NCBI GenBank assembly: GCA_947074295.1
Contig: CAMTPC010000003.1
Span: forward strand, 1-64,000
DNA from: an uncultured Bacteroides sp.
GTDB lineage: Bacteria; Bacteroidota; Bacteroidia; Bacteroidales; Bacteroidaceae
Reading direction: 5' to 3'
Length of the DNA: 64,000 nt
In this document: positions 1 through 64,000 of the stretch, one piece after another
Numbering within the stretch: position 1 is the first letter of the stretch
Layout of the letters: every line of letters begins with the position of its first letter
Made by a program: the position numbers and the translations under genes
The notes under the pieces: generated by a model
Databases searched by the model: none
Told to the model about the DNA's origin: nothing
The model's input: the letters and a program-made list of their open reading frames with translations, nothing else

Positions 1-52
1 GAGCATCTGGTTTACACCCAGAGGGTCGGCGGTTCGAATCCGTCAGCGCCCA
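1..52 (+). tRNA. tRNA-Val (anticodon TAC), 5' part cut by window edge
   Basis: The 3' part of a tRNA is visible. A five-pair anticodon stem (TCTGG/CCAGA) encloses the loop TTTACAC, which puts TAC at the anticodon and predicts valine (codon GTA). A T-arm with the loop TTCGAAT follows, then the 3' acceptor strand AGCGCCC and discriminator A at 52. CCA is not encoded: the next bases are CTT. The 5' acceptor strand and most of the D-arm lie before the window. A terminator follows within 20 bases, so this is probably the last gene of its transcript. Confidence 0.9.
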
Positions 53-67
53 CTTCGCAAAACATTG

Positions 68-100
68 ACCTCGTAGAATAGATATTCTGCGAGGTTTTTT
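68..100 (+). terminator. Rho-independent terminator after tRNA-Val
   Basis: ACCTCG (68-73) pairs with CGAGGT (90-95). The stem continues inward as AGAAT/ATTCT with one G-T pair around a 4-base loop, and is followed by six T's. Confidence 0.75.
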
Positions 101-367
101 ATTATTTTACACTTCTGCGTTTCTAATAAATCCTTAAAACTCCACTTCTCTTTATTGTTTTGCGTGAAAACTCGTTGTTATATATCTGTTATCTCCTCGA
201 TTTTATGTAGTTTTGCGCACTTTATGTCAGTGTAGCTTAAATAGTTACACAATGTATTGATTTTTAAAGAGTAAATCAAAACAACTATAGCTGATAGAAA
301 GGTGTACTATATGCAGTCATGAGATATGAAGGTAATAGGATTGTTCGGTCAGCTCAATACAGAAACT
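101..367. other. Non-coding spacer and leader before queD
   Basis: No convincing gene is present. The spacer holds a TAnnTTTG-type box at 208-215 and a short hairpin at 230-250 (GTGTA/TACAC with inner CT/AG). The leader was examined for a preQ1 riboswitch because the downstream genes make preQ0, but no recognisable aptamer was found. Confidence 0.4.
208..215 (+). promoter_or_regulatory. Candidate -7 box for queD-queE-folE
   Basis: TAGTTTTG fits the Bacteroidetes -7 consensus TAnnTTTG. No clear -33 TTTG stands about 19 bases upstream, so the call is weak. Confidence 0.3.
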
Positions 368-700
368 ATGTTTACAGTAAAAAAAAGAATTGAAATATCA
401 GCTTCGCATAGCTTGAATCTTTCGTATGAAAGCAAATGCGAGCAGTTGCATGGTCACAACTGGGTGATTGAGATTTACTGCCGTTCACGCGAGTTGAATG
501 CCGATGGTATGGTAATAGATTTTTCGCATATCAAAGAAATCATTAAGGATAAGCTCGATCATAAGAATCTCAATGATATACTTCCCTTTAATACCACAGC
601 AGAGAATATGGCTAGATGGATTTGCGACCAGGTGCCCCATTGCTTCAAGGTGATGGTGCAAGAATCGGAAAACAATACAGCTTGGTATGAGAAAGATTAA
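368..700 (+). CDS. queD: 6-carboxytetrahydropterin synthase QueD
   Basis: This is a 110-residue enzyme of the PTPS/QueD family. It converts 7,8-dihydroneopterin triphosphate to 6-carboxy-5,6,7,8-tetrahydropterin, the second step of queuosine precursor synthesis in the cytoplasm. Visible signature residues are His14 in SASHSL, Cys24 (the family catalytic cysteine position) and His28/His30 in LHGHNW, which would make up the zinc site. The frame is open from an ATG at 326, but the ATG at 368 gives the usual family N-terminus (MFTVKKRIEISASH), so that start was chosen. The 3' end overlaps queE by 14 bases, which indicates translational coupling. Length is normal for the small bacterial QueD type. 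Confidence 0.9.
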   Translation: MFTVKKRIEISASHSLNLSYESKCEQLHGHNWVIEIYCRSRELNADGMVIDFSHIKEIIKDKLDHKNLNDILPFNTTAENMARWICDQVPHCFKVMVQESENNTAWYEKD

Positions 701-1229
701 TGAGATTTTTTATAGCTTGCAGGGTGAAGGTGCACAGACGGGTACGCCGGCTGTGTTCGTGCGTTTCTCGGGATGCAACCTAAAGTGTGATTTTTGCGAT
801 ACAGCTCACGAGGATGGTGTGATGATGACGGATGAGGCCATCATAGCCGAAGTGGCTAAATACCCAGCACCTCTTGTTGTATTGACGGGTGGCGAACCTT
901 CTCTTTGGATCGACCAAGATTTCATCAATCATTTGCGGACATTGGGTAAGAAGATTGCCATCGAAACAAATGGTACACATCTTTTGCCCGAAGGTATAGA
1001 CTGGATCACGTGCTCACCTAAGAAGGGTGGTCAGGTGCTGTTGCCACGCATAGACGAGCTGAAGGTGGTTTACACCAGACAGGATATGTCTGTTTACGAA
1101 AATATGCCAGGAGCTAGGTTTCTGCAACCTTGTTCGGGCGAAAATATAGACGAAGTAGTAGAATACATTAAACAAAATCCCACATGGAGACTAAGTCTAC
1201 AGACACACAAGATATTGAAAATAAGATAA
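687..1229 (+). CDS. queE: 7-carboxy-7-deazaguanine synthase QueE
   Basis: This is a 180-residue radical SAM enzyme that rearranges 6-carboxytetrahydropterin into 7-carboxy-7-deazaguanine. The N-terminal substrate segment (FYSLQGEGAQTGTPAVFVR) is followed by the radical-SAM cluster motif Cx3Cx2C at Cys30, Cys34 and Cys37. A TGGEPS motif follows around residue 68, matching the SAM-binding GGE of the superfamily. The C-terminus (LSLQTHKILKIR) is complete for the short QueE type. It overlaps queD by 14 bases and folE by 46, so the three genes form one transcript that runs from GTP to the deazaguanine core. Confidence 0.92.
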   Translation: MRKINEIFYSLQGEGAQTGTPAVFVRFSGCNLKCDFCDTAHEDGVMMTDEAIIAEVAKYPAPLVVLTGGEPSLWIDQDFINHLRTLGKKIAIETNGTHLLPEGIDWITCSPKKGGQVLLPRIDELKVVYTRQDMSVYENMPGARFLQPCSGENIDEVVEYIKQNPTWRLSLQTHKILKIR

Positions 1230-1771
1230 AAGATATATTCTCGCATATCGGTGATGATCCACAGCGAGAAGGTTTGAAGGGAACACCCGACCGTATTTTG
1301 CGTATGTGGAAAGAGATATTCCGCGGTTATGATGAAACGCAGAAACCTAAGATCACTGTTTTCGAGAATGGCAAGGACCGATTGGCTTATAGCTCGGTTG
1401 TGCTAGATACCGGTTGTTTTTACTCGATGTGCGAACATCACATGATGCCCTTCTTCGGCGACTATTGGTTCGGTTATATCCCCAATCCTAAGGGTAAGAT
1501 TTTGGGTATATCCAAGGTGGCACGTGTCGTAGACTACTGTGCCGCACGTCTGCAAGTGCAAGAGCGCTTGGCGCAAGATGTAGTGGAGATGATTCGTGAG
1601 GCTTTGGGTGATGAATATCCTCCACTGGCTATTGGCGTGATTCTTGAAGGTGAACACCTTTGCAAAACGATGCGTGGTGTGCGCAAGCAGGGTAAGATGC
1701 ATACTTCTTTCTTCTTTGATGGAGGTAAACTGAACGAACTGAAAGATGATCTTTATCGGTTTAAAGGATGA
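1184..1771 (+). CDS. folE: GTP cyclohydrolase I FolE
   Basis: This is a 195-residue GTP cyclohydrolase I, which turns GTP into 7,8-dihydroneopterin triphosphate, the shared precursor of folate and of the QueD substrate. Zinc ligands expected from the family are visible at Cys83 and His86 (CEHHMMPF) and at Cys160 (GEHLCKTMRGV). Its position behind queD-queE suggests it supplies the queuosine branch. The ATG at 1184 lies 46 bases inside queE. The next in-frame ATG (Met41) would remove conserved sequence, so the long overlap looks real unless a non-ATG start is used. A strong terminator follows. Confidence 0.93.
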   Translation: METKSTDTQDIENKIKDIFSHIGDDPQREGLKGTPDRILRMWKEIFRGYDETQKPKITVFENGKDRLAYSSVVLDTGCFYSMCEHHMMPFFGDYWFGYIPNPKGKILGISKVARVVDYCAARLQVQERLAQDVVEMIREALGDEYPPLAIGVILEGEHLCKTMRGVRKQGKMHTSFFFDGGKLNELKDDLYRFKG

Positions 1772-1826
1772 TTTTTGTGTGAATTAATCATAAGAAAATA
1801 TAGCATAAATCAATAAAATATAGTAG

Positions 1827-1866
1827 AGGCCTTGCAGGAATTTGTTCTGTAAGGCCTTTTTGCTTT
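1827..1866 (+). terminator. Rho-independent terminator after folE
   Basis: AGGCCTTGCAG (1827-1837) pairs with CTGTAAGGCCT (1847-1857), with a single mismatch and a 9-base loop, followed by a T-rich tail. It closes the queD-queE-folE unit. Confidence 0.85.
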
Positions 1867-1944
1867 TTGACATCTCGACGGGTAAAAACCAAACTAACTC
1901 TTTTTTGTTTCTTCTGTAGTTAAGTTTTCAATAGGATAACAGGG

Positions 1945-3393
1945 ATGAATGCAATAAAAAGAGTTTTTGCATTTTGTCTATTTTTTCAGGTAATCATATA
2001 TTGTTCTACCGGGCAAAATGTAAGTATATATCGGCAGAGTGATTCTTTGTGGTATAACAAGAAAAAACCATTGCTTGCTATAGGTGAAGTGTTGGTCATC
2101 AACATGGGTGTATGGGCTTTCGATCGCTATATAGCTGATCAGGATTTTGCGCACGTGACGCCTCGTAGCATCCAACGTAATTTTAAGAAAGGTTTTGTCT
2201 GGGATGATGATATTATTGCTACCAATTTCATTTCACATCCATATCATGGGTCTCTGTATTATAATTCAGCTCGCTCCAATGGTTTTAATTTCTATCAATC
2301 TATCCCGTTCGTGGTAGGAGGCAGCTTGATGTGGGAGTGTTTCTTGGAAACCGAACCTCCATCAATCAACGACTTGATTGCAACAACGGCTGGAGGTACA
2401 ATGTTTGGTGAGATATCTTATAGAATATCGGGCTTGATTTTGAATAATTCTAAAAGAGGTGTCAATCGGGTGATTCGAGAAATAGGGGCAGGGCTCATTT
2501 GTCCGGTGCGCGAAGTGAATCGTGTATTTTCTGGGGCTGCTTGGCGACAAAGTGATTACAATCAAGATGATGATATTCCTTTTGAATTGAATATCTGGGC
2601 TGGATGTCGCATGCTTAAGCGGAAGATTGGTAGTGGCTATTCTCCTTTCGGTGAGCTAGCGGTTTCCTTTGTGTATAATCCCAATCGCGATGAGTGCGAA
2701 CAACCTTATGATTGGTTTAGCGTGAACATGATTTTAGATGCGGGAAAGCGCTCTTGTAACTTTCGTCAGATGAATGTATCAGCATTGCTGTGGGGTAGGG
2801 ATGTGGGCAACCGAAGAGCTGGAAATTGGCACTTTGGCGTCTATCAGAATTTTGATTATTGGGATTCTCCAGTAAAGATCTATCAGCGCACGCCCTATCG
2901 CTATTCGCAGGTGCTGGCTATCGCGCCCGGCATCAACTATAAGACTATCGAGGATAAATGTGTGAAAGCAGATTTTACTACGCTAATCAATGCGATCGGG
3001 CTTGGAGCGAGTGGTACGGATTATTTCTGGGTAGGTGAACGTGATTATAGTTTTGGGAGCGGTTTGGGAGCACAGATCAAACTTTCCTTGGATTTTTTTG
3101 ATTCAGCACTGCGTTTTAAGGTCATGGCCAATAATTCGACTCTCTACACTTGGAAAGGTTATGATCCGAATCGTAATCTATATCTTGAACATCCGAATGA
3201 GTTGAATACACAAGGCGATAAGGGGCATGTAAACTTTACTGCTGTCGAAGCTAGTGTAGGCTATTATTCGGACAAAAACTGGAATATGCAGTTTGTCTCC
3301 GAGTTTATCAATCGTTATACTTATTATGCCTATCATCCCTCTCGGCAATACTCTGCATGGAGCTATGCCTTGAGAGTGGGTTATCATTTATAG
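1945..3393 (+). CDS. DUF3943 domain-containing envelope protein
   Basis: This is a 482-residue protein with an N-terminal signal-like hydrophobic stretch (residues about 5-23) ahead of CSTGQN, so it is exported and could be processed by either signal peptidase. The central block around residues 95-125, with TNFISHPYHGSLYYNSARSN, is the hallmark of the DUF3943 family. The rest is rich in aromatic residues and alternating beta-strand patterns ending in a C-terminal aromatic-hydrophobic strand, which suggests an outer-membrane or periplasmic beta-structure (inference). No biochemical role is known to me for the family. Its stop codon overlaps the stop of the convergent HTCS gene by 6 bases, and no terminator separates them. 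Confidence 0.75.
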   Translation: MNAIKRVFAFCLFFQVIIYCSTGQNVSIYRQSDSLWYNKKKPLLAIGEVLVINMGVWAFDRYIADQDFAHVTPRSIQRNFKKGFVWDDDIIATNFISHPYHGSLYYNSARSNGFNFYQSIPFVVGGSLMWECFLETEPPSINDLIATTAGGTMFGEISYRISGLILNNSKRGVNRVIREIGAGLICPVREVNRVFSGAAWRQSDYNQDDDIPFELNIWAGCRMLKRKIGSGYSPFGELAVSFVYNPNRDECEQPYDWFSVNMILDAGKRSCNFRQMNVSALLWGRDVGNRRAGNWHFGVYQNFDYWDSPVKIYQRTPYRYSQVLAIAPGINYKTIEDKCVKADFTTLINAIGLGASGTDYFWVGERDYSFGSGLGAQIKLSLDFFDSALRFKVMANNSTLYTWKGYDPNRNLYLEHPNELNTQGDKGHVNFTAVEASVGYYSDKNWNMQFVSEFINRYTYYAYHPSRQYSAWSYALRVGYHL

Positions 3394-6300
3394 CTGATCC
3401 ATAATCTTATCATCTATAGTATCTCCGTTTCTTTCTTTAAGATATTTAGAAGGTAAACAGCCAAATTCCTCTTTAAAATACTTCGTGAATTGGTTTTGCG
3501 ATAATCCGATCTGATAGGCAATTTGCGAAACATTCATCTGGCTTTGTTCCAGCAACTGCTTGCCGCGCTTGATCCGTAGGATACGTATAAACTCTACAGG
3601 AGACTTGCCAGTGATGGAGATCAGTTTCTTGTATAAGTGTCCCCGACTCATACCGACAAGCGAACTGAGCTCTTCGACCGAGAAATTGGAATTGTCCATA
3701 TTGTCTTCAACTCCTTGTATTGCTTTCTGTATCAGCTGTTCGTCTAGACTACTTATCGTTATTTCGCTGGGTGAAATATCTATAGTATTGAACTTCTGGT
3801 GATTATTGCTAGTCCACTCTATTAATTTATTGATGCGGAGAAGCAGTATCTCTGTATTAAAAGGTTTGGTGATATAATCGTCAGCTCCCTCTTTTAGCCC
3901 ATTCAGTACATGCTCTTCGGCTGTGCGTGCAGTGAGCAATATGACTGGGATGTGCGAAATACGTATATCCGTTTTTATCTTTCGGCAAAGCTCCATACCA
4001 TCCATGACAGGCATCATCACATCGCTAATCACCATTTGTATCGACTCCTTGAACAGAATACTTAACGCTTTCTTGCCGTCTGGAGCATCAAACACCTTGT
4101 AATGTTCGGATAAACATTGAACTATGAAATGTCTAAAATCGTCATTGTCCTCAACTACTAATATGGCCGTCCTATCATCCAGTGGTGTCTTACTTTGCTC
4201 AAGTATAGTTTCCTCATGTGCTGTAGCATCGGGTGTAGAAGATATCTGGGTTGTGATGCCGTTTATCGGTAGCAGGACAGTAAATATAGAACCCGCAGGG
4301 ATATTGTCTGCAACTGTGATGCAGCCTTCGTGCATGATGACATACTCCTTAACAATATTCAACCCAATACCATTTCCTGCATAGGTTGTGGTATGATGGT
4401 TTTCTTGGAAGAAACGTTCAAAAACCTTCTCTTTATTTTCTGGTCGTATGCCTACTCCTGTATCTGTCACCTGTATGCGTGCCTGTTCTCCATCGGCTGT
4501 AGCTATACGATCGATGCTGATAGTCACTGTTCCATTGGGAACATTGTATTTGATGGCATTGGAAATAAGATTAAGGATGATTCTTTTAATCTTATTTCGG
4601 TCAAAATTCATTTCAATAATGGGCGACTTGATTTCAAGAAATACTTTGATGCCGTTTAATGCCGTGATTTGGTGGAAAGGCATGCAAACCTCTTTGATGT
4701 ATTCGCTCAGATTACCAAAAGAGTAGGATAGCTGTGTCTTTTGCTCGTCAAGATGTCGAAAATCCAACAATTGGTTTACTTCGTCGAGCAGCATATTGGC
4801 GCTGCGATGTACCAATTCGAGTTCATCTTTCACCGCATTGGCTTTTTCTTTTTTAAGTAAATGTTCCAAAGGAGTAATTATAAGTGAAAGAGGGGTGCGT
4901 AAATCATGACTGATATTTGTGAAAAAACGCATTTTAGCTTCTTCCATCTTTAGCTGTTGATTTAATTCAATCTCATGCTTTTGTTTTCGCAGTTGTTTGT
5001 TGTGTTTGATTCGTATGCGAAGTGCGGTATAGATGAGTACAGCTAATGCTAAAATGGCATAGCAGGCATAACCGGTCATCGACAACCAAAAAGGAGGTTT
5101 GATGTAAAAAGTCAACCGTGAGATTTGTGTGTCATTATTAAGAAAAGGGTTATTGACCTTGACCTCGAGATCGTACTTGCCAGGAGAGAGCTTGTTGAAA
5201 TAAATACGGTTACCTTCTAGCTTAATCCACTCTTCCTTGTTGCTTAAGCGATAGGCATATTCCAACTTGTGCAGGTTGCCATAATCCATGGCAGATACTT
5301 CGAGGGCGAAGTTATGATCTGTATAATCCAAATAGATGTCTTCGGCTAGCTGAATATTCTTTTTTAGCAATATTCTGCCATCTAAGGTAGCGCTATCTAC
5401 ATCAATAGCTTGATTAGCCAAGAAAAATGCGGTGAAGATGACATTCTGTTTGCTATGGGGATAGCCTATCATATCTGGATTGATAGCCAAGTAGCCACCC
5501 GATCCCCCTATCAATATTTCATTGTTGCGGTTTCGGGTAATTGAGAAATTGTTGAATGTAAAGTTGTCGATGCCGTCTGCCTCAAAGTAGGGATAGCAAA
5601 TATAGTTTAGTTCCTTCTGATTGGGGTCATTGATTATATAAATATGTGTGATACCGTGATCCGTAGCAATCCACATATTTTTGTTTTTGTCTTCAATAAT
5701 AGCACGTATATAAGGATGCGATAAACCTTCATTTTCAGTCAAGTGTATCAATGAGTCGTCCTTCTTATTATAGATATTCAATCCTTTGCGTCCACCCACC
5801 CAAAGCAGTCCACGACTATCTTGATAAATACAGTTGGCATAATTGTCCTGGATGATGGGATGTTCACTGCGTGTATTTGAAGCGTAAACCATCTCCTTCG
5901 TGAATATATCCATGCGATATAACCCAGAACTTGTGGCTATAAGTAGTTCGCGCCCGTTACTATAAGATAGATCGGCTATATAATCCGTAAGTAGGGGCGA
6001 ATTTGCACGGGTATACTTAGTAAGGTTGCCATTACTATCGAGACAATACAACCCCTGTGTATAGGTGGCTAACCAGATGTTTCCGTCATTGTCTTCTGTG
6101 ATGCGCCGTACGTGAAGCGGAATCTCATACCCGTTATCGTTCTTGACTAAAGTGTGTAATGGAGTGAAAGTATCATCGTGTAGGAAGAACGCGCCACCAC
6201 CATAGCTCCCCCACCAAATACGCTTTTGTGAATCTACGAGCGAGCAAACGATAAGATTGGAGGGAAGGTTGTAAGTGCCTTTCTTATAATGGATGCGGTT

Positions 6301-7416
6301 GCCGTTTGATTGATATTGCTCAATTCCTTCACCATCATAACCCATCCAGAGATTCCCTTTATTATCTTCAAGCAGGCAATTAATATCTTCATTGAGCATG
6401 AGTTTCTGATTCTGGAAAGCATTCTTGTCTGGGTTTGTGTAAGCAATGCCTTGTTTACTTGTCCCTATCCACATTACACCTTTATCATCTTTAAAAAAGC
6501 AGTTGATATGGTTGCTCGGTAAAGTAAAAGCTACATCTTTTTTTCGTTGATAATGCTGAACATCTTTGCGCGAACTATTACAGATATAAATTCCTTGGTT
6601 ATCCGTTCCTATCCATATATTGCCCATGTCATCATCAATCAATGACATGACGATATTTTGTCCTTTATCAAAAAGCTCAAAGCCAGGGAAGTTGACCCAA
6701 AGTTTTCTCTTGCTATCATAACTAGATATATGGCTACCTTGCGAAGTATATACCCATAAAGTGTGTGTGGTGTCTAAATAAATCCTAGGGCGGAACTCAT
6801 TAGCGCAATTAGTAGCGCACTCTGCTAGCAATGTATTATTAGTAGTATCAGTTCTTACGATTTCATTATTGGAAAGAAGTATATAGCTATTTGCGCCGCG
6901 GCTGCTTAAATGAATGACTTCTGTAGCTTCTGGGATGATATAGTGCGATAATTCCTTTTTGTCAAATTGATAATGGAAGAGTGTATCTCCTGCATTGCAC
7001 CACATGTTCTTGTCTTCATCAATAAAGAGTTTACTGATCGTAGCCTTGATGCCTATCCTTTCTAAAGGTAAATGTATCGAGTTGATGAACTCGTCTTTTT
7101 CGCGATTGTAATAGCAGTAGTTGACAGGGGTTTTTAGCCATAACGTGCCTGCCCCGTCTTCGGCTATCCATTCTACATCATTATTGTATGCGCCCAATTC
7201 TATTGTGGTGTAGTGCTTGAAGCGATAACCATCGTAGCGATTCACTCCGTTTCGGGTAGCAAACCACATGAACCCAAACTGATCTTTTACGATACTCTGT
7301 ATGAAGTTATCTGATATCCCAGATTTAATGTCTAATTGATGAAAATTGATATTCCCCCATGAAGTCGTGGAGAAGAATACAAAGAGTATGATATAACAAA
7401 TGAAACGTTTTAGCAT
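3388..7416 (-). CDS. Hybrid two-component system sensor/regulator (HTCS) of the mannan locus
   Basis: This 1342-residue one-protein signalling system is typical of Bacteroidetes glycan loci. In order it has a signal peptide (about 1-21), a long periplasmic region of two-component propeller repeats (W-A/I-G/A-T and G-L-Y-R patterns, about 25-690), a Y_Y_Y domain (about 720-800), one membrane helix (about 805-830), a HisKA domain with His837 in ISHDLRTPL, and a HATPase domain with NLISNAIKYN, DTGVGI and GNGIGLN. A receiver domain with phospho-acceptor Asp1132 in ISDVMMP and a C-terminal AraC-type helix-turn-helix end the protein. By family knowledge the propeller binds an oligosaccharide and the AraC domain activates the neighbouring operon. 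It is divergent from the first SusC gene across a 427-base control region. All signalling residues are present. Confidence 0.95.
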   Translation of the reverse strand: MLKRFICYIILFVFFSTTSWGNINFHQLDIKSGISDNFIQSIVKDQFGFMWFATRNGVNRYDGYRFKHYTTIELGAYNNDVEWIAEDGAGTLWLKTPVNYCYYNREKDEFINSIHLPLERIGIKATISKLFIDEDKNMWCNAGDTLFHYQFDKKELSHYIIPEATEVIHLSSRGANSYILLSNNEIVRTDTTNNTLLAECATNCANEFRPRIYLDTTHTLWVYTSQGSHISSYDSKRKLWVNFPGFELFDKGQNIVMSLIDDDMGNIWIGTDNQGIYICNSSRKDVQHYQRKKDVAFTLPSNHINCFFKDDKGVMWIGTSKQGIAYTNPDKNAFQNQKLMLNEDINCLLEDNKGNLWMGYDGEGIEQYQSNGNRIHYKKGTYNLPSNLIVCSLVDSQKRIWWGSYGGGAFFLHDDTFTPLHTLVKNDNGYEIPLHVRRITEDNDGNIWLATYTQGLYCLDSNGNLTKYTRANSPLLTDYIADLSYSNGRELLIATSSGLYRMDIFTKEMVYASNTRSEHPIIQDNYANCIYQDSRGLLWVGGRKGLNIYNKKDDSLIHLTENEGLSHPYIRAIIEDKNKNMWIATDHGITHIYIINDPNQKELNYICYPYFEADGIDNFTFNNFSITRNRNNEILIGGSGGYLAINPDMIGYPHSKQNVIFTAFFLANQAIDVDSATLDGRILLKKNIQLAEDIYLDYTDHNFALEVSAMDYGNLHKLEYAYRLSNKEEWIKLEGNRIYFNKLSPGKYDLEVKVNNPFLNNDTQISRLTFYIKPPFWLSMTGYACYAILALAVLIYTALRIRIKHNKQLRKQKHEIELNQQLKMEEAKMRFFTNISHDLRTPLSLIITPLEHLLKKEKANAVKDELELVHRSANMLLDEVNQLLDFRHLDEQKTQLSYSFGNLSEYIKEVCMPFHQITALNGIKVFLEIKSPIIEMNFDRNKIKRIILNLISNAIKYNVPNGTVTISIDRIATADGEQARIQVTDTGVGIRPENKEKVFERFFQENHHTTTYAGNGIGLNIVKEYVIMHEGCITVADNIPAGSIFTVLLPINGITTQISSTPDATAHEETILEQSKTPLDDRTAILVVEDNDDFRHFIVQCLSEHYKVFDAPDGKKALSILFKESIQMVISDVMMPVMDGMELCRKIKTDIRISHIPVILLTARTAEEHVLNGLKEGADDYITKPFNTEILLLRINKLIEWTSNNHQKFNTIDISPSEITISSLDEQLIQKAIQGVEDNMDNSNFSVEELSSLVGMSRGHLYKKLISITGKSPVEFIRILRIKRGKQLLEQSQMNVSQIAYQIGLSQNQFTKYFKEEFGCLPSKYLKERNGDTIDDKIMDQL

Positions 7417-7435
7417 AGTAATATTTATTTGTGTT

Positions 7436-7443
7436 CAAATATA
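7436..7443 (-). promoter_or_regulatory. Candidate -7 box for the HTCS gene
   Basis: On the minus strand this reads TATATTTG, matching TAnnTTTG, 20 bases ahead of the HTCS start codon, which would give a very short leader. No clear -33 element is seen. Confidence 0.35.
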
Positions 7444-7708
7444 AAGCATATTGCTAGAACAGGGAAAAAATGACTAAATCAATATTCATCGTAATGTATT
7501 CATGTGTCATTGATTTGTATCATGATACATAAAGAAGAAACTCATAAACATCCGACTGACAAAGTTAACTGCCTGGCCCCTACATTTGTACCCAATCAAT
7601 AGGTTATACACATATAGAACAAAATGATTCATAGTTGAATCACGACATGACTTATCAAGTAGTATTAATGGTTTACACCAATTTGGTGGATTTAGAACTG
7701 TCATAAAT

Positions 7709-7777
7709 AGTATCGGATATTGACTAATCGATTAGAATTGATAGTCCTTTGCGATTGCTCAGTATCCGATATTTGAC
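7709..7777 (+). repeat. Direct repeat pair, candidate HTCS binding sites
   Basis: Copies at 7709-7724 and 7761-7777 share AGTATC-N-GATATT and GAC, with one substitution and one inserted T. The 52-base offset would put both on the same DNA face. Each core (TATCGGATA or TATCCGATA) is also nearly palindromic. Confidence 0.5.
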
Positions 7778-7843
7778 AGTGAACATGTAAGAAGAAAACA
7801 ACAATATATAATATACCAATTACTTAACTTTATTGTAATACTT

Positions 7844-10800
7844 ATGAAAAGATTGCACGGTATGAAATTAAGGTGTCTGCTGACATTAATCTGTCTTATA
7901 CCTATTCTTGCCTTTGGCCAGATACAAATACAGGGTGTGGTGACAGATGAAATCGGAGAGCCGATGATTGGAGTATCAGTTTTTGAAAAAGGAACCAGCA
8001 ATGGCACCATAACCGACCTTTTTGGAAATTATCAAATAACAGTTCCTCCTAAAAGTGTACTTGTATTTTCTTATGTAGGCTATAATGCAAAAGAACTCAA
8101 TGTACAAGGAAAAACAAAGTTGGACATTAACTTAGAACCTTCATCTCACGATTTGGATGAGGTAGTGGTTATCGCTTATGGACAACAAAAGAAGGTTACC
8201 ATCACGGGCTCAGTGTCCAATGTTAGTAGTGCTGAAATATTAAAGTCGCCAGCCGCATCGCTTGGTAATGCTATATCGGGTAAACTTCCAGGACTTTCGA
8301 CCGTCCAATACTCGGGTGTACCTGGTGCTGATGATCCTACTATATTTATCCGTGGGCAAGCCTCGCTCAATGGTTCAAGCCCTCTCGTACTTGTCGATGG
8401 TGTAGAAAGAAGCTTTACTCAGATTGACCCTAACGAAGTTGCTGATATTACGGTTCTGAAAGATGCCTCGGCTACAGCCGTATATGGTGTACGTGGAGCC
8501 AATGGCGTGATCTTAGTAACCACTAAGCGGGGTGAATCGGGTAAAACACAAATATCTGCATCTGCCTCATGGGGATTGCAAAAGGTGACCAAATTTCTCG
8601 ACTTTGCAGATTCCTATACGTATGCTACGGTTTTTAATAATGCCCGCTTGTCTGATGGCAATACACCGCGCTTTTCAGATGAGGTAGTGCAACATTTTCG
8701 TAATCAAGATCAACCATTGCTTTATCCCAATATCGATTGGATTGATTACATCATGAAGAATTCAGCCTTGCAGAGCCAATATAATATCTCGGTCAATGGT
8801 GGTAACAATATTGCTAAATATTTCGTTTCTGTAGGTATGCTCGATCAAGATGGCTTATTTAAGACATTTGGATCAGATAAAAACTCTAACTTTGCTTATC
8901 GCCGTTATAACTACCGTGCTAATCTTGACTTGAACATCGGTAAAATTCAAGAGCTTTCTATCAATCTTGGTGGCCGTGTCGAAAACAAACGTTCTATAGG
9001 AAATAATGGTGGAGATGACGGAGAGGAGTATATTTTTCGTTATCTGATGGACGCTCAGCCATTCTCAGGAGCAGGTATCGTTGATGGGCAATGGATTAAA
9101 ACCAATCCAGCTTATATTTCCTCAGAGTCAGCCGTAAGCTCGCGCGATGGTTTGGATACCTTCTATGGCCAAGGTTATAAACTATCTTCTACAAATGTGC
9201 TTAATATCGACCTTATTTACAAGCTGAAACTAGATTTCCTAACTAAAGGTCTTGACTTCCGTGTGAAAGGTTCGTACAACTCAACTTATTATCATGTTAA
9301 AAACCGCACGAACGGGAAGCCCGCTCAGTTCACGCCAATTATCAATACTGATGGCACAGTATCCCTACAACGTAGTGGCGATTACTGGAATTTGGGTTAT
9401 GATGAAAGTAGCTGGCCCAATAGAGATTGGTATGCAGAGGCAAGTATGAACTATGACCGTAAATTCGGAGATCATAGTGTGGCTGCACTGTTACTTTATA
9501 ATCAGTCAAAGAGTTATTATCCTTGGGATGCGGCAAATTCGGCATATATCTCAATACCCAAAGGATATGTAGGTCTGGTGGGACGTGTCACGTACAACTA
9601 TATGTTCAAGTATATGGCTGATTTCAATATTGGTTATAATGGCTCTGAAAACTTCGCCAAGGGCAATCGTTATGGATTCTTTCCTTCTATGTCTTTGGGC
9701 TGGACTGTTTCACAAGAGAAATTCTGGAAGCCATTGAGCAATGTTGTTTCTTATATGAAATTGCGTGGTTCGATAGGTACAGTAGGTAATGATAACTGCC
9801 AAGGCTACCGCTTCCTATACTTACCAGCAGCATGGCAAATCTTCAATGGTTATTATAATAATATTGGCGATTATGATGGGTACAATTTTGGTACTACCAA
9901 TGATATATTCCTGAATGTGGCTCGTGAATACTCTTCCGCATCGCCAGATGTAACATGGGAGACTGCAATAAAACAGAACTACGGTGTTGATATGAAATTC
10001 TTCGATGATAAGTTGAGTTTAAACTTTGACTACTTCTATGAATACCGTAAGGATATTCTAATCAATAATGAAAATATGATTCAAGCGCCTACGGCTCTTC
10101 GTCCTTCTTATATCAATTATGGTCGCGTTAAGAATCAGGGATATGAGATCACGTTGAATTATCGCACTAGCATTGGGCGCAATTTTTCGTTGTCTATCTC
10201 GCCAACACTGTCTTATGCAAAGAACAAAGTGTTGGAGCAAGCCGAAATACCTAAACCTGACAAATTAGTCATGGCCAATAGCTATATGGGACAGAAATTG
10301 GGTTTGACGGAAGATTCTCCAGTTGCACCAACATGGACTTATGCAACGGGTCATTCAATAGGAGCACGGAAAGGTTACCTCTTCTTTGAGTTTTACGAAC
10401 AAGGTAAAACAGAGGAAAGATATCAAGCCAAATATGGACAGCCAATGCCCACTCAACTTGTCAATACCTTGCTGAACGGAGATGCTGTTTATGTCGATTT
10501 GGATGGGGACGGTATCATTTCTGAAGAATACGATCAGATGTATATGGGATATACGGATAATCCTGAATATACCTTCTCGCTCAATATCTTCCTTCAATAC
10601 AAGAACTTTGACTTCACCATGTTGTGGTCAGGTGCAACGCATGTATCAAGAAATCTAGATGGTGTATACCGTCAGCCGTTCGGCCAGCAATACAACTCCT
10701 CATTGCTACAATGGGTTGCTGATAATGCTTGGACTCCCGAAAATGCCGCATCAGCTCGTTTGCCTCGTATCACATTTGCCAACGAGAAACAAAATCAAGC

Positions 10801-11050
10801 TACTTCGGATCTGTGGTATCAAGATGCGACATATATTCGCTTGAAGAATGTCGAGATGGGCTACACCTTGCGCAATCAGTCTTGGTTACCCAATTCATCA
10901 AATATTCGCTTTTATTTGAGTGGCACAAATCTGTTGACCTTTACACCGATGGATGCAAATGATCCAGAAAGTACAGGAGGTGGTTATGGATCATTTATTA
11001 AATACCCAGTTATGCGAGTGTTTAATCTAGGTGTAAAACTGAATTTTTAA
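7844..11050 (+). CDS. SusC-like TonB-dependent outer-membrane receptor (first pair)
   Basis: This 1068-residue SusC-family receptor imports oligosaccharides across the outer membrane with energy from TonB. Order of parts: signal peptide (about 1-25), carboxypeptidase-regulatory-like beta-sandwich (about 28-100), TonB box DEVVVIAYG (105-113), plug domain (about 118-230, with VLVDGVERS and VLKDASATAVYGVRGANGVILVTTKRG-like sequence), and a 22-strand-type barrel to a C-terminal aromatic strand ending in NLGVKLNF. A second in-frame ATG at Met7 is an alternative start. It is the first gene of the locus, 11 bases ahead of its SusD partner. The DNA shows no frameshift. Confidence 0.96.
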   Translation: MKRLHGMKLRCLLTLICLIPILAFGQIQIQGVVTDEIGEPMIGVSVFEKGTSNGTITDLFGNYQITVPPKSVLVFSYVGYNAKELNVQGKTKLDINLEPSSHDLDEVVVIAYGQQKKVTITGSVSNVSSAEILKSPAASLGNAISGKLPGLSTVQYSGVPGADDPTIFIRGQASLNGSSPLVLVDGVERSFTQIDPNEVADITVLKDASATAVYGVRGANGVILVTTKRGESGKTQISASASWGLQKVTKFLDFADSYTYATVFNNARLSDGNTPRFSDEVVQHFRNQDQPLLYPNIDWIDYIMKNSALQSQYNISVNGGNNIAKYFVSVGMLDQDGLFKTFGSDKNSNFAYRRYNYRANLDLNIGKIQELSINLGGRVENKRSIGNNGGDDGEEYIFRYLMDAQPFSGAGIVDGQWIKTNPAYISSESAVSSRDGLDTFYGQGYKLSSTNVLNIDLIYKLKLDFLTKGLDFRVKGSYNSTYYHVKNRTNGKPAQFTPIINTDGTVSLQRSGDYWNLGYDESSWPNRDWYAEASMNYDRKFGDHSVAALLLYNQSKSYYPWDAANSAYISIPKGYVGLVGRVTYNYMFKYMADFNIGYNGSENFAKGNRYGFFPSMSLGWTVSQEKFWKPLSNVVSYMKLRGSIGTVGNDNCQGYRFLYLPAAWQIFNGYYNNIGDYDGYNFGTTNDIFLNVAREYSSASPDVTWETAIKQNYGVDMKFFDDKLSLNFDYFYEYRKDILINNENMIQAPTALRPSYINYGRVKNQGYEITLNYRTSIGRNFSLSISPTLSYAKNKVLEQAEIPKPDKLVMANSYMGQKLGLTEDSPVAPTWTYATGHSIGARKGYLFFEFYEQGKTEERYQAKYGQPMPTQLVNTLLNGDAVYVDLDGDGIISEEYDQMYMGYTDNPEYTFSLNIFLQYKNFDFTMLWSGATHVSRNLDGVYRQPFGQQYNSSLLQWVADNAWTPENAASARLPRITFANEKQNQATSDLWYQDATYIRLKNVEMGYTLRNQSWLPNSSNIRFYLSGTNLLTFTPMDANDPESTGGGYGSFIKYPVMRVFNLGVKLNF

Positions 11051-11060
11051 ATAGATAATC

Positions 11061-13028
11061 ATGAAAAGAGTATACTATAAAGTCACGAGTTTATTATTTG
11101 CACTGAGCACTTTCCTCTTTATGGGATGTGTGGACAATATAAGAATGTGGGACGGCTTTCTGGACAAAGCAGAAGGCGAAGATGTTAATGAAGAATTGAT
11201 TTTTTCGAAAAAGGTATATACTGAATATCTGGTATGGCAGTGCTATGAAGGCTTGTATACACCATTCAAAAGTTGCTACACACTCAACTCGGGGGTAATG
11301 GAAGGTTTATCGGATTTGATTCATTCCGAGTTAGGATGGGATGATCTGGGCCGCTTGTTCTACACAGGAAACCTTACTGCCGCCAATGCCAATCCGGGTT
11401 GGGTGCAAAGCCGCTTTGCATTCATCACGCAAGGGGGTATTCAAAATATGAATAACACGGCTAAACGCTCCATCTGGAACTGTGTGCGCGATTGCCATCT
11501 ATTGATTGCTAATATTCACCGTGTACCCGATATGACTGATGCCGAAAAGGCGCTTTATACAGCCGAGTGTAAGATCATATTGGCCGCTAAATATTTGGAT
11601 GGTATTCGTCATTTCGGTGGTTTACCTATCGTCGACCGTGCATTCAAAGGTGATGAGCAGCTAGAGGAAGGTCGCTCATCGCTTGAAAAAACGGTAAATT
11701 ATGCTTTGAGCCTTCTCGATGAAGCGATTGCCGAACCACATTTGCCATGGCACATTGCCGATGCTGATATAGCTACATGGGCAGGCCGTGTGACCAAAGG
11801 CTCCGCTGTCGGTCTTAAAGCGAAACTGTTACACTATGTTGCTAGTCCTATATTTAATAATGCAACTCCATACTGCACGGAAGAACCACAAGATGCAGTA
11901 AATGAATTGCAAGTATGGTATGGCAACTATGACAGTCAACGTTGGCAAAACGTGATAGCTGCTTGCGAACAATTCATGCAACTCAATGCTCAAAATGGGA
12001 ACTATTATCAGTTGGTGCAAGCAACGGCGCAAAACGAAGAAGCCTATCGATTGGCTTTCCGCACGGCATATCGTTCTAGAGGCGACCGTGAAAAACTAAT
12101 TGAAGTGCGCGACCGGGTATACATGACCGAATGGGATCAGGCTCCAGCCAATGTTTGGCATGCTGGTGCATGTGCGGCCACTTTGGATTGGATGGAAATG
12201 TTTCCTTGGTCAGATGGTAAGAACTTTGATGGACAACAATACTATAATCAATCTCCCGCCGAGAAGGATATTTTTGTAGACCGTGATCCTCGCTTGTATG
12301 AAACGATGGTGGTACAAAAGCAAGATTATAAATTCCAGTACTATGGCTCAGGTAATCCGGTACAAATGTGGGAAGGCGGAGATTTTAAGGTAAGTGGAGG
12401 TGACTGGGCTTGTAAACCACATGGATTTCCTACCTATAAATTTGTGCTTGACTTAGGGTCTGATGACCAAGGTGGACAAGGTATAATCGATGATGAGCCA
12501 ATGCAGGTCTCTTACTTGCGAATGGCCGAACTACACCTCATTTATGCTGAGGCTTTAGCCGAGGTGGGCCGCAATGCAGAAGCCCTGGCGCAAGTTAATA
12601 TGGTACGTCGTCGCGTAGGGTTAGGCGACTTGGAAGTGAAAAATCCTTCATTGGCATTGACATCTAATAAAGAAAATCTGATTAATGAAATTCTCCGTGA
12701 GAGGGCTTGTGAACTAGGATTTGAGTGCGAAACGCGCTTTCATGATATGAATCGCCGTCTTTTAGTGGGCGATTTCAAGAAGCAGTTACGTGGGCTCAAA
12801 GTCTATCGATTGGACGAAAATGCTAATCGTGTGGAGAAGCCCTGGGATTCGACGAAGGAGTCTTTCCCTACAAAGTTCGAATATGTGCCTTATGAAATAA
12901 CTGGCGCTAATCCACGCTTCGTATGGAAAAACCCCGAACGTTGGTCCAACAAATGGATTCTTGCACCATTGCCGCCCGATGAAATCAATAAGAACTATGG
13001 CTTAACTCAAAATCCGGGTTGGTATTAA
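11061..13028 (+). CDS. SusD-like surface glycan-binding lipoprotein (first pair)
   Basis: This 655-residue RagB/SusD-family lipoprotein caps the SusC barrel and binds glycan at the cell surface. A lipobox ending at Cys23 (FLFMGC) follows a short hydrophobic signal. Family landmarks are the helical TPR-like repeats (AECKIILAAKYLDGIRHFGGLP region, about 175-195), the C-terminal block with LRMAELHLIYAEALAEVGR (about 490), ILRERACELGFECETRFHDMNR (about 550) and the terminal LAPLPPDEINKNYGLTQNPGWY. It is longer than many SusD proteins, mainly through loops in the middle. It follows its SusC by 10 bases, so the two are co-transcribed. Confidence 0.95.
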   Translation: MKRVYYKVTSLLFALSTFLFMGCVDNIRMWDGFLDKAEGEDVNEELIFSKKVYTEYLVWQCYEGLYTPFKSCYTLNSGVMEGLSDLIHSELGWDDLGRLFYTGNLTAANANPGWVQSRFAFITQGGIQNMNNTAKRSIWNCVRDCHLLIANIHRVPDMTDAEKALYTAECKIILAAKYLDGIRHFGGLPIVDRAFKGDEQLEEGRSSLEKTVNYALSLLDEAIAEPHLPWHIADADIATWAGRVTKGSAVGLKAKLLHYVASPIFNNATPYCTEEPQDAVNELQVWYGNYDSQRWQNVIAACEQFMQLNAQNGNYYQLVQATAQNEEAYRLAFRTAYRSRGDREKLIEVRDRVYMTEWDQAPANVWHAGACAATLDWMEMFPWSDGKNFDGQQYYNQSPAEKDIFVDRDPRLYETMVVQKQDYKFQYYGSGNPVQMWEGGDFKVSGGDWACKPHGFPTYKFVLDLGSDDQGGQGIIDDEPMQVSYLRMAELHLIYAEALAEVGRNAEALAQVNMVRRRVGLGDLEVKNPSLALTSNKENLINEILRERACELGFECETRFHDMNRRLLVGDFKKQLRGLKVYRLDENANRVEKPWDSTKESFPTKFEYVPYEITGANPRFVWKNPERWSNKWILAPLPPDEINKNYGLTQNPGWY

Positions 13029-13055
13029 TTAAGAATCTAAATTCAAAGAATCAGT

Positions 13056-15869
13056 ATGAAGAACTATAATATCATAAAGTCTACTTTAGTGGCATTGGGT
13101 ATTGCCATTGTACCACATATCTTGGCACAAGACACATTGATTGATTACGAAACAGGAACTGTCGATCTGGGACTGGGCGTTAAGCAAAGCCAACTGCTCA
13201 CTACAGCTTCTACATATACCGTCAGTGGCGAGGAGCTGAAGAAAACGGCTGCCCTGACATTGAAAGACGCTCTCTATGGCAAGTTGTTGGGGTTGACTGC
13301 CTTAAAAAAAGGAGGATCCTCTAGCGACTACGGATATGGAGCCACTATGAATGTGCGAGGTATTCAGTCGACTAGCGAAAACGGAGTCCTCATCTTGGTA
13401 GATGGCATTGAACGTTCTATTGACTATATGACTCTTGATGAGGTGGAGTCGGTGACAGTGTTAAAAGATGCTGCAGCAGTTGCGCTGTATGGATACGAAG
13501 GCGTCAACGGTGCTTTGTTGATAAAGACAAAACGAGGCACAGCCAATCAAAACAGGGTTACTGTATCCTACGACCATAAATTCACTTTTGATCCTAAAGT
13601 TACCGAATTTGTAGATGCTTACACCTATGCGCGTGCCGTCAATCAAGCGCGTGGTTATGATGGTTTGTCTGCCATGTACAATGACTACGAATTGAATGCA
13701 TTTGCATTAGGGTTGGATCCTTATTATTATCCAAACGTAAATTGGAAAGATGAGGTATTCAAAGGTAAAGGCTCGGAAGACAAAGCTAATATATCACTGA
13801 ATGGTGGCAATGACAAGGTACAGTATTTTGCCATGCTCGACTATACGGACAGTAGAGGGCTATTAAAAGGGACCGATCAAGAAAAGTATTCGTCACAACT
13901 CAAATTATCAAAAGCCAATATCCGTGCCAATCTGGACGTACAACTAACCAACTCGACAAGTATGCAAGTGAATGCCTCGGGTATTTTTGTTGAAACCAAT
14001 CGCCCAGCAGGAGCTACCGCAAACGATCTCGCATGGATGCTGTACAACACACCTGCATCTGCATTCCCGATCCTCAATGATCCAACAAGTGAATTGGCTG
14101 CAATCTGGGGTGGAAACACAGCCTATGGTGTGAACAATCCAGTGGCAAAGATTCAAGCATCTGGTTTTCAGAAAAGTCATTCTCGTGAATTTCAAGGAGA
14201 TGTTACACTGAAACAGAAATTCGATTTCTGGGTGGAAGGGTTGGAGCTGTCGGCACGTTTTGGCTATACCAACTTTGTAGAGATATATGAACAGAACTCT
14301 CTGGGTTATATGTATGGCTATCAGCGTTATGCTTTTGATAGTAATGGCATACCGATGAGTGTGACCAACTATACGGCTGGCGACAAAACCAATAATCTCA
14401 GCTACAGCTATTGGAACAATCAACATGTACGCTCATCTTATCTATCGTTGAGCGCCAATTATCAGACCACATTTACGGGCAATGATAACTTTATTGCATC
14501 TATGATTTGGCATCAAAAGCACCGTTCTTCTGATGGTCGCTACCAGACAATCAATCGGATGAACTATATCGCTTATTTGCATTATGATGTAAACCAGAAG
14601 TTCACTACCGATTTAGTATTGACGCTCAATGGTTCTAATCGTTCGTATCCACATAAATGGTCTTTTGCTCCTACATTATCGGTAGGCTATATCTTTAAGA
14701 ATAATGCAGAAGCAGCGGGTATTAACATGGCCAAATTGCGTGCTTCAGGCGGGATGCAGCACACTGATTATGTACCCATCAATGGTATATGGCTTGAAAA
14801 TTATAATGGCGGAGGTGGTGATTACTTCTTTGGAGCAGGTACAGGATCACAACAGTGGGGAACTTTTATCGGCTATATGCCCACATCCAACTTCAAGTTA
14901 GAGACTGCCTATAAAGCAAATGTCGGTATTGATATGAGATTATTCAGAAGTTTAGATCTCAATGTTGATGGTTACTATCAGCTTCGAGATAATATATTGC
15001 TTTCGGGCGATGGACTCAACTCGATGGTAGTGGGTATACCTTCATCCTATATCAATTGGGGAAAAGTAGCTAGCTACGGCGTAGAAGCAGGAGTGAACTG
15101 GGTGAAAAATGTAGCATCAAACTCTTCCATAAATATTGGCGCAAACGTTACTTGGGGCCGGAACAAGATTTTGCGTACAATAGAAAATGTGGCCTATGAC
15201 TACCTGTCAGCTGTTGGTGGTCGTGTCAATCAGGCATGGGGCTTGCAAACCAATGGTTTCTTCGGGAGCATAGCAGATGTAAATTCATCGTTGCCACAAG
15301 AGTTTGATATTTGCAAACCAGGTGATATTAAGTATGTAGACTATAATAAAGATGGAAGCATCAATGAGAATGACCGTATAAAAATGGGTTATGACACGGC
15401 TTTCCCTGAGTTAAACTTCTCTCTCAATCTTGGTTTCCGTATCAAAGGGTTTGGTATAAATGCACAGCTACAAGGTGCGGCACACTATACACAATACTGT
15501 GGAGTGACAGGTGTATACACCCCACTGATTGATGGTGCTAATCTCTCGAAACACTATTATGAGAACTCATGGGGAGTAAGTGAGAATCCTACTTATCCAC
15601 GCCTTACTACCAAAGCCAATAATAACAACTACCGTGAAAACGATTTGTGGTATAAGGATATAAACTTCCTGAAACTACGTAGCTGCGAGGCTTACTACTT
15701 CTTCCCCGAATCGGTTATCTCAAAGATAAAACTCTCTCAGCTCAAATTGTTCGTAAAAGGCGAAAATCTCTTTACACTGAGCAATATGAAAGAGATGGAT
15801 CCGGAGAATATCGGCACGGTTTATCCTACTTTGAAAGGTGTCGCACTAGGCCTTTCATTCATGTTCTAA
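13056..15869 (+). CDS. SusC-like TonB-dependent receptor lacking the N-terminal regulatory-like domain (second pair)
   Basis: This 937-residue SusC-family receptor has an unusual N-terminus. After a signal peptide (about 1-24) only about 20 residues precede the plug. The CarboxypepD-regulatory-like sandwich present in the first SusC is absent, and the segment TVDLGLGVKQ (35-44) stands where the TonB box EVVVIAYGQQ would be. The plug (about 48-161) is well conserved, with LILVDGIER and VTVLKDAAAVALYGYEGVNG, and the barrel ends in an aromatic C-terminal strand (GVALGLSFMF). It probably forms a second import pore with the following SusD, perhaps for longer or differently linked mannan fragments (inference). 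It starts 27 bases after the first SusD. Confidence 0.93.
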   Translation: MKNYNIIKSTLVALGIAIVPHILAQDTLIDYETGTVDLGLGVKQSQLLTTASTYTVSGEELKKTAALTLKDALYGKLLGLTALKKGGSSSDYGYGATMNVRGIQSTSENGVLILVDGIERSIDYMTLDEVESVTVLKDAAAVALYGYEGVNGALLIKTKRGTANQNRVTVSYDHKFTFDPKVTEFVDAYTYARAVNQARGYDGLSAMYNDYELNAFALGLDPYYYPNVNWKDEVFKGKGSEDKANISLNGGNDKVQYFAMLDYTDSRGLLKGTDQEKYSSQLKLSKANIRANLDVQLTNSTSMQVNASGIFVETNRPAGATANDLAWMLYNTPASAFPILNDPTSELAAIWGGNTAYGVNNPVAKIQASGFQKSHSREFQGDVTLKQKFDFWVEGLELSARFGYTNFVEIYEQNSLGYMYGYQRYAFDSNGIPMSVTNYTAGDKTNNLSYSYWNNQHVRSSYLSLSANYQTTFTGNDNFIASMIWHQKHRSSDGRYQTINRMNYIAYLHYDVNQKFTTDLVLTLNGSNRSYPHKWSFAPTLSVGYIFKNNAEAAGINMAKLRASGGMQHTDYVPINGIWLENYNGGGGDYFFGAGTGSQQWGTFIGYMPTSNFKLETAYKANVGIDMRLFRSLDLNVDGYYQLRDNILLSGDGLNSMVVGIPSSYINWGKVASYGVEAGVNWVKNVASNSSINIGANVTWGRNKILRTIENVAYDYLSAVGGRVNQAWGLQTNGFFGSIADVNSSLPQEFDICKPGDIKYVDYNKDGSINENDRIKMGYDTAFPELNFSLNLGFRIKGFGINAQLQGAAHYTQYCGVTGVYTPLIDGANLSKHYYENSWGVSENPTYPRLTTKANNNNYRENDLWYKDINFLKLRSCEAYYFFPESVISKIKLSQLKLFVKGENLFTLSNMKEMDPENIGTVYPTLKGVALGLSFMF

Positions 15870-15889
15870 CTTTTACTTAACTGACAGAT

Positions 15890-17590
15890 ATGAGACTATT
15901 AAATAAGATACTTACAGGTATGGCTGTGCTGGTGTTAGCGGCAAGTTGTGTCGATCTAAACTATACAGAAGTAACTACTAATGATGAGGATTGGATCTAT
16001 AAAAGTCCTCTTTATGGTATCCAGCAGTTGGTGACTAGCGTCTATGCGCGCCTTCCCAATGGCTTCGACAAAAACTATGAAGGTGGAAGTGGATCTACTT
16101 TAGCTGCAGCTACTGATGAGGCTGATTGCGCCATCTCAACTTCTAGTGTTCACCGGTTTTATAATGGAGGGTGGAGCCCCAATAATCCCTTCTATTTTAC
16201 TTGGGAGAATTCATACAAAGCGATAGCCGAAGCCAATACATTTTTGGAGAAACTCGATCAAATAGACCTTTCGGCCTATCAGCACAATAGTGACTATGAG
16301 GCGATGAAGACCAAATTTGAACTCTTCGAATACGAAGTACGTTTCTTGCGAGCTTACTTTTACTTCGAACTGGCGCGCACGTACGGGGATATACCATTTG
16401 CTTTGCGCTCATTAACCAATACGGAGGCCAACAACATCGTGCAGACACCTGCCATTGCCGTGTTCGATTGGGTTGCGAACGAGATGGACTTGATTGCTGG
16501 ATACCTTCCTATCACTCATACTACAGAGCTAAGTAAGGAGATCGGACGTGCTACTCGACCTATGTGTTTGGCATTGAAAGCTCGCACGCTTCTCTATAAA
16601 GCATCACCACTATTTAATACGCTCAATCGTAAAGAGTGGTGGTTGGACGCAGCCCGCGCCAATTATGAAGTCATTCGCCGCTCTGCTGCATGGGGAATTA
16701 AACTTGATGAGTACAACAAAATATGGGGAGCTAGTAATGGGGATGGTGTAGAAGTGATTTTTGCTTCCAAACAAGGTTCGCTCAATAGCTGGGAGACCTA
16801 TAATTATCCAGTGGGTGTAGAGAACGGTAATTCAGGAATGTGCCCTACACAAAGTCTGGTTGATGCGTACGAATATCAAGACGATTCACGCTCGTTTGGA
16901 GAGCGCTTCCCGAATAGCACTATCAATTTAATGACAGAGAGGCCTTATGATGGTATTGATCCACGATTCAATATGACCGTAGTGCGGAATGGTGATATGT
17001 GGCCCAATTACAATACACGTCCCATAGAGACGTTTGAAGGAGGTGTCAATGCTCAGCCTTTATTGAACGCAACACAAACAGGTTATTACCTGAAAAAGTA
17101 CTGTGATGCAAACGTCAATATCTCTACTAACAATGCTACCACCACTCCACATGCTTGGATCATGATGCGTCTAGGCGAGTTTTATCTCAATTATGCCGAA
17201 GCGATGTATCGCTATTATGGAGATGCCGAAACAACAGGCGAATTTGAATTGAGCGCCAATGCTGCGATAAATGCGCTAAGAGATCGCGATGATGTACAAA
17301 TGCCCCATTGGACAGGAACATCGGCTGACTGGGAGGCGCGTTATAAACGCGAACGAATGGTGGAACTAGCTTTTGAAAATCATCGCTTCTGGGACATACG
17401 TCGTTGGAGGGCTGGTGAAGAAGCATCTAGTGTCGGCTATGCCAAACTCACCAAAGAGTTCAATGGCACTGTAACGCTTACGCGCTACGATGCTCAACGC
17501 AGGTGGGACGATAAGTTCTATTTCTTCCCTATTCCTTTCAGCGAGTTAAACAAGAATCCTAACCTGCGCCAAAATGCGGGATGGAATTGA
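15890..17590 (+). CDS. SusD-like surface glycan-binding lipoprotein (second pair)
   Basis: This is a 566-residue RagB/SusD-family lipoprotein with a lipobox ending at Cys20 (VLAASC). Visible family elements are RFLRAYFYFELARTYGDIPFALR (about 150-172), LALKARTLLYKASPLFN (about 228), WIMMRLGEFYLNYAEAMYRYYG (about 424) and the C-terminal ERMVELAFENHRFWDIRRWR and FFPIPFSELNKNPNLRQNAGW. Length is normal for the family. It directly follows the second SusC (20 bases) and should form the lid of that receptor. Its sequence differs clearly from the first SusD, so the two pairs are not a recent duplication. Confidence 0.95.
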   Translation: MRLLNKILTGMAVLVLAASCVDLNYTEVTTNDEDWIYKSPLYGIQQLVTSVYARLPNGFDKNYEGGSGSTLAAATDEADCAISTSSVHRFYNGGWSPNNPFYFTWENSYKAIAEANTFLEKLDQIDLSAYQHNSDYEAMKTKFELFEYEVRFLRAYFYFELARTYGDIPFALRSLTNTEANNIVQTPAIAVFDWVANEMDLIAGYLPITHTTELSKEIGRATRPMCLALKARTLLYKASPLFNTLNRKEWWLDAARANYEVIRRSAAWGIKLDEYNKIWGASNGDGVEVIFASKQGSLNSWETYNYPVGVENGNSGMCPTQSLVDAYEYQDDSRSFGERFPNSTINLMTERPYDGIDPRFNMTVVRNGDMWPNYNTRPIETFEGGVNAQPLLNATQTGYYLKKYCDANVNISTNNATTTPHAWIMMRLGEFYLNYAEAMYRYYGDAETTGEFELSANAAINALRDRDDVQMPHWTGTSADWEARYKRERMVELAFENHRFWDIRRWRAGEEASSVGYAKLTKEFNGTVTLTRYDAQRRWDDKFYFFPIPFSELNKNPNLRQNAGWN

Positions 17591-17608
17591 TCCTAAAATC
17601 TGATAGAA

Positions 17609-19120
17609 ATGAAACTAATCTATAAATCACTGCTGTTTACAGCTTTCAGTGCATCGCTGTTATTTAGTTTTTCTTCGTGCAAAGGTGAGCAAGAAGAAAT
17701 GAATGCCACTACATCTATTGCTGCTATTTACCCCACTGTGGTGATGGAAGGCACAACGCTTCAAGTCACCGGATCGGGACTTGACAAAACGCTTCGCGTA
17801 ATCTTTCCGGGAGAGAAAGCTGCTGAATATGTAGAGTCAAAAGGGGAGCAATTGTTATTGGTGAAAGTCCCTGCTGACATAAGCTCGGAAGAGGCTCCAT
17901 TGGTCATTATCACACCAACAGGCGAAGTGGTGAGTCGACAAACGTTACGCAAGGCAGCCCCACGAATCAACTATTTTATTCCTGCCCAAGAAGTGGCAAC
18001 CTATAATGAACTTTCAATCGTTGGCTATGACTTTCTTTTAGCCGAAGCGGTTCGTCTTGATAATGGTGAGAAGCAAATGCTTATCGAAGCGATGGATTTC
18101 CAACGCAAATCGAATACCGAAATAAAGATTAAGCTTCCAGCCGATGCACCTATAGGCAATACGGTAACCATATCAGCACTCTTTGCCCATCAAGTAGAGG
18201 TTGAGCTTGGTGTCATGTCTATCATTAAGGGCGAAGGTGGTGGTCACTGGGTAGAGTCAGAACAAGTCATATATAACGGTGAGCCCAAGAATATTGGTTC
18301 ATGGGACAATCTGATGATTGCTAAGGAAAGTTTTGCTAAGGCAAAAGTGGATGATGTTATTCGAGTATATATAGATGAAGCAGGTGACTCACCACAAGGT
18401 GCACTAAAATCGCCTACAGGCAACTGGGATGGTTTGACAGACGAGCTGGGCTGCTTCGACATCACTCCAAGTGATATCGCTGCTGGTTATTATGATTGTG
18501 CAATAGCAAATCAAGAAGTGGTAGATAAACTGCTGAATCATGGCCTAGTCATTAGTGGGCAGAATTATACTGTAGTAAAAGTCTCTCTGTTTACATCAGT
18601 TTGGATTGAAGATAATACGGATGGTGACTCTACTGACCCTATTACAGAGCATACTATTATTTTGAACGATTTTGAGCAGATAGGCGACCATAACAGTAGC
18701 TGGGATCATAGCTGGACCGATTCTGAAGCGACTGAATTTATTGTTGATGAAAAGGGTAATACCTATATGTATATAGCAAAAGATCTCTCGGGTGATAGCT
18801 GGGTGATTAACTGTAATCACGTAGATAGGGGGGAAGTGAAGAATGTTGAGAACTACGAAATAAAACTTGATATAAAGATTGACGAAGGCGCTACTGGCCT
18901 CTCTTCGGCTACTATGCAGTTTGTAATTGCCGACAACTGGTGTTGGGTAGGTGAAAACTTCTTCCCCGAAACCACAGGAGGTAAATGGATTACTATTCGT
19001 TTCGATGCAGCCAATTGGTTGTCGGGCGACCTCACAATAGGTAATATCACATGTGGCTTGTTTGGTAAAGGCATTCCAGCAGGCATTAGTATAGATAACT
19101 TTAGACTTGATCCCAAATAA
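17609..19120 (+). CDS. TIG-domain surface glycan-binding lipoprotein (SusE/SGBP position)
   Basis: This 503-residue lipoprotein has Cys24 after FSFSS. Residues about 34-115 form an IPT/TIG-like Ig fold (IAAIYPTVVMEGTTLQVTGS), and a second Ig-like unit covers about 118-205. A beta-rich domain with DDVIRVYIDEAG lies at about 230-335, and the C-terminal module at about 347-503 begins ILNDFEQIGDHNSSWDHSW and ends GISIDNFRLDPK. The last two parts resemble those of the next protein. By place (right after SusC/SusD) and build it is a surface glycan-binding protein that holds mannan for the GH26 enzyme and the SusC complexes (inference). Aromatic residues in the C-terminal module could be the sugar-stacking platform. 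Confidence 0.8.
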   Translation: MKLIYKSLLFTAFSASLLFSFSSCKGEQEEMNATTSIAAIYPTVVMEGTTLQVTGSGLDKTLRVIFPGEKAAEYVESKGEQLLLVKVPADISSEEAPLVIITPTGEVVSRQTLRKAAPRINYFIPAQEVATYNELSIVGYDFLLAEAVRLDNGEKQMLIEAMDFQRKSNTEIKIKLPADAPIGNTVTISALFAHQVEVELGVMSIIKGEGGGHWVESEQVIYNGEPKNIGSWDNLMIAKESFAKAKVDDVIRVYIDEAGDSPQGALKSPTGNWDGLTDELGCFDITPSDIAAGYYDCAIANQEVVDKLLNHGLVISGQNYTVVKVSLFTSVWIEDNTDGDSTDPITEHTIILNDFEQIGDHNSSWDHSWTDSEATEFIVDEKGNTYMYIAKDLSGDSWVINCNHVDRGEVKNVENYEIKLDIKIDEGATGLSSATMQFVIADNWCWVGENFFPETTGGKWITIRFDAANWLSGDLTIGNITCGLFGKGIPAGISIDNFRLDPK

Positions 19121-19153
19121 TCTAATTATAATTTTTATTCACACTAACAATTA

Positions 19154-20965
19154 ATGAGTATGAGAAAAACACATTTTTCTACGATGGCTGTAGCAGCAGT
19201 GCTTGCCACCTCTTGTAATGACAACGTTGATATGATGATTCAGAATCATCGAGTGGAAGCCCAAATATCGGCAAGTGTTCTAGGTAGAACTAGGGTACTT
19301 GATACAATATGGGAGGCTAATGACATGATCGGGGTTTTTGTGAAGTCACCTTCGTCAGAAGGCGTGTTTCGCAATGCCAACGTACCCTATTATACTCCTG
19401 ATGCTTCTGGAGGATTCTTGGCCGTTTCAGAGAAAATCTATTTTCCACAGGATGATGAAGCGGTAGATTTTATGGCTTATTACCCCTATAGTAGCGACAA
19501 TGTAAGTGAAGGTAAATATAGCTTTGATCTTGCAGCCAATATTCCTTTGTCTGAAAAGGATTTGATGTATGCCACTGTAGAAGGACACTCACAGCAGGAT
19601 GGCACTGTTCCATTTCAATTCAGTCATATGTTGAGTAAAATAGAGGTGCAGCTGAAAAGCGATAGCAAGGTGTTGTCTGGAGCAGCGATCTCTATTAATA
19701 ATCAGTGTGATTTAGGTGTTTTTGATGTTTTTGACGGATCTGTTGCTGCTTCTAGTCTAGCCACGTTCGACAACGAATTGTTTTTTGAGGAACGCGAAAG
19801 TGCCGGGCAATATCATGTGATAGTAATGCCTACTGATCAAACGCTGGGACGTGATATTATAATAGTAGTCGATGGTAAGACCTATACGACTCCACTTGAT
19901 CCTACTTACACCTATGATTCAGGGCATAAATATAGCTTCACAATAACAATGAAAGGTATTGATAAAGACCCTGAAAATGTTGAAATAGTGATAACGCTGG
20001 ATATTAATGACTGGATAGATGGTCCGGAGGTTTCTTTGGAAGGAAGTGAAAATATTCCAGATGTGACAGGGAAAAAAGAGAATATCCTTATTTCTAGTGC
20101 AGAGGTTTTATCAGACACTCCTTTGTTAGTCGCGGCTGACCAACTAGAAGGTCTTAGTATAGGTGATGTTATTTGCCTTTATTACCAAAAAGATTTAGAT
20201 ACAGAGGCTACGGTTAATATTAATATGCCAACTACTACACGCAGCATCAATTCGCGCAACTATACTTTGACCACAGGAACAACTGCAGGGCGTATTGGTG
20301 TTGCTATAGATGATGCCGAAACATTGGCCTTTTTTGCGGCGGGTATGAGCATTACAGGAGCAGATGTGACTTTGACTTGCCTTTCTATTTACTCTAACAC
20401 ATTGGGCGTAAATACTAGTGAAGATGGAGAACAAACTGATAGTACAGATGCGACCACAGATCCTCTTACTGCGAATACCATTATGCTTATTGATTTCGAA
20501 CCTGGTGATGATCACGGTGCTAGTTGGGATAAGAGTTGGACTCTTGATACTGCTACTGTGCCAGAAGAAGAGGATGGCAATACCTATATGCGTTTGGTGG
20601 AATCCATTGCTGATGGATGGATTTTCAATTGCAATCATCAGACTATTCAAACGGTACATGGCATCGAGAATTATATGGTCAAATTTGACGTTCGTATTGA
20701 TGCAGGTGTGACAGGCGCATCGGCTGCAGGAGGTCAATACGTCATTGCTGACAAGTGGTTGTGGGTAGGTGTTGGTTTTCTGCCTGAAACTACTAATGGC
20801 AAATGGATTACTGTGTCGCATAGAATATCAGAACTCAATGCAGACCTTATAGGCGATTTAAACTTTGTAGATGAGGAAAATGCAGTGCGTGGTAATGGTA
20901 TTAGTGCTACAAATGTACCTGCCGGTATCAGTTTTGACAATTTACGTCTCGAACCTATCGAATAA
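19154..20965 (+). CDS. Fimbrillin-like domain fused to surface glycan-binding C-terminus, lipoprotein
   Basis: This 603-residue lipoprotein has Cys21 after VLATS (Cys19 if the nearby Met3 is the start). The N-terminal part (about 30-270) reads as a fimbrillin family (Mfa-like) domain: a WEANDMIGVFV segment, YFPQDDEAVDFMAYYPY, and FQFSHMLSKIEVQLKS. After ITLDINDWIDG it changes to a beta-rich region (about 297-425, GDVICLYYQKDL to TLTCLSIYS) and a C-terminal module (about 441-603, DFEPGDDHGASWDKSW to GISFDNLRLEP). Both resemble the matching regions of the preceding lipoprotein. It therefore looks like a glycan-binding protein whose stalk is a fimbrillin-type domain in place of TIG repeats. Binding mannan is inference from context. 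Confidence 0.75.
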   Translation: MSMRKTHFSTMAVAAVLATSCNDNVDMMIQNHRVEAQISASVLGRTRVLDTIWEANDMIGVFVKSPSSEGVFRNANVPYYTPDASGGFLAVSEKIYFPQDDEAVDFMAYYPYSSDNVSEGKYSFDLAANIPLSEKDLMYATVEGHSQQDGTVPFQFSHMLSKIEVQLKSDSKVLSGAAISINNQCDLGVFDVFDGSVAASSLATFDNELFFEERESAGQYHVIVMPTDQTLGRDIIIVVDGKTYTTPLDPTYTYDSGHKYSFTITMKGIDKDPENVEIVITLDINDWIDGPEVSLEGSENIPDVTGKKENILISSAEVLSDTPLLVAADQLEGLSIGDVICLYYQKDLDTEATVNINMPTTTRSINSRNYTLTTGTTAGRIGVAIDDAETLAFFAAGMSITGADVTLTCLSIYSNTLGVNTSEDGEQTDSTDATTDPLTANTIMLIDFEPGDDHGASWDKSWTLDTATVPEEEDGNTYMRLVESIADGWIFNCNHQTIQTVHGIENYMVKFDVRIDAGVTGASAAGGQYVIADKWLWVGVGFLPETTNGKWITVSHRISELNADLIGDLNFVDEENAVRGNGISATNVPAGISFDNLRLEPIE

Positions 20966-20973
20966 AAAGGTTA

Positions 20974-21008
20974 CGTATTGCTGACTTGTTTGGGAGGCCA
21001 GCAATACG
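20974..21008 (+). other. Intra-operon hairpin between binding proteins and GH26
   Basis: CGTATTGCTG (20974-20983) pairs perfectly with CAGCAATACG (20999-21008) over a 15-base loop. No T-run follows, so it is not a classic terminator. It may stabilise the upstream message or reduce read-through into the enzyme genes. Confidence 0.6.
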
Positions 21009-21071
21009 AAATCCAACAAGCTATATTATATTTCATGTAAGGACATCACTCCTTCGACTACTTTTATATTT

Positions 21072-22406
21072 ATGAAGAATCTATTTTTTTCTTTTTCACT
21101 GCTATTGAGCTTGCTTTTATTGGTTTCTTGTAAGGAGACTGACGAGATAACTATAACGGGGCAACCCATGCGTCTACAATCTATGTCTCCCGCTGTTGAT
21201 AGTCAACTCTATCCCGGTAACATCATTGTCTCATTTGAGTTTGACCAACCTATTTGGCTCTCAGACAAGTCTAAGATTACTGTGAATGGTACTTCTACTA
21301 TTTCGGTAGCTGCAGTAGGCAGTAAAGTGCTTGTCAATGTCGACGCAAGAGCTGGTCAATCATACCGCGTCATGCTTGCTAAGGAAAGTTTGCAGACTTT
21401 AGGGGGCATGGTATCAAGCGAAGACTATGTATTGACTTTTGAGGTGAGTGCAGCAATGGATAAGTCACCCGAAGCTGTGAATCTGATGAACTTCATGGAA
21501 GAAAACTTCGGAAAAAAAATGATATCGGGAGTTATGGCTAATGATTCATGGAATATAAATGGTGCTATATGGGTGTATCAGCAGACGGGTAAATGGCCTG
21601 CCATGAATGGCTTCGATTATATGCATTTACCCAACTCTGCTCCTGGTAGCTGGATTGACTATTCGGACATTGCGGTGGTGCAAGAGTGGTGGAACAACAA
21701 TGGACTGGTGACAGGTATGTGGCACTGGGAGGTTCCGCTATACGAAGGTAGCTCCGATTATAATAGTAACCCCGATAAAACCAATTTTGATATAACCAAG
21801 GCTGTAACACCTGGTACGTATGAGTATGGAGTGGTGATGGCAGATATGAATAAAGTGGCCGACTATCTTTTGCTGTTGAAGCAAGCTAACATTCCTGTGC
21901 TATGGAGACCACTGCACGAAGCGGCGGGAGGATGGTTCTGGTGGGGAGCAAAAGATGCTGAATCTTGTAAAACTCTGTGGCGTATGATGTTCGATCTATT
22001 TAAAGAGAAAGGACTGAACAACTTGATTTGGGTGTGGACCTACGAGCCCGTTGGTGGAAACGATTGGTATCCGGGCGATGCCTATGTAGATGCAGTAGGT
22101 AGAGATAATTATAAGACCTATACGGAATCTATATTTGTAGATGAGTACGAGTTGATGAAGCGCTTATATCCCACGAAGCTCATTGCTCTGAGCGAGTGTG
22201 GTAGCGTATCGGATATAGGTGCGCAGTGGAATGCAGGTGCTTTGTGGTCATGGTTCATGACTTGGTATGATTATGACCGTACTTCCGATCCATCATCGGC
22301 GGAATTTCAGAAACCCGACCATATGCATGCCGATCAGTCATGGTGGATGCAAGCATTTAGCCATCCAGATGTAATTTCTAGAGAAGATATGCCGTCATTA
22401 AAATAA
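21072..22406 (+). CDS. GH26 endo-beta-1,4-mannanase, surface lipoprotein
   Basis: This 444-residue enzyme has a lipobox ending at Cys20 (LLVSC), so it is likely displayed on the cell surface or anchored in the outer membrane. Residues about 30-130 form an Ig-like beta-sandwich (PAVDSQLYPGNIIVSFEFDQPI), followed by the GH26 barrel from about residue 145. The acid/base is Glu283 in WRPLHEAAGGWFWWG and the nucleophile is Glu375 in LIALSECGSV, both in family-typical settings. Other GH26 markers are GLVTGMWHWEVP and NNLIWVWTYEP. It should cleave internal beta-1,4-mannosidic bonds in mannan or glucomannan, giving oligosaccharides for the two SusC/SusD pairs. Other GH26 activities are known (xylanase, lichenase), so substrate is inferred. 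Confidence 0.9.
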   Translation: MKNLFFSFSLLLSLLLLVSCKETDEITITGQPMRLQSMSPAVDSQLYPGNIIVSFEFDQPIWLSDKSKITVNGTSTISVAAVGSKVLVNVDARAGQSYRVMLAKESLQTLGGMVSSEDYVLTFEVSAAMDKSPEAVNLMNFMEENFGKKMISGVMANDSWNINGAIWVYQQTGKWPAMNGFDYMHLPNSAPGSWIDYSDIAVVQEWWNNNGLVTGMWHWEVPLYEGSSDYNSNPDKTNFDITKAVTPGTYEYGVVMADMNKVADYLLLLKQANIPVLWRPLHEAAGGWFWWGAKDAESCKTLWRMMFDLFKEKGLNNLIWVWTYEPVGGNDWYPGDAYVDAVGRDNYKTYTESIFVDEYELMKRLYPTKLIALSECGSVSDIGAQWNAGALWSWFMTWYDYDRTSDPSSAEFQKPDHMHADQSWWMQAFSHPDVISREDMPSLK

Positions 22407-22496
22407 TCTTTTGTATTATTGCAAAAAGTGTTGATTGCCGAATGAGAGTTGATTGTGATTCTTGTTCGGCTTTCATTTTAAATCTATTTAGCTGCT

Positions 22497-25343
22497 ATGA
22501 AAAACGTTATTTATCTACTCTTTTTCTGGGTGATTGGGAGCTCTTTCTCTATATCTGCCCAATCTGCTCAATACCGAAACACTATTGACCTCAGTGGTGA
22601 ATGGCAATTTGCTTTGGATTCTATGAATCAAGGAGTTTTGCAAGATTATCCTAATCATTTTTTGGATGATAAAGTGCTGCTGCCAGGAACAACCGACACC
22701 AACCGTAAAGGCAAGCCCAATACGAATAGAAATGAAACTACACAACTTTCGCGTTATTATACATACGTCGGACCAGCCTGGTATAGCAAGGAGGTGACTA
22801 TTCCCAAAGATTGGAAAAACAGGAAAATCTCTCTTTTCTTGGAGCGCACACGCCCATCTACGCTATGGGTGGATGGCGTTTTAATCGATAGTTGTGCCTA
22901 TCTTTCATCTCCACATCAGTATGATTTAAGTGAAGTACTCACGCCAGGCAAGCACCGCTTGACGCTTCGAGTGGATAATGGGGAAAGCATTCCGTCGCAG
23001 ATACGGAGTAGTTCGCACGCCTGTACAGAATCCACACAAACCAACTGGAATGGTATTATCGGAAGACTAGAACTGCAAGCCACCAATTCGCTTTCTATCG
23101 AGGCTATTCGGCTTTACCCGATGGTGGAAGATCGTGCTGTGAAGGCTGTTATCACACTATCGCAAGAGCAGAAACTGAAAGGAAAGAGGTTGAGGCTTCA
23201 GGCCTCTGCTTTTAACACAGAGCAAATGCATGATGTAGAGCCTTTAGAAATCTCTCTTCAGAATGGACAACGTATTTATGAGGTAGTCTATCCTTTAACA
23301 GACTCCATAAAACTGTGGAGTGAATATGACCCTGCACTCTACCGCTTGACAGCTACAATCCCAGGTATAGATGAGGTAAGCGAAATCTTTGGTATGCGCC
23401 ATTTTAGTGTCATCGATAAACAGTTTGCCATCAATGGGCAAACTACCTTCCTGCGTGGTAAGCACGATGCTTGTGTGTTTCCACTTACTGGACATACCGC
23501 TATGGACAAAGACGAGTGGCGACGCTATTTTCGCATCTGTAAAGAATATGGATTGAATCATTGCCGCTTTCATTCTTGGTGTCCACCCAAGGCTTGTTTT
23601 GAGGCAGCTGACTTAGAAGGCATCTATTTACAGCCCGAATTGCCTATATGGGGCGCATTCAGCAAGGATACGCCCGAATTGATGGACTTCCTAAAAGCCG
23701 ATGGAGAACAATTGCTGAAGTCCTACAGTAATCACCCCTCTTTTGTGATGTTTGCCTTGGGCAATGAACTCTGGGGAGAAAAAGCATTGTTGGCTGAGTT
23801 TGTCGATCACTTTCGTGCTGTAGAGCCGCGGCATCATTATGCTTATGGATCTAATATCTATCTAGGGTGGGAGGGACATCTCCCTGGCGAAGATTTTTTG
23901 GTGACTTGTCGTGTAGGTGGTGGCGAAGGATATAGCACCCATGCACGCGCCTCTTTCTCGTTTGCCGATGCCGAAGAAGGTGGCTACCTCAATAATACTT
24001 ATCCCAATACCAAGATGAACTTTGACAACGCATTGGTGCACTCCCCAGTCCCCGTGATAGGACACGAAACGGGGCAGTTCCAGATTTATCCCAACTATAA
24101 GGAGATGGACAAGTATACAGGTGTATTGGCGCCTTGGAATTTTGAGGAGTTTCAGCGTAGACTGCACGAGAAAGGTATGGGTGGCCAGGCTGAAGATTTC
24201 TTAAAAGCGTCGGGTGCATGGTCCGTGGAGCTATATCGTGCTGATATTGAGATGAACCTTCGCACTGCTAAGATGGCGGGATTCCAACTCCTCGATTTAC
24301 AAGACTACCCTGGACAAGGCTCGGCCTATGTGGGAGTGCTCGATGCTTTTATGGATAGTAAAGACTTGATAGGACCTCAGGAATGGCGCCAGTTTTGTTC
24401 GGCTGTGGTACCACTGCTTACGATGTCGCGCTACTGCTGGAGCAGTAGAGATACGCTGCGTGTTGATGTGCAGTTGGCAAACTATGGTAATCAGTTTTTG
24501 GCGGGTAAGTTCATGAGATGGGCATTGCAAATAGATGATCGAACACTGAATGCAGGAGAACTAGTGATACCCAGCGGGCGCGGCTTGCTAGGTGTTGGCA
24601 CTTTAGAACTGCCTTTGAGTGATGTCGAAGGAGCAACAAAAGCTATATTGACCCTGCAAGTCGAGGACACTGAATATACGAATAGTTATCCGCTCTGGAT
24701 CTATCCCGAACAGATACAACCGCTATGGGGAGATGTTTACTTATCTTCCGAACTAGACGAAAAGACAATGGGTGCATTGGCTGCTGGCGGCCGCGTATTG
24801 TTAATCCCTCAAGCTGATAGTTGCAGGGATGTGACAATGGGGGCGCTCTTCCAAACTGACTATTGGAATTACCGAATGTTCAAGACGATATGCCAGAATG
24901 CCAACAAACCTGTCTCTCCTGGCACATTGGGTTTGTTGACTGATCCTCAGCATCCGATATTTGCGTCCTTCCCGACAGAATCTCACACCAACTGGCAATG
25001 GTATCCTTTATTGAAAGTCAGTTATCCGTTGATATTAGATGAGCTCTCAAATCAATATCTTCCTATCGTACAAATCATCGACAATGTGGAGCGCAATCAT
25101 AAACTCGGTCTGATCTTCGAATTCAACATAGCTGGTGGTCGGTTGTTGGTTTGCATGGCCGATCTTTTACAAACTACAAATACTCCTGAGGGAAAGCAGT
25201 TGCTGTGCAGCCTTTTAGATTATATGAATTCCGCTGCATTTCATCCAACCTGCAATATGGATAAAGATCAACTAGAACATCTCTTTTTACCTGCCGTTCG
25301 GCAAGAAGAGATAAAGACTTTACACAACATTTCTTACGACTGA
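22497..25343 (+). CDS. GH2 family exo-glycosidase, probable beta-mannosidase
   Basis: This is a 948-residue periplasmic enzyme with signal peptide MKNVIYLLFFWVIGSSFSISAQ and no lipobox. It has a GH2 jelly-roll (about 25-200, IDLSGEWQFALD and SLFLERTRPSTLWVDG), an Ig-like domain (about 200-305), and a catalytic barrel (about 310-590) with acid/base Glu424 in FALGNELWG and nucleophile Glu524 in VIGHETGQ. A long C-terminal beta region (about 600-948) ends the protein. GH2 includes beta-galactosidases, beta-mannosidases and beta-glucuronidases. Beta-mannosidase is inferred from the GH26 partner. It would trim oligosaccharides after import. It is the last gene of the locus, 90 bases after GH26. 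Confidence 0.85.
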   Translation: MKNVIYLLFFWVIGSSFSISAQSAQYRNTIDLSGEWQFALDSMNQGVLQDYPNHFLDDKVLLPGTTDTNRKGKPNTNRNETTQLSRYYTYVGPAWYSKEVTIPKDWKNRKISLFLERTRPSTLWVDGVLIDSCAYLSSPHQYDLSEVLTPGKHRLTLRVDNGESIPSQIRSSSHACTESTQTNWNGIIGRLELQATNSLSIEAIRLYPMVEDRAVKAVITLSQEQKLKGKRLRLQASAFNTEQMHDVEPLEISLQNGQRIYEVVYPLTDSIKLWSEYDPALYRLTATIPGIDEVSEIFGMRHFSVIDKQFAINGQTTFLRGKHDACVFPLTGHTAMDKDEWRRYFRICKEYGLNHCRFHSWCPPKACFEAADLEGIYLQPELPIWGAFSKDTPELMDFLKADGEQLLKSYSNHPSFVMFALGNELWGEKALLAEFVDHFRAVEPRHHYAYGSNIYLGWEGHLPGEDFLVTCRVGGGEGYSTHARASFSFADAEEGGYLNNTYPNTKMNFDNALVHSPVPVIGHETGQFQIYPNYKEMDKYTGVLAPWNFEEFQRRLHEKGMGGQAEDFLKASGAWSVELYRADIEMNLRTAKMAGFQLLDLQDYPGQGSAYVGVLDAFMDSKDLIGPQEWRQFCSAVVPLLTMSRYCWSSRDTLRVDVQLANYGNQFLAGKFMRWALQIDDRTLNAGELVIPSGRGLLGVGTLELPLSDVEGATKAILTLQVEDTEYTNSYPLWIYPEQIQPLWGDVYLSSELDEKTMGALAAGGRVLLIPQADSCRDVTMGALFQTDYWNYRMFKTICQNANKPVSPGTLGLLTDPQHPIFASFPTESHTNWQWYPLLKVSYPLILDELSNQYLPIVQIIDNVERNHKLGLIFEFNIAGGRLLVCMADLLQTTNTPEGKQLLCSLLDYMNSAAFHPTCNMDKDQLEHLFLPAVRQEEIKTLHNISYD

Positions 25344-25358
25344 GAACTAGCTTTGTAG

Positions 25359-25410
25359 ACCGTGGTGAGCAGCGCTACTTGTCCGGGTACATGGTGCTAT
25401 TCACCACGGT
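25359..25410 (+). other. Structured element after the mannan locus
   Basis: ACCGTGGTGA (25359-25368) pairs perfectly with TCACCACGGT (25401-25410) around a 32-base, partly self-complementary interior. No T-run follows. It lies 15 bases after the GH2 stop and probably protects or ends the operon message. Confidence 0.55.
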
Positions 25411-25593
25411 GCGTAAGGCTGTATACTAAAGTGCGTGGCCGCTCTAAGTAACTGTGAGCTGTATGGAGGCTATTTTTGATAGTTTATAGGACATTTATGG
25501 CAAATCGCTTAAATATCGACATATATGCCTATATTTTAGTTTATCTTAGTGAAATACATACTTCAAAATGCTTTAAGTTGATACAAAAATCAA

Positions 25594-25601
25594 TATCTTT
25601 G
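25594..25601 (+). promoter_or_regulatory. Candidate -7 box for purB
   Basis: TATCTTTG matches TAnnTTTG and is 26 bases upstream of the purB ATG. The -33 region is poorly defined. Confidence 0.45.
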
Positions 25602-25626
25602 CGACTGATAATTATCTATATTACAT

Positions 25627-26973
25627 ATGAAACTTGATTTATTGACGGCCATATCTCCTATTGATGGTCGCTACAGAGGTAAAACAGAGGCTTTGGCAGC
25701 CTATTTCTCTGAATTCGCACTCATAAAATATCGCGTACAAGTAGAAATAGAGTATTTTATCGCATTGTGTGAACTTCCACTACCGCAGCTTGCAAATATT
25801 GACCATTCATTATTTGAGAAGCTACGTTCTATATATGCCAATTTTTCGGAAAATGATGCCCAACGCATCAAGGATATCGAAGGTGTGACCAATCATGACG
25901 TGAAAGCGGTTGAATACTTCATTAAAGAAGAATTCGATAAAATCGGCGGATTGGATGATTACAAAGAGTTTATCCACTTCGGTCTGACTTCTCAGGATAT
26001 CAACAATACTTCTATCCCGCTATCGGTAAAAGAAGCATTGGAACAGGTGTATTATCCATTGTTGGAAGAGCTGATCGCTCAGCTGAAAACTTATGCTGAC
26101 GACTGGGCTGAAATACCTATGTTGGCAAAGACACATGGACAACCTGCATCCCCAACCCGTCTGGGTAAGGAGATCATGGTGTTTGTATATCGTTTGCAGT
26201 GTCAACTAGATAACTTGCGACTATGCAAACTTACAGCCAAATTTGGTGGCGCTACGGGTAACTTTAATGCACATCATGTGGCATATCCACAGTATGACTG
26301 GAAACAATTTGGTAATGCTTTTGTTGAGAATAAACTAGGCTTGGTGCGCGAGACCTATACTACGCAGATTTCAAATTACGATACACTCTCGGCGGTGTTT
26401 GATGCGATGAAACGTATCAATACCATCATGATAGATATGAACCGTGACTTTTGGCAGTATATCTCTATGGAATACTTCAAGCAAAAGATCAAAGCGGGCG
26501 AGGTGGGATCGAGTGCAATGCCGCACAAGGTGAACCCTATCGATTTTGAAAATGCGGAAGGTAATCTAGGTATTGCCAGCGCTATCTTGGAGCATTTGGC
26601 TGTGAAATTGCCCATCTCGCGTTTGCAGCGCGACTTGACCGACTCGACGGTACTCCGCAACGTAGGTGTGCCTTTCGGACATATCGTGATTGCCATGCAA
26701 AGCTCATTGAAAGGTCTGCGTAAGCTGCTGATAAACGAAGCGGCAATTGCTGGCGACTTGGATGATTGCTGGAGTGTGGTGGCTGAGGCTATCCAGACTA
26801 TTCTGCGTCGCGAAGCTTATCCAAAACCCTATGAAGCGTTGAAGGCTTTGACACGTACCAATAAGGCTATCACTGAAGCGTCGATAAAAGAATTTATTGA
26901 AGAGCTGAACGTGAGTGAAGAAGTGAAACAAGAACTAAGACTGATTACACCGCACAACTATACCGGGGTGTAA
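25627..26973 (+). CDS. purB: Adenylosuccinate lyase
   Basis: This 448-residue fumarase/aspartase-superfamily enzyme catalyses two fumarate-releasing steps of purine synthesis: SAICAR to AICAR, and adenylosuccinate to AMP. The N-terminal LTAISPIDGRYRG motif and the lyase signature GSSAMPHKVNPIDFENAEGN (about 295-315) are both intact. The TSQDINNTS substrate-binding segment lies near residue 122, and KTHGQPASPTRLGKE carries the catalytic histidine region (about 168-182). Length fits the E. coli-type PurB. It stands alone with its own promoter between the mannan locus and the pseudouridine synthase gene, and is a core gene unrelated to glycan use. Confidence 0.96.
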   Translation: MKLDLLTAISPIDGRYRGKTEALAAYFSEFALIKYRVQVEIEYFIALCELPLPQLANIDHSLFEKLRSIYANFSENDAQRIKDIEGVTNHDVKAVEYFIKEEFDKIGGLDDYKEFIHFGLTSQDINNTSIPLSVKEALEQVYYPLLEELIAQLKTYADDWAEIPMLAKTHGQPASPTRLGKEIMVFVYRLQCQLDNLRLCKLTAKFGGATGNFNAHHVAYPQYDWKQFGNAFVENKLGLVRETYTTQISNYDTLSAVFDAMKRINTIMIDMNRDFWQYISMEYFKQKIKAGEVGSSAMPHKVNPIDFENAEGNLGIASAILEHLAVKLPISRLQRDLTDSTVLRNVGVPFGHIVIAMQSSLKGLRKLLINEAAIAGDLDDCWSVVAEAIQTILRREAYPKPYEALKALTRTNKAITEASIKEFIEELNVSEEVKQELRLITPHNYTGV

Positions 26974-27007
26974 ATCCTGCTTGGATAAGAGGAAACATAT
27001 TTAAAAA

Positions 27008-27015
27008 TATATTTG
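27008..27015 (+). promoter_or_regulatory. Candidate -7 box for the pseudouridine synthase gene
   Basis: TATATTTG matches TAnnTTTG, 54 bases before the ATG. The leader also carries the small GGCC-GTGA-GGCC hairpin (27030-27041). The -33 element is not clear. Confidence 0.35.
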
Positions 27016-27068
27016 CGTATAATAAATCAGGCCGTGAGGCCCAAGTTTAATTTTATAAGAAAAGAATA

Positions 27069-28541
27069 ATGAGCACAGAAAATGATGATTGGCGCTACAA
27101 CTCAGACGAGGAACGCCCAGGAGCAGGCCGTGATGGCAACAGATCGTATAACAGAGAAGGTGGATATAACCGTCCATCGTACAACCGCGAAGGCGGTGAC
27201 AGACCCTCTTACAACCGTGAAGGTGGTGATCGTCCCTACCGCCCACGTTTTAACCCTAACAGTGACCGTCCACAACGCCCTCGCTATAATAGCAATGATG
27301 GCGGCGACCGTCCACGCTACAACAATGATGGCGGTGGTGATCGTCCATACACTCCACGTCCACGCTATAACAATGGTGAAGGTGGCGACCGTCCTTATAC
27401 TCCACGTCCACGCTACAACAACGAAGGTGGTGAGGGCAATAGCTATAACCGTCCGCAACGTCCACGTTTTAACAATGGTGGTGGTGCTGGTGGTGATCGT
27501 CCATACACTCCACGCCCACGCTATAACAATGGCGAAGGTGGTGACCGCCCTTACACTCCACGTCCACGCTATAACAATGGCGAAGGTGGCGAAGGTGGCA
27601 ACCGTCCTTACACTCCACGTCCACGCTATAATAACAATGGTGGTGGCGGCTATAACAGCGGTGGTGGCTATAATAATGGTGGCGGCTACAACCGTGGCTA
27701 CAACAATGGCGGTGGCAACCGTCCATACAGCAACCGACCACAGCGTCGCTCGGCTGACTATGATCCCAATGCGAAATATAGCAAGAAGAAACAAATAGAA
27801 TATAAGGAACAATTCGTTGATCCCAATGAACCAATCCGTTTGAACAAGTTCTTGGCTAACGCTGGAGTTTGCTCTCGTCGTGAGGCTGATGAATTTATCA
27901 CAGCAGGTGTAGTGACCGTAAATGGTGAAGTGGTGACAGAATTGGGTACTAAGATCAAACGCTCTGACGAAGTGAAGTTCCACGAACAAAACGTGAGCAT
28001 TGAGCGCAAGATTTATGTATTGCTCAATAAACCCAAAGATTGTGTGACTACATCGGATGATCCACAGGCACGTAAGACGGTGATGGACCTTGTAAAAGGT
28101 GCTTGCACGGAGCGTATATACCCTGTAGGTCGTCTGGATAGAAATACTACGGGTGTATTGCTGTTGACCAATGACGGTGATTTGGCTTCTAAGCTAACTC
28201 ATCCTAAGTACTTGAAGAAGAAAATCTATCATGTACATTTGGACAAGAATCTTACTAAAGCTGACTTGGAGCAAATCGCTGCTGGTGTTCAGTTGGAAGA
28301 TGGTGAGATTCATGCAGATGCAATCAGCTATATAGATGATAGAAAAGACGAGGTGGGCATTGAAATCCACTCGGGCAAAAACCGTATAGTACGTCGTATC
28401 TTCGAATCGTTGGGCTACAAGGTGACCAAACTAGACCGCGTCTTCTTTGCCGGATTGACAAAGAAAGGTCTACGAAGAGGTGACTGGCGTTACTTGACCG
28501 AGCCAGAAGTAAACTTCTTACGTATGGGTTCGTTTGAATAA
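27069..28541 (+). CDS. RsuA/RluB-family pseudouridine synthase with low-complexity R/G/N/Y-rich N-terminus
   Basis: This 490-residue protein has two unlike halves. Residues about 1-235 are low-complexity sequence rich in Arg, Gly, Asn, Tyr and Pro, with at least five copies of RPYTPRPRYNN separated by GE/GGD spacers. Residues about 255-310 form an S4 RNA-binding domain (RLNKFLANAGVCSRREADEFI), followed by the catalytic domain with Asp357 in GRLDRNTTG and the KNRIVRRIFE motif. The core isomerises uridine to pseudouridine in rRNA, most likely 23S or 16S as in RluB/RsuA. The N-terminal part is probably disordered and may bind RNA or promote condensation (inference). Codons of the repeat vary, so selection on the peptide is likely. 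Confidence 0.88.
   Translation: MSTENDDWRYNSDEERPGAGRDGNRSYNREGGYNRPSYNREGGDRPSYNREGGDRPYRPRFNPNSDRPQRPRYNSNDGGDRPRYNNDGGGDRPYTPRPRYNNGEGGDRPYTPRPRYNNEGGEGNSYNRPQRPRFNNGGGAGGDRPYTPRPRYNNGEGGDRPYTPRPRYNNGEGGEGGNRPYTPRPRYNNNGGGGYNSGGGYNNGGGYNRGYNNGGGNRPYSNRPQRRSADYDPNAKYSKKKQIEYKEQFVDPNEPIRLNKFLANAGVCSRREADEFITAGVVTVNGEVVTELGTKIKRSDEVKFHEQNVSIERKIYVLLNKPKDCVTTSDDPQARKTVMDLVKGACTERIYPVGRLDRNTTGVLLLTNDGDLASKLTHPKYLKKKIYHVHLDKNLTKADLEQIAAGVQLEDGEIHADAISYIDDRKDEVGIEIHSGKNRIVRRIFESLGYKVTKLDRVFFAGLTKKGLRRGDWRYLTEPEVNFLRMGSFE
27330..27650 (+). repeat. In-frame tandem repeats encoding RPYTPRPRYNN units
   Basis: Five imperfect units of about 45-50 bases recur within this stretch, two pairs of them nearly adjacent. 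Each contains CGTCC-NTA-NACTCCACG followed by CGCTATAACAAT-like sequence. They lie wholly inside the pseudouridine synthase gene and explain the long open frames on the other strand and in other phases here. Unit number may vary between strains by slippage or recombination. Confidence 0.8.
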
Positions 28542-28576
28542 TGAAAGAGAGAATATAACATATAAGATATAAAGGA

Positions 28577-28628
28577 CAGCAGGTAGATACACTTATAATA
28601 AAGGTGTAGTCCTACCTGCTGACTTTTA
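28577..28628 (+). terminator. Terminator after the pseudouridine synthase gene
   Basis: CAGCAGGTAG (28577-28586) pairs perfectly with CTACCTGCTG (28612-28621). An inner TACACTT/AAGGTGTA stem has one bulge, and a short CTTTTAAT tail follows. It ends 35 bases before asnS. Confidence 0.65.
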
Positions 28629-28662
28629 ATACCCTTCTATAGTAAAAATATACACGATATTT

Positions 28663-30066
28663 ATGGAAAAAATAAGCAGAACAAAGATTGTTGATCTGTT
28701 GAAGCGTGAAGATTTTGGCGCTATGGTCAACGTAAAAGGTTGGGTTCGTACCCGTAGAGGCAGTAAGCAGGTTAGCTTTGTGGCATTGAATGATGGTTCT
28801 ACTATTAATAATGTGCAGATTGTGATTGACCTTGCCAACTTTGACGAAGAGATGTTGAAGCAGATTACTACTGGCGCTTGTATCAGCGTGAATGGTAAGA
28901 TGGTAGAATCGGTAGGCTCGGGGCAGAAAGTGGAGTTGCAAGCTGTCGAAATAGAAATTCTTGGTGCTTGTGACAATACATACCCTTTGCAGAAGAAAGG
29001 TCACTCGCTGGAATTTCTTCGGGAAATAGCTCACTTGCGTCCACGTACCAATACCTTTGGTGCAGTGTTCCGCATTCGTCATCATATGGCTATGGCTGTG
29101 CACCAGTTCTTCCATAAGAAAGGCTTCTTCTACTTCCATACACCTATCATCACGGCTTCTGATTGTGAAGGTGCCGGACAGATGTTCCAGGTGACTACCT
29201 TGAACTTGTATGATTTGAAGAAGGATGAAGAGGGTTCGATCATCTATAAGGATGACTTCTTTGGCAAACAGGCTAGTTTGACAGTTTCGGGGCAGCTCGA
29301 AGGTGAGTTGGCTGCTACGGCACTTGGTGCCATATATACTTTTGGTCCTACATTCCGTGCGGAAAACTCGAACACGCCACGCCATTTGGCTGAATTCTGG
29401 ATGATAGAACCAGAAGTGGCTTTCAATGACATTACGGACAATATGGATCTGGCCGAAGAGTTCATCAAGTATTGTGTGCAATGGGCTTTGGATAACTGTA
29501 TGGATGATATCAAATTCTTGAACGATATGTTCGACAAGGGTTTGATTGAACGTCTGCATAGCGTGTTGGGCGAAGACTTTGTACGTCTGCCTTATACAGA
29601 AGGTATCAAGATATTGGAGCAAGCCGTGTTGGATGGTCGTAAGTTCGAATTCCCTATCTATTGGGGTGTGGACTTGGCTTCTGAGCATGAACGCTACTTA
29701 GTTGAAGAGCATTTCAAACGTCCGGTGATCTTGACTGACTATCCAAAAGAGATTAAGGCATTCTATATGAAGCAAAACGAAGACGGTAAAACGGTTCGTG
29801 CTATGGATGTTCTCTTCCCGAAAATCGGTGAAATTATCGGCGGTTCTGAGCGTGAGGCTGACTATAATAAACTTGTGACTCGCATCGAAGAAATGCAGAT
29901 TCCTATGAAGGATATGTGGTGGTATCTGGATACGCGCAAGTTTGGTACATGTCCACACGCTGGGTTCGGTCTTGGCTTTGAGCGTCTGTTGCTCTTCGTG
30001 ACAGGTATGGCTAACATCCGCGATGTGATACCATTCCCGCGTACGCCCGATAACGCAGAATTCTAA
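28663..30066 (+). CDS. asnS: Asparaginyl-tRNA synthetase
   Basis: This 467-residue class IIb synthetase charges tRNA-Asn with asparagine. An N-terminal OB-fold anticodon-binding domain (about 15-105, [23 protein letters not shown]) leads into the catalytic domain. Motif 2 is at [25 protein letters not shown] (about 227-250) and motif 3 at [15 protein letters not shown] (about 435-450). The active-site sequence and the PFPRTP tail separate it from AspRS. Having AsnRS means the cell need not rely on the amidotransferase route for Asn-tRNA. The gene is single, between two terminators. Confidence 0.97.
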
Positions 30067-30075
30067 TCGGATATC

Positions 30076-30104
30076 TCCATGTCTGCCTTGCTGGCAGACA
30101 TGGA
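30076..30104 (+). other. Perfect 12-pair hairpin after asnS
   Basis: TCCATGTCTGCC pairs with GGCAGACATGGA over the loop TTGCT. No T-run follows, and a classic terminator lies 21 bases on. It may protect the 3' end of the asnS message or act as a first barrier. Confidence 0.65.
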
Positions 30105-30125
30105 TGTAAATATAAAGTTAATGAA

Positions 30126-30158
30126 GAGAGCGCCCGCTTGTTGGGTGCTCTCTTTTTC
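30126..30158 (+). terminator. Terminator between asnS and rplM
   Basis: GAGAGCGCCC (30126-30135) pairs with GGGTGCTCTC (30143-30152), including one G-T pair, over a 7-base loop. It is followed by TTTTTC. Confidence 0.85.
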
Positions 30159-30235
30159 AATTGCTAAATCTCTTTAACCCTTATGTCATTTAGTGCTAAG
30201 TATCAATAGGATAAAAGAAAAAAAAACTGAAATAG

Positions 30236-30266
30236 TTTGTCGTTTCGTGCGAAATGAGTAATTTTG
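30236..30266 (+). promoter_or_regulatory. Promoter of rplM-rpsI
   Basis: TTTG (30236-30239), 19 bases, TAATTTTG (30259-30266) is an exact match to the Bacteroidetes -33/-7 consensus. The predicted start near 30273 leaves a leader of about 120 bases before the rplM GTG. Confidence 0.75.
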
Positions 30267-30297
30267 CAAGCCGATTATTATCTGAATAAGATAAGAG

Positions 30298-30354
30298 ATT
30301 CATTCAGAGTGGGTTAGTATTCCTTTGTCCGGGGAGGCCTGAGCCATGATGAAT
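30298..30354 (+). ncRNA. Structured 5' leader of rplM-rpsI, candidate ribosomal-protein autoregulatory element
   Basis: ATTCAT (30298-30303) pairs with ATGAAT (30349-30354). Inside it GGTTAG (30312-30317) pairs with CTGAGCC (30339-30345) with one bulge and one wobble, and CCT (30322-30324) with AGG (30335-30337), giving a three-tier hairpin. It lies in the leader of an L13-S9 operon, where autogenous control is known in other phyla. That it binds L13 or S9 here is inference. Confidence 0.45.
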
Positions 30355-30392
30355 AAAAAATTTTAGTAGTAACAATAAAAACAAAATTAAGA

Positions 30393-30854
30393 GTGGATAC
30401 TTTAAGTTACAAGACCATTTCTGCAAACCAAGCAACAGTGACCAAAGAATGGGTAGTTGTTGATGCTGCCGGCCAAACATTGGGTCGCCTAGGTGCTAAA
30501 GTTGCGAAACTTTTGAGAGGTAAGTACAAACCTAACTTCACCCCTCACGTTGATTGTGGTGATAATGTGATTATTATCAACGCAGATAAAGTAGTATTAA
30601 CTGGAAACAAATGGAATGACCGTGTATATCTTTCATATACTGGCTATCCTGGTGGACAGAGAGCAATTACTCCTGCTCGTTTGATCGCTAAGCCTAATGG
30701 CGAAGATAAATTGTTGAGAAAAGTAGTAAAGGGTATGCTTCCTAAGAACAGACTTGGTGCTAAATTGCTTTCTAATCTGTACGTTTACGCTGGTAGCGAA
30801 CATAAGCATGAGGCTCAAAGCCCTAAAACAATTGATATAAACTTACTTAAATAA
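30393..30854 (+). CDS. rplM: 50S ribosomal protein L13 (GTG start)
   Basis: This is a 153-residue ribosomal protein of the large subunit, needed early in 50S assembly. Family motifs include WVVVDAAGQTLGRLGAKVAKLLRGK (about 21-45), VIIINADKVVLTGNKW (about 58-73) and VVKGMLPKNRLGAKLLSNLYVY (about 108-130). The only start giving the full N-terminus MDTLSYKTISAN is a GTG at 30393, with no nearby upstream in-frame ATG. A GTG start in such a highly expressed gene is notable. rpsI follows after 7 bases in the usual L13-S9 order. Confidence 0.96.
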   Translation: MDTLSYKTISANQATVTKEWVVVDAAGQTLGRLGAKVAKLLRGKYKPNFTPHVDCGDNVIIINADKVVLTGNKWNDRVYLSYTGYPGGQRAITPARLIAKPNGEDKLLRKVVKGMLPKNRLGAKLLSNLYVYAGSEHKHEAQSPKTIDINLLK

Positions 30855-30861
30855 TATATAG

Positions 30862-31248
30862 ATGGAAGTAATTAACGCATTAGGCAGACGTAAACGTGCA
30901 ATTGCACGTATCTTCGTAACAGAAGGTACAGGTAAGATTACGATTAACAAACGCGACCTTGAAACCTATTTCCCATCATCTATTCTTCAGTATGTTGTAA
31001 AACAACCATTGACTAAACTTGGTGTTGCTGAAAAATATGATATCAAAGTAAATCTTTGTGGTGGTGGTTTCACTGGCCAGTCTCAAGCTCTTCGCTTGGC
31101 TATTGCTCGTGCATTGGTTAAGATGAACGCTGAAGACAAAGCTGCTCTTCGTGCTGAAGGCTTCATGACACGTGATCCACGTTCTGTAGAACGTAAGAAA
31201 CCGGGTCAACCTAAAGCTCGTAGAAGATTCCAGTTCAGCAAACGTTAA
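30862..31248 (+). CDS. rpsI: 30S ribosomal protein S9
   Basis: This is a 128-residue small-subunit protein whose C-terminal tail reaches the P-site tRNA. It has the S9 N-terminus NALGRRKRAIARIFVTEG, the central LCGGGFTGQSQALRLAIARAL (about 68-88), and the basic tail ERKKPGQPKARRRFQFSKR, which ends in the conserved S-K-R. It sits 7 bases behind rplM with no promoter between, so they are one operon. Length and sequence are ordinary. Confidence 0.97.
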   Translation: MEVINALGRRKRAIARIFVTEGTGKITINKRDLETYFPSSILQYVVKQPLTKLGVAEKYDIKVNLCGGGFTGQSQALRLAIARALVKMNAEDKAALRAEGFMTRDPRSVERKKPGQPKARRRFQFSKR

Positions 31249-31270
31249 TATGCTGTTCTACGAATCTGCT

Positions 31271-31338
31271 GTTTAGTATCTAAACTACTGGGACTCTTCT
31301 ATACATTATTATATAAGGCTACCCAGCGGTTGGTTTAG
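31271..31338 (+). ncRNA. Candidate alternative-fold leader of rpsB
   Basis: CTAAAC (31280-31285) can pair either with the upstream GTTTAG (31271-31276, 3-base loop) or with the downstream GTTTAG (31333-31338). The second fold also contains CTGGG (31288-31292) pairing with CCCAG (31322-31326). It lies in the spacer between rpsI and rpsB. A switch in the rpsB leader is possible but unproven. Confidence 0.4.
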
Positions 31339-31382
31339 AATGAAAACAAAAAAGAAAGTAAACAAATTAAAAGAAGAAAAGA

Positions 31383-32219
31383 ATGTCAAGAACAAATTTT
31401 GATACATTATTGGAAGCCGGATGTCACTTCGGACACCTTAAAAGAAAGTGGAATCCTGCAATGGCTCCTTATATCTTCATGGAACGTAATGGTATTCATA
31501 TCATCGACCTCCATAAGACCGTTGCTAAAATTGACGAAGCTGCTGAAGCTTTGAAGCAAATCGCTAAATCGGGTAAAAAAATCCTTTTTGTTGCTACTAA
31601 AAAACAAGCGAAACAAGTGGTAGCCGAAAAAGCGCAATCGGTAAACATGCCTTATGTTATCGAACGCTGGCCAGGTGGTATGTTGACTAACTTCCCTACA
31701 ATCCGTAAAGCGGTGAAGAAGATGGCAACTATCGACAAACTGACTAATGACGGTACTTACTCAAACTTGTCAAAACGCGAAGTCCTTCAGATCTCTCGTC
31801 AACGTGCTAAGTTGGACAAGACTTTGGGCTCAATCGCTGACCTAACTCGTCTTCCTTCGGCTCTTTTCGTGGTTGACGTGATGAAAGAACACATCGCTGT
31901 TCGCGAAGCTAACCGTCTAGGTATACCTGTATTCGCTATCGTTGATACAAACTCTGATCCTTCAAATATTGATTTTGTAATCCCAGCTAATGACGATGCT
32001 ACAAAATCTATCGAAGTAATCCTTGACGCTTGTTGCGCTGCTATGACTGAAGGTCTAGAAGAACGCAAAGCTGAAAAGATCGATATGGAGGCTGCAGGCG
32101 AAGCTTCTGCTACTAAAGGCAAGAAGAGATCTGCAAAAGCTCGTATGGACAAATCAGACGAGGAAGCTATCAACGCTGCTAAAGCAGCTGCCTTCATCAA
32201 AGAAGACGACGAAGCTTAA
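31383..32219 (+). CDS. rpsB: 30S ribosomal protein S2
   Basis: This is a 278-residue small-subunit protein. The family N-terminus LLEAGCHFGHLKRKWNPAMAPYIF, the RWPGGMLTNFPTIRK segment (about 97-111), and the IPVFAIVDTNSDPSNIDFVIPANDDA block (about 180-205) are all present. A lysine- and alanine-rich C-terminal extension (about 230-278, KGKKRSAKARMDKSDEEA) is typical of Bacteroidales S2 and probably flexible. It follows rpsI by 134 bases and precedes tsf by 150, the classic rpsB-tsf order. Both gaps contain structured RNA. Confidence 0.96.
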   Translation: MSRTNFDTLLEAGCHFGHLKRKWNPAMAPYIFMERNGIHIIDLHKTVAKIDEAAEALKQIAKSGKKILFVATKKQAKQVVAEKAQSVNMPYVIERWPGGMLTNFPTIRKAVKKMATIDKLTNDGTYSNLSKREVLQISRQRAKLDKTLGSIADLTRLPSALFVVDVMKEHIAVREANRLGIPVFAIVDTNSDPSNIDFVIPANDDATKSIEVILDACCAAMTEGLEERKAEKIDMEAAGEASATKGKKRSAKARMDKSDEEAINAAKAAAFIKEDDEA

Positions 32220-32231
32220 TCAAGCATATAT

Positions 32232-32340
32232 TTAAGTAGTCAAGTAATAGTTAAGTAGTCGCGACTGTGCGAATACACTTGTTGTAGCCAATAAACTTGC
32301 TTGACTACTTAACTATTATATATTGGCTACTTATTTTTTT
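32232..32340 (+). ncRNA. Attenuator-like competing repeats between rpsB and tsf
   Basis: Two copies of TTAAGTAGTC (32232-32241 and 32251-32260) are followed by one complementary segment at 32301-32317. That segment can pair over 12 bases with copy 1 (TTAAGTAGTCAA) or 15 bases with copy 2 (AATAGTTAAGTAGTC, 32246-32260). Interleaved with this, TAGCCAATA (32285-32293) pairs with TATTGGCTA (32321-32329), which is followed by CTTATTTTTTT. The arrangement allows competing or pseudoknotted folds, one of them terminator-like, and could set the tsf to rpsB ratio. Confidence 0.5.
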
Positions 32341-32369
32341 ATATATAAACGAATTAAAAATAGAATACT

Positions 32370-33362
32370 ATGGCTGTAACAATGGCTGATATTACCAAAC
32401 TCCGCAAATTGACTGGAGCAGGTATGATGGATTGCAAGAATGCATTGAACGATGCAGAAGGTGATTTTGACAAAGCAGTGAAGATTATTCGCGAAAAAGG
32501 ACAAGCAGTTGCTGCTAAACGTTCTGACCGTGAAGCTTCTGAAGGTTGTGTTTTGGTAAAAGTTGATGGCGGCTTTGGCGCTGTTATCGCTTTGAAATGC
32601 GAAACTGACTTCGTTGCTAAGAATGAGGATTTCGTGAAATTGACTCAAGATATTTTGGATGCTGCCGTAGCTAACAGATGTAAGACAATCGAAGAGGTTA
32701 ACGCTCTTCCATTAGGTGACATCACTGTAGCGCAAGCTGTAATCGATAGAAGTGGTATCACTGGCGAGAAAATGGAGCTTGATGGCTACACAACTCTTGA
32801 AGGTGCTTCTGTAGCTTCATACAACCACCAAAACAAAAACTTCCTTTGTACAATGGTAGCATTGAACGAAGTGGTTGACGCTCATGTTGGTCGTGACATC
32901 GCTATGCAAGTAGCTGCGATGAACCCAGTAGCTGTAAACGAAGCAGGTGTTCCTGATGCTGTGAAAGAAGCTGAAATGCAAGTAGCTATCGATAAGACTA
33001 AATTGGAGCAAATCCAAAAAGCTGTTGAAGTGGCTCTGAAGAAAGCTGGTTTCAATCTTTACATCGCTGAAAACGAAGAACACCTTAATGAAGGTATCAT
33101 GAAGGGTTCTATCACTGAAGAGCAAGCTGAAGAAATTCGCCAATTGAAGCAAAAAGTTGCTGACGAAAAAGCTGCTAACATGCCAGAAGCTATGATCGAA
33201 AAGATCGCTCAAGGTCGTCTTAACAAGTTCTATAAAGAATCTTGCTTGTTGAACCAAGAGTTTATCCAAGATGGTAGCAAGACTGTTGCTGAATACTTGA
33301 AATCAATCAACAAGGATTTGACTGTAACAGGTTTCTGCCGTTTGACATTGCGTGCTGAATAA
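32370..33362 (+). CDS. tsf: Elongation factor Ts
   Basis: This 330-residue guanine-nucleotide exchange factor reloads EF-Tu with GTP. The N-terminal UBA-like part has LRKLTGAGMMDCKNALNDAEGDFDKAVKIIREKG (about 10-45). The TDFVAKN motif at about 84-90, which contacts EF-Tu, is intact, and the two core subdomains follow. The ATG at 32370 gives MAVTMADITKL, and Met5 is an alternative start nearer the family norm. A terminator follows the stop closely, so rpsB-tsf ends here. Confidence 0.96.
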   Translation: MAVTMADITKLRKLTGAGMMDCKNALNDAEGDFDKAVKIIREKGQAVAAKRSDREASEGCVLVKVDGGFGAVIALKCETDFVAKNEDFVKLTQDILDAAVANRCKTIEEVNALPLGDITVAQAVIDRSGITGEKMELDGYTTLEGASVASYNHQNKNFLCTMVALNEVVDAHVGRDIAMQVAAMNPVAVNEAGVPDAVKEAEMQVAIDKTKLEQIQKAVEVALKKAGFNLYIAENEEHLNEGIMKGSITEEQAEEIRQLKQKVADEKAANMPEAMIEKIAQGRLNKFYKESCLLNQEFIQDGSKTVAEYLKSINKDLTVTGFCRLTLRAE

Positions 33363-33398
33363 TCTTATCTTACGATAGATTGAAATAATATAAAGAAA

Positions 33399-33428
33399 GC
33401 CGTCAGAACTAAATCTGACGGCTTTTTC
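33399..33428 (+). terminator. Terminator after tsf
   Basis: GCCGTCAGA (33399-33407) pairs perfectly with TCTGACGGC (33414-33422) over a 6-base loop. It is preceded by AAA and followed by TTTTTC. Confidence 0.9.
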
Positions 33429-33448
33429 TGTTGCTAGATAGAGCTAGA

Positions 33449-33799
33449 TCAACCTCCTACGGGTTTGGTTCTAGAATATCCTTCTTTTTTCAATAATTCT
33501 ATTATCTTTACCTTGAAGTCACCTTGCACGATAATTTCTGCGTCTTTGGCCGAGCCGCCTACACCGCATTTGCTCTTTAGCAATTTACCCAACGCCTTGA
33601 GGTCATCATCACTGCCAATAAAACCTGTGATTAAAGTGACAACCTTGCCTCCACGGTTCTTTCTATCTAGCTGAACACGTAGATTTTGTTGATCTTTTGG
33701 TAGAGTTTCGACATCGTCATTGTCCTCTACGTCATATTTATAGTCCGGATTAGTGGAATAAACAACGTTCAACCGGTCTTTCCAATCATTTTTATTCAT
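33449..33799 (-). CDS. SUI1/eIF1-type translation initiation factor (YciH family)
   Basis: This is a 116-residue protein. The C-terminal half (about 45-116) is a SUI1 domain with [46 protein letters not shown] and the helix ending [11 protein letters not shown]. An acidic N-terminus ([15 protein letters not shown]) precedes it. In bacteria such YciH proteins are thought to influence start-codon or initiator-tRNA fidelity, though their role is poorly defined. The frame stays open upstream to an ATG at 33940, but that lies beyond the likely promoter and inside the divergent gene, so the start [10 protein letters not shown] at 33799 was chosen. Confidence 0.88.
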
Positions 33800-33822
33800 A
33801 TTTTTGTTTAGTTTATTATAGT

Positions 33823-33854
33823 CAAAGTTATAGTTTTGCTGAAATATATCCAAC
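33823..33854 (-). promoter_or_regulatory. Candidate promoter of the SUI1-type gene
   Basis: The minus strand reads GTTG (33851-33854), 20 bases, TAACTTTG (33823-33830), close to the TTTG-N19-TAnnTTTG consensus. It supports the short start at 33799. Confidence 0.45.
33831..33838 (+). promoter_or_regulatory. Candidate -7 box for the DUF5686 gene
   Basis: TAGTTTTG matches TAnnTTTG on the plus strand and directly abuts the minus-strand -7 box (33823-33830) of the divergent gene. The nearest TTTG upstream is 24 bases away, longer than usual. Confidence 0.4.
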
Positions 33855-33890
33855 ATATTTCTCGATATATACCTTTTTATTAAGAATCTT

Positions 33891-36530
33891 ATGAAAAAAT
33901 CAAACGTATATTTATATATTCTATGGGTTATTATGCTCATATTTCTACCTTGCTCTATAAGTGCTCAGAATTTTAGGGGTAAAGTCATAGATCATCAGAA
34001 TAAACCTGTACCATTTGCGGCAATTTATGTTCGTGAGTTGATGAGAGGCTTTACAGCAGATGAAAATGGCAATTTTCATGCTCCACTGGAAATAGGAGAA
34101 TATAGCTGCGAGATTTCTTCTATGGGTTATAAACCTAAAATCCTGAATATTCAAATCACGAACCAAACACACCATCATGAAATACTTCTTGAAGAGCAAA
34201 TCTATACTTTAAAAGAGGTAAATATCAGTAAAAAAGCCGAAGATCCGGCCTATGCGGTGATGCGCAATACTATTGCGTCAGCACCTTTCAATTTGAATCG
34301 TATTGATGGATACAAAGCTGAAATGTATCTGAAGGGGAGTGGTAAGATGGAAAAGATTCCTGGTATACTCAAGATCAACAAGGGGATTCGTGAAGATGCG
34401 CGCAAATATATGAACAAACTCTTTCTATTGGAAGAACAGCGAGAGATTGTTTTTAGGGCTCCTGACCATTGGGAAGCCAATGTGATAGCTTATAGTAATA
34501 CTTTTCCTGATGAGGTGCGGGTCGAAATAGGTTTATCGATGATTAATTTATATAAACCTGAACTTTTTGGACGGATATCTCCAGTCAACCCTTCGGCGTT
34601 TTCCTATTACAAGTTCAAATTGGATGGCTGTTATGTCGAAGGTGATAAGTTGATAAACAAGATTAAGGTCATACCAAGAAATGAAAATCCGCAGCTTTTT
34701 TCTGGGTACATTTATGTTGTGGAAAATAGCTGGTGTATATCTGCAGCCCAACTGAATATGGAGATAAGTGGGGTGACGATGGATGTTCAAGTGATTTGTA
34801 GCGAGATACTGCCGCATGTGTATCTCCCCACTTCAATTACTGCCGAAAATAAATTTGATGTAATGGGGTTTGAGGGGGAAGCATCTTACTTGGCCTCTGT
34901 ACAGTATCTGGATATTGACATTGCAGAGCAAAATTCCACTTCGAATAATTTGATTATCTTTGCGGAATCACAACTGCCAAAAGCAGATCGTAAACAAAGA
35001 AAGCGCTTGGCTAAAATTGAAAAATTATCTGCTAAAGATGATTTGACAATGCATGACGCTTATCGCTTATATAAACTGCGCGAAGAAGTGGCTTTGGCTA
35101 ATGATACATTGCGTACCAATCATCGATTTGAGCGAGTAGCTATCTCGCGTAGTGATAATATCACGACAGACTCTTTGGCTAATAAACGGGATTCGCTGTA
35201 TTGGACCAGTGTTCGTAGTATACAATTAAAGCCAGAAGAACTTGAAAGCTATGCATTCCGTAAAGAATTAGATGATGTAGTGGATACTTTGACCTCTAAG
35301 GTGTCGCGCTACAAACCAATTTATGGGACAATACTGAAAACTTTGATTATCGGTAATCGTTTTAATTTCAAAGACGATAAGATCTGGTTGCAGTTTTATG
35401 ATATTCTGTCGTATATTCCAGATGACAACTTTGTAGACGGTGAATGGGTTGGGGCGAAATTTGATTTAGGATTCAAGTTGTCAGATAAGATTTCGTTGGT
35501 ATTGATGCCATCGCTCTATTATACTACTAAGCGAAAGGCAATTACTGGCGAAGAAGCTATACAGCTAAACTATGCGCCTCGAAGGTTGGGACAATTCAAG
35601 ATTGCTGTGGGTTCGACATCTGCTGACTATAATGGTACTTGCGGAGAGGCGCGTCTGATCAACTCGCTAGCTTCTTCCTTCTTTGGGCGCAATGATTTGA
35701 AACTGTATGATAAGCGCTATCTAACGATAAGCAATCAGATAGAGTTGACTAATAGTCTTCTTTTCTCAGCAGAATTGACTTGGCAAAAGCGAAAAATGTT
35801 GGAGAATTTGGAGCATAAAGGTTGGTTTGGTACTAAAGCGCGACCGAACTACCCTTATGTGTCTACTTTTTCACCAATGCCTTCTAATGAACTGCTTCGT
35901 ATGACACTTGGCTTGGAATGGACTCCTGCACATTACTATCGTATGAAGGATAATAAGAAGGTATATGAACCATCAATTTATCCTACTTTTGCTTTGCAAT
36001 ATCAAAAAGCTTTTCCATTACACCGTGCTGCAGTTTCTCCCTCTTTTCAGATGGCTTCTTTCTCTGCATGGCAGAAGATTGGCTTCGGCATGTTCAACGA
36101 GATTTATTGGAGTGTCAATGCGGGTACATTCTGGGATAAAAAGGATATTCAGTTTCCTGATTTTATGCATTTCGAGATGACCGGGTTGCCTGTGACGGAA
36201 TATAGTTTTGATAATAGTTTCTCTTTGATGGGCAACTATGCCTATGCCAATGATACACGTTGGGTGCAGGCTCATTTCTCATGGTATACTCCCTATTTAG
36301 CACTAAAGTATATCCCTTTTCTTAAAAGGCAGTTGTTTGATGAAGCGTTACATTTTCGGACAGTGGCAGTCCAACATTTCAAGCCTTATTCTGAGTTGGG
36401 CTATTCGGTGGGATTTAGTAAAGTCATTCGTGTCGGGGTATTTGTTGGATTCAAGTCATTTAATTACGATCGGGTCGGAGTTTCTGTTAGTCTACCTATT
36501 CTGGATGTCATTGAACACGTATCTAAGTAG
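33891..36530 (+). CDS. DUF5686 / carboxypeptidase-regulatory-like outer-membrane protein
   Basis: This is an 879-residue exported protein. After a signal peptide (about 1-25, ends ISAQ) comes a CarboxypepD-regulatory-like beta-sandwich (about 27-108: [35 protein letters not shown]). The large remainder matches the DUF5686 family as I know it, with [34 protein letters not shown] near residue 120. The C-terminal half is rich in aromatic beta-strands (about 480-879), suggesting an outer-membrane barrel. This architecture resembles TonB-dependent transporters without a plug, but a transport role is not shown. The gene is monocistronic and divergent from the SUI1-type gene. Confidence 0.82.
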
Positions 36531-36561
36531 TCTAAAATTACTATTTCTATAACCGCTAAAC

Positions 36562-36592
36562 ATTGTGTATTAGATAAAATGGTTTACTTTTG
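36562..36592 (+). promoter_or_regulatory. Promoter of rex
   Basis: ATTG (36562-36565), 19 bases, TACTTTTG (36585-36592) gives the correct spacing and -7 match. The overlapping TTGTGAAACAA (36590-36600) contains TTGTGAA, a half of the classical Rex operator. Confidence 0.5.
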
Positions 36593-36631
36593 TGAAACAA
36601 TAAGCTAAGCATATAAAAAAAGTGTGTATAT

Positions 36632-37288
36632 ATGGAGCAACCTTTACAGCCTAAAGACTATCAAAAAGTACCGGAGCCAACCTTGAGAAGGCTACCTTGG
36701 TATCTATCCAACGTCAAGCTGTTGAAGCAAAGAGGAGAGCATTTTGTGTCTTCCACGCAAATATCAAAAGAAATCAATATTGATGCTTCGCAAATTGCTA
36801 AAGATTTGTCGTACGTCAATATTAGCGGTCGTACCCGTGTGGGCTACGAGGTAGACACTTTGATTGATGTGCTGGAGAGCTTCTTGGGTTTTACCAATAT
36901 ACATAAGGCGTTTTTGTTTGGGGTAGGTAGTCTGGGTGGTGCTTTACTGCAAGATTCGGGTTTGAAACATTTTGGACTGGAAATTGTCGCTGCCTTTGAT
37001 ATTGATCCTGCACTTGTAGGTACTACTTTAAACGGGATTCCTATTTATCATTCCGATGAGTTTGTAGATAAGATGAATGAGTATGATGTGCAGATTGGTG
37101 TTCTTACTGTTCCCATCGAAATTGCTCAATCGGTGACTGACATGATGGTGGCTGGAGGACTTAATGCCGTGTGGAATTTTACACCATTTCGTATTCGTGT
37201 CCCAGAGCATATTGTGGTACAGAATACTTCTCTTTATGCCCATTTGGCAGTTATGTTTAATAGATTAAACTTCAATAAGATAAAATAA
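36632..37288 (+). CDS. rex: Redox-sensing transcriptional repressor Rex
   Basis: This is a 218-residue homodimeric repressor that leaves DNA when NADH is high relative to NAD+. The N-terminal winged helix (about 15-80) carries LRRLPWYLSNVKLLKQ, SSTQISKEINIDASQIAKDLSY and GRTRVGYEVDTLI. The Rossmann domain begins at about 88 with the dinucleotide-binding GVGSLGGALL, and a C-terminal domain-swap helix (LYAHLAVMFNRLNF) completes the dimer. Its stop TAA overlaps the ATG of the next gene by one base (TAATG), so the two are translationally coupled. A TTGTGAA half-site at its own promoter would fit autoregulation. Confidence 0.93.
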   Translation: MEQPLQPKDYQKVPEPTLRRLPWYLSNVKLLKQRGEHFVSSTQISKEINIDASQIAKDLSYVNISGRTRVGYEVDTLIDVLESFLGFTNIHKAFLFGVGSLGGALLQDSGLKHFGLEIVAAFDIDPALVGTTLNGIPIYHSDEFVDKMNEYDVQIGVLTVPIEIAQSVTDMMVAGGLNAVWNFTPFRIRVPEHIVVQNTSLYAHLAVMFNRLNFNKIK

Positions 37289-37902
37289 TGAAAATCATTG
37301 CTGTAGGAATGAACTATGACCAACACAATAAAGAGTTGGGCCATACGTTAGTGAATAAAGAGCCAGTTATCTTTTTGAAGCCTGATTCGGCATTGCTGAA
37401 GGACGGAAAGCCTTTCTTTATTCCAGATTTTTCGAAACGTGTAGACTACGAGACTGAATTGGTGGTACGTATCTGTCGATTGGGTAAGAATATCGCACCT
37501 CGTTTTGCGCACCGCTATTATGATGCTGTAACAGTTGGTATAGACTTTACGGCACGCGATTTGCAGAGTGAATATCGCGAGAAAGGTTTACCTTGGGAAC
37601 TATGTAAAGGTTTCGATAATTCTGCGGCGATTGGTGCATTTGTACCTATGGATCGTTTTGCTGATATTCAAAACTTGCAATTTAGTCTCGAAATAGATGG
37701 TAAAGAGGTACAGCATGGCAACACTGCTGATATGCTTTTCAAAGTAGATGAGATTATCGCCTATGTAAGTCAGTTTATGACGTTAAAGATTGGTGATTTG
37801 ATTTATACGGGTACACCTGTTGGTGTAGGGCCTGTATCTATAGACCAACATCTGCAAGGATTTCTGGAAGGAGAGAAACTTCTCGATTTTTATATTCGCT
37901 GA
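37288..37902 (+). CDS. Fumarylacetoacetate hydrolase family protein
   Basis: This 204-residue member of the FAH family has hydrolases and decarboxylases acting on beta-diketo or oxaloacetate-like acids as relatives. Metal ligands of the family are visible: the acidic pair in VDYETELVVRI (about 52-58) and Asp in GIDFTARDLQ (about 91-97). The IYTGTPVGVGPV loop near the C-terminus is also typical. It lacks the N-terminal SH3-like domain of true FAH. Coupling to rex suggests a role linked to redox or fermentative carbon metabolism, for instance acylpyruvate or oxaloacetate handling, but the substrate cannot be read from sequence. Confidence 0.88.
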   Translation: MKIIAVGMNYDQHNKELGHTLVNKEPVIFLKPDSALLKDGKPFFIPDFSKRVDYETELVVRICRLGKNIAPRFAHRYYDAVTVGIDFTARDLQSEYREKGLPWELCKGFDNSAAIGAFVPMDRFADIQNLQFSLEIDGKEVQHGNTADMLFKVDEIIAYVSQFMTLKIGDLIYTGTPVGVGPVSIDQHLQGFLEGEKLLDFYIR

Positions 37903-37972
37903 CTAGGTGCGTTTGTGTTTCAACTGTGACAACAACGCTGCTACTTTAGCGTGACATACGGTTTGAATATAT

Positions 37973-40900
37973 ATGACGCACAAGTTACATACATTATTAG
38001 TCTTATTTCTGTTTGCCTTGCTTTCGGCAAATGCACAACAACAATTCATTACGCTCGAGTGGGATGACCTACCGGCGGTAGAACTGTTGCCACAAGTCTT
38101 CGAAGAAATTCCACTGTCTGCCGATTATGAAAACTACCAATATGATGTGCGTCTGGAGTTTCCCGAATATCAAAAGCTCACGATAGAGGAGGCTGATAAA
38201 CTACGCTCGGAAGGTATTGATTTGCCCCTATTTCCTGAAATCACAACACGAATCACTGTTGTGGGTGGATCGCCTAAACTGCAAGTCAGTTTCATCCCTT
38301 TAGTACAGCGTCAGTATTTATATCATCGTATTAATTCATTTAAGCTGTCTCTTGTAGTCACTCCGCGTACCACAACTTTTACTCGTAGTGCATATAGCGA
38401 AACTTTGACTAATTCCATCTTGTCAAAAGGCAAGATAGTGAAGATCCGTGTCCCAGATTCGGGTGTATATCAGATTACTCATGCTGAACTTCGACGTATG
38501 GGTTTTACCAATCCTGAGTCTGTGTCATTATATGGTTATGGCGGATATCTGTTATCAAACTCCTTCGCGGATCATCCAGCGCATGATCTTCCTGAAATAC
38601 CTTTGCTACGTACAAGCAACGCTGTACTATTTTATGCCAGAGGTCCTTTGTATTGGACCTGGAATATATCAACATCAGCCTATACACGCGTGCAAAATTG
38701 TTATTCTGATTATGGCTACTATTTCCTTGTCGATAATGGCGAAACTCCCATAACGTTTCCTGTTGATGATGATATTGTCGCAACAGCTGATAATGTACTT
38801 ACTGCCTTTGATGCTTACTCACTTTATGAGCGTGATGTGTATAATTGGCTTAAAAGTGGACGCGAAATGTATGACAGCTATGATTATGCTAACGGTAATA
38901 CACAAGATTATTCTTTTCGACTTACTGATATTGCTGATGAGACAGCCCGTGTGACTGTGGCATTCTCGGCTCGTTCAATCTCTGCTTCTACCACTATATC
39001 TGTTTCTGCTAACGGAACAACCCTTGGTAGCCGCAGTATTCCTTCTACCGGGAATGATTACTATGTTAAAGCTGCAGAAGGAGTAGGCACTTTTGTGTGG
39101 AGTGGTGATAAAATAGAAAATACTACTGTTCGAGTAGTGCACAACCGTTCTAATGGAATTTCGGGAAGACTTAATTATATCGCTGTCAATTACCAGCAAT
39201 ATCTGCGTCTGCGCAATGGCTATTTGGCTTTCCGCTCTCAAGCCTCTGTTGGCCAGGCCACAACTTTCACGCTAACTGGCGCCAATGCTTCCACCTTGAT
39301 TTGGGATGTAACCACACCAGGTGAATATAAGCAGATAATTGGTGAACTAGACGGAGATATCTATACCTTTACGATTCCAGCGTCATCAAGCTTGCGTGAG
39401 TTTGTTGCGGTAAATTCTACAGCAACCTTTAGCTCAGTAGAGAATATGGGATCTGTTAATAATCAAAATTTGCGTGCATTAGAAACCACTGACTTTGTTA
39501 TTATTGTCCCGGATCGAGCAGGGCTTATTGCACAAGCAGAACGTTTGGCTCAGGCTCATCGTACTCATGACTCCCTTCGTGTGACAGTTATCACTGCTCC
39601 TCAGATTTATAATGAATTCTCGTCAGGTACACCCGATGCTACCGCTTATCGTCGTTTGATGAAAATGTTATATGACTGTGCCACTATCGAAGCTGATTTG
39701 CCGAAGTATCTATTGCTTTTTGGTGATTGCGCCTACGATAATCGTATGCTATCTAGTGCTTGGCAAGGTAACAATCCTGCAGATTTTCTTCTGTCTTATC
39801 AAGTTCCGTCTTCATTAGATGAGAAAACATCTTATCTACTTGATGATTATTTTGGTTTCTTGGACGATCATGAAGGGGTGGCTTTGGCTACGGATAAACT
39901 GGATATAGGCATAGGGCGTTTTCCGGTGCGTACCGCCGAAGAAGCAAAGATTGTAGTAGATAAGAATATCGCTTATATGGAAAACAAGCATGCAGGTACT
40001 TGGAAACGTACAGTTTGTTTTGTGGCAGATGATGCAGAGGGGAATAATAGCGATAATGCTTTTATGCAACACGCTATTGATTTGGCAGATAGTGTACAGC
40101 TCTATTCACCTTATGTTCGTGCTGAGCGAATTTTGGCTGATGCTTACAAACGAGAGGCCTCCTCTACTGGCTATACCTATCCGGATGCTACCCGAAGATT
40201 GATGCAGCTTTTTGATCAAGGTATGCTGATGGTCAACTACACAGGACATAGCGGCACTATATCTTGGTCCGAAGAACAATTACTCACTACCGACAATATC
40301 AATAAGATGAACTGTGCGAACTTACCTGTATGGTTTACTGCTTCATGTGAATTTACACGCTTCGACGATGCTGCTACATCGGCAGGTGAAATGGCTTTTC
40401 TACATCCCAAGGGCGGCGCTATTGCTCTATTCTCAACGGCTCGTGTGGTGTATGATACACAAAACTATCACTTTCATCGCGCAGTGATTAATGCTATGTT
40501 CAAGCAACCGATAGGAACCCGCCTGCGTTTGGGTGATATTTATAAACGTGCTAAACAAGGTACACGCTATTTACAAAGCGATGCTAACAAACTGAATTTT
40601 AATTTGACAGGTAATCCCGCTTTATTACTCACCATACCTGAGTATCAGATTAAGGTGGATGAAATCACTGGCTTGGTAGATAATTCTAACTTACCTACTA
40701 TGCAAGCGGGCTCTAAAGTTACTGTTCGTGGTCGTGTTGTAGATGGCGATGGAACATTGGTCGATGATTTTGATGGTACAGTCCATCCTCTTATTCTAGA
40801 CAATCGTGAACGTGTATATACACTCGATAATGTGGGCGAAGGCGCTGTCTTTTATGATGACCATGTGCGCACTCTGTTTTCGGGGATGGATTCTATCAAA

Positions 40901-41716
40901 GGAGGTAGCTTTGAATTTACATTTCCTGTACCCTTAGATATCAACTACTCCGATGAACAAGGCTTAATGAAGTTCTATGCCTGCTCATCTGATAAGCGCG
41001 AAGCTGGTGGGCAATACAAGGATTTTGCCGTTGGTGGTACTGTAGACGGGTTGGAAATAGGTGGCGAAGGCCCTGAAATGACGCTCTACCTCAATACTCC
41101 TGATTTCCCATGGGGTGGTAAAGTCAATGAGACACCTTATTTCGTGGCAGAACTTTTCGATGTGGATGGTATCAATACTGTCGGTAATGGTATCGGTCAT
41201 GACCTCTCATTGTGCGTTGATGGTAAAACCACATACAATCTTAATGATTACTATATACCACAAGCAGGCGACTACACTCGTGGCCGTGTTACTTTCTCGA
41301 TACCCGAACTCTCAGAAGGAAAGCACCAGCTTTCATTCCGTGCGTGGGATTTGCTCAATCAGTCCACTACGAAGACTTTAGAGTTTGAAGTTGTTAAGGG
41401 ATTGCGTCCCGACCTCTTCTCGATCACTTGCTCTAATAGTCCTGCCCGCGAAGGCACCACATTCATTCTTTCACATGATCGTCCCGACTCTGAACTTGAT
41501 GTACGGATCAGCGTTTGCGACTTTACAGGACGTGAGCTTTGGGTACATACAGAGACAGGTGTTTCCTCGGGTAACTACTATTACATCGATTGGGATCTAT
41601 GCAGCAATGCAGGTCAACGTCTATGGCCAGGTGTCTACCTGTATCGTGCTTCCATCGTTTCGGGTGGTAGTAAAGAGAGTACCAAATCAGAGAAAATCGT
41701 CATCCTTTCACAATAA
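37973..41716 (+). CDS. porU: Type IX secretion system sortase PorU (C25 peptidase)
   Basis: This 1247-residue exported protein has a signal peptide (about 1-21). A long N-terminal beta region (about 25-500) is followed by a gingipain-type C25 peptidase domain (about 500-880), with catalytic His759 in NYTGHSG and Cys792 in FTASCEF. Further beta-sandwich domains follow, with a C-terminal secretion/sorting-like segment (about 1150-1247, VYLYRASI and KIVILSQ). By family knowledge PorU cleaves the C-terminal signal of type IX cargo and attaches it to lipopolysaccharide, working with PorV. porV follows 90 bases downstream, the usual pairing. Other components of the system are not in this window. 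Confidence 0.92.
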   Translation: MTHKLHTLLVLFLFALLSANAQQQFITLEWDDLPAVELLPQVFEEIPLSADYENYQYDVRLEFPEYQKLTIEEADKLRSEGIDLPLFPEITTRITVVGGSPKLQVSFIPLVQRQYLYHRINSFKLSLVVTPRTTTFTRSAYSETLTNSILSKGKIVKIRVPDSGVYQITHAELRRMGFTNPESVSLYGYGGYLLSNSFADHPAHDLPEIPLLRTSNAVLFYARGPLYWTWNISTSAYTRVQNCYSDYGYYFLVDNGETPITFPVDDDIVATADNVLTAFDAYSLYERDVYNWLKSGREMYDSYDYANGNTQDYSFRLTDIADETARVTVAFSARSISASTTISVSANGTTLGSRSIPSTGNDYYVKAAEGVGTFVWSGDKIENTTVRVVHNRSNGISGRLNYIAVNYQQYLRLRNGYLAFRSQASVGQATTFTLTGANASTLIWDVTTPGEYKQIIGELDGDIYTFTIPASSSLREFVAVNSTATFSSVENMGSVNNQNLRALETTDFVIIVPDRAGLIAQAERLAQAHRTHDSLRVTVITAPQIYNEFSSGTPDATAYRRLMKMLYDCATIEADLPKYLLLFGDCAYDNRMLSSAWQGNNPADFLLSYQVPSSLDEKTSYLLDDYFGFLDDHEGVALATDKLDIGIGRFPVRTAEEAKIVVDKNIAYMENKHAGTWKRTVCFVADDAEGNNSDNAFMQHAIDLADSVQLYSPYVRAERILADAYKREASSTGYTYPDATRRLMQLFDQGMLMVNYTGHSGTISWSEEQLLTTDNINKMNCANLPVWFTASCEFTRFDDAATSAGEMAFLHPKGGAIALFSTARVVYDTQNYHFHRAVINAMFKQPIGTRLRLGDIYKRAKQGTRYLQSDANKLNFNLTGNPALLLTIPEYQIKVDEITGLVDNSNLPTMQAGSKVTVRGRVVDGDGTLVDDFDGTVHPLILDNRERVYTLDNVGEGAVFYDDHVRTLFSGMDSIKGGSFEFTFPVPLDINYSDEQGLMKFYACSSDKREAGGQYKDFAVGGTVDGLEIGGEGPEMTLYLNTPDFPWGGKVNETPYFVAELFDVDGINTVGNGIGHDLSLCVDGKTTYNLNDYYIPQAGDYTRGRVTFSIPELSEGKHQLSFRAWDLLNQSTTKTLEFEVVKGLRPDLFSITCSNSPAREGTTFILSHDRPDSELDVRISVCDFTGRELWVHTETGVSSGNYYYIDWDLCSNAGQRLWPGVYLYRASIVSGGSKESTKSEKIVILSQ

Positions 41717-41741
41717 ATAGTGGAATATTAGGTTATTAATG

Positions 41742-41780
41742 GGAAGACTGCTTTATCCGTTGAGTAGATAGGAGTCTTCC
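41742..41780 (+). other. Hairpin between porU and porV
   Basis: GGAAGACT (41742-41749) pairs with AGTCTTCC (41773-41780) over a 23-base loop. CTTTTTCTTTT follows 10 bases later. It could tune porV read-through. It is too loose to call a terminator. Confidence 0.45.
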
Positions 41781-41806
41781 GATATAAAATCTTTTTCTTT
41801 TCAGAT

Positions 41807-43009
41807 ATGAATAAATTCTTATTGCTTTTCCTTTCGCTCCTTTCATTATCTACCCTTATGTGGGCTCAGAAGGATGAGTTCAACCCAATCCATACTGGTG
41901 TCAATTCGCTGAATATAGCACCCGATGCACGAGGTGGAGGTCTGGGCGATATAGGTGCGGCAACCGATCCCGATAATAATTCGCAATATTGGAATCCCGC
42001 AAAATATCCATTTACAATCAGTCGTGCTGGTGTTGCGGTGTCCTACACTCCTTGGCTTCGCAAGTTGGTGAGCGACATCGACTTGGCCTACTTAGCTGGG
42101 TATTATCGTATCGGTGATTATCAGGCTATCAGTGGTTCGTTGCGTTATTTCTCGCTTGGTGATGTTCCTGTAGGTACAGGATCAGATGGTTTAGGCGGTT
42201 ATTCTATCAAACCATACGAAATGGCGGTTGATGTGGCCTACTCACGTATGCTTTCGCACCGATTTTCAGCGGCTGTTGCCTTGCGCTATATCTACTCTGA
42301 TTTGGCTTATAAATACGATGAAGAGGTGACACCTGCCTCTGCATTTGCTGCCGATCTTGCTTTCTATTATTCAGACTATGTGATGATTGCCCAACGTGAA
42401 TGCATGTTCTCTTGGGGTCTCAACATCTCGAATATCGGTACTAAGATATCGTATGATGGTGGTAACTATAGTCAATTCCTACCTACCAATCTTCGTCTAG
42501 GGTTCTCGCTACTGGCACCCATAGACGATTACAATACCATTTCGTTCAATCTCGATCTCAATAAACTCCTTGTACCGACACGTCCTACTTTCGAGCAATA
42601 TCAGAAGAAGTTTGGTGACGACATGACTCATGCCGATTATATCGAATGGATTCAGACCGAAGGCTACAATGACATTTCACCTATTAAAGGTATCTTCAAA
42701 TCATTCAGTGATGCACCTGGTGGCTTCAAGGAGGAGATGCAAGAGATACAGTGGTCTTTTGGTGTAGAATATATGTACAACAACCAGTTCTCTGTGCGTG
42801 GTGGTTATCACTACGAGAATGCCAACAAAGGCAATCGTAAGTATTTCGCATTCGGTGCAGGTTTTCGCATGAGCGTATTCTCATTGGATGCTGCCTACTT
42901 GCTCTCTACCGCGCAGAGCAATCCGCTCGACCAAACTTTGCGATTCACCTTAGGTTTCGACCTCGATGGTATTCGAGACTTGTTTGGCGGTGGTGGTCGT
43001 CGCCGTTAA
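41807..43009 (+). CDS. porV: Type IX secretion outer-membrane protein PorV
   Basis: This is a 400-residue outer-membrane barrel with a signal peptide ending at WAQ (about 1-20). The family landmark near the mature N-terminus, LNIAPDARGGGLGDIGAATDPDNNSQYWNPAKYPF, is conserved, and alternating aromatic strands run to the C-terminus (TLRFTLGFDLDGI). PorV is an FadL-like barrel that carries type IX cargo from the translocon to the PorU sortase. The final GGGGRRR extension after the last strand is short and probably periplasmic or flexible. It belongs with porU, and ispF follows after 15 bases. Confidence 0.92.
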   Translation: MNKFLLLFLSLLSLSTLMWAQKDEFNPIHTGVNSLNIAPDARGGGLGDIGAATDPDNNSQYWNPAKYPFTISRAGVAVSYTPWLRKLVSDIDLAYLAGYYRIGDYQAISGSLRYFSLGDVPVGTGSDGLGGYSIKPYEMAVDVAYSRMLSHRFSAAVALRYIYSDLAYKYDEEVTPASAFAADLAFYYSDYVMIAQRECMFSWGLNISNIGTKISYDGGNYSQFLPTNLRLGFSLLAPIDDYNTISFNLDLNKLLVPTRPTFEQYQKKFGDDMTHADYIEWIQTEGYNDISPIKGIFKSFSDAPGGFKEEMQEIQWSFGVEYMYNNQFSVRGGYHYENANKGNRKYFAFGAGFRMSVFSLDAAYLLSTAQSNPLDQTLRFTLGFDLDGIRDLFGGGGRRR

Positions 43010-43024
43010 TCACTCTAAACCATA

Positions 43025-43507
43025 ATGAAGATGAAGATACGTGTAGGATTCGGATTTGATGTGCACCAGTTAGTCGAAGGGCGCGAACTCTGGTTGGGTG
43101 GCATAAAGTTAGCGCATACAAAAGGATTGTTGGGGCACTCAGATGCTGATGTCCTGATTCATGCGCTTTGCGATGCCTTGCTTGGAGCTGCCAATATGCG
43201 CGACATCGGTTATCACTTTCCCGATACCTCAGGAGAATTCAAGAACATCGACAGTAAGATTCTGTTGAAAGATACAGTGACACTTATTGCCTCCAAGGGC
43301 TATCATATCGGCAATATAGATGCTACGATTTGTGCTGAACAACCCAAGTTGAAAGTACATATTCCTTTAATGCAGCAAACTCTGGCCACTGTGATGGGGG
43401 TAGATGTAGATGATGTTTCTATTAAGGCCACCACTACAGAGAAGCTCGGCTTCACTGGCCGTCAGGAAGGCATATCCGCCTACGTCACAGTGTTGATAGA
43501 GAAATAA
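43025..43507 (+). CDS. ispF: 2-C-methyl-D-erythritol 2,4-cyclodiphosphate synthase
   Basis: This 160-residue trimeric enzyme of the non-mevalonate (MEP) isoprenoid pathway cyclises CDP-methylerythritol phosphate with loss of CMP. Metal ligands Asp and His in GFGFDVHQL (about 8-16), the LLGHSDADVLIHALCDALLGAA stretch (about 36-57), the FPDTSGEFKNIDS loop, and TTEKLGFTGRQEGISAY (about 135-151) are all family signatures. The start could also be Met3 two codons on. Placed 15 bases after porV, it may share that transcript, though the functions are unrelated. A strong terminator follows. Confidence 0.95.
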   Translation: MKMKIRVGFGFDVHQLVEGRELWLGGIKLAHTKGLLGHSDADVLIHALCDALLGAANMRDIGYHFPDTSGEFKNIDSKILLKDTVTLIASKGYHIGNIDATICAEQPKLKVHIPLMQQTLATVMGVDVDDVSIKATTTEKLGFTGRQEGISAYVTVLIEK

Positions 43508-43538
43508 AGATGCTATTTACGTTTCTATAGAAAGAGAG

Positions 43539-43583
43539 CGTCCCGCTACTGGTGCCATGGTGCCTTAGCGGGATGTTTTTGTT
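43539..43583 (+). terminator. Terminator after ispF
   Basis: CGTCCCGCTA (43539-43548) pairs with TAGCGGGATG (43566-43575), with one G-T pair, and is followed by TTTTTG. The 17-base loop contains GGTGCCATGGTGCC. Confidence 0.8.
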
Positions 43584-43623
43584 TTGGATGATTTTATAGC
43601 CTATTACGTACGATTGAGACAGT

Positions 43624-43651
43624 TTTGTTGTGATTCAATGGCGTATTTTTG
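43624..43651 (+). promoter_or_regulatory. Candidate promoter of the heparinase II/III-like gene
   Basis: TATTTTTG (43644-43651) fits the -7 box, with TTTG at 43624-43627 only 16 bases upstream, shorter than the usual 19. Confidence 0.35.
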
Positions 43652-43689
43652 GAAACGATAATCATTACTATTAAAACTTATACATCAAC

Positions 43690-45606
43690 ATGAAAAAGAT
43701 ATTTACTCTTCTTAGTCTTTTCATTTGCTTTGCTTCGGCAAGCGCTTATACCGAAAGAAATTTACTGACCAGTAAATATGACATGCAACAACTAAAAGCG
43801 GCACTACTTTGTGATCAAAGCTGGGTGCCCTATCCTGCATACACTGACCGCACAGGTTGGAATGCCCTTTTGGGAGATGCTCGCGGAAACGTCATTGCGC
43901 ACGGTGAGAAACAGCTCGATTTTAAATGGAACGTAATTAAAGCCACCGACTACCTGGCCTATGAACGTACAGGCGAACGCATGATTATGCAAGATCCGTT
44001 CGAGGAAAATCGTCGTGGACTCAATGCGCTACTCTTAGCGGAGCTTGCCGAAGGCGAAGGACGATTCATGGATCAGATCATCAACGGTGTTTTCCAGGCT
44101 TGCGAAACCACTTCATGGACTATCTCAGCGCATGTGCCGCGTCAGACTTCACGTCGTTCGTTGCCCGATTGGCGTGAACCCGTTATCGACTTAACCTCGG
44201 CGGGCTATGGCATGACACTCTCTTGGATTTACTATTTTCTTCAAGATCAACTCAACCAGGTTGATCCAGCTATAGCCCAGCGCATCAAGTTCGAAGTAGA
44301 TCGCAGAGTGCTCCAGCCCTTTATCGATGACTTACCCTCATCTTGGTGGACAGCCAGCTATTGGAAGCCAGGCGATATTATCAACAATTGGAATCCTTGG
44401 TGCAATCACAACGTATTGCAATGTTTCCTTTTGGTAGAAGATGATTGTGAGCGTCTTACACAAGCGGTGTGGCAAGGCATGGAATCAGTCGATCGCTTCA
44501 TTAACTATGTGTCGGCAGATGGCGCTTGCGAGGAAGGACCATCTTACTGGGGACATGCCGCGGGCAAAATGTACGACTATCTGCAAGTGCTCTACTATGC
44601 TACCAATGGCGCCATCAACCTGTTTGATGAACCACAGGTACGCAACATGGGTGAATATATCTCTCGCTCCTATATCGGTGATGGTTGGGTGGTCAACTTT
44701 GCCGATGCTTCGGCAAAAGGTGGGGGAGATGCCGCTTTGATTTACCGTTATGGTGATGCTACTAATAGTAAAGAGATGAAACAGTTTGCCGCTTCGCTTT
44801 TGAAAGGTAAAAAGCCAACCATCTCCTATGGCAATGACACTTTCCGCTCGTTGGAATCCATGCGTAGTTATCAGCCCTTGCAACAAGTGTCGCCCATACA
44901 TCAGCACCCCACTTGTACATGGTATCCCGAAACACAATTCTGCTACATGACCAATCGTGATGGTTTGTTTTTTGCGGCTAAGGGTGGTCACAACAACGAA
45001 AGCCACAACCACAATGATGTAGGCACCTTCCTGCTCTATGCCGATAACAAACCCTTGTTGATTGATGCTGGTGTAGGAACTTATACAAAAAAGACATTCA
45101 GCCCCGAACGTTACACCATCTGGACCATGCAGACCAATTATCACAATCTGCCCCTCATCAATGGCTATGCACAGCAGTTTGGCCGCGAGTTTAAAGCTAC
45201 AAACCCTCAATGCAATGCCAAGAAATCCACATTCAGTCTAGATATTGCATCAGCCTATCCAGCCGAAGCAGGTATAGATAGCTATAACAGACAATACACC
45301 TTAAAAGGCAAGACGCTCATCATCAACGATGCCTATCGTCTCAAAGAGGTTAAGGCTGACAATCAGTTGGTGTTTCTCACCGCTGTCTCTCCTACACAGA
45401 CAGCCGATGGAAAGCTACTTATTGCGGTCGATGGGATTGAAGCCACTCTTCACTATCCTTCGGGATGGCAGGTAGTCACAGAGCCTATCCATCTTGATGA
45501 TAAGCGCCTCTCCAATGTATGGGGCGAAAATATCTATCGCACTGTTTTGACACAAACCAATACACCTGCACAGGGTAGGTTTGAAATCAAGATCGTGAAG
45601 CATTGA
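43690..45606 (+). CDS. Heparinase II/III-like polysaccharide lyase, periplasmic
   Basis: This is a 638-residue exported protein with signal peptide ending around ASASA (residue 19). An alpha/alpha toroid (about 50-390, with WNPWCNHNVLQCFLLVEDD near 238 and EEGPSYWGHAAGKMYDYLQ near 280) is followed by the heparinase II/III beta-sandwich (about 410-638). That part contains the hallmark GGHNNESHNHNDVGTF (His439 to Asp443) and LLIDAGVGTYT. Family members cleave uronate-containing glycans by beta-elimination, but some act on other polymers or as hydrolases. It stands alone without SusC/SusD, sulfatase or regulator beside it, so the substrate is unknown. It does not belong to the mannan locus. Confidence 0.82.
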   Translation: MKKIFTLLSLFICFASASAYTERNLLTSKYDMQQLKAALLCDQSWVPYPAYTDRTGWNALLGDARGNVIAHGEKQLDFKWNVIKATDYLAYERTGERMIMQDPFEENRRGLNALLLAELAEGEGRFMDQIINGVFQACETTSWTISAHVPRQTSRRSLPDWREPVIDLTSAGYGMTLSWIYYFLQDQLNQVDPAIAQRIKFEVDRRVLQPFIDDLPSSWWTASYWKPGDIINNWNPWCNHNVLQCFLLVEDDCERLTQAVWQGMESVDRFINYVSADGACEEGPSYWGHAAGKMYDYLQVLYYATNGAINLFDEPQVRNMGEYISRSYIGDGWVVNFADASAKGGGDAALIYRYGDATNSKEMKQFAASLLKGKKPTISYGNDTFRSLESMRSYQPLQQVSPIHQHPTCTWYPETQFCYMTNRDGLFFAAKGGHNNESHNHNDVGTFLLYADNKPLLIDAGVGTYTKKTFSPERYTIWTMQTNYHNLPLINGYAQQFGREFKATNPQCNAKKSTFSLDIASAYPAEAGIDSYNRQYTLKGKTLIINDAYRLKEVKADNQLVFLTAVSPTQTADGKLLIAVDGIEATLHYPSGWQVVTEPIHLDDKRLSNVWGENIYRTVLTQTNTPAQGRFEIKIVKH

Positions 45607-45684
45607 TAGGCTATCCCAATAAATAAAATTGTCGTTTGATTTTTAATCATCCGTTTATACTAAAAACCCATTATTGAATACCCT

Positions 45685-45724
45685 TACTCGATCTGTTGAC
45701 TAGCCTTTGCTAGCCAATCGAGTA
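45685..45724 (+). other. First of two tandem hairpins after the lyase gene
   Basis: TACTCGAT (45685-45692) pairs with ATCGAGTA (45717-45724), and inner CTAGC (45700-45704) pairs with GCTAG (45709-45713) over a 4-base loop. Its core sequence resembles that of the terminator hairpin immediately downstream. Confidence 0.55.
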
Positions 45725-45729
45725 CCTTT

Positions 45730-45778
45730 CCCCCGTTTGTTGATCAACCTTGCTCAGCAAACGGGGGATTTTATTTTA
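45730..45778 (+). terminator. Strong terminator after the heparinase II/III-like gene
   Basis: CCCCCGTTTG (45730-45739) pairs perfectly with CAAACGGGGG (45758-45767), followed by ATTTTATTTTA. Confidence 0.8.
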
Positions 45779-46012
45779 TCTATTACTAAAGCCTAAGAGC
45801 TTGTCATCTAGTAGATTGACCTTTTATTTCTATCCCTGAAAATATTACGACAATCAATACCAACTTTAAGCTTTACCATTGCGCCAAATGTTTTCATAAT
45901 AGTTTACATCACGATGCCATCGACTTGTAGTACAAGCTACATCACTATTTGCAGTTTCCCTCGTTTGCTAAAATCTCTCTCCTTCACGCTATCCCCCTTT
46001 ATAAAATATTTC

Positions 46013-46020
46013 TACCTTTG
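46013..46020 (+). promoter_or_regulatory. Candidate -7 box for mnmA cluster
   Basis: TACCTTTG matches TAnnTTTG, 24 bases upstream of the mnmA ATG. A -33 element is not evident. Confidence 0.4.
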
Positions 46021-46043
46021 TAATATATAAATGTTTTCACAGT

Positions 46044-47138
46044 ATGGATAAGAAGAAAGTATTGGTGGGGATGAGTGGAGGAATTGACAGTACTGCCACG
46101 TGTCTGATGCTGAAACAACAAGGCTATGATATCATAGGCTTGACCATGTGGGTATGGGGAGATAAACCGATTGAAGCCGTAGAGTTGGCTGCCCGTATGG
46201 GTATAGAACATCATATAGCTGATGAGCGCGAAGCCTTCAAAACGATCGTGGTAAAAGATTTTATTGACGAATACCGCAATGGTCGCACCCCTAATCCATG
46301 CGTGATGTGCAATCCACTTTTCAAATTCCGAATACTTACCGAGTGGGCCGACCGCTTGGGGTGTGCCTATATCGCTACTGGTCATTACTCGCGCATCGAG
46401 CAGATGGATGGGCGCTATTATATTGTTATGGGTGATGACGAAAAGAAGGATCAATCTTATTTTCTTTGGCGACTCAGCCAAGACGTATTGTCGAGATGCA
46501 TCTTTCCCCTGGGTGATTATACCAAAGTGACTGTCCGCGAATACTTGGCTACAATGGGCTATGAAGCTAAGTCAAAAGAAGGGGAGAGCATGGAAGTTTG
46601 CTTTGTGAAAGGCGATTATCGCGACTTTCTGCGCGAACACTATCCAGCCCTTGATACCGAGATAGGTGCAGGCTGGTTTGTAAACTCTAATGGAGTGAAG
46701 CTGGGTCAGCACAAAGGATGTGCCTATTACACCATCGGTCAGCGCAAAGGCTTAGAGATAGCTTTAGGTAAACCAGCTTATGTTCTTCGTATCAATCCTG
46801 AAAAGAACACAGTGATGCTAGGTGATATAGAACAGCTCAAAGCCGAATATATGTTGACAGAACAAGATGCCTTGATAAGTGAAGCTGAAGTGATGAACTG
46901 TGAACACTTGAGCGTTCGAATCCGTTATCGTAGTAAACCTATACCTTGCCAAGTAGTACGTGTCAGCGCATCACAACTACTGGTTAAGTTTCTGGAAGAT
47001 GCTGCATCCGTGACACCTGGCCAGTCTGCCGTATTCTATGATGGGCGTCGTGTATTGGGAGGCGCATATATCGCCTCTCAAAAAGGTATTGGGCTAGTGA
47101 TCAGCCAACAACAAGAATATTTTAAAACAAATTCATGA
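46044..47138 (+). CDS. mnmA: tRNA-uridine 2-sulfurtransferase MnmA
   Basis: This 364-residue enzyme adds sulfur to C2 of the wobble uridine in tRNA-Lys, tRNA-Glu and tRNA-Gln. The PP-loop SGGIDS at 11-16 binds ATP. The two catalytic cysteines are Cys86 in TPNPCVMCN and Cys186 in MEVCFVKG, the latter forming the persulfide. A central beta-barrel ([17 protein letters not shown], about 225-242) and a C-terminal beta-barrel complete the fold. Bacteroidales often carry more than one mnmA copy, so this may not be the only one in the genome. Its end overlaps the next start by 4 bases (ATGA). Confidence 0.93.
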
Positions 47139-48499
47139 AATCTATAAACTGTTTACTACTCTCCCTTATTGGGTTATTGATGTCTGTAGGGCTTGCCGCG
47201 CAACCCACACCTCTGAAGTACCGTGTCTATCTAAAGGACAAGAATTATAATAAATATTCGATTGACAAGCCCCAAGAATTTCTTTCGGCCCGAGCTATCG
47301 AGCGTCGTAAGAGACAGCACATCGCTATTGACTCCACGGATTTGCCTGTGTCGCCTGCCTATATAGAGACGATAGTGATGACTGGTGGCAATGTGGTGAC
47401 CAAAGGGAAATGGAACAACTTCGTGACTGTAGCTGTGATAGATTCTATAGTAGCGGGGCAAATAGGCGAACTACCTTTCGTGAAGAAAGTAGAGCTGGTT
47501 TGGCGCCAACCGCCAGCACATAAACCTTCTGAAACGCACAAGCGCGACACTCTTATCAATGCACCTGCCAAAAGTAAAAGTCACTATGGCGTGGGCGAAG
47601 AGCAGATAAACATGTGCAATGGCAATAAACTGCACGAAGCGGGCTATAAAGGGCAAGGCATGATGATTGCTGTGATCGATGCAGGGTATCATAATATGGA
47701 CCGCATCACGGCTATGCAAAATGTAAAGGTAGCTGGCACAAAAGATTTTGTAAAGCCAGATTCTGATATTTATATGGAGAATAATCATGGCTTGGGCGTA
47801 CTGTCGTGCATGGCGATGAATGCTCCAGGCATCATGGTCGGTACCGCGCCCGAGGCAGAGTATCTGCTTCTCCGTAGCGAAGACGCTTACTCCGAACAGT
47901 TAGTGGAACAAGATTATTGGGCTGCCGCAGTAGAGTTTGCCGATAGTATTGGAGCTGATTTGGTAAATACATCTTTGGGCTACTACGCTTTCGATGATCC
48001 GCTGGACAACTATCGCTATAAACATCTTGATGGACACTTCTCCTTGATTTCTCGTCAAGCCTCGATGGTAGCAGATAAAGGTATGGTGATGGTATGTAGT
48101 GCCGGCAATTCGGGTGCCGGATCATGGAAAAAAATAACACCTCCTGGAGATGCCGAACATGTGCTCACGGTAGGTGCTGTAGAAAAGAGCCGTCTGCTGG
48201 CACCATTCTCCTCTGTAGGCAACACAGCCGATGGACGTGTGAAGCCCGATGTAGTGGCGATGGGCGCATTGACCCAAGTGATGGGGACAGATGGCAATAT
48301 ACGAATGGCCAACGGCACTTCTTTTGCCACCCCTGTGATATGTGGTCTGGTGGCTTGCTTGTGGCAGGCTTTACCCGATCTCACCGCCAAAGAAGTAATG
48401 GAAAAGGTACGTCATGCGGGTGATCGTTCAGATTTCCCAGACAATATCTATGGTTATGGCATCCCCGATTTTTGGAAAGCTTTTAACGAAAAGAAATGA
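47135..48499 (+). CDS. S8 family serine peptidase (subtilisin-like), exported
   Basis: This 454-residue subtilisin-fold protease has a signal peptide ending at GLAAQ (about 1-22). An N-terminal propeptide-like part (about 25-150) carries [11 protein letters not shown], a motif seen in Bacteroidetes S8 proteases. The catalytic domain (about 160-450) has Asp182 in VIDAGY, His218 in NNHGLG, the oxyanion Asn in CSAGNSG, and Ser396 in NGTSFATP. All catalytic residues are present. No type IX sorting domain is evident at the C-terminus, so it is probably periplasmic or outer-membrane-associated. It overlaps mnmA and xseA by 4 bases each. Confidence 0.9.
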
Positions 48500-49746
48500 G
48501 CGAAGAGATATTGTCACTGCACGAACTTAACGCTTTAGTGAGGCGTGTTCTCGATGAATCATTACCCGAATCATGTTGGATCAGGGCCGAACTGAGTGAT
48601 GTGCGCCACAATGCCAATGGACACTGCTACTTGGAGTTTGTCCAGAAAGACGAGCGCAATGGCCAGCTTATTGCCAAAGCACGTGGCATGATCTGGAATC
48701 AAACCTTTGCACTACTCAAACCCTATTTTGAAGAAAGTACGGGACAGACTTTTGGCAATGGACTAAAAGTGCTGGTGGAGGTTTCTGTGCAGTTTCATGA
48801 ATTGTATGGATTCAGTCTCACTGTACACAATATAGATCCTACCTATACGGTAGGTGATATGGCACGCCGGCGCTTGGAAATCATTCGCCAGTTGGAAGAG
48901 GAAGGAGTGCTGACACTCAATAAAGAACTGGAGATGCCGATGCTCCCACAGCGGATTGCCGTCATCTCATCATCTACCGCTGCCGGATACGAAGACTTTT
49001 GTCATCAGCTGCAAAACAATGCCTATGACTTCGCTTTCCAAACTGTGTTATTCCCAGCCTATATGCAGGGAGCACAGGTCGAAGAATCTATCCTTAATGC
49101 ATTGCATCTGATCTATGATCGGATGGAGGAGTTTGATGTAGTGGTCATCATTCGTGGTGGAGGCGCCACTTCCGAACTGTCTTGTTTCGATTCTTATCTG
49201 TTGGCGGCAGCATGCGCGCAGTTTGATTTACCAATCATAGTAGGAATAGGACACGAGCGCGATGAGACGGTGCTCGACGCCGTGGCCAATGTAAGGGCAA
49301 AGACACCTACTGCTGCGGCAGAATATCTAATAGGGCGTGCTTATGATGCAGCTGCACGTCTATCTCTCCTTTCCAGTCGTATACATCAGGGAGTATCTGA
49401 GCGCATTACCAATGAATTTTCTCGTTTAGAACGTTTCCGACATCGTTTACCCTCGGTAGTGATACGTCGATTGGCAGCCGAAAAAACGCGTGTGGTGATG
49501 ACGGCGGGTGAATTGCAACGATCATCAAAAGCTTTGCTGTTGCGTCAAAACCACCGATTGGAACTGTTGAAACAACGTGTGTCGGATGCTTCACCCCAAC
49601 GGCTTTTGGCCAAAGGATATAGCATCACGCTGTGCAATGGAAAAGCCGTGAAAGATGTATCTCTATTAAATGAAGGCGAGGAGATTTCGACACGCGTGTG
49701 GAAGGGAGAATTAAAATCAATCATTACAACTAAAAAGCAAGACTAA
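48496..49746 (+). CDS. xseA: Exodeoxyribonuclease VII large subunit
   Basis: This is the 416-residue catalytic subunit of exonuclease VII, which degrades single-stranded DNA from both ends and acts in mismatch repair and DNA clean-up. The N-terminal OB-fold (about 5-105, LNALVRRVLDESLPESCWIRAELSDVR) precedes the nuclease core with IAVISSSTAAGYEDF (about 154-168), VVIIRGGGATSELSCFDSYLLAAA (about 216-240) and IGHERDETVLDAVANVRAKTPTAAAE (about 250-276). The C-terminus has a coiled coil and the LLAKGYSIT segment. It overlaps the peptidase gene by 4 bases and lies 3 bases ahead of xseB. Confidence 0.95.
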   Translation: MSEEILSLHELNALVRRVLDESLPESCWIRAELSDVRHNANGHCYLEFVQKDERNGQLIAKARGMIWNQTFALLKPYFEESTGQTFGNGLKVLVEVSVQFHELYGFSLTVHNIDPTYTVGDMARRRLEIIRQLEEEGVLTLNKELEMPMLPQRIAVISSSTAAGYEDFCHQLQNNAYDFAFQTVLFPAYMQGAQVEESILNALHLIYDRMEEFDVVVIIRGGGATSELSCFDSYLLAAACAQFDLPIIVGIGHERDETVLDAVANVRAKTPTAAAEYLIGRAYDAAARLSLLSSRIHQGVSERITNEFSRLERFRHRLPSVVIRRLAAEKTRVVMTAGELQRSSKALLLRQNHRLELLKQRVSDASPQRLLAKGYSITLCNGKAVKDVSLLNEGEEISTRVWKGELKSIITTKKQD

Positions 49747-49749
49747 TAT

Positions 49750-49959
49750 ATGGCAGTTAACAAAGATAGCTATGCACAAGCCATGGCAAGACTCGAAACC
49801 ATCGTGCGTCAGATAGATAGCAATGAACTGGATATTGACGAATTGGCAGGAAAATTGAAAGAAGCAAACGAAATTATTGAGTATTGTACTGCTAAACTCA
49901 ACAAGGTAGACCAGGAAGTAGAAAAAATGTTGGATGGAAAGGCGGATACTGAAGAATAA
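49750..49959 (+). CDS. xseB: Exodeoxyribonuclease VII small subunit
   Basis: This 69-residue helical protein binds the XseA coiled coil and is needed for a functional exonuclease VII. The pattern SYAQAMARLETIVRQIDSNELDIDELAGKLKEANEIIEYCTAKL matches the family's two-helix hairpin. It starts 3 bases after the xseA stop, which argues for coupled expression in the correct subunit ratio. Length is normal. Confidence 0.93.
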   Translation: MAVNKDSYAQAMARLETIVRQIDSNELDIDELAGKLKEANEIIEYCTAKLNKVDQEVEKMLDGKADTEE

Positions 49960-50006
49960 AAACTATATTTGCTTTTCAAAAAAATACTTAATTAATACAT
50001 CCCGAT

Positions 50007-51026
50007 ATGAAGGAATTAGACTGGTCGAATATCGGATTCGGCTATATGCCGACCGACTACAACGTGAGAATATACTATCGTAATGGCGAATGGGGTAAAC
50101 TCGAAATCAATAGCAGTGAGATGATTAGTATGCATATGGCTGCTACTTGTCTGCATTATGGTCAAGAAGCATTTGAGGGATTGAAAGCTTTCCGTGGTAA
50201 AGACGGTAAGATTCGCATCTTCCGTTTAGACGAAAATGCAGCTCGCCTGCAGAGAAGCTGCAATGGCATATTGATGCCCGAGCTTCCTACTGAGCGTTTC
50301 AAAGAAGCAGTACTCGAGGCGGTGAAACTAAATGAACGTTTTATTCCTCCCTACGAATCGGGTGCATCGCTCTATATTCGCCCTTTGATGATTGGCACTG
50401 GACCTCAGGTAGGTGTGAAACCTGCTAATGAATATTTATTCATCATTTTCGTAACGCCTGTAGGGCCTTACTTTAAAGGTGGCTTCTCGGCCAATCCGTA
50501 TGTTATCACACGTAAATACGACCGTGCTGCTCCTCACGGCACAGGTACATTTAAAGTGGGTGGAAACTATGCAGCTAGTCTACGTGCTAGCCGCGAAGCA
50601 CACGAGGCAGGCTATTCGGCTGAATTCTATCTGGATGCTCGTGAACACAAGTATATAGACGAATGTGGCGCCGCTAACTTCTTTGGTATTAAGAACAATA
50701 CTTATATCACACCGCTTTCTACATCTATCTTGCCATCTATCACCAACAAGAGCTTGATGCAATTGGCAACCGATATGGGTATGGAGGTAGAGCGTCGCCC
50801 TATCTTGGAAGAAGAGCTTTCTACATTCGAGGAAGCTGGTGCTTGTGGTACAGCTGCGGTTATCAGTCCTATCGCTAAAATAGATGACCCAGAAAAAGAC
50901 CATACATATATCATCGCTAAGGACGGCAAACCGGGTCCAGTGAGCACAAAACTATACAATAAATTGCGTGCCATACAGTATGGTGATGAACCCGATAAAT
51001 ACGGTTGGATCACTGTTGTAGAATGA
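50007..51026 (+). CDS. ilvE: Branched-chain amino-acid aminotransferase
   Basis: This 339-residue fold-type IV PLP enzyme transfers amino groups between branched-chain amino acids and 2-oxoglutarate, the last step of Val, Leu and Ile synthesis and the first of their breakdown. Signatures are LHYGQEAFEGLKAFRG (about 49-64), the PLP lysine region GTGTFKVGGNYAASL (about 179-193), EFYLDAREHKYIDECGAANFFG (about 208-230), and GACGTAAVISPI (about 280-291). The 339-residue length matches the class II bacterial BCAT. It begins 47 bases after xseB and may be on the same message. A strong terminator follows. Confidence 0.94.
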   Translation: MKELDWSNIGFGYMPTDYNVRIYYRNGEWGKLEINSSEMISMHMAATCLHYGQEAFEGLKAFRGKDGKIRIFRLDENAARLQRSCNGILMPELPTERFKEAVLEAVKLNERFIPPYESGASLYIRPLMIGTGPQVGVKPANEYLFIIFVTPVGPYFKGGFSANPYVITRKYDRAAPHGTGTFKVGGNYAASLRASREAHEAGYSAEFYLDAREHKYIDECGAANFFGIKNNTYITPLSTSILPSITNKSLMQLATDMGMEVERRPILEEELSTFEEAGACGTAAVISPIAKIDDPEKDHTYIIAKDGKPGPVSTKLYNKLRAIQYGDEPDKYGWITVVE

Positions 51027-51084
51027 AATGCTAAATCCTGCAACAGTTGCTAATCTTTAGTTGAATTATACCAAAGTATTATAA

Positions 51085-51130
51085 AAAAGCTTTCCGTTGA
51101 ACTTAAATGTTAAACGGAAAGCTTTTCTTT
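51085..51130 (+). terminator. Terminator after ilvE
   Basis: AAAAGCTTTCCGTT (51085-51098) pairs perfectly with AACGGAAAGCTTTT (51113-51126), with an inner AAC/GTT closing the loop and TTTTCTTT at the end. It is a long symmetric stem that could work in both directions. Confidence 0.88.
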
Positions 51131-51189
51131 ATCTGCGAAAACGCGGAGGCGAATTAGAATATACGATATATAGATACACGATAGACACT

Positions 51190-52347
51190 ATGATACAATT
51201 CAATAAAACACAACTTATCGATTCAGAAGCCATTCTCAATGCTGTATTGAAGAATGTCAATGCTTATGTCTTATTGATTAACTCAAAAGTAGAGGTGCTT
51301 TTCACCAACTATTATGAGCTAAACGGAAAGACTGTAGACGAAAGTGATGAAACCATAAGAGTGGGCGATTTGTTGCACTGTCTCAATGCGGAAAGTTCGG
51401 AAGGTGGTTGCGGGACGCATGCACTCTGTGCGCGATGTTCCATTCGCAAGGCTATCGAGTCGTCTTTCAAAGAAAATACAGGGTTTTCAACCATCGAAGA
51501 TAATCTAGAATTGATTATGGATGATGGTTCGGTGGCATGTTGTGATGTGAATGTGTCGGGTAAATTTCTTGAAAAAGCTGCTGAGCCGCAATTAGTGTTG
51601 ACCATTCATGATATTACTTTGCTTCGTCAAACACAAAAAGAGTTAGAAGTGGCGCGTCAGAAAGCTGAAGATGCCAATCTTTCAAAATCAGTATTTTTGT
51701 CTAATATGGGACACGAAATACGAAACCCTCTTAACGCTATTGTAGGTTTCTCCGAGTTACTTATGAATACTACTTCTCCAGAAGAGTGCAGTCAATACAT
51801 TGATATTATACGTCTCAACAATGGTTTGCTACAACAGCTTGTAGCAGATATTCTAGACCTTTCGAAAATAGAAGCTGGTACACTAGAACTCAATAACACG
51901 GATGTAGACATAAATTTATTGATGGCTGAGCTTGAACAGATACATCGCTTTAAATTATCTGAAGGAAACAGCCAACTTCATTTTATAAATAGATGTCCTG
52001 AACCAGGTTTCACGATACATATCGATCAACACCGTTTGATGCAAGTTATTAATAACTTCATAACTAATGCAATTAAGTTTACAGAGCAGGGAGAGATAGA
52101 GATGGGATATAGACCATGCAGTGAAGGATTGTACTTTTATGTGAAAGATACGGGAGATGGTATTCCGACCGATAAGCTAGGGTTGGTTTTTGATCGCTTC
52201 GTTTCCTTGCAAAAGAAAAATATAGGCACAGGACTTGGGCTCGCTATTTGCAAGACAATAGTTGAGAAGTTTGGTGGTAATATCGGTGTGAACTCAGTAT
52301 TGGGCGAAGGCTCTACATTTTGGTTTACTTTGCCCTATAAGAGATGA
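51190..52347 (+). CDS. PAS-domain sensor histidine kinase with cysteine cluster
   Basis: This is a soluble-looking histidine kinase of 385 residues from Met at 51190. A longer frame begins at 51097 inside the upstream terminator and was rejected. Residues about 15-145 form a PAS-like sensor holding Cys64, Cys74, Cys80 and Cys83 (HC-x9-C-x5-C-x2-C) and a CC pair at 117-118. A linker helix leads to HisKA with His175 in NMGHEIRNPLNA, and the HATPase domain shows NNFITNAIKF, DTGDGIP and GTGLGLAI. No membrane helix and no receiver domain are visible, and no response regulator gene is adjacent. The cysteine set suggests a metal, Fe-S or redox sensor (inference). Confidence 0.88.
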   Translation: MIQFNKTQLIDSEAILNAVLKNVNAYVLLINSKVEVLFTNYYELNGKTVDESDETIRVGDLLHCLNAESSEGGCGTHALCARCSIRKAIESSFKENTGFSTIEDNLELIMDDGSVACCDVNVSGKFLEKAAEPQLVLTIHDITLLRQTQKELEVARQKAEDANLSKSVFLSNMGHEIRNPLNAIVGFSELLMNTTSPEECSQYIDIIRLNNGLLQQLVADILDLSKIEAGTLELNNTDVDINLLMAELEQIHRFKLSEGNSQLHFINRCPEPGFTIHIDQHRLMQVINNFITNAIKFTEQGEIEMGYRPCSEGLYFYVKDTGDGIPTDKLGLVFDRFVSLQKKNIGTGLGLAICKTIVEKFGGNIGVNSVLGEGSTFWFTLPYKR

Positions 52348-52366
52348 AAATAGCTATTGTCTAGAA

Positions 52367-52690
52367 TCATCTGTCTAAATTATAGACAATAGGTGCGATG
52401 GGCTCTATCTTTAAATCAGGGAAATTCTCTTTCATCCATTTTGAACGGAGCATGAAGCCGGCAATCTTTTCTATATCCTCATCAGATAATGTTCGGAAGC
52501 CTTGCATCACTTCATGAGGCATTACATCATAGCCTATATATTTATTAAACAAGTCGCCATAATAAGCAGGGAAACGGGGGTCTCCATTTAATCTTCTTCT
52601 GAATAGACTAGCTGAATCTATTTCACCAATCACCCCCGTGAATGGATGTTCGGCTAGTAACTCATCCAAAATTTCTACGTTTGTTTTCAT
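52367..52690 (-). CDS. Small conserved-looking protein of unknown function
   Basis: This is a 107-residue soluble protein with no signal peptide or membrane segment, which I do not recognise. It is rich in charged and aromatic residues, with PRFPAYYGDLFNKYIGYD and a predicted helical LSDEDIEKIAGFMLRSKWMKENFPDL. A good Shine-Dalgarno GGAGG lies 7 bases before the ATG on the minus strand (52698-52702), which is unusual for this phylum and supports the start. It is convergent with the histidine kinase gene, 19 bases apart, and divergent from trmB. Coding appearance is good, function unknown. Confidence 0.7.
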   Translation of the reverse strand: MKTNVEILDELLAEHPFTGVIGEIDSASLFRRRLNGDPRFPAYYGDLFNKYIGYDVMPHEVMQGFRTLSDEDIEKIAGFMLRSKWMKENFPDLKIEPIAPIVYNLDR

Positions 52691-52824
52691 CTTCTATCCT
52701 CCATTTGTTTATTCCGATGTGTATGATTTCTATTGCTATTTGCAAATTAACTACTAAATATTTATAATCCTTAGTTTTTACCCGTATTATTGAGCATAAA
52801 AGGCTGTGATTTCTATCCGCCTAA

Positions 52825-52855
52825 TTGTGGGTTACAGCGAAAGTCTGTAATTTTG
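52825..52855 (+). promoter_or_regulatory. Promoter of trmB-mrp
   Basis: TTG (52825-52827), 20 bases, TAATTTTG (52848-52855) fits the Bacteroidetes pattern and places transcription start near 52862, downstream of an in-frame ATG at 52790. It therefore supports the trmB start at 52877. Confidence 0.55.
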
Positions 52856-52876
52856 CAGTGTAACCACATAAATGAT

Positions 52877-53635
52877 ATGGGAAAAGGAAAATTAGAGAAA
52901 TTTGCCGATATGGCAAGCTATCCGCATGTGTTCGAGTATCCCTACTCGGTAGCGGATAATGTGCCTTTCGAGATGAAAGGCAAGTGGAACAACGAATTCT
53001 TTGGCAATGACAACCCCATCGTACTGGAATTGGGCTGTGGGCGTGGCGAATATACTGTAGGCTTGGGCAAACGATTTGTGGACAAGAACTTTGTAGGTAT
53101 CGATATTAAAGGTGCACGTATGTGGACTGGGGCTACAGATGCTTTGAAGGATGAAATGAAGAATGTTGCTTTCTTACGTACTAATATAGAGATTATCGAT
53201 CGTTTCTTTGGCCCCGAAGAGGTGAGTGAGATTTGGTTGACTTTCTCGGATCCGCAGATGAAGAAAGCTACTAAACGTCTTACTTCTACCTATTTCATGG
53301 AACGCTATCGTCGCTTCCTGAAGCCTGGTGGATTGATTCATGTAAAAACGGACAGCCAATTCTTATTCACCTATACAAAATACATGTTGGAGGAGAACAA
53401 TATCCAACCTGAATTTATCACCGAAGATCTTTATCACTCGGGACTCGAAGATGAGATACTAGGCATAAAAACCTACTACGAACAACAATGGCTCGACCGT
53501 GGGCTTAATATAAAATATATCAAATTCCGCTTACCGCTGGAAGGCGAACTGAAAGAACCAGATGTGGAGATCGAACTCGACCCTTATCGCAGTTACAATC
53601 GCAGCAAACGAAGCGGACTTAAAACCAGTAAATAG
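52877..53635 (+). CDS. trmB: tRNA (guanine-N7-)-methyltransferase
   Basis: This 252-residue SAM-dependent enzyme makes m7G46 in the tRNA variable loop. The SAM-binding motif is [16 protein letters not shown] (about 49-64), followed by [12 protein letters not shown], the catalytic-region aspartate in [12 protein letters not shown], and [15 protein letters not shown]. The frame is open from an ATG at 52790, but the promoter at 52825-52855 and the family N-terminus [12 protein letters not shown] support 52877. A basic C-terminal tail ([14 protein letters not shown]) is present. mrp begins 4 bases after its stop. Confidence 0.93.
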
Positions 53636-53639
53636 CACT

Positions 53640-54740
53640 ATGACATTATATCCAAAATTGATAGAAGATGCATTGGCAACAGTGCGCTATCCAGGCAATG
53701 GGAAAAACCTAATAGAGGCTGAAATGATAGCCGATAATATCCGTATCGACGGTATGAAGGTGAGCTTTTCCATTATTTTTGAGAAACCTACTGATCCTTT
53801 CATGAAATCGGTACTCAAGGCTGCCGAAACAGCGATACATACTTATATTTCGAAAGAAGTGGAAGTGACTATTACTGTGGAAAGCAAGCAAACTGCACGA
53901 CCCGAACCTGGCAAATTGCTGCCACAGGTGAAGAACGTGATTGCTATCTCCTCGGGAAAAGGGGGAGTGGGTAAGTCTACGGTATCAGCCAACTTAGCAG
54001 TGGCTTTGGCTAAACTTGGCTATAAAGTGGGTTTGTTGGATGCTGATATCTTTGGTCCGTCAATGCCCAAGATGTTTGACGTAGAAGATGCACGTCCAGT
54101 AGGCGAACATATTGATGGACGAAGCATGATTGTACCTATTGAGAAATATGGTGTGGAACTCTTGTCAATTGGCTTCTTTGTGGACCCAGACCAAGCTACA
54201 CTATGGCGCGGGGGAATGGCAAGCAATGCTTTGAAGCAGTTGATTGGTGATGCGGCATGGGGTGAACTCGATTATTTCCTTTTGGATCTTCCTCCCGGAA
54301 CCAGCGATATTCACCTGACCATCGTGCAAACTTTGGCTATCACAGGAGCGATTGTGGTGAGCACGCCTCAGCAAGTGGCTCTGGCTGATGCACGAAAGGG
54401 TATCAATATGTTTACCAATGATAAGGTGAATGTGCCTATCCTTGGGTTGGTGGAGAACATGGCATGGTTTACACCTGCTGAATTACCCGAAAATAAATAC
54501 TACATCTTTGGCAAAGAAGGCGCAAAACGATTGGCCGAAGAAATGCATGTACCTTTGTTGGGCGAGATTCCTTTGGTGCAGAGCATCTGCGAACACGGTG
54601 ACAAGGGTGCACCTGTGGCGCTTGATGAAAATTCCGTGACTGGAAGGGCTTTCTTGCAGCTGGCCGAAGCAGTGGTGCAGCAGGTGGAAAAGCGAAATGC
54701 AGAACAAGCACCCACTCAAATAGTGGAAACACATAAGTAA
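53640..54740 (+). CDS. Mrp/ApbC-type iron-sulfur carrier ATPase lacking the usual CxxC
   Basis: This is a 366-residue P-loop protein. The N-terminal MIP18/DUF59 domain (about 3-85) precedes the ATPase with the deviant Walker [11 protein letters not shown] (about 104-113), [14 protein letters not shown] and [13 protein letters not shown]. Homologous ApbC/NBP35 proteins bind an Fe-S cluster through a C-terminal CxxC and load it on target enzymes. Here the equivalent segment is [20 protein letters not shown], with no cysteine pair. The frame is also open upstream to an ATG at 53562 inside trmB, but [12 protein letters not shown] at 53640 is the better start. It is co-transcribed with trmB. A scaffold role without the CxxC is uncertain. 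Confidence 0.9.
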
Positions 54741-54761
54741 TTTAGATATTACGATATGCTT

Positions 54762-54814
54762 TATCCCCTTTATTTTTTGCTTCGGCAAAAGATAAAGGGG
54801 ATAGTCGTTTTTTT
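54762..54814 (+). terminator. Terminator after trmB-mrp with UUCG tetraloop
   Basis: TATCCCCTTTAT (54762-54773) pairs with ATAAAGGGGATA (54792-54803), continued inward by TTTTGC/GCAAAA and closed by a C(TTCG)G tetraloop. GTCG and seven T's follow. Confidence 0.92.
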
Positions 54815-54830
54815 ATGCTACCAGAAACTA

Positions 54831-54859
54831 TTGGTAACTTATTGATTTTATTATCTTTG
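54831..54859 (+). promoter_or_regulatory. Candidate promoter of the GH20 gene
   Basis: TTG (54831-54833), 18 bases, TATCTTTG (54852-54859) fits the -33/-7 pattern and lies 28 bases ahead of the GH20 ATG. Confidence 0.5.
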
Positions 54860-54886
54860 CCAGCATACTAATTCTAAATCTTTTTT

Positions 54887-57235
54887 ATGATGAAACCACT
54901 TAGACATCTACTTCTGTTGTGTGTGTTGGCTACATTACTGGGCGCATGTGAAAACAAAGAACTTTACGCCAATTTTGAGGTAATACCACTGCCACAACAA
55001 ATCATCTACTCCCTTAAAAATAATAATTTCCATCTCACAGATGAGGTAGTCATCTTCTATCCCGATAGCGATTTATTGGTGAAACGCAATGCCGAGTTCC
55101 TGGCATACTACCTGAAAGAGTGTTCTGGTAAAACCATTCCGCTACAATCCTATAAGACTAAAAAGGATGTTACCTTTCCTGCTATCTTTTTGGAATGTGG
55201 AGAGACTGTGGAGGAGGATGAAGGATATGTAATGAAAATAGAACCTCATTATATAGGAATCAAAGGGCGTACACCACAAGGGGTTTTTTATGGTGTGCAG
55301 ACTTTACGCAAAGCTGCGCCGGCACGTGTCAAAGATGATGAAGAGATTATTTTTCCGGCTGTACTTGTGGCTGATTATCCTCGTTTCCCTTATCGTGGCA
55401 TGCATCTCGATGTAGGACGTCATTTCTTCCCTGTGGAGTTTATCAAGGATTACATAGATCTGTTGGCGCTGCACAATATGAATACATTTCACTGGCATTT
55501 GACCGAAGATCAGGGATGGCGTATTGAAATAAAGAAATATCCTCGCCTGACTGAAATCGGCTCGAAACGCTCGGGGACGGTGATTGGGCGCAATTCAGGA
55601 CAGTTTGATAGTATTTCTCACGAAGGTTTTTATACACAAGAACAGATTAAAGAAGTGGTGGCCTATGCTGCCGAACGTTTCATCACGATAATTCCCGAAA
55701 TAGACTTGCCTGGCCACATGCTTGCTGCATTGGCAGCCTATCCAGAACTGGGATGTACAGGTGGTCCGTATGAAGTGGAGCAAACATGGGGTGTCTTTGA
55801 TGATGTGCTGTGCATGGGCAATGATGATACCATGACATTTCTGGAAGGTATAATGGATGAAGTAATAGAACTTTTCCCATCAGAGTATATTCATATAGGA
55901 GGTGACGAAGCGCCTCGCGTACGTTGGAAGGAATGTGCCAAATGCCAACGCCGCATTGTGGCAGAGGAGCTGAAAGCCGATGATAAACATTCGGCGGAAG
56001 ACCGTCTGCAGAGCTATTGCATGACACGAATCGAACACTATCTGAACGAGCGTGGAAGACGTATCATCGGCTGGGATGAAATATTGGAAGGTGATGTGGC
56101 GCCCAATGCTACTGTGATGTCATGGCGTGGTGTAAAAGGTGGTGTGGAAGCGGCTAAACTGGGGCATGATGTGATAATGACTCCTAATGACTATATGTAT
56201 TTTGACTACTATCAGACAGCTGTTACGGAAGATGAGCCATTGGCGATAGGTGGCTATGTGCCTTTGGAAAAAGTATATAGCTTTGATCCTGCACTGGATG
56301 AACTGACAGAGGAAGAGCAGAAACGAGTACTTGGTGTGCAAGCCAATGTCTGGACAGAATATATTCCTACTACGAAACAAGTGGAGTATATGATATTGCC
56401 TCGTATGGCGGCTTTGGCCGAAGTGCAGTGGACGATGCCAAAGCGCAAAGATTATAAATACTTCACAGATGCATGTCGCCGAATGATGAAGCTTTATGAA
56501 CGAGACAGCCTGAACTTTGCCACGCATATCTTTGATATTACACCCGACTATTCGTTAGATGAGAAGAAGCGCGCGGTAGTGGTGAAACTGACTACTGTTG
56601 ACGACGCGCCCATCTATTATACCCTGGATGGCAGTGAACCTACTAAGGAATCGGCTAAGTTCAAAAAGAAATTGAAGATAACCCAAAAGGCCACTTTAAA
56701 AGCAGTGGCTATCCGTGAAGATGGAACTATGAGCAGAGTGCTGACCGAAAATATAGTTTACAACAAGGCGACAGGAATGCCAATCATTTTAACTGCTGAA
56801 CCTTCTTCCAGGTATGCGTATAAAGGGGCATCAACTTTGGTAGATGGCTTAATGGGTTCCAATAACTATGCCAGTGGTCGTTGGCTGGGCTTCCTGACTG
56901 ATGCCGAAGCAGTGATAGACTTGGGAAGACCAACAGAAATTAATAGTGTATCGACTAAGGCGTTTGTCAGCCATGGATCATGGATAATGGGGGCTACGCA
57001 ATTGGCAGTTTTTGTTTCGGATGATGGTGAGACTTATAAGGAAGTGGCAGTAAAGGACTATCCTGCATCAACGGAAGTGGCCAAAAAAGGTATTGAGTGC
57101 TATGAGGTCAAATTCTCTCTTGTGCAAGCGTCATATGTGAAAGTGCTTATTAAATGTACACCTCAACTGCCTATTGGACATCCAGGCGAAGGTAAAAAAG
57201 CTTATCTCTTTATCGATGAGATTATCATCGATTAA
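54887..57235 (+). CDS. GH20 beta-N-acetylhexosaminidase, lipoprotein
   Basis: This 782-residue enzyme has a lipobox LLGAC (Cys21 or Cys20, depending on which of two adjacent Met codons is used). Domains: GH20 N-terminal domain (about 30-165), catalytic barrel (about 168-510) with FRGMHLDVGRHFF-type entry and the catalytic pair Asp340-Glu341 in HIGGDEAPRVRW, a chitobiase/hexosaminidase C-terminal sandwich (about 560-625, IYYTLDGSEPT), and an F5/8-type C discoidin-like domain (about 640-782). It removes terminal GlcNAc or GalNAc from host or microbial glycans by substrate-assisted catalysis. It is monocistronic with its own promoter and terminator, independent of any SusC/SusD pair here. Confidence 0.93.
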   Translation: MMKPLRHLLLLCVLATLLGACENKELYANFEVIPLPQQIIYSLKNNNFHLTDEVVIFYPDSDLLVKRNAEFLAYYLKECSGKTIPLQSYKTKKDVTFPAIFLECGETVEEDEGYVMKIEPHYIGIKGRTPQGVFYGVQTLRKAAPARVKDDEEIIFPAVLVADYPRFPYRGMHLDVGRHFFPVEFIKDYIDLLALHNMNTFHWHLTEDQGWRIEIKKYPRLTEIGSKRSGTVIGRNSGQFDSISHEGFYTQEQIKEVVAYAAERFITIIPEIDLPGHMLAALAAYPELGCTGGPYEVEQTWGVFDDVLCMGNDDTMTFLEGIMDEVIELFPSEYIHIGGDEAPRVRWKECAKCQRRIVAEELKADDKHSAEDRLQSYCMTRIEHYLNERGRRIIGWDEILEGDVAPNATVMSWRGVKGGVEAAKLGHDVIMTPNDYMYFDYYQTAVTEDEPLAIGGYVPLEKVYSFDPALDELTEEEQKRVLGVQANVWTEYIPTTKQVEYMILPRMAALAEVQWTMPKRKDYKYFTDACRRMMKLYERDSLNFATHIFDITPDYSLDEKKRAVVVKLTTVDDAPIYYTLDGSEPTKESAKFKKKLKITQKATLKAVAIREDGTMSRVLTENIVYNKATGMPIILTAEPSSRYAYKGASTLVDGLMGSNNYASGRWLGFLTDAEAVIDLGRPTEINSVSTKAFVSHGSWIMGATQLAVFVSDDGETYKEVAVKDYPASTEVAKKGIECYEVKFSLVQASYVKVLIKCTPQLPIGHPGEGKKAYLFIDEIIID

Positions 57236-57290
57236 ATTAAAACGTTCGGACTGACTCGCTAAGCAATGTATAGACTTGCCGTTTATAAAT

Positions 57291-57331
57291 AAAAGCTCCT
57301 TTTACAGATTTATGATGTAAAAGGAGCTTTT
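57291..57331. terminator. Bidirectional terminator between GH20 and the export operon
   Basis: AAAAGCTCCTTTTAC (57291-57305) pairs perfectly with GTAAAAGGAGCTTTT (57317-57331), 15 pairs over an 11-base loop. Both strands end in T-runs, so it can serve the plus-strand GH20 gene and the convergent minus-strand operon. Confidence 0.92.
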
Positions 57332-57336
57332 AAGTG

Positions 57337-58590
57337 TTATGATGCAAATTGCTCACGTTTCCGCTTCAGTTTATTATACTGCTCTATCATGTGTTTGCGA
57401 CTCTGGATGATTTGCCATCTGTAAGCCATGCAAGTGCACAAGAAATAGATTACCGTCTGTATCCAAAGAGCTATATATTCCATGCGTACTTCTTCGAGGG
57501 TAGCTCCCATATTATTGATGCGCACATAACCATTGATACCGAATGTTGATGGAAACAAATACGAGAAGTATTTCCAAAAGGATGGTATGGCAGTTCCAGG
57601 CCATGAAATACCTGATAAAAATACTAAAGGTACGGATGTGAACACGAAGATTAGCATGCCCGTTTCGCGATTGCGTACGAAGATCGAAACTGACATGGCA
57701 AAAAATATACAAGCCGATAACAGCGGCATCGCAAAGAGTATGATGTCACGGGGCAAGCCTATTTGATTCAGGCGGAAGAAATAAGGAATGGCACAAAGTA
57801 CCCAAACTGACATGATAGCATAGATCAAACCATAACTTAAACCTTTACCCAATACGATACGTAGCGTGCCACTGTAATGACGATTGATCGGCACCAAATC
57901 TTTGAAACGGTTCTGCTCGCGTTGAGTTCCGGCAGATAGACCTATACCCAACAATAATGTTTGTTGGATCACAAGCACTAATACGGCGGGGATCAGGAAA
58001 GCTGCAAAACCATTGGTCGGATTGTACAGAGCCACATCTTCATATTCAATGGGGTAGGCTGTGATTTCGTCCAAGCGCTCGGTCGAATTGCCTGCGCGCT
58101 CTATCTTGATATCCCGGTTCATGTCAAGGGATACAGCCGTATTCGCCATAAGTATATTCTTATAATATAAAAGCCCACTCATGTCGCAATAGATGCTGAC
58201 GTGAGTCTGAATGCCACGTGCGATATCGTTGCTAAAGCTTGATGGGATATAAATGATACCATAGGCTTTGCGCTCGCGCATCATCTCCTTGGCTTCTTCC
58301 ATATCCGAGCAATAGGTGATGATATCTACTTCGGCTGTGGCATCTACCTTACGCAGATATTCGCGACTCATTGAACTACGTGACTCATCAACCACTACAA
58401 CAGGTACTTCGCGCACCACTTCATTGGTATAGATAAAACCATATAGCAATGGATAGATGATCGGCACAATGATAAAGAAAATCAATACACCTGGATCGCG
58501 AAAAGTAATACGAAACTCTTGCAACCAGATATAGAACATATCATCAATGCCTTCTTTTATCTTTTGTTTAAAATTACTCTCTTTCATCAA
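57337..58590 (-). CDS. ABC-2 type transporter permease (second of pair)
   Basis: This is a 417-residue inner-membrane protein of the ABC2_membrane_3 (YhhJ/YbhS/YbhR-like) type. One helix near the N-terminus (about 37-55, GVLIFFIIVPIIYPLLYGFIY) is followed by a large extracytoplasmic domain (about 60-195, VPVVVVDESRSSMSREYLRKV) and five C-terminal helices (about 200-400) with FVFTSVPLVFLSGISWP. Met2 is an alternative start. It overlaps the preceding permease gene by 4 bases and is last in a TolC-HlyD-permease-permease operon. It likely forms a heterodimeric channel with its neighbour. No ATPase gene lies in the operon. Confidence 0.9.
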   Translation of the reverse strand: MMKESNFKQKIKEGIDDMFYIWLQEFRITFRDPGVLIFFIIVPIIYPLLYGFIYTNEVVREVPVVVVDESRSSMSREYLRKVDATAEVDIITYCSDMEEAKEMMRERKAYGIIYIPSSFSNDIARGIQTHVSIYCDMSGLLYYKNILMANTAVSLDMNRDIKIERAGNSTERLDEITAYPIEYEDVALYNPTNGFAAFLIPAVLVLVIQQTLLLGIGLSAGTQREQNRFKDLVPINRHYSGTLRIVLGKGLSYGLIYAIMSVWVLCAIPYFFRLNQIGLPRDIILFAMPLLSACIFFAMSVSIFVRNRETGMLIFVFTSVPLVFLSGISWPGTAIPSFWKYFSYLFPSTFGINGYVRINNMGATLEEVRMEYIALWIQTVIYFLCTCMAYRWQIIQSRKHMIEQYNKLKRKREQFAS

Positions 58591-59768
58591 GGCATATATT
58601 TAATGTTGTGCAATGCATATTTCAATCGGGGAACGACCAAGAAAGGCAAAAGCATAAATATCAGAAGTGCCACATAGTTCATCCACGAGTAGGCCATGCT
58701 GTATCCATTGAGTGCTTGGTCTACATAGATGAGGAAGTAATGGCGCAAAGGGAATAACACACTGAGACCTTGTAATAGAGGGTTCATTGCCATCACAGGA
58801 AATGAGAACCCGCAGATAGAAATGGATACAACACCCCATAGTGAGGCAAAACTCAAGCCTAGACGAAGTGATGGGAATGAACCGATCATCACTACACCAC
58901 AAGCTTGTGATGCCAATACAAAGCATAATGATGCCAATATCATCGGGAATATGCCGCTATTGCAAGGGAAATGCAAGAAACCATAGAGATAGACATTATA
59001 AAAGATACTCATAATGAAGAAGACTATGGTCTGTGGCACTAACTTGCCTGCCAATGCGATATAAATAGAGTCATTGCTCAGACTAAGCCAATCGTTTGCA
59101 GTGCCATCCTTTATCTCAGTTCCTATCGAAAATACAGTCGTCATGAAAATCATGATCATAAGCATTGCTGGAACTAAAGTGTTGCATAGGTAAACCGAAT
59201 AGTTGAGCCAAGGATTGTTCAACGCATGCGTGTCAATAACGATGGGTTGCAGATTGGCCATGGCTTGTTGCTCAGTGGCGCCACGTGCGTACATCATCTT
59301 GCGGCTTGCAGCCCCCGAAGCCAATTCGCTCATCATCTTCATATCTTTCATCAGTAATGATCCGGCAACAAAGAATGAGTTGTTGGTGTAGAATGATATA
59401 GTGGGCTGTTTTTGCGATGTGGCATCGGTACTTAATCCCGGAGGTAGATAAAAGAATGCATAGATCTTCCCTTCTTGCATCGCAAGACGTGCCTCACTGA
59501 TGTTGGGATAATGGGCTATGACATTAGTTTGGCCAAATGAATCCAAGTTGCGGACGATGTTACGCGAAGTCGCAGTCTGATCCATGTCCACCACGCCTAC
59601 AGGCAGATTTGTGGGGAGGCCTGAGGCCATCAATGTTGTGAAGAAAATATAGCAGAACATTGGGGCGATGATCATACAGAAGATGTAGATAGGGCGCGAA
59701 CCAAACCTACGCAGCTCGCGTTTCATCACTAACCAAAGTGCAACATATTTCTTTGTTCTCTCTTCCAT
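58587..59768 (-). CDS. ABC-2 type transporter permease (first of pair)
   Basis: This 393-residue inner-membrane protein is of the same class as the next gene. An N-terminal helix (about 25-45, YIFCMIIAPMFCYIFFTTLM) precedes an extracytoplasmic region (about 48-175, LPVGVVDMDQTATSRNIVRNLDS), and C-terminal helices follow, with ISICGFSFPVMAMNPLLQGLSVLFPLRHYF near 305-335. Similar topology but different sequence from its partner points to a heterodimer. It is coupled to the HlyD gene (3 bases between) and overlaps the second permease by 4 bases. Exported substrate cannot be read from the sequence. Drugs, bile salts or lipids are possible. Confidence 0.9.
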   Translation of the reverse strand: MEERTKKYVALWLVMKRELRRFGSRPIYIFCMIIAPMFCYIFFTTLMASGLPTNLPVGVVDMDQTATSRNIVRNLDSFGQTNVIAHYPNISEARLAMQEGKIYAFFYLPPGLSTDATSQKQPTISFYTNNSFFVAGSLLMKDMKMMSELASGAASRKMMYARGATEQQAMANLQPIVIDTHALNNPWLNYSVYLCNTLVPAMLMIMIFMTTVFSIGTEIKDGTANDWLSLSNDSIYIALAGKLVPQTIVFFIMSIFYNVYLYGFLHFPCNSGIFPMILASLCFVLASQACGVVMIGSFPSLRLGLSFASLWGVVSISICGFSFPVMAMNPLLQGLSVLFPLRHYFLIYVDQALNGYSMAYSWMNYVALLIFMLLPFLVVPRLKYALHNIKYMP

Positions 59769-59771
59769 TGT

Positions 59772-60764
59772 CTATTTCGCATTAATGATCACAGACATGC
59801 CAGGACGAAGACCTGGTACTGGAGTGATAGGGCGAGCACGTACTTCGAATGTTCTTAAATCGAACTGTCCTGTTGTTTTTGTGGCTTTCCAAGCCGCATA
59901 AGTGCCTAAGTCTTTTAAATAATATACTTGCAGGTCTATTTCTTTGTCCAAAGCTGGGATGAAAGCTACAAAGTCGGTTCCTACGGTCAAGCCACGGAGC
60001 AAATCTTCGCGTACGTTGAAGGTAACCCACATATCACTCATCACTGCAATATTCATGATAGGTGCACCCGTGCCTACCAACTCTCCAACTTTGGGGAATA
60101 TCTCTGTCACCTCCCCATCAGCAGAGGCAGTCAGAAAAGTTTCGTTGACATACGACTCGACCTCGGCCACTGCTCCTTTGGCACGCTCAGCCAATGCTGC
60201 CGCGGCAAGTTTATCCTCGCGCTCAGCGCCATTAACTGCCATATCATATTGGGATTTAGCGGCTTTCTCAGTGGCAATAGCCGCATTGAGTTGTGCCGAT
60301 ACTTCATCGAATTTCTGCGCAGGCATCACACCTTGTTCATATAAGTTTTTGACACGCGTAAAGGATTTCTGAGCGATATCTAATCCTGCGATCGCTTTCT
60401 GCCACATCTCATAGGCTGCCTGTATCTGCTCTTGACGTGCCCCTTTAATCGCCTTTTCGTTTTGAGCTTCGGCGGCAGATTGTGCGGCGCGAGCTTGCTC
60501 CAGTTTGGCCATGATATCTGGTGCCTCAAGAATGGCAAGTGTATCACCAGCTTTCACTTTCTGTCCCTCTTTTACACGAAATTCGAGTATTCTACCGGGT
60601 ACTTTGCTGGACACGCGGTATTCGTCCACTTCGGCTTGTCCTTGAATGATTTCGGGTCCTTTGCGCAATGTGAAGAATCCGACTAAAGCAACTAACACGA
60701 TAACTCCCATCAGAGTAAGGAAAGCAAGTAGCATATTGCTACTCTTAGATTTTTTTGATTCCAT
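59772..60764 (-). CDS. HlyD-family membrane fusion protein
   Basis: This 330-residue periplasmic adaptor has one N-terminal membrane anchor (about 10-32, MLLAFLTLMGVIVLVALVGFF). The first half-lipoyl motif (RVSSKVPGRILEFRVKEGQKVKAGDTLAILEA, about 47-77), a long alpha-helical hairpin (about 80-190), and the second lipoyl half with GEVTEIFPKVGELVGTGAPIMNI follow, then beta-barrel domains to the C-terminus. It bridges the inner-membrane permeases and the TolC-type outer-membrane channel encoded next to it. The TolC gene ends 105 bases upstream on the same strand, with no terminator seen between. Confidence 0.93.
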   Translation of the reverse strand: MESKKSKSSNMLLAFLTLMGVIVLVALVGFFTLRKGPEIIQGQAEVDEYRVSSKVPGRILEFRVKEGQKVKAGDTLAILEAPDIMAKLEQARAAQSAAEAQNEKAIKGARQEQIQAAYEMWQKAIAGLDIAQKSFTRVKNLYEQGVMPAQKFDEVSAQLNAAIATEKAAKSQYDMAVNGAEREDKLAAAALAERAKGAVAEVESYVNETFLTASADGEVTEIFPKVGELVGTGAPIMNIAVMSDMWVTFNVREDLLRGLTVGTDFVAFIPALDKEIDLQVYYLKDLGTYAAWKATKTTGQFDLRTFEVRARPITPVPGLRPGMSVIINAK

Positions 60765-60869
60765 AGTGAATTTGTGATATCTGTGCTTGCGAATGCTATG
60801 AAGATGACGCTTCGCAAGCCTATTTTTTATTTGTTCTATTTTTATATTGGTTCAATCTTGATTATGGGT

Positions 60870-62336
60870 TTAGCGTAATGTACCCATAGAACGTTGAAGA
60901 TAAACCTCTGTGAGCTTCACATCAATTTGTGCATCTATTTTATCAGACTGTGCCGAAAGCCATGCTGTTTGTGCTTCCAATACATTGCTGGTAGGAATCA
61001 CACCTTCTTGGAACCCCAGGGTCGCATAACGCAGGTTTTCATCCGCTTTTTCTTGGTTCTTATTAGCCATGGCAAGCTTCTTGGCAGCCTCATTTACCTT
61101 AAAACTAGCCTGGTTTACTTGAAGTTCAATCTTCTCACGGGCTTCTTCTAATTTGTATTGAGCGATGCGAGCTTCCGATTTGGCAGCTTGTACTTTATAG
61201 TGACCTTCGCGCCAGTTCCAGATAGGCACTTGTAGCATTACGCCCACATTCCACATGCCACGAAATTTATTCTCGAAGCTGTTAAATACAGATGGGTTGG
61301 ATACTAGATACGAACCAACAAATGCTAAAGACGGCAGATGTTCGGCACGTTCCACGTTTACTTTCTGTTTATACATCATATGCGCCAACTCGAGGCTTCT
61401 GATTTCAGGGCGATTAGCAAAAGCTGACTCCAAGTCTGCTACTACGCCACCTTCTAGCAAGGGGATGTCTTCAATCGATTCATCCTCAAGCGTGATGTGA
61501 GTGGTCAAATCTATGCCGCAAAGTTGGCAAAGAAGCATCTTCGAAAGACTTAAACCATCCTCAACTTTGGTTAGTGTCATCTCTGCTTCATTGAGTTTCA
61601 CCATCACTGACAGGCCGTCGGCTTTTGTAGCTACTCCCTCGTTAACCATCAAATTGACATCGTGATTCAGCTTTTCTAGCAACGCTACATAGCTTTCGGC
61701 TAACTTCTTCTTATTGGACAACGAAACGACTTGCCAATAGACTTGATCAGTACTCAGAATCACTTCTTGCATGCCTGTGTTGTGCTGTTGACGCGCTAAT
61801 TCCTCTGCATATTGAGTGATTTTATTATAGGCTCTGATTTTACCGCCCATATAGAGTGGTTGTGTCAATGTGATAGCGCCAGCATACATATTGCGGGTAT
61901 CAGTACGCAAGGCATCGACTAGTGATTGACCGACTTGATTAAAGGTGTCACCAAGCTTTTCGCCTAATATCGTAAAAATAGGGCCAAATTGTTGTGCTAA
62001 GTCAGGTGACAGCTGTCCTAGAGCGCTACCCGTTTGTTCTATCATGCCACCAACTGTAGTTCCCATATTGGAGATGGTGGCCTTTTGACTTTTGCTCAGA
62101 AGAGAAATCTCTTTCTGCGTACGCATATAGCCTGCGGTTGCTGATATTTTAGGTAAATAATTGGTGAAAGCCGCTTTTCGCTTATAGTGTGCGGCGTTGA
62201 TTTCTTCACTACCGATGAGTAGTTCCTTGTTATTCTCTATCGCCATTGCACGGCAACTATCCAGACTTAATGTCATCTGAGCATTGCCAATGACTGTCAT
62301 GCATAACAAAGATGTGAGAATAAATACTTTTTTCAT
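60870..62336 (-). CDS. TolC-family outer-membrane efflux protein
   Basis: This 488-residue outer-membrane channel has signal peptide MKKVFILTSLLCMTVIGNAQ. Two repeats typical of the OEP family are visible: long amphipathic helices with LSLDSCRAMAIENNKELLIGSEE near the mature N-terminus, and SAQSDKIDAQIDVKLTEVYLQRSMG at the C-terminus. GGKIRAYNKITQYAEELARQQ lies near the first hairpin. The frame is open 45 bases further upstream, but the start at 62336 gives a clean signal peptide. First gene of the export operon, with a consensus promoter at 62454-62484. Confidence 0.94.
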   Translation of the reverse strand: MKKVFILTSLLCMTVIGNAQMTLSLDSCRAMAIENNKELLIGSEEINAAHYKRKAAFTNYLPKISATAGYMRTQKEISLLSKSQKATISNMGTTVGGMIEQTGSALGQLSPDLAQQFGPIFTILGEKLGDTFNQVGQSLVDALRTDTRNMYAGAITLTQPLYMGGKIRAYNKITQYAEELARQQHNTGMQEVILSTDQVYWQVVSLSNKKKLAESYVALLEKLNHDVNLMVNEGVATKADGLSVMVKLNEAEMTLTKVEDGLSLSKMLLCQLCGIDLTTHITLEDESIEDIPLLEGGVVADLESAFANRPEIRSLELAHMMYKQKVNVERAEHLPSLAFVGSYLVSNPSVFNSFENKFRGMWNVGVMLQVPIWNWREGHYKVQAAKSEARIAQYKLEEAREKIELQVNQASFKVNEAAKKLAMANKNQEKADENLRYATLGFQEGVIPTSNVLEAQTAWLSAQSDKIDAQIDVKLTEVYLQRSMGTLR

Positions 62337-62453
62337 TGTATCATACATATTATAAATGGAATAAGCCTTGGATGCGTCCATTTGTTTATTTTCAGTGTAT
62401 TACTGGTTGTAAGCGATGAGTTAACAGTGTAATAATTGCATAAACAACCGAAA

Positions 62454-62484
62454 CAAAATTATAGGCTTTGTATGATATAGCAAA
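62454..62484 (-). promoter_or_regulatory. Promoter of the TolC-HlyD-ABC permease operon
   Basis: On the minus strand TTTG (62481-62484), 19 bases, TAATTTTG (62454-62461) exactly matches the Bacteroidetes consensus. The leader to the TolC start is about 110 bases. Confidence 0.75.
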
Positions 62485-62504
62485 GGAATTTAATGATTTT
62501 TTAT

Positions 62505-62549
62505 AAAAGAAACCCCTGTTACAGCTTGCAACTAGCTTATAGCAGGGGT
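62505..62549 (-). terminator. Terminator of the coiled-coil protein gene
   Basis: On the minus strand ACCCCTG/CAGGGGT form a 7-pair stem (62543-62549 with 62512-62518), with an inner AGCT/AGCT pairing, followed by TTTCTTTTAT. It lies just upstream of the TolC operon promoter and insulates it. Confidence 0.7.
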
Positions 62550-62587
62550 ATGGAACAGTAGAAAAGTTGTTTAAACCAGACTACTTT

Positions 62588-63460
62588 TTAGTTTAAAGAT
62601 ATGCTTTGAGATCCTATTAGTGCGCCTTCTGAGAAGATATCAACTCGGTAGGTACCTGCATTTAAGTACTCGTCCACATTCCAATAAACGGTAACTTGTT
62701 GCTCTTCTCCATTATATTCTATGTATTTACGTATGGAGTAGGGTAGAGTAGTATTCTCAAACTTAAATGTATTGGCTTCATTTCTGCAGAGCACTTCATT
62801 ATTGGGTTTATATATGTTAATGTATAAAGTGCGTTCACCCGTAGTAGCTGTAATGTTTTTTGTTATGGTAAAATTGATCACAAACTTGGTGACGTCTTTT
62901 ACCTTCTTCGCATTTCTATCTCGTTTGTTTTTTGGTTCAATCTGTATATTCGTAGCATCAAGTTGTGCAGCAAGTGTTACGCGCTTGTTTAATTGTTTCT
63001 TTTCTTCGGAAAGGGTGTTGACTTGTTTTGATGCGGCATTATATTTGCGAGTCACATCATCTATAATTTGTTTTTGCTCGGTAGTGAGACGATTCAATGA
63101 GTCAATTTGATTTATATAAGTAACCATTACTTTGCGTAGAGTGGCCAACTCTTTTTTCAGACGGCGAATTTCGGTAGCATTGGTGCTTTTTACTGTGCGT
63201 AGTTCTTCAAGAAGACGTTGTGTTTTTACCTGCTCTTGTTCTAGTAAGATTGATAGAGAGTCATTGGATACGGTAAGTTTTATTTCGTCGTATTGCTGGG
63301 CGAAATGTGTATATTCATTCTCGAGTTCCTCTTTCTCAAGGGCAAACTCTTCTCTTAATTCACTGTTGGTTCGCTTTTCGCTTACTAAAAGAAAAATTAC
63401 TGCCAATAGAGCTATCGTTAAAATGGCTATGGCAATGCTGATCATGGTTTTTTTATTCAT
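62588..63460 (-). CDS. Membrane-anchored coiled-coil protein of unknown function
   Basis: This 290-residue protein has one N-terminal membrane helix (about 6-26, ISIAIAILTIALLAVIFLLVS). A long coiled coil (about 30-160, heptad-like with LEKEELENEY, LLEQEQVKTQRLLEELR and IRRLKKELATLRKV) leads to a basic linker (about 175-190, KNKRDRNAKKVKDV). A C-terminal beta-domain (about 190-290, TLYINIYKPNNEVLC and GTYRVDIFSEGALIGSQSISL) ends the protein. I do not recognise a named family. The build suggests a periplasmic stalk holding an Ig-like head near the envelope. It is divergent from mdh across a spacer of about 346 bases. Confidence 0.72.
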   Translation of the reverse strand: MNKKTMISIAIAILTIALLAVIFLLVSEKRTNSELREEFALEKEELENEYTHFAQQYDEIKLTVSNDSLSILLEQEQVKTQRLLEELRTVKSTNATEIRRLKKELATLRKVMVTYINQIDSLNRLTTEQKQIIDDVTRKYNAASKQVNTLSEEKKQLNKRVTLAAQLDATNIQIEPKNKRDRNAKKVKDVTKFVINFTITKNITATTGERTLYINIYKPNNEVLCRNEANTFKFENTTLPYSIRKYIEYNGEEQQVTVYWNVDEYLNAGTYRVDIFSEGALIGSQSISLN

Positions 63461-63500
63461 ACTATATACTATAGAATCAATTTATTGCAAAAAATGAATG

Positions 63501-63508
63501 CAAAAATA
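63501..63508 (-). promoter_or_regulatory. Candidate -7 box for the coiled-coil gene
   Basis: The minus strand reads TATTTTTG, matching TAnnTTTG, 40 bases ahead of the start codon. No -33 TTTG at the proper distance. Confidence 0.35.
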
Positions 63509-63752
63509 ATCATTAAGTTTGGGTGTGCGGATTAAAGGAGCTAGGAGGTGTATCCAATTAACGTTTATTCTTAAATATTTAGAGGAGCTTGCTTCCTTTT
63601 CGCGTTTTCCACTATCGCATATTCTCATCATTTCTTTCAAGATACCTTTCTATAAAGCCAGTTTTGCAATCTCGACATTTCACATTCGATAACCAATGTT
63701 TTCTTTAACTAAAATTATTACGGAAATATTTCTTTAATATCAGGTAACGTTG

Positions 63753-63760
63753 TATTTTTG
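63753..63760 (+). promoter_or_regulatory. Candidate -7 box for mdh
   Basis: TATTTTTG matches TAnnTTTG and lies 46 bases ahead of the mdh ATG. The -33 region is T-rich but without a clear TTTG. Confidence 0.5.
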
Positions 63761-63806
63761 CCCGCAAATTAAGAAGGTATTAATTATCAATTTTAAAATA
63801 AAAAGA

Positions 63807-64000
63807 ATATGTCAAAAGTAACCGTAGTAGGTGCCGGTAATGTAGGTGCTACTTGTGCAAATGTGTTGGCTTTCAATGAGGTAGCTGATGAAGTAGTAAT
63901 GCTTGATGTGAAAGATGGTGTTTCGGAAGGTAAAGCAATGGACATGATGCAATGTGCACAATTGCTTGGTTTCGATACAACTCTAGTAGGCTGTACTAAC
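63807..64000 (+). CDS. mdh: Malate dehydrogenase, N-terminal part (runs off window)
   Basis: The first 64 codons of an NAD-dependent malate dehydrogenase of the LDH-like type, which interconverts malate and oxaloacetate. In Bacteroidales this supports the reductive route to succinate and propionate. The N-terminus MSKVTVVGAGNVGATCANVLA carries the dinucleotide-binding GAGNVG. The acidic residue after the second strand (VVMLDVKDGVSEGKAMDMMQ) favours NAD over NADP. The 3' part lies beyond 64000. The ATG at 63807 is preceded by an A-rich stretch with no strong Shine-Dalgarno, as usual here. Confidence 0.92.

Follow-up and report, generated by a model that had tools for sequence, protein, structure and literature searches.

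Gene content of the locus

The window, the whole 64,000-nucleotide stretch of Bacteroides DNA that was analysed, contains a mannan-type PUL composed of a regulator, two SusC/SusD pairs, two lipoprotein genes (P1 and P2), a GH26 gene and a GH2 gene. The two adjacent lipoprotein reading frames lie exactly where the original prediction had placed them, with 503 and 603 aa, and the mannan setting proposed for them agrees with the presence in the PUL of GH26, a family consisting mostly of beta-mannanases (PMC13357471).

3388-7416, minus strand: PUL regulator, judged by eye from its translation to be a hybrid two-component system whose single chain contains sensor, kinase, receiver and AraC-type HTH
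7844-13028, plus strand: first SusC/SusD pair (7844-11050 and 11061-13028; Pfam)
13056-17590, plus strand: second SusC/SusD pair (13056-15869 and 15890-17590; Pfam)
17609-19120, plus strand: P1, lipoprotein ORF of 503 aa (ORF list)
19154-20965, plus strand: P2, lipoprotein ORF of 603 aa (ORF list), with orthologues in L035 (74%) and L077 (60%)
21072-22406, plus strand: GH26 endo-beta-mannanase gene, directly 3' of P2 (Pfam Glyco_hydro_26, 7.3e-54)
22497-25343, plus strand: GH2 exo-glycosidase gene (Pfam GH2 domains)

P2 is located between P1 and the GH26 gene on the same strand, with gaps of 33 and 106 bp, respectively. As is typical of SGBP genes, P1 and P2 stand beside SusD within the PUL, and both are kept in L035/L076 and L077. 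A homologue of the regulator encoded in PUL L048 matches it over the full length (34%), and the genes beyond GH2 are housekeeping genes (adenylosuccinate lyase and pseudouridine synthase; Pfam).

The SusC/SusD pairs are arranged in tandem (7844-17590), the second SusC being without the CarboxypepD_reg N-terminal domain that is present in the first (Pfam), and each of the other eight syntenic loci that were read has the same tandem order. The GH2 gene has a long sub-cutoff match to the exo-beta-1,4-galactosidase BT4151 family (776 bits versus a cut-off of 1500). The genome assembly is a draft of 231 contigs that is 88% complete, and another of its contigs (C109; L081, 5446-7164) encodes a GH26 into which a CBM112-type domain is inserted, adjoining GH26-like and SusD-like genes; the genome thus has a mannan cluster besides the one studied here.

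Predicted architecture of P1

17711-18226, plus strand: P1 stalk of TIG/Ig-like repeats, aa 35-206 (predicted model; Foldseek matches to plexin and MET IPT domains; TIG in homologue L036)
18242-18613, plus strand: P1 middle domain, CBM112-like, aa 212-335 (profile match, E 1.3e-26; W232 and W273)
18632-19117, plus strand: P1 predicted C-terminal glycan-binding module (C-module), aa 342-503 (SGBP_B_XBD 6e-5; alignment A6)

P1 starts as a lipoprotein, with a predicted lipid-bearing Cys24 followed by acidic residues (C24-KGEQEE, read from the sequence). The best fold match of its model was 6E57, the SGBP-B of a mixed-linkage glucan locus (Foldseek, E 4e-16), followed by other SGBPs and then by plexin and MET IPT/TIG domains; we therefore read P1, as modelled, as an ordinary SGBP-B with a TIG/Ig stalk, a middle domain and a C-module. 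No match in the PDB was found with the P1 sequence or with the C-module profile, so the P1 match is based on fold and on Pfam. Pfam detected TIG in the syntenic P1 homologue L036. These matches bear out the TIG/Ig repeats originally predicted for this N-terminus. P1 is of the same type throughout as known SGBP-B proteins (BoSGBP-B 6E57; Bacova_02650, 5E7G; PF18329), being a lipoprotein encoded after SusD, with a beta-sandwich stalk and a C-terminal module of the same family.

A fimbrillin domain at the N-terminus of P2

19253-20017, plus strand: P2 Mfa_like_1 (fimbrillin) domain, aa 34-288 (Pfam, 4K4K, model pLDDT about 90)
20063-20407, plus strand: P2 middle domain, Trp-less beta-sandwich, aa 304-418 (profile match 1.6e-7; purifying selection)
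20414-20464, plus strand: P2 acidic variable linker (41% identity to L035 versus about 76% elsewhere)
20459-20962, plus strand: P2 predicted C-terminal glycan-binding module, aa 436-603 (SGBP_B_XBD 2.2e-6; 50% identical to the P1 module)

P2 has its own predicted lipid-bearing cysteine with acidic residues after it (Cys21; C21-NDNVD, read from the sequence), but carries Mfa_like_1 instead of the Ig/TIG-type stalk of P1. Such a stalk is usual in characterised SGBP-B proteins, including those that gave structural matches in this analysis, though it is not a strict definition of SGBP; in P2 its place is taken by a fimbrillin domain together with a Trp-less sandwich. The full Mfa_like_1 model was matched by aa 46-287 (Pfam, 1.1e-46), and PDB 4K4K was matched by sequence (6.9e-24) and by fold (1.5e-22, TMt 0.83), followed for the N-terminal model by other Bacteroides pilin-like proteins, Mfa3 and FimA. 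The fimbrillin-like N-terminus that had been proposed for P2 is well confirmed by these results. The protein shares the complete domain, the lipoprotein start and an Arg after the first strand with Mfa_like_1 fimbrillins and type V pilins (4K4K BACUNI_00621, 3UFI; FimA 6JZK), but differs from them in having no pilin genes nearby, in being embedded in a PUL and in having two further domains behind the fimbrillin domain.

The latter difference bears on the earlier suggestion that P2 might polymerise or be displayed in a pilus-like manner. In type V stalk pilins, the C-terminal end enters the preceding subunit. The fimbrillin domain of P2 is followed by 315 more residues and thus has no free C-terminal donor strand; because two more domains follow its C-terminal end, polymerisation of the stalk-pilin kind is unlikely. 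Type V tip pilins, however, also carry C-terminal ligand-binding domains, and P2 could be a PUL-resident tip pilin that is cleaved after Arg47 and holds a mannan-binding module at the tip of a pilus, its first strand being lost and its groove taking the C-terminal strand of a stalk pilin encoded elsewhere in the genome. We regard such tip-like display as improbable; what speaks for it is that P2 retains the Arg of the cleavage position: R47 (19292-19294) lies at the pilin-processing position, in a low-confidence loop between the first strands, and is nearly invariant in relatives. The genome also has 14 other Mfa_like_1 stretches, several of which are clustered and have a length of about 310-390 aa. 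Against this reading, fusions of Mfa domains with nucleases or other enzymes retain this Arg to the same degree, and no pilin genes were found near P2 in the window, L035 or L077. P2 was the sole Mfa_like_1 match on its contig, C3, and genes for stalk and anchor pilins were absent from the operon; likewise, no second Mfa gene was detected in the stretch read around four other PUL proteins that combine a fimbrillin with a middle domain. Peptidase_C11 was not found in this genome, an absence that weighs little because the assembly is 88% complete. Were P2 a tip pilin, growth on mannan would switch on a cleavable fimbrillin capping a type V pilus and placing a mannan-binding module far from the cell, and nutrient-induced utilisation loci would be linked to pilus-borne fibre capture.

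Separate histories of the middle domains

According to the original prediction, the last 270-300 residues of P1 and P2 align. This held for the C-module of about 165 aa, which alone gave a local score of 385 between the two proteins (shuffles: mean 33, maximum 58), and far less well for the middle domains, whose pairwise score was reached by 14 of 500 shuffles.

In profile-profile comparison, the P1 middle domain matched a domain that is inserted centrally into GH26 mannanases about 570 aa long (E 1.3e-26, 41% identity), which were taken as BcWH2-type from their architecture, size and 44-residue Trp spacing. Mannan binding by CBM112 has been demonstrated experimentally, with W257 and W301 being essential (PMC13357471), and L070 has exactly the published pattern, with a Trp spacing of 44 and then a Tyr nine residues later. 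Both CBM112 Trp are kept in P1, where W232 and W273 are 41 apart, compared with 44 for L070 and for L051, a homologue of P1. Judged from its sequence, the P1 middle domain is a CBM112-type mannan-binding module; it is like those of BcWH2_GH26 and Bu_GH26 (PMC13357471) in keeping both essential Trp, but differs in having Cys at the position of Tyr310 and in being followed by a second predicted binding module. SGBPs with CBM112 have already been proposed (PMC13357471).

The P2 middle domain, in contrast, is a sandwich distantly related to CBM112 that has zero Trp in three orthologues and hence lacks the CBM112 Trp pair. Its closest relative by profile was the middle domain of other proteins that combine Mfa_like_1 with such a domain (1.6e-7). 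The models of the P1 and P2 middle domains have the same predicted order of strands and helices, and profile-profile comparison of the two gave E 3.6e-5 with a probability of 71%; they would be distant relatives at best, with different nearest neighbours, and the stretch truly shared by P1 and P2 is therefore about 165 residues. Because the nearest counterpart of the Trp-less domain is the middle domain of other proteins with a fimbrillin stalk, we place the fusion joint after it, and P2 is probably best read as a fimbrillin plus Trp-less sandwich joined to a C-module. The module exchange originally proposed stands insofar as a fimbrillin fold forms the N-terminus of a presumed glycan-binding protein of a PUL, but not in its placement of the joint before a shared two-domain C-terminal half; a fimbrillin joined directly to a P1-like middle domain and C-module was rejected on the strength of the middle-domain comparisons.

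The C-terminal module common to P1 and P2

BLASTP aligned P1 and P2 over 227 aa (42% identity, E 8e-46), a stretch that consists mostly of the C-module. The Pfam family SGBP_B_XBD (PF18329) was matched by P2 at 2.2e-6 (above the cut-off), by P1 at 6e-5 (just below it) and by three homologues at 6e-8 to 1.5e-7; the profile and pairwise checks are thus in agreement with the predicted relationship of the two C-terminal regions. Neither of the outcomes that the original prediction had named as counting against it was obtained, since the P2 N-terminus resembles fimbrillin in both sequence and fold and the C-modules are homologous. Among 12 aligned homologues, the motifs SWDxSW, NCNH, DNW and GKW were nearly invariant, and the Trp at alignment positions 26, 30, 57, 103 and 119 (W458, W462, W489, W535 and W551 in P2) were invariant or nearly so. 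The C-module of P2 was poorly modelled (pLDDT < 50 over much of the module) because the alignment supplied only three sequences there; the model was calculated from alignment A5, without C-module rows, since the mixed alignments A1, A3 and A4 put truncated fimbrillin rows onto the C-module.

The sugar specificity of the C-module is read from the neighbouring genes and modules only. The family name refers to xyloglucan binding and the best fold match of P1 is the mixed-linkage-glucan protein 6E57, both of which would be consistent with C-modules that bind another glycan, such as xyloglucan or mixed-linkage glucan, like the founding SGBP_B_XBD proteins. We consider this very unlikely, given that GH26 is found beside this module in eight of nine syntenic PULs and that the other module of P1 is CBM112-like.

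Distribution and conservation of P2

The gene order SusCD1-SusCD2-P1-GH26 was found in the window, L076 (on the same contig as L035), L077, L051, L078, L079, L080 and L036; L038 has the order SusCD1-SusCD2-P1, and the stretch read there showed no GH26. P2 is present in three of these nine syntenic PULs (window, L076/L035 and L077) and absent at the same site in L051, L078, L079, L080, L036 and L038. In loci without P2, GH26 directly follows P1, for example after 55 bp in L051 and 7 bp in L078. The conservation of P2 in three genomes is directly observed, as are the domains, the gene order and the recombination pattern.

Between the window and L035, each of the three P2 domains had a dN/dS of about 0.1, compared with a value near 1 for the short linker. 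The values are rough because dS is near saturation; they indicate that P2 is under purifying selection. In the C-module tree, P2 falls in its own supported clade, outside the clade of P1 and L051, which contradicts a recent duplication of the P1 C-module as the origin of P2. These results also bear on the reading that P2 arose as a duplicate of P1, is redundant or decaying, and has no role of its own. The homology of the C-modules and the absence of P2 from most syntenic PULs would fit such a duplicate, but three genomes keep P2 with low dN/dS in every domain, its clade position argues against a recent copy, and its N-terminus and middle domain are either unrelated or distantly related to their counterparts in P1; a duplicate of this kind is hardly to be expected.

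Proposed role of P1 and P2

The most probable reading in our view, and one that we hold with some confidence, is that P1 and P2 are surface glycan-binding lipoproteins of one beta-mannan locus, P2 being a fimbrillin-stalked SGBP. We infer their surface location, anchoring, mannan specificity and division of labour. The Ig stalk of P1 would carry two putative sites, one being a module of CBM112 type and the other a C-terminal module of SGBP_B_XBD type, making it bivalent, whereas in the presumably monovalent P2 the fimbrillin and Trp-less sandwich would replace the Ig stalk and keep one XBD-type module away from the membrane, on an arm that differs in shape from that of P1. Both proteins may catch mannan chains at the cell surface, and the GH26 mannanase as well as the SusCD transporters could then receive the captured mannan from them. 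A comparable protein by gene position is Bacova_02094, the SusE-positioned SGBP of a B. ovatus mannan PUL, which binds galacto- and glucomannan in affinity electrophoresis (PMC5217682). It occupies the SusE position in a GH26 PUL; unlike P1 and P2, it has 391 residues and is the sole SusE-positioned protein of its PUL (PMC5217682).

Other fimbrillin-stalked proteins

The profile of the Trp-less middle domain detected proteins in six of 399 genomes in the family, and all six combine Mfa_like_1 with the middle domain; the protein of genome G894 was recovered even though it had been left out when the profile was built. Three of these proteins (L006/L047, L009/L048 and L010/L049) are encoded in PULs of the xyloglucan type, in which GH95, GH3, GH5 or fucosidase genes occur (Pfam); another (L008/L050) lies in a mannan-type PUL with two GH26 and GH130 (Pfam), and that of G894 adjoins two GH26-like genes (BLAST to the GH26 of the window). 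No second Mfa_like_1 gene was detected, by similarity to the P2 domain, in the stretch read around these five proteins. Their C-terminal ends differ: the G894 protein has a CBM112-like module with Trp (E 7e-11) and the proteins of the xyloglucan-type PULs have two more sandwich repeats, compared with the XBD-type module of P2.

The fimbrillin-plus-sandwich stalk therefore appears to be recurrent in mannan and xyloglucan loci, with exchangeable ends (XBD-type, CBM112-like and further sandwich modules). No paper describing a fimbrillin-stalked SGBP architecture was found in the open-access literature, and the fimbrillin stalk with exchangeable ends, as used by SGBPs of hemicellulose loci, looks new. 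It suggests that the fold of a pilus subunit serves Bacteroidota as a building block of glycan-capture proteins and that some "fimbrillins" of gut genomes may be nutrient-binding proteins; P2 provides a concrete case for asking whether such proteins are lipid-anchored or undergo pilin-like processing.

Fimbrillin domains as N-terminal modules of larger Bacteroides proteins are common rather than exceptional: in 26 Bacteroides genomes, 90 of the 150 best-scoring Mfa_like_1 stretches listed lie in frames of at least 450 aa. Their partners include non-specific nuclease, pectate-lyase-like and Fib_succ_major domains (L019, L025, L039, L040 and L004). In genome G136 (L033/L054, 7017-8621), a SusC/SusD/SusE locus that also has a Melibiase_C gene encodes a protein in which SusF_SusE modules come after Mfa_like_1, and this protein is a candidate for another fimbrillin-stalked glycan-binding protein. 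Genome G126 encodes an orphan 615-aa protein among housekeeping genes (L007/L046, 7812-9659), with a CBM112-like middle domain and the same C-module as P1 and P2; its N-terminus is divergent and fimbrillin-like, with a weak profile match, and it is possibly the product of a second, separate fimbrillin exchange.
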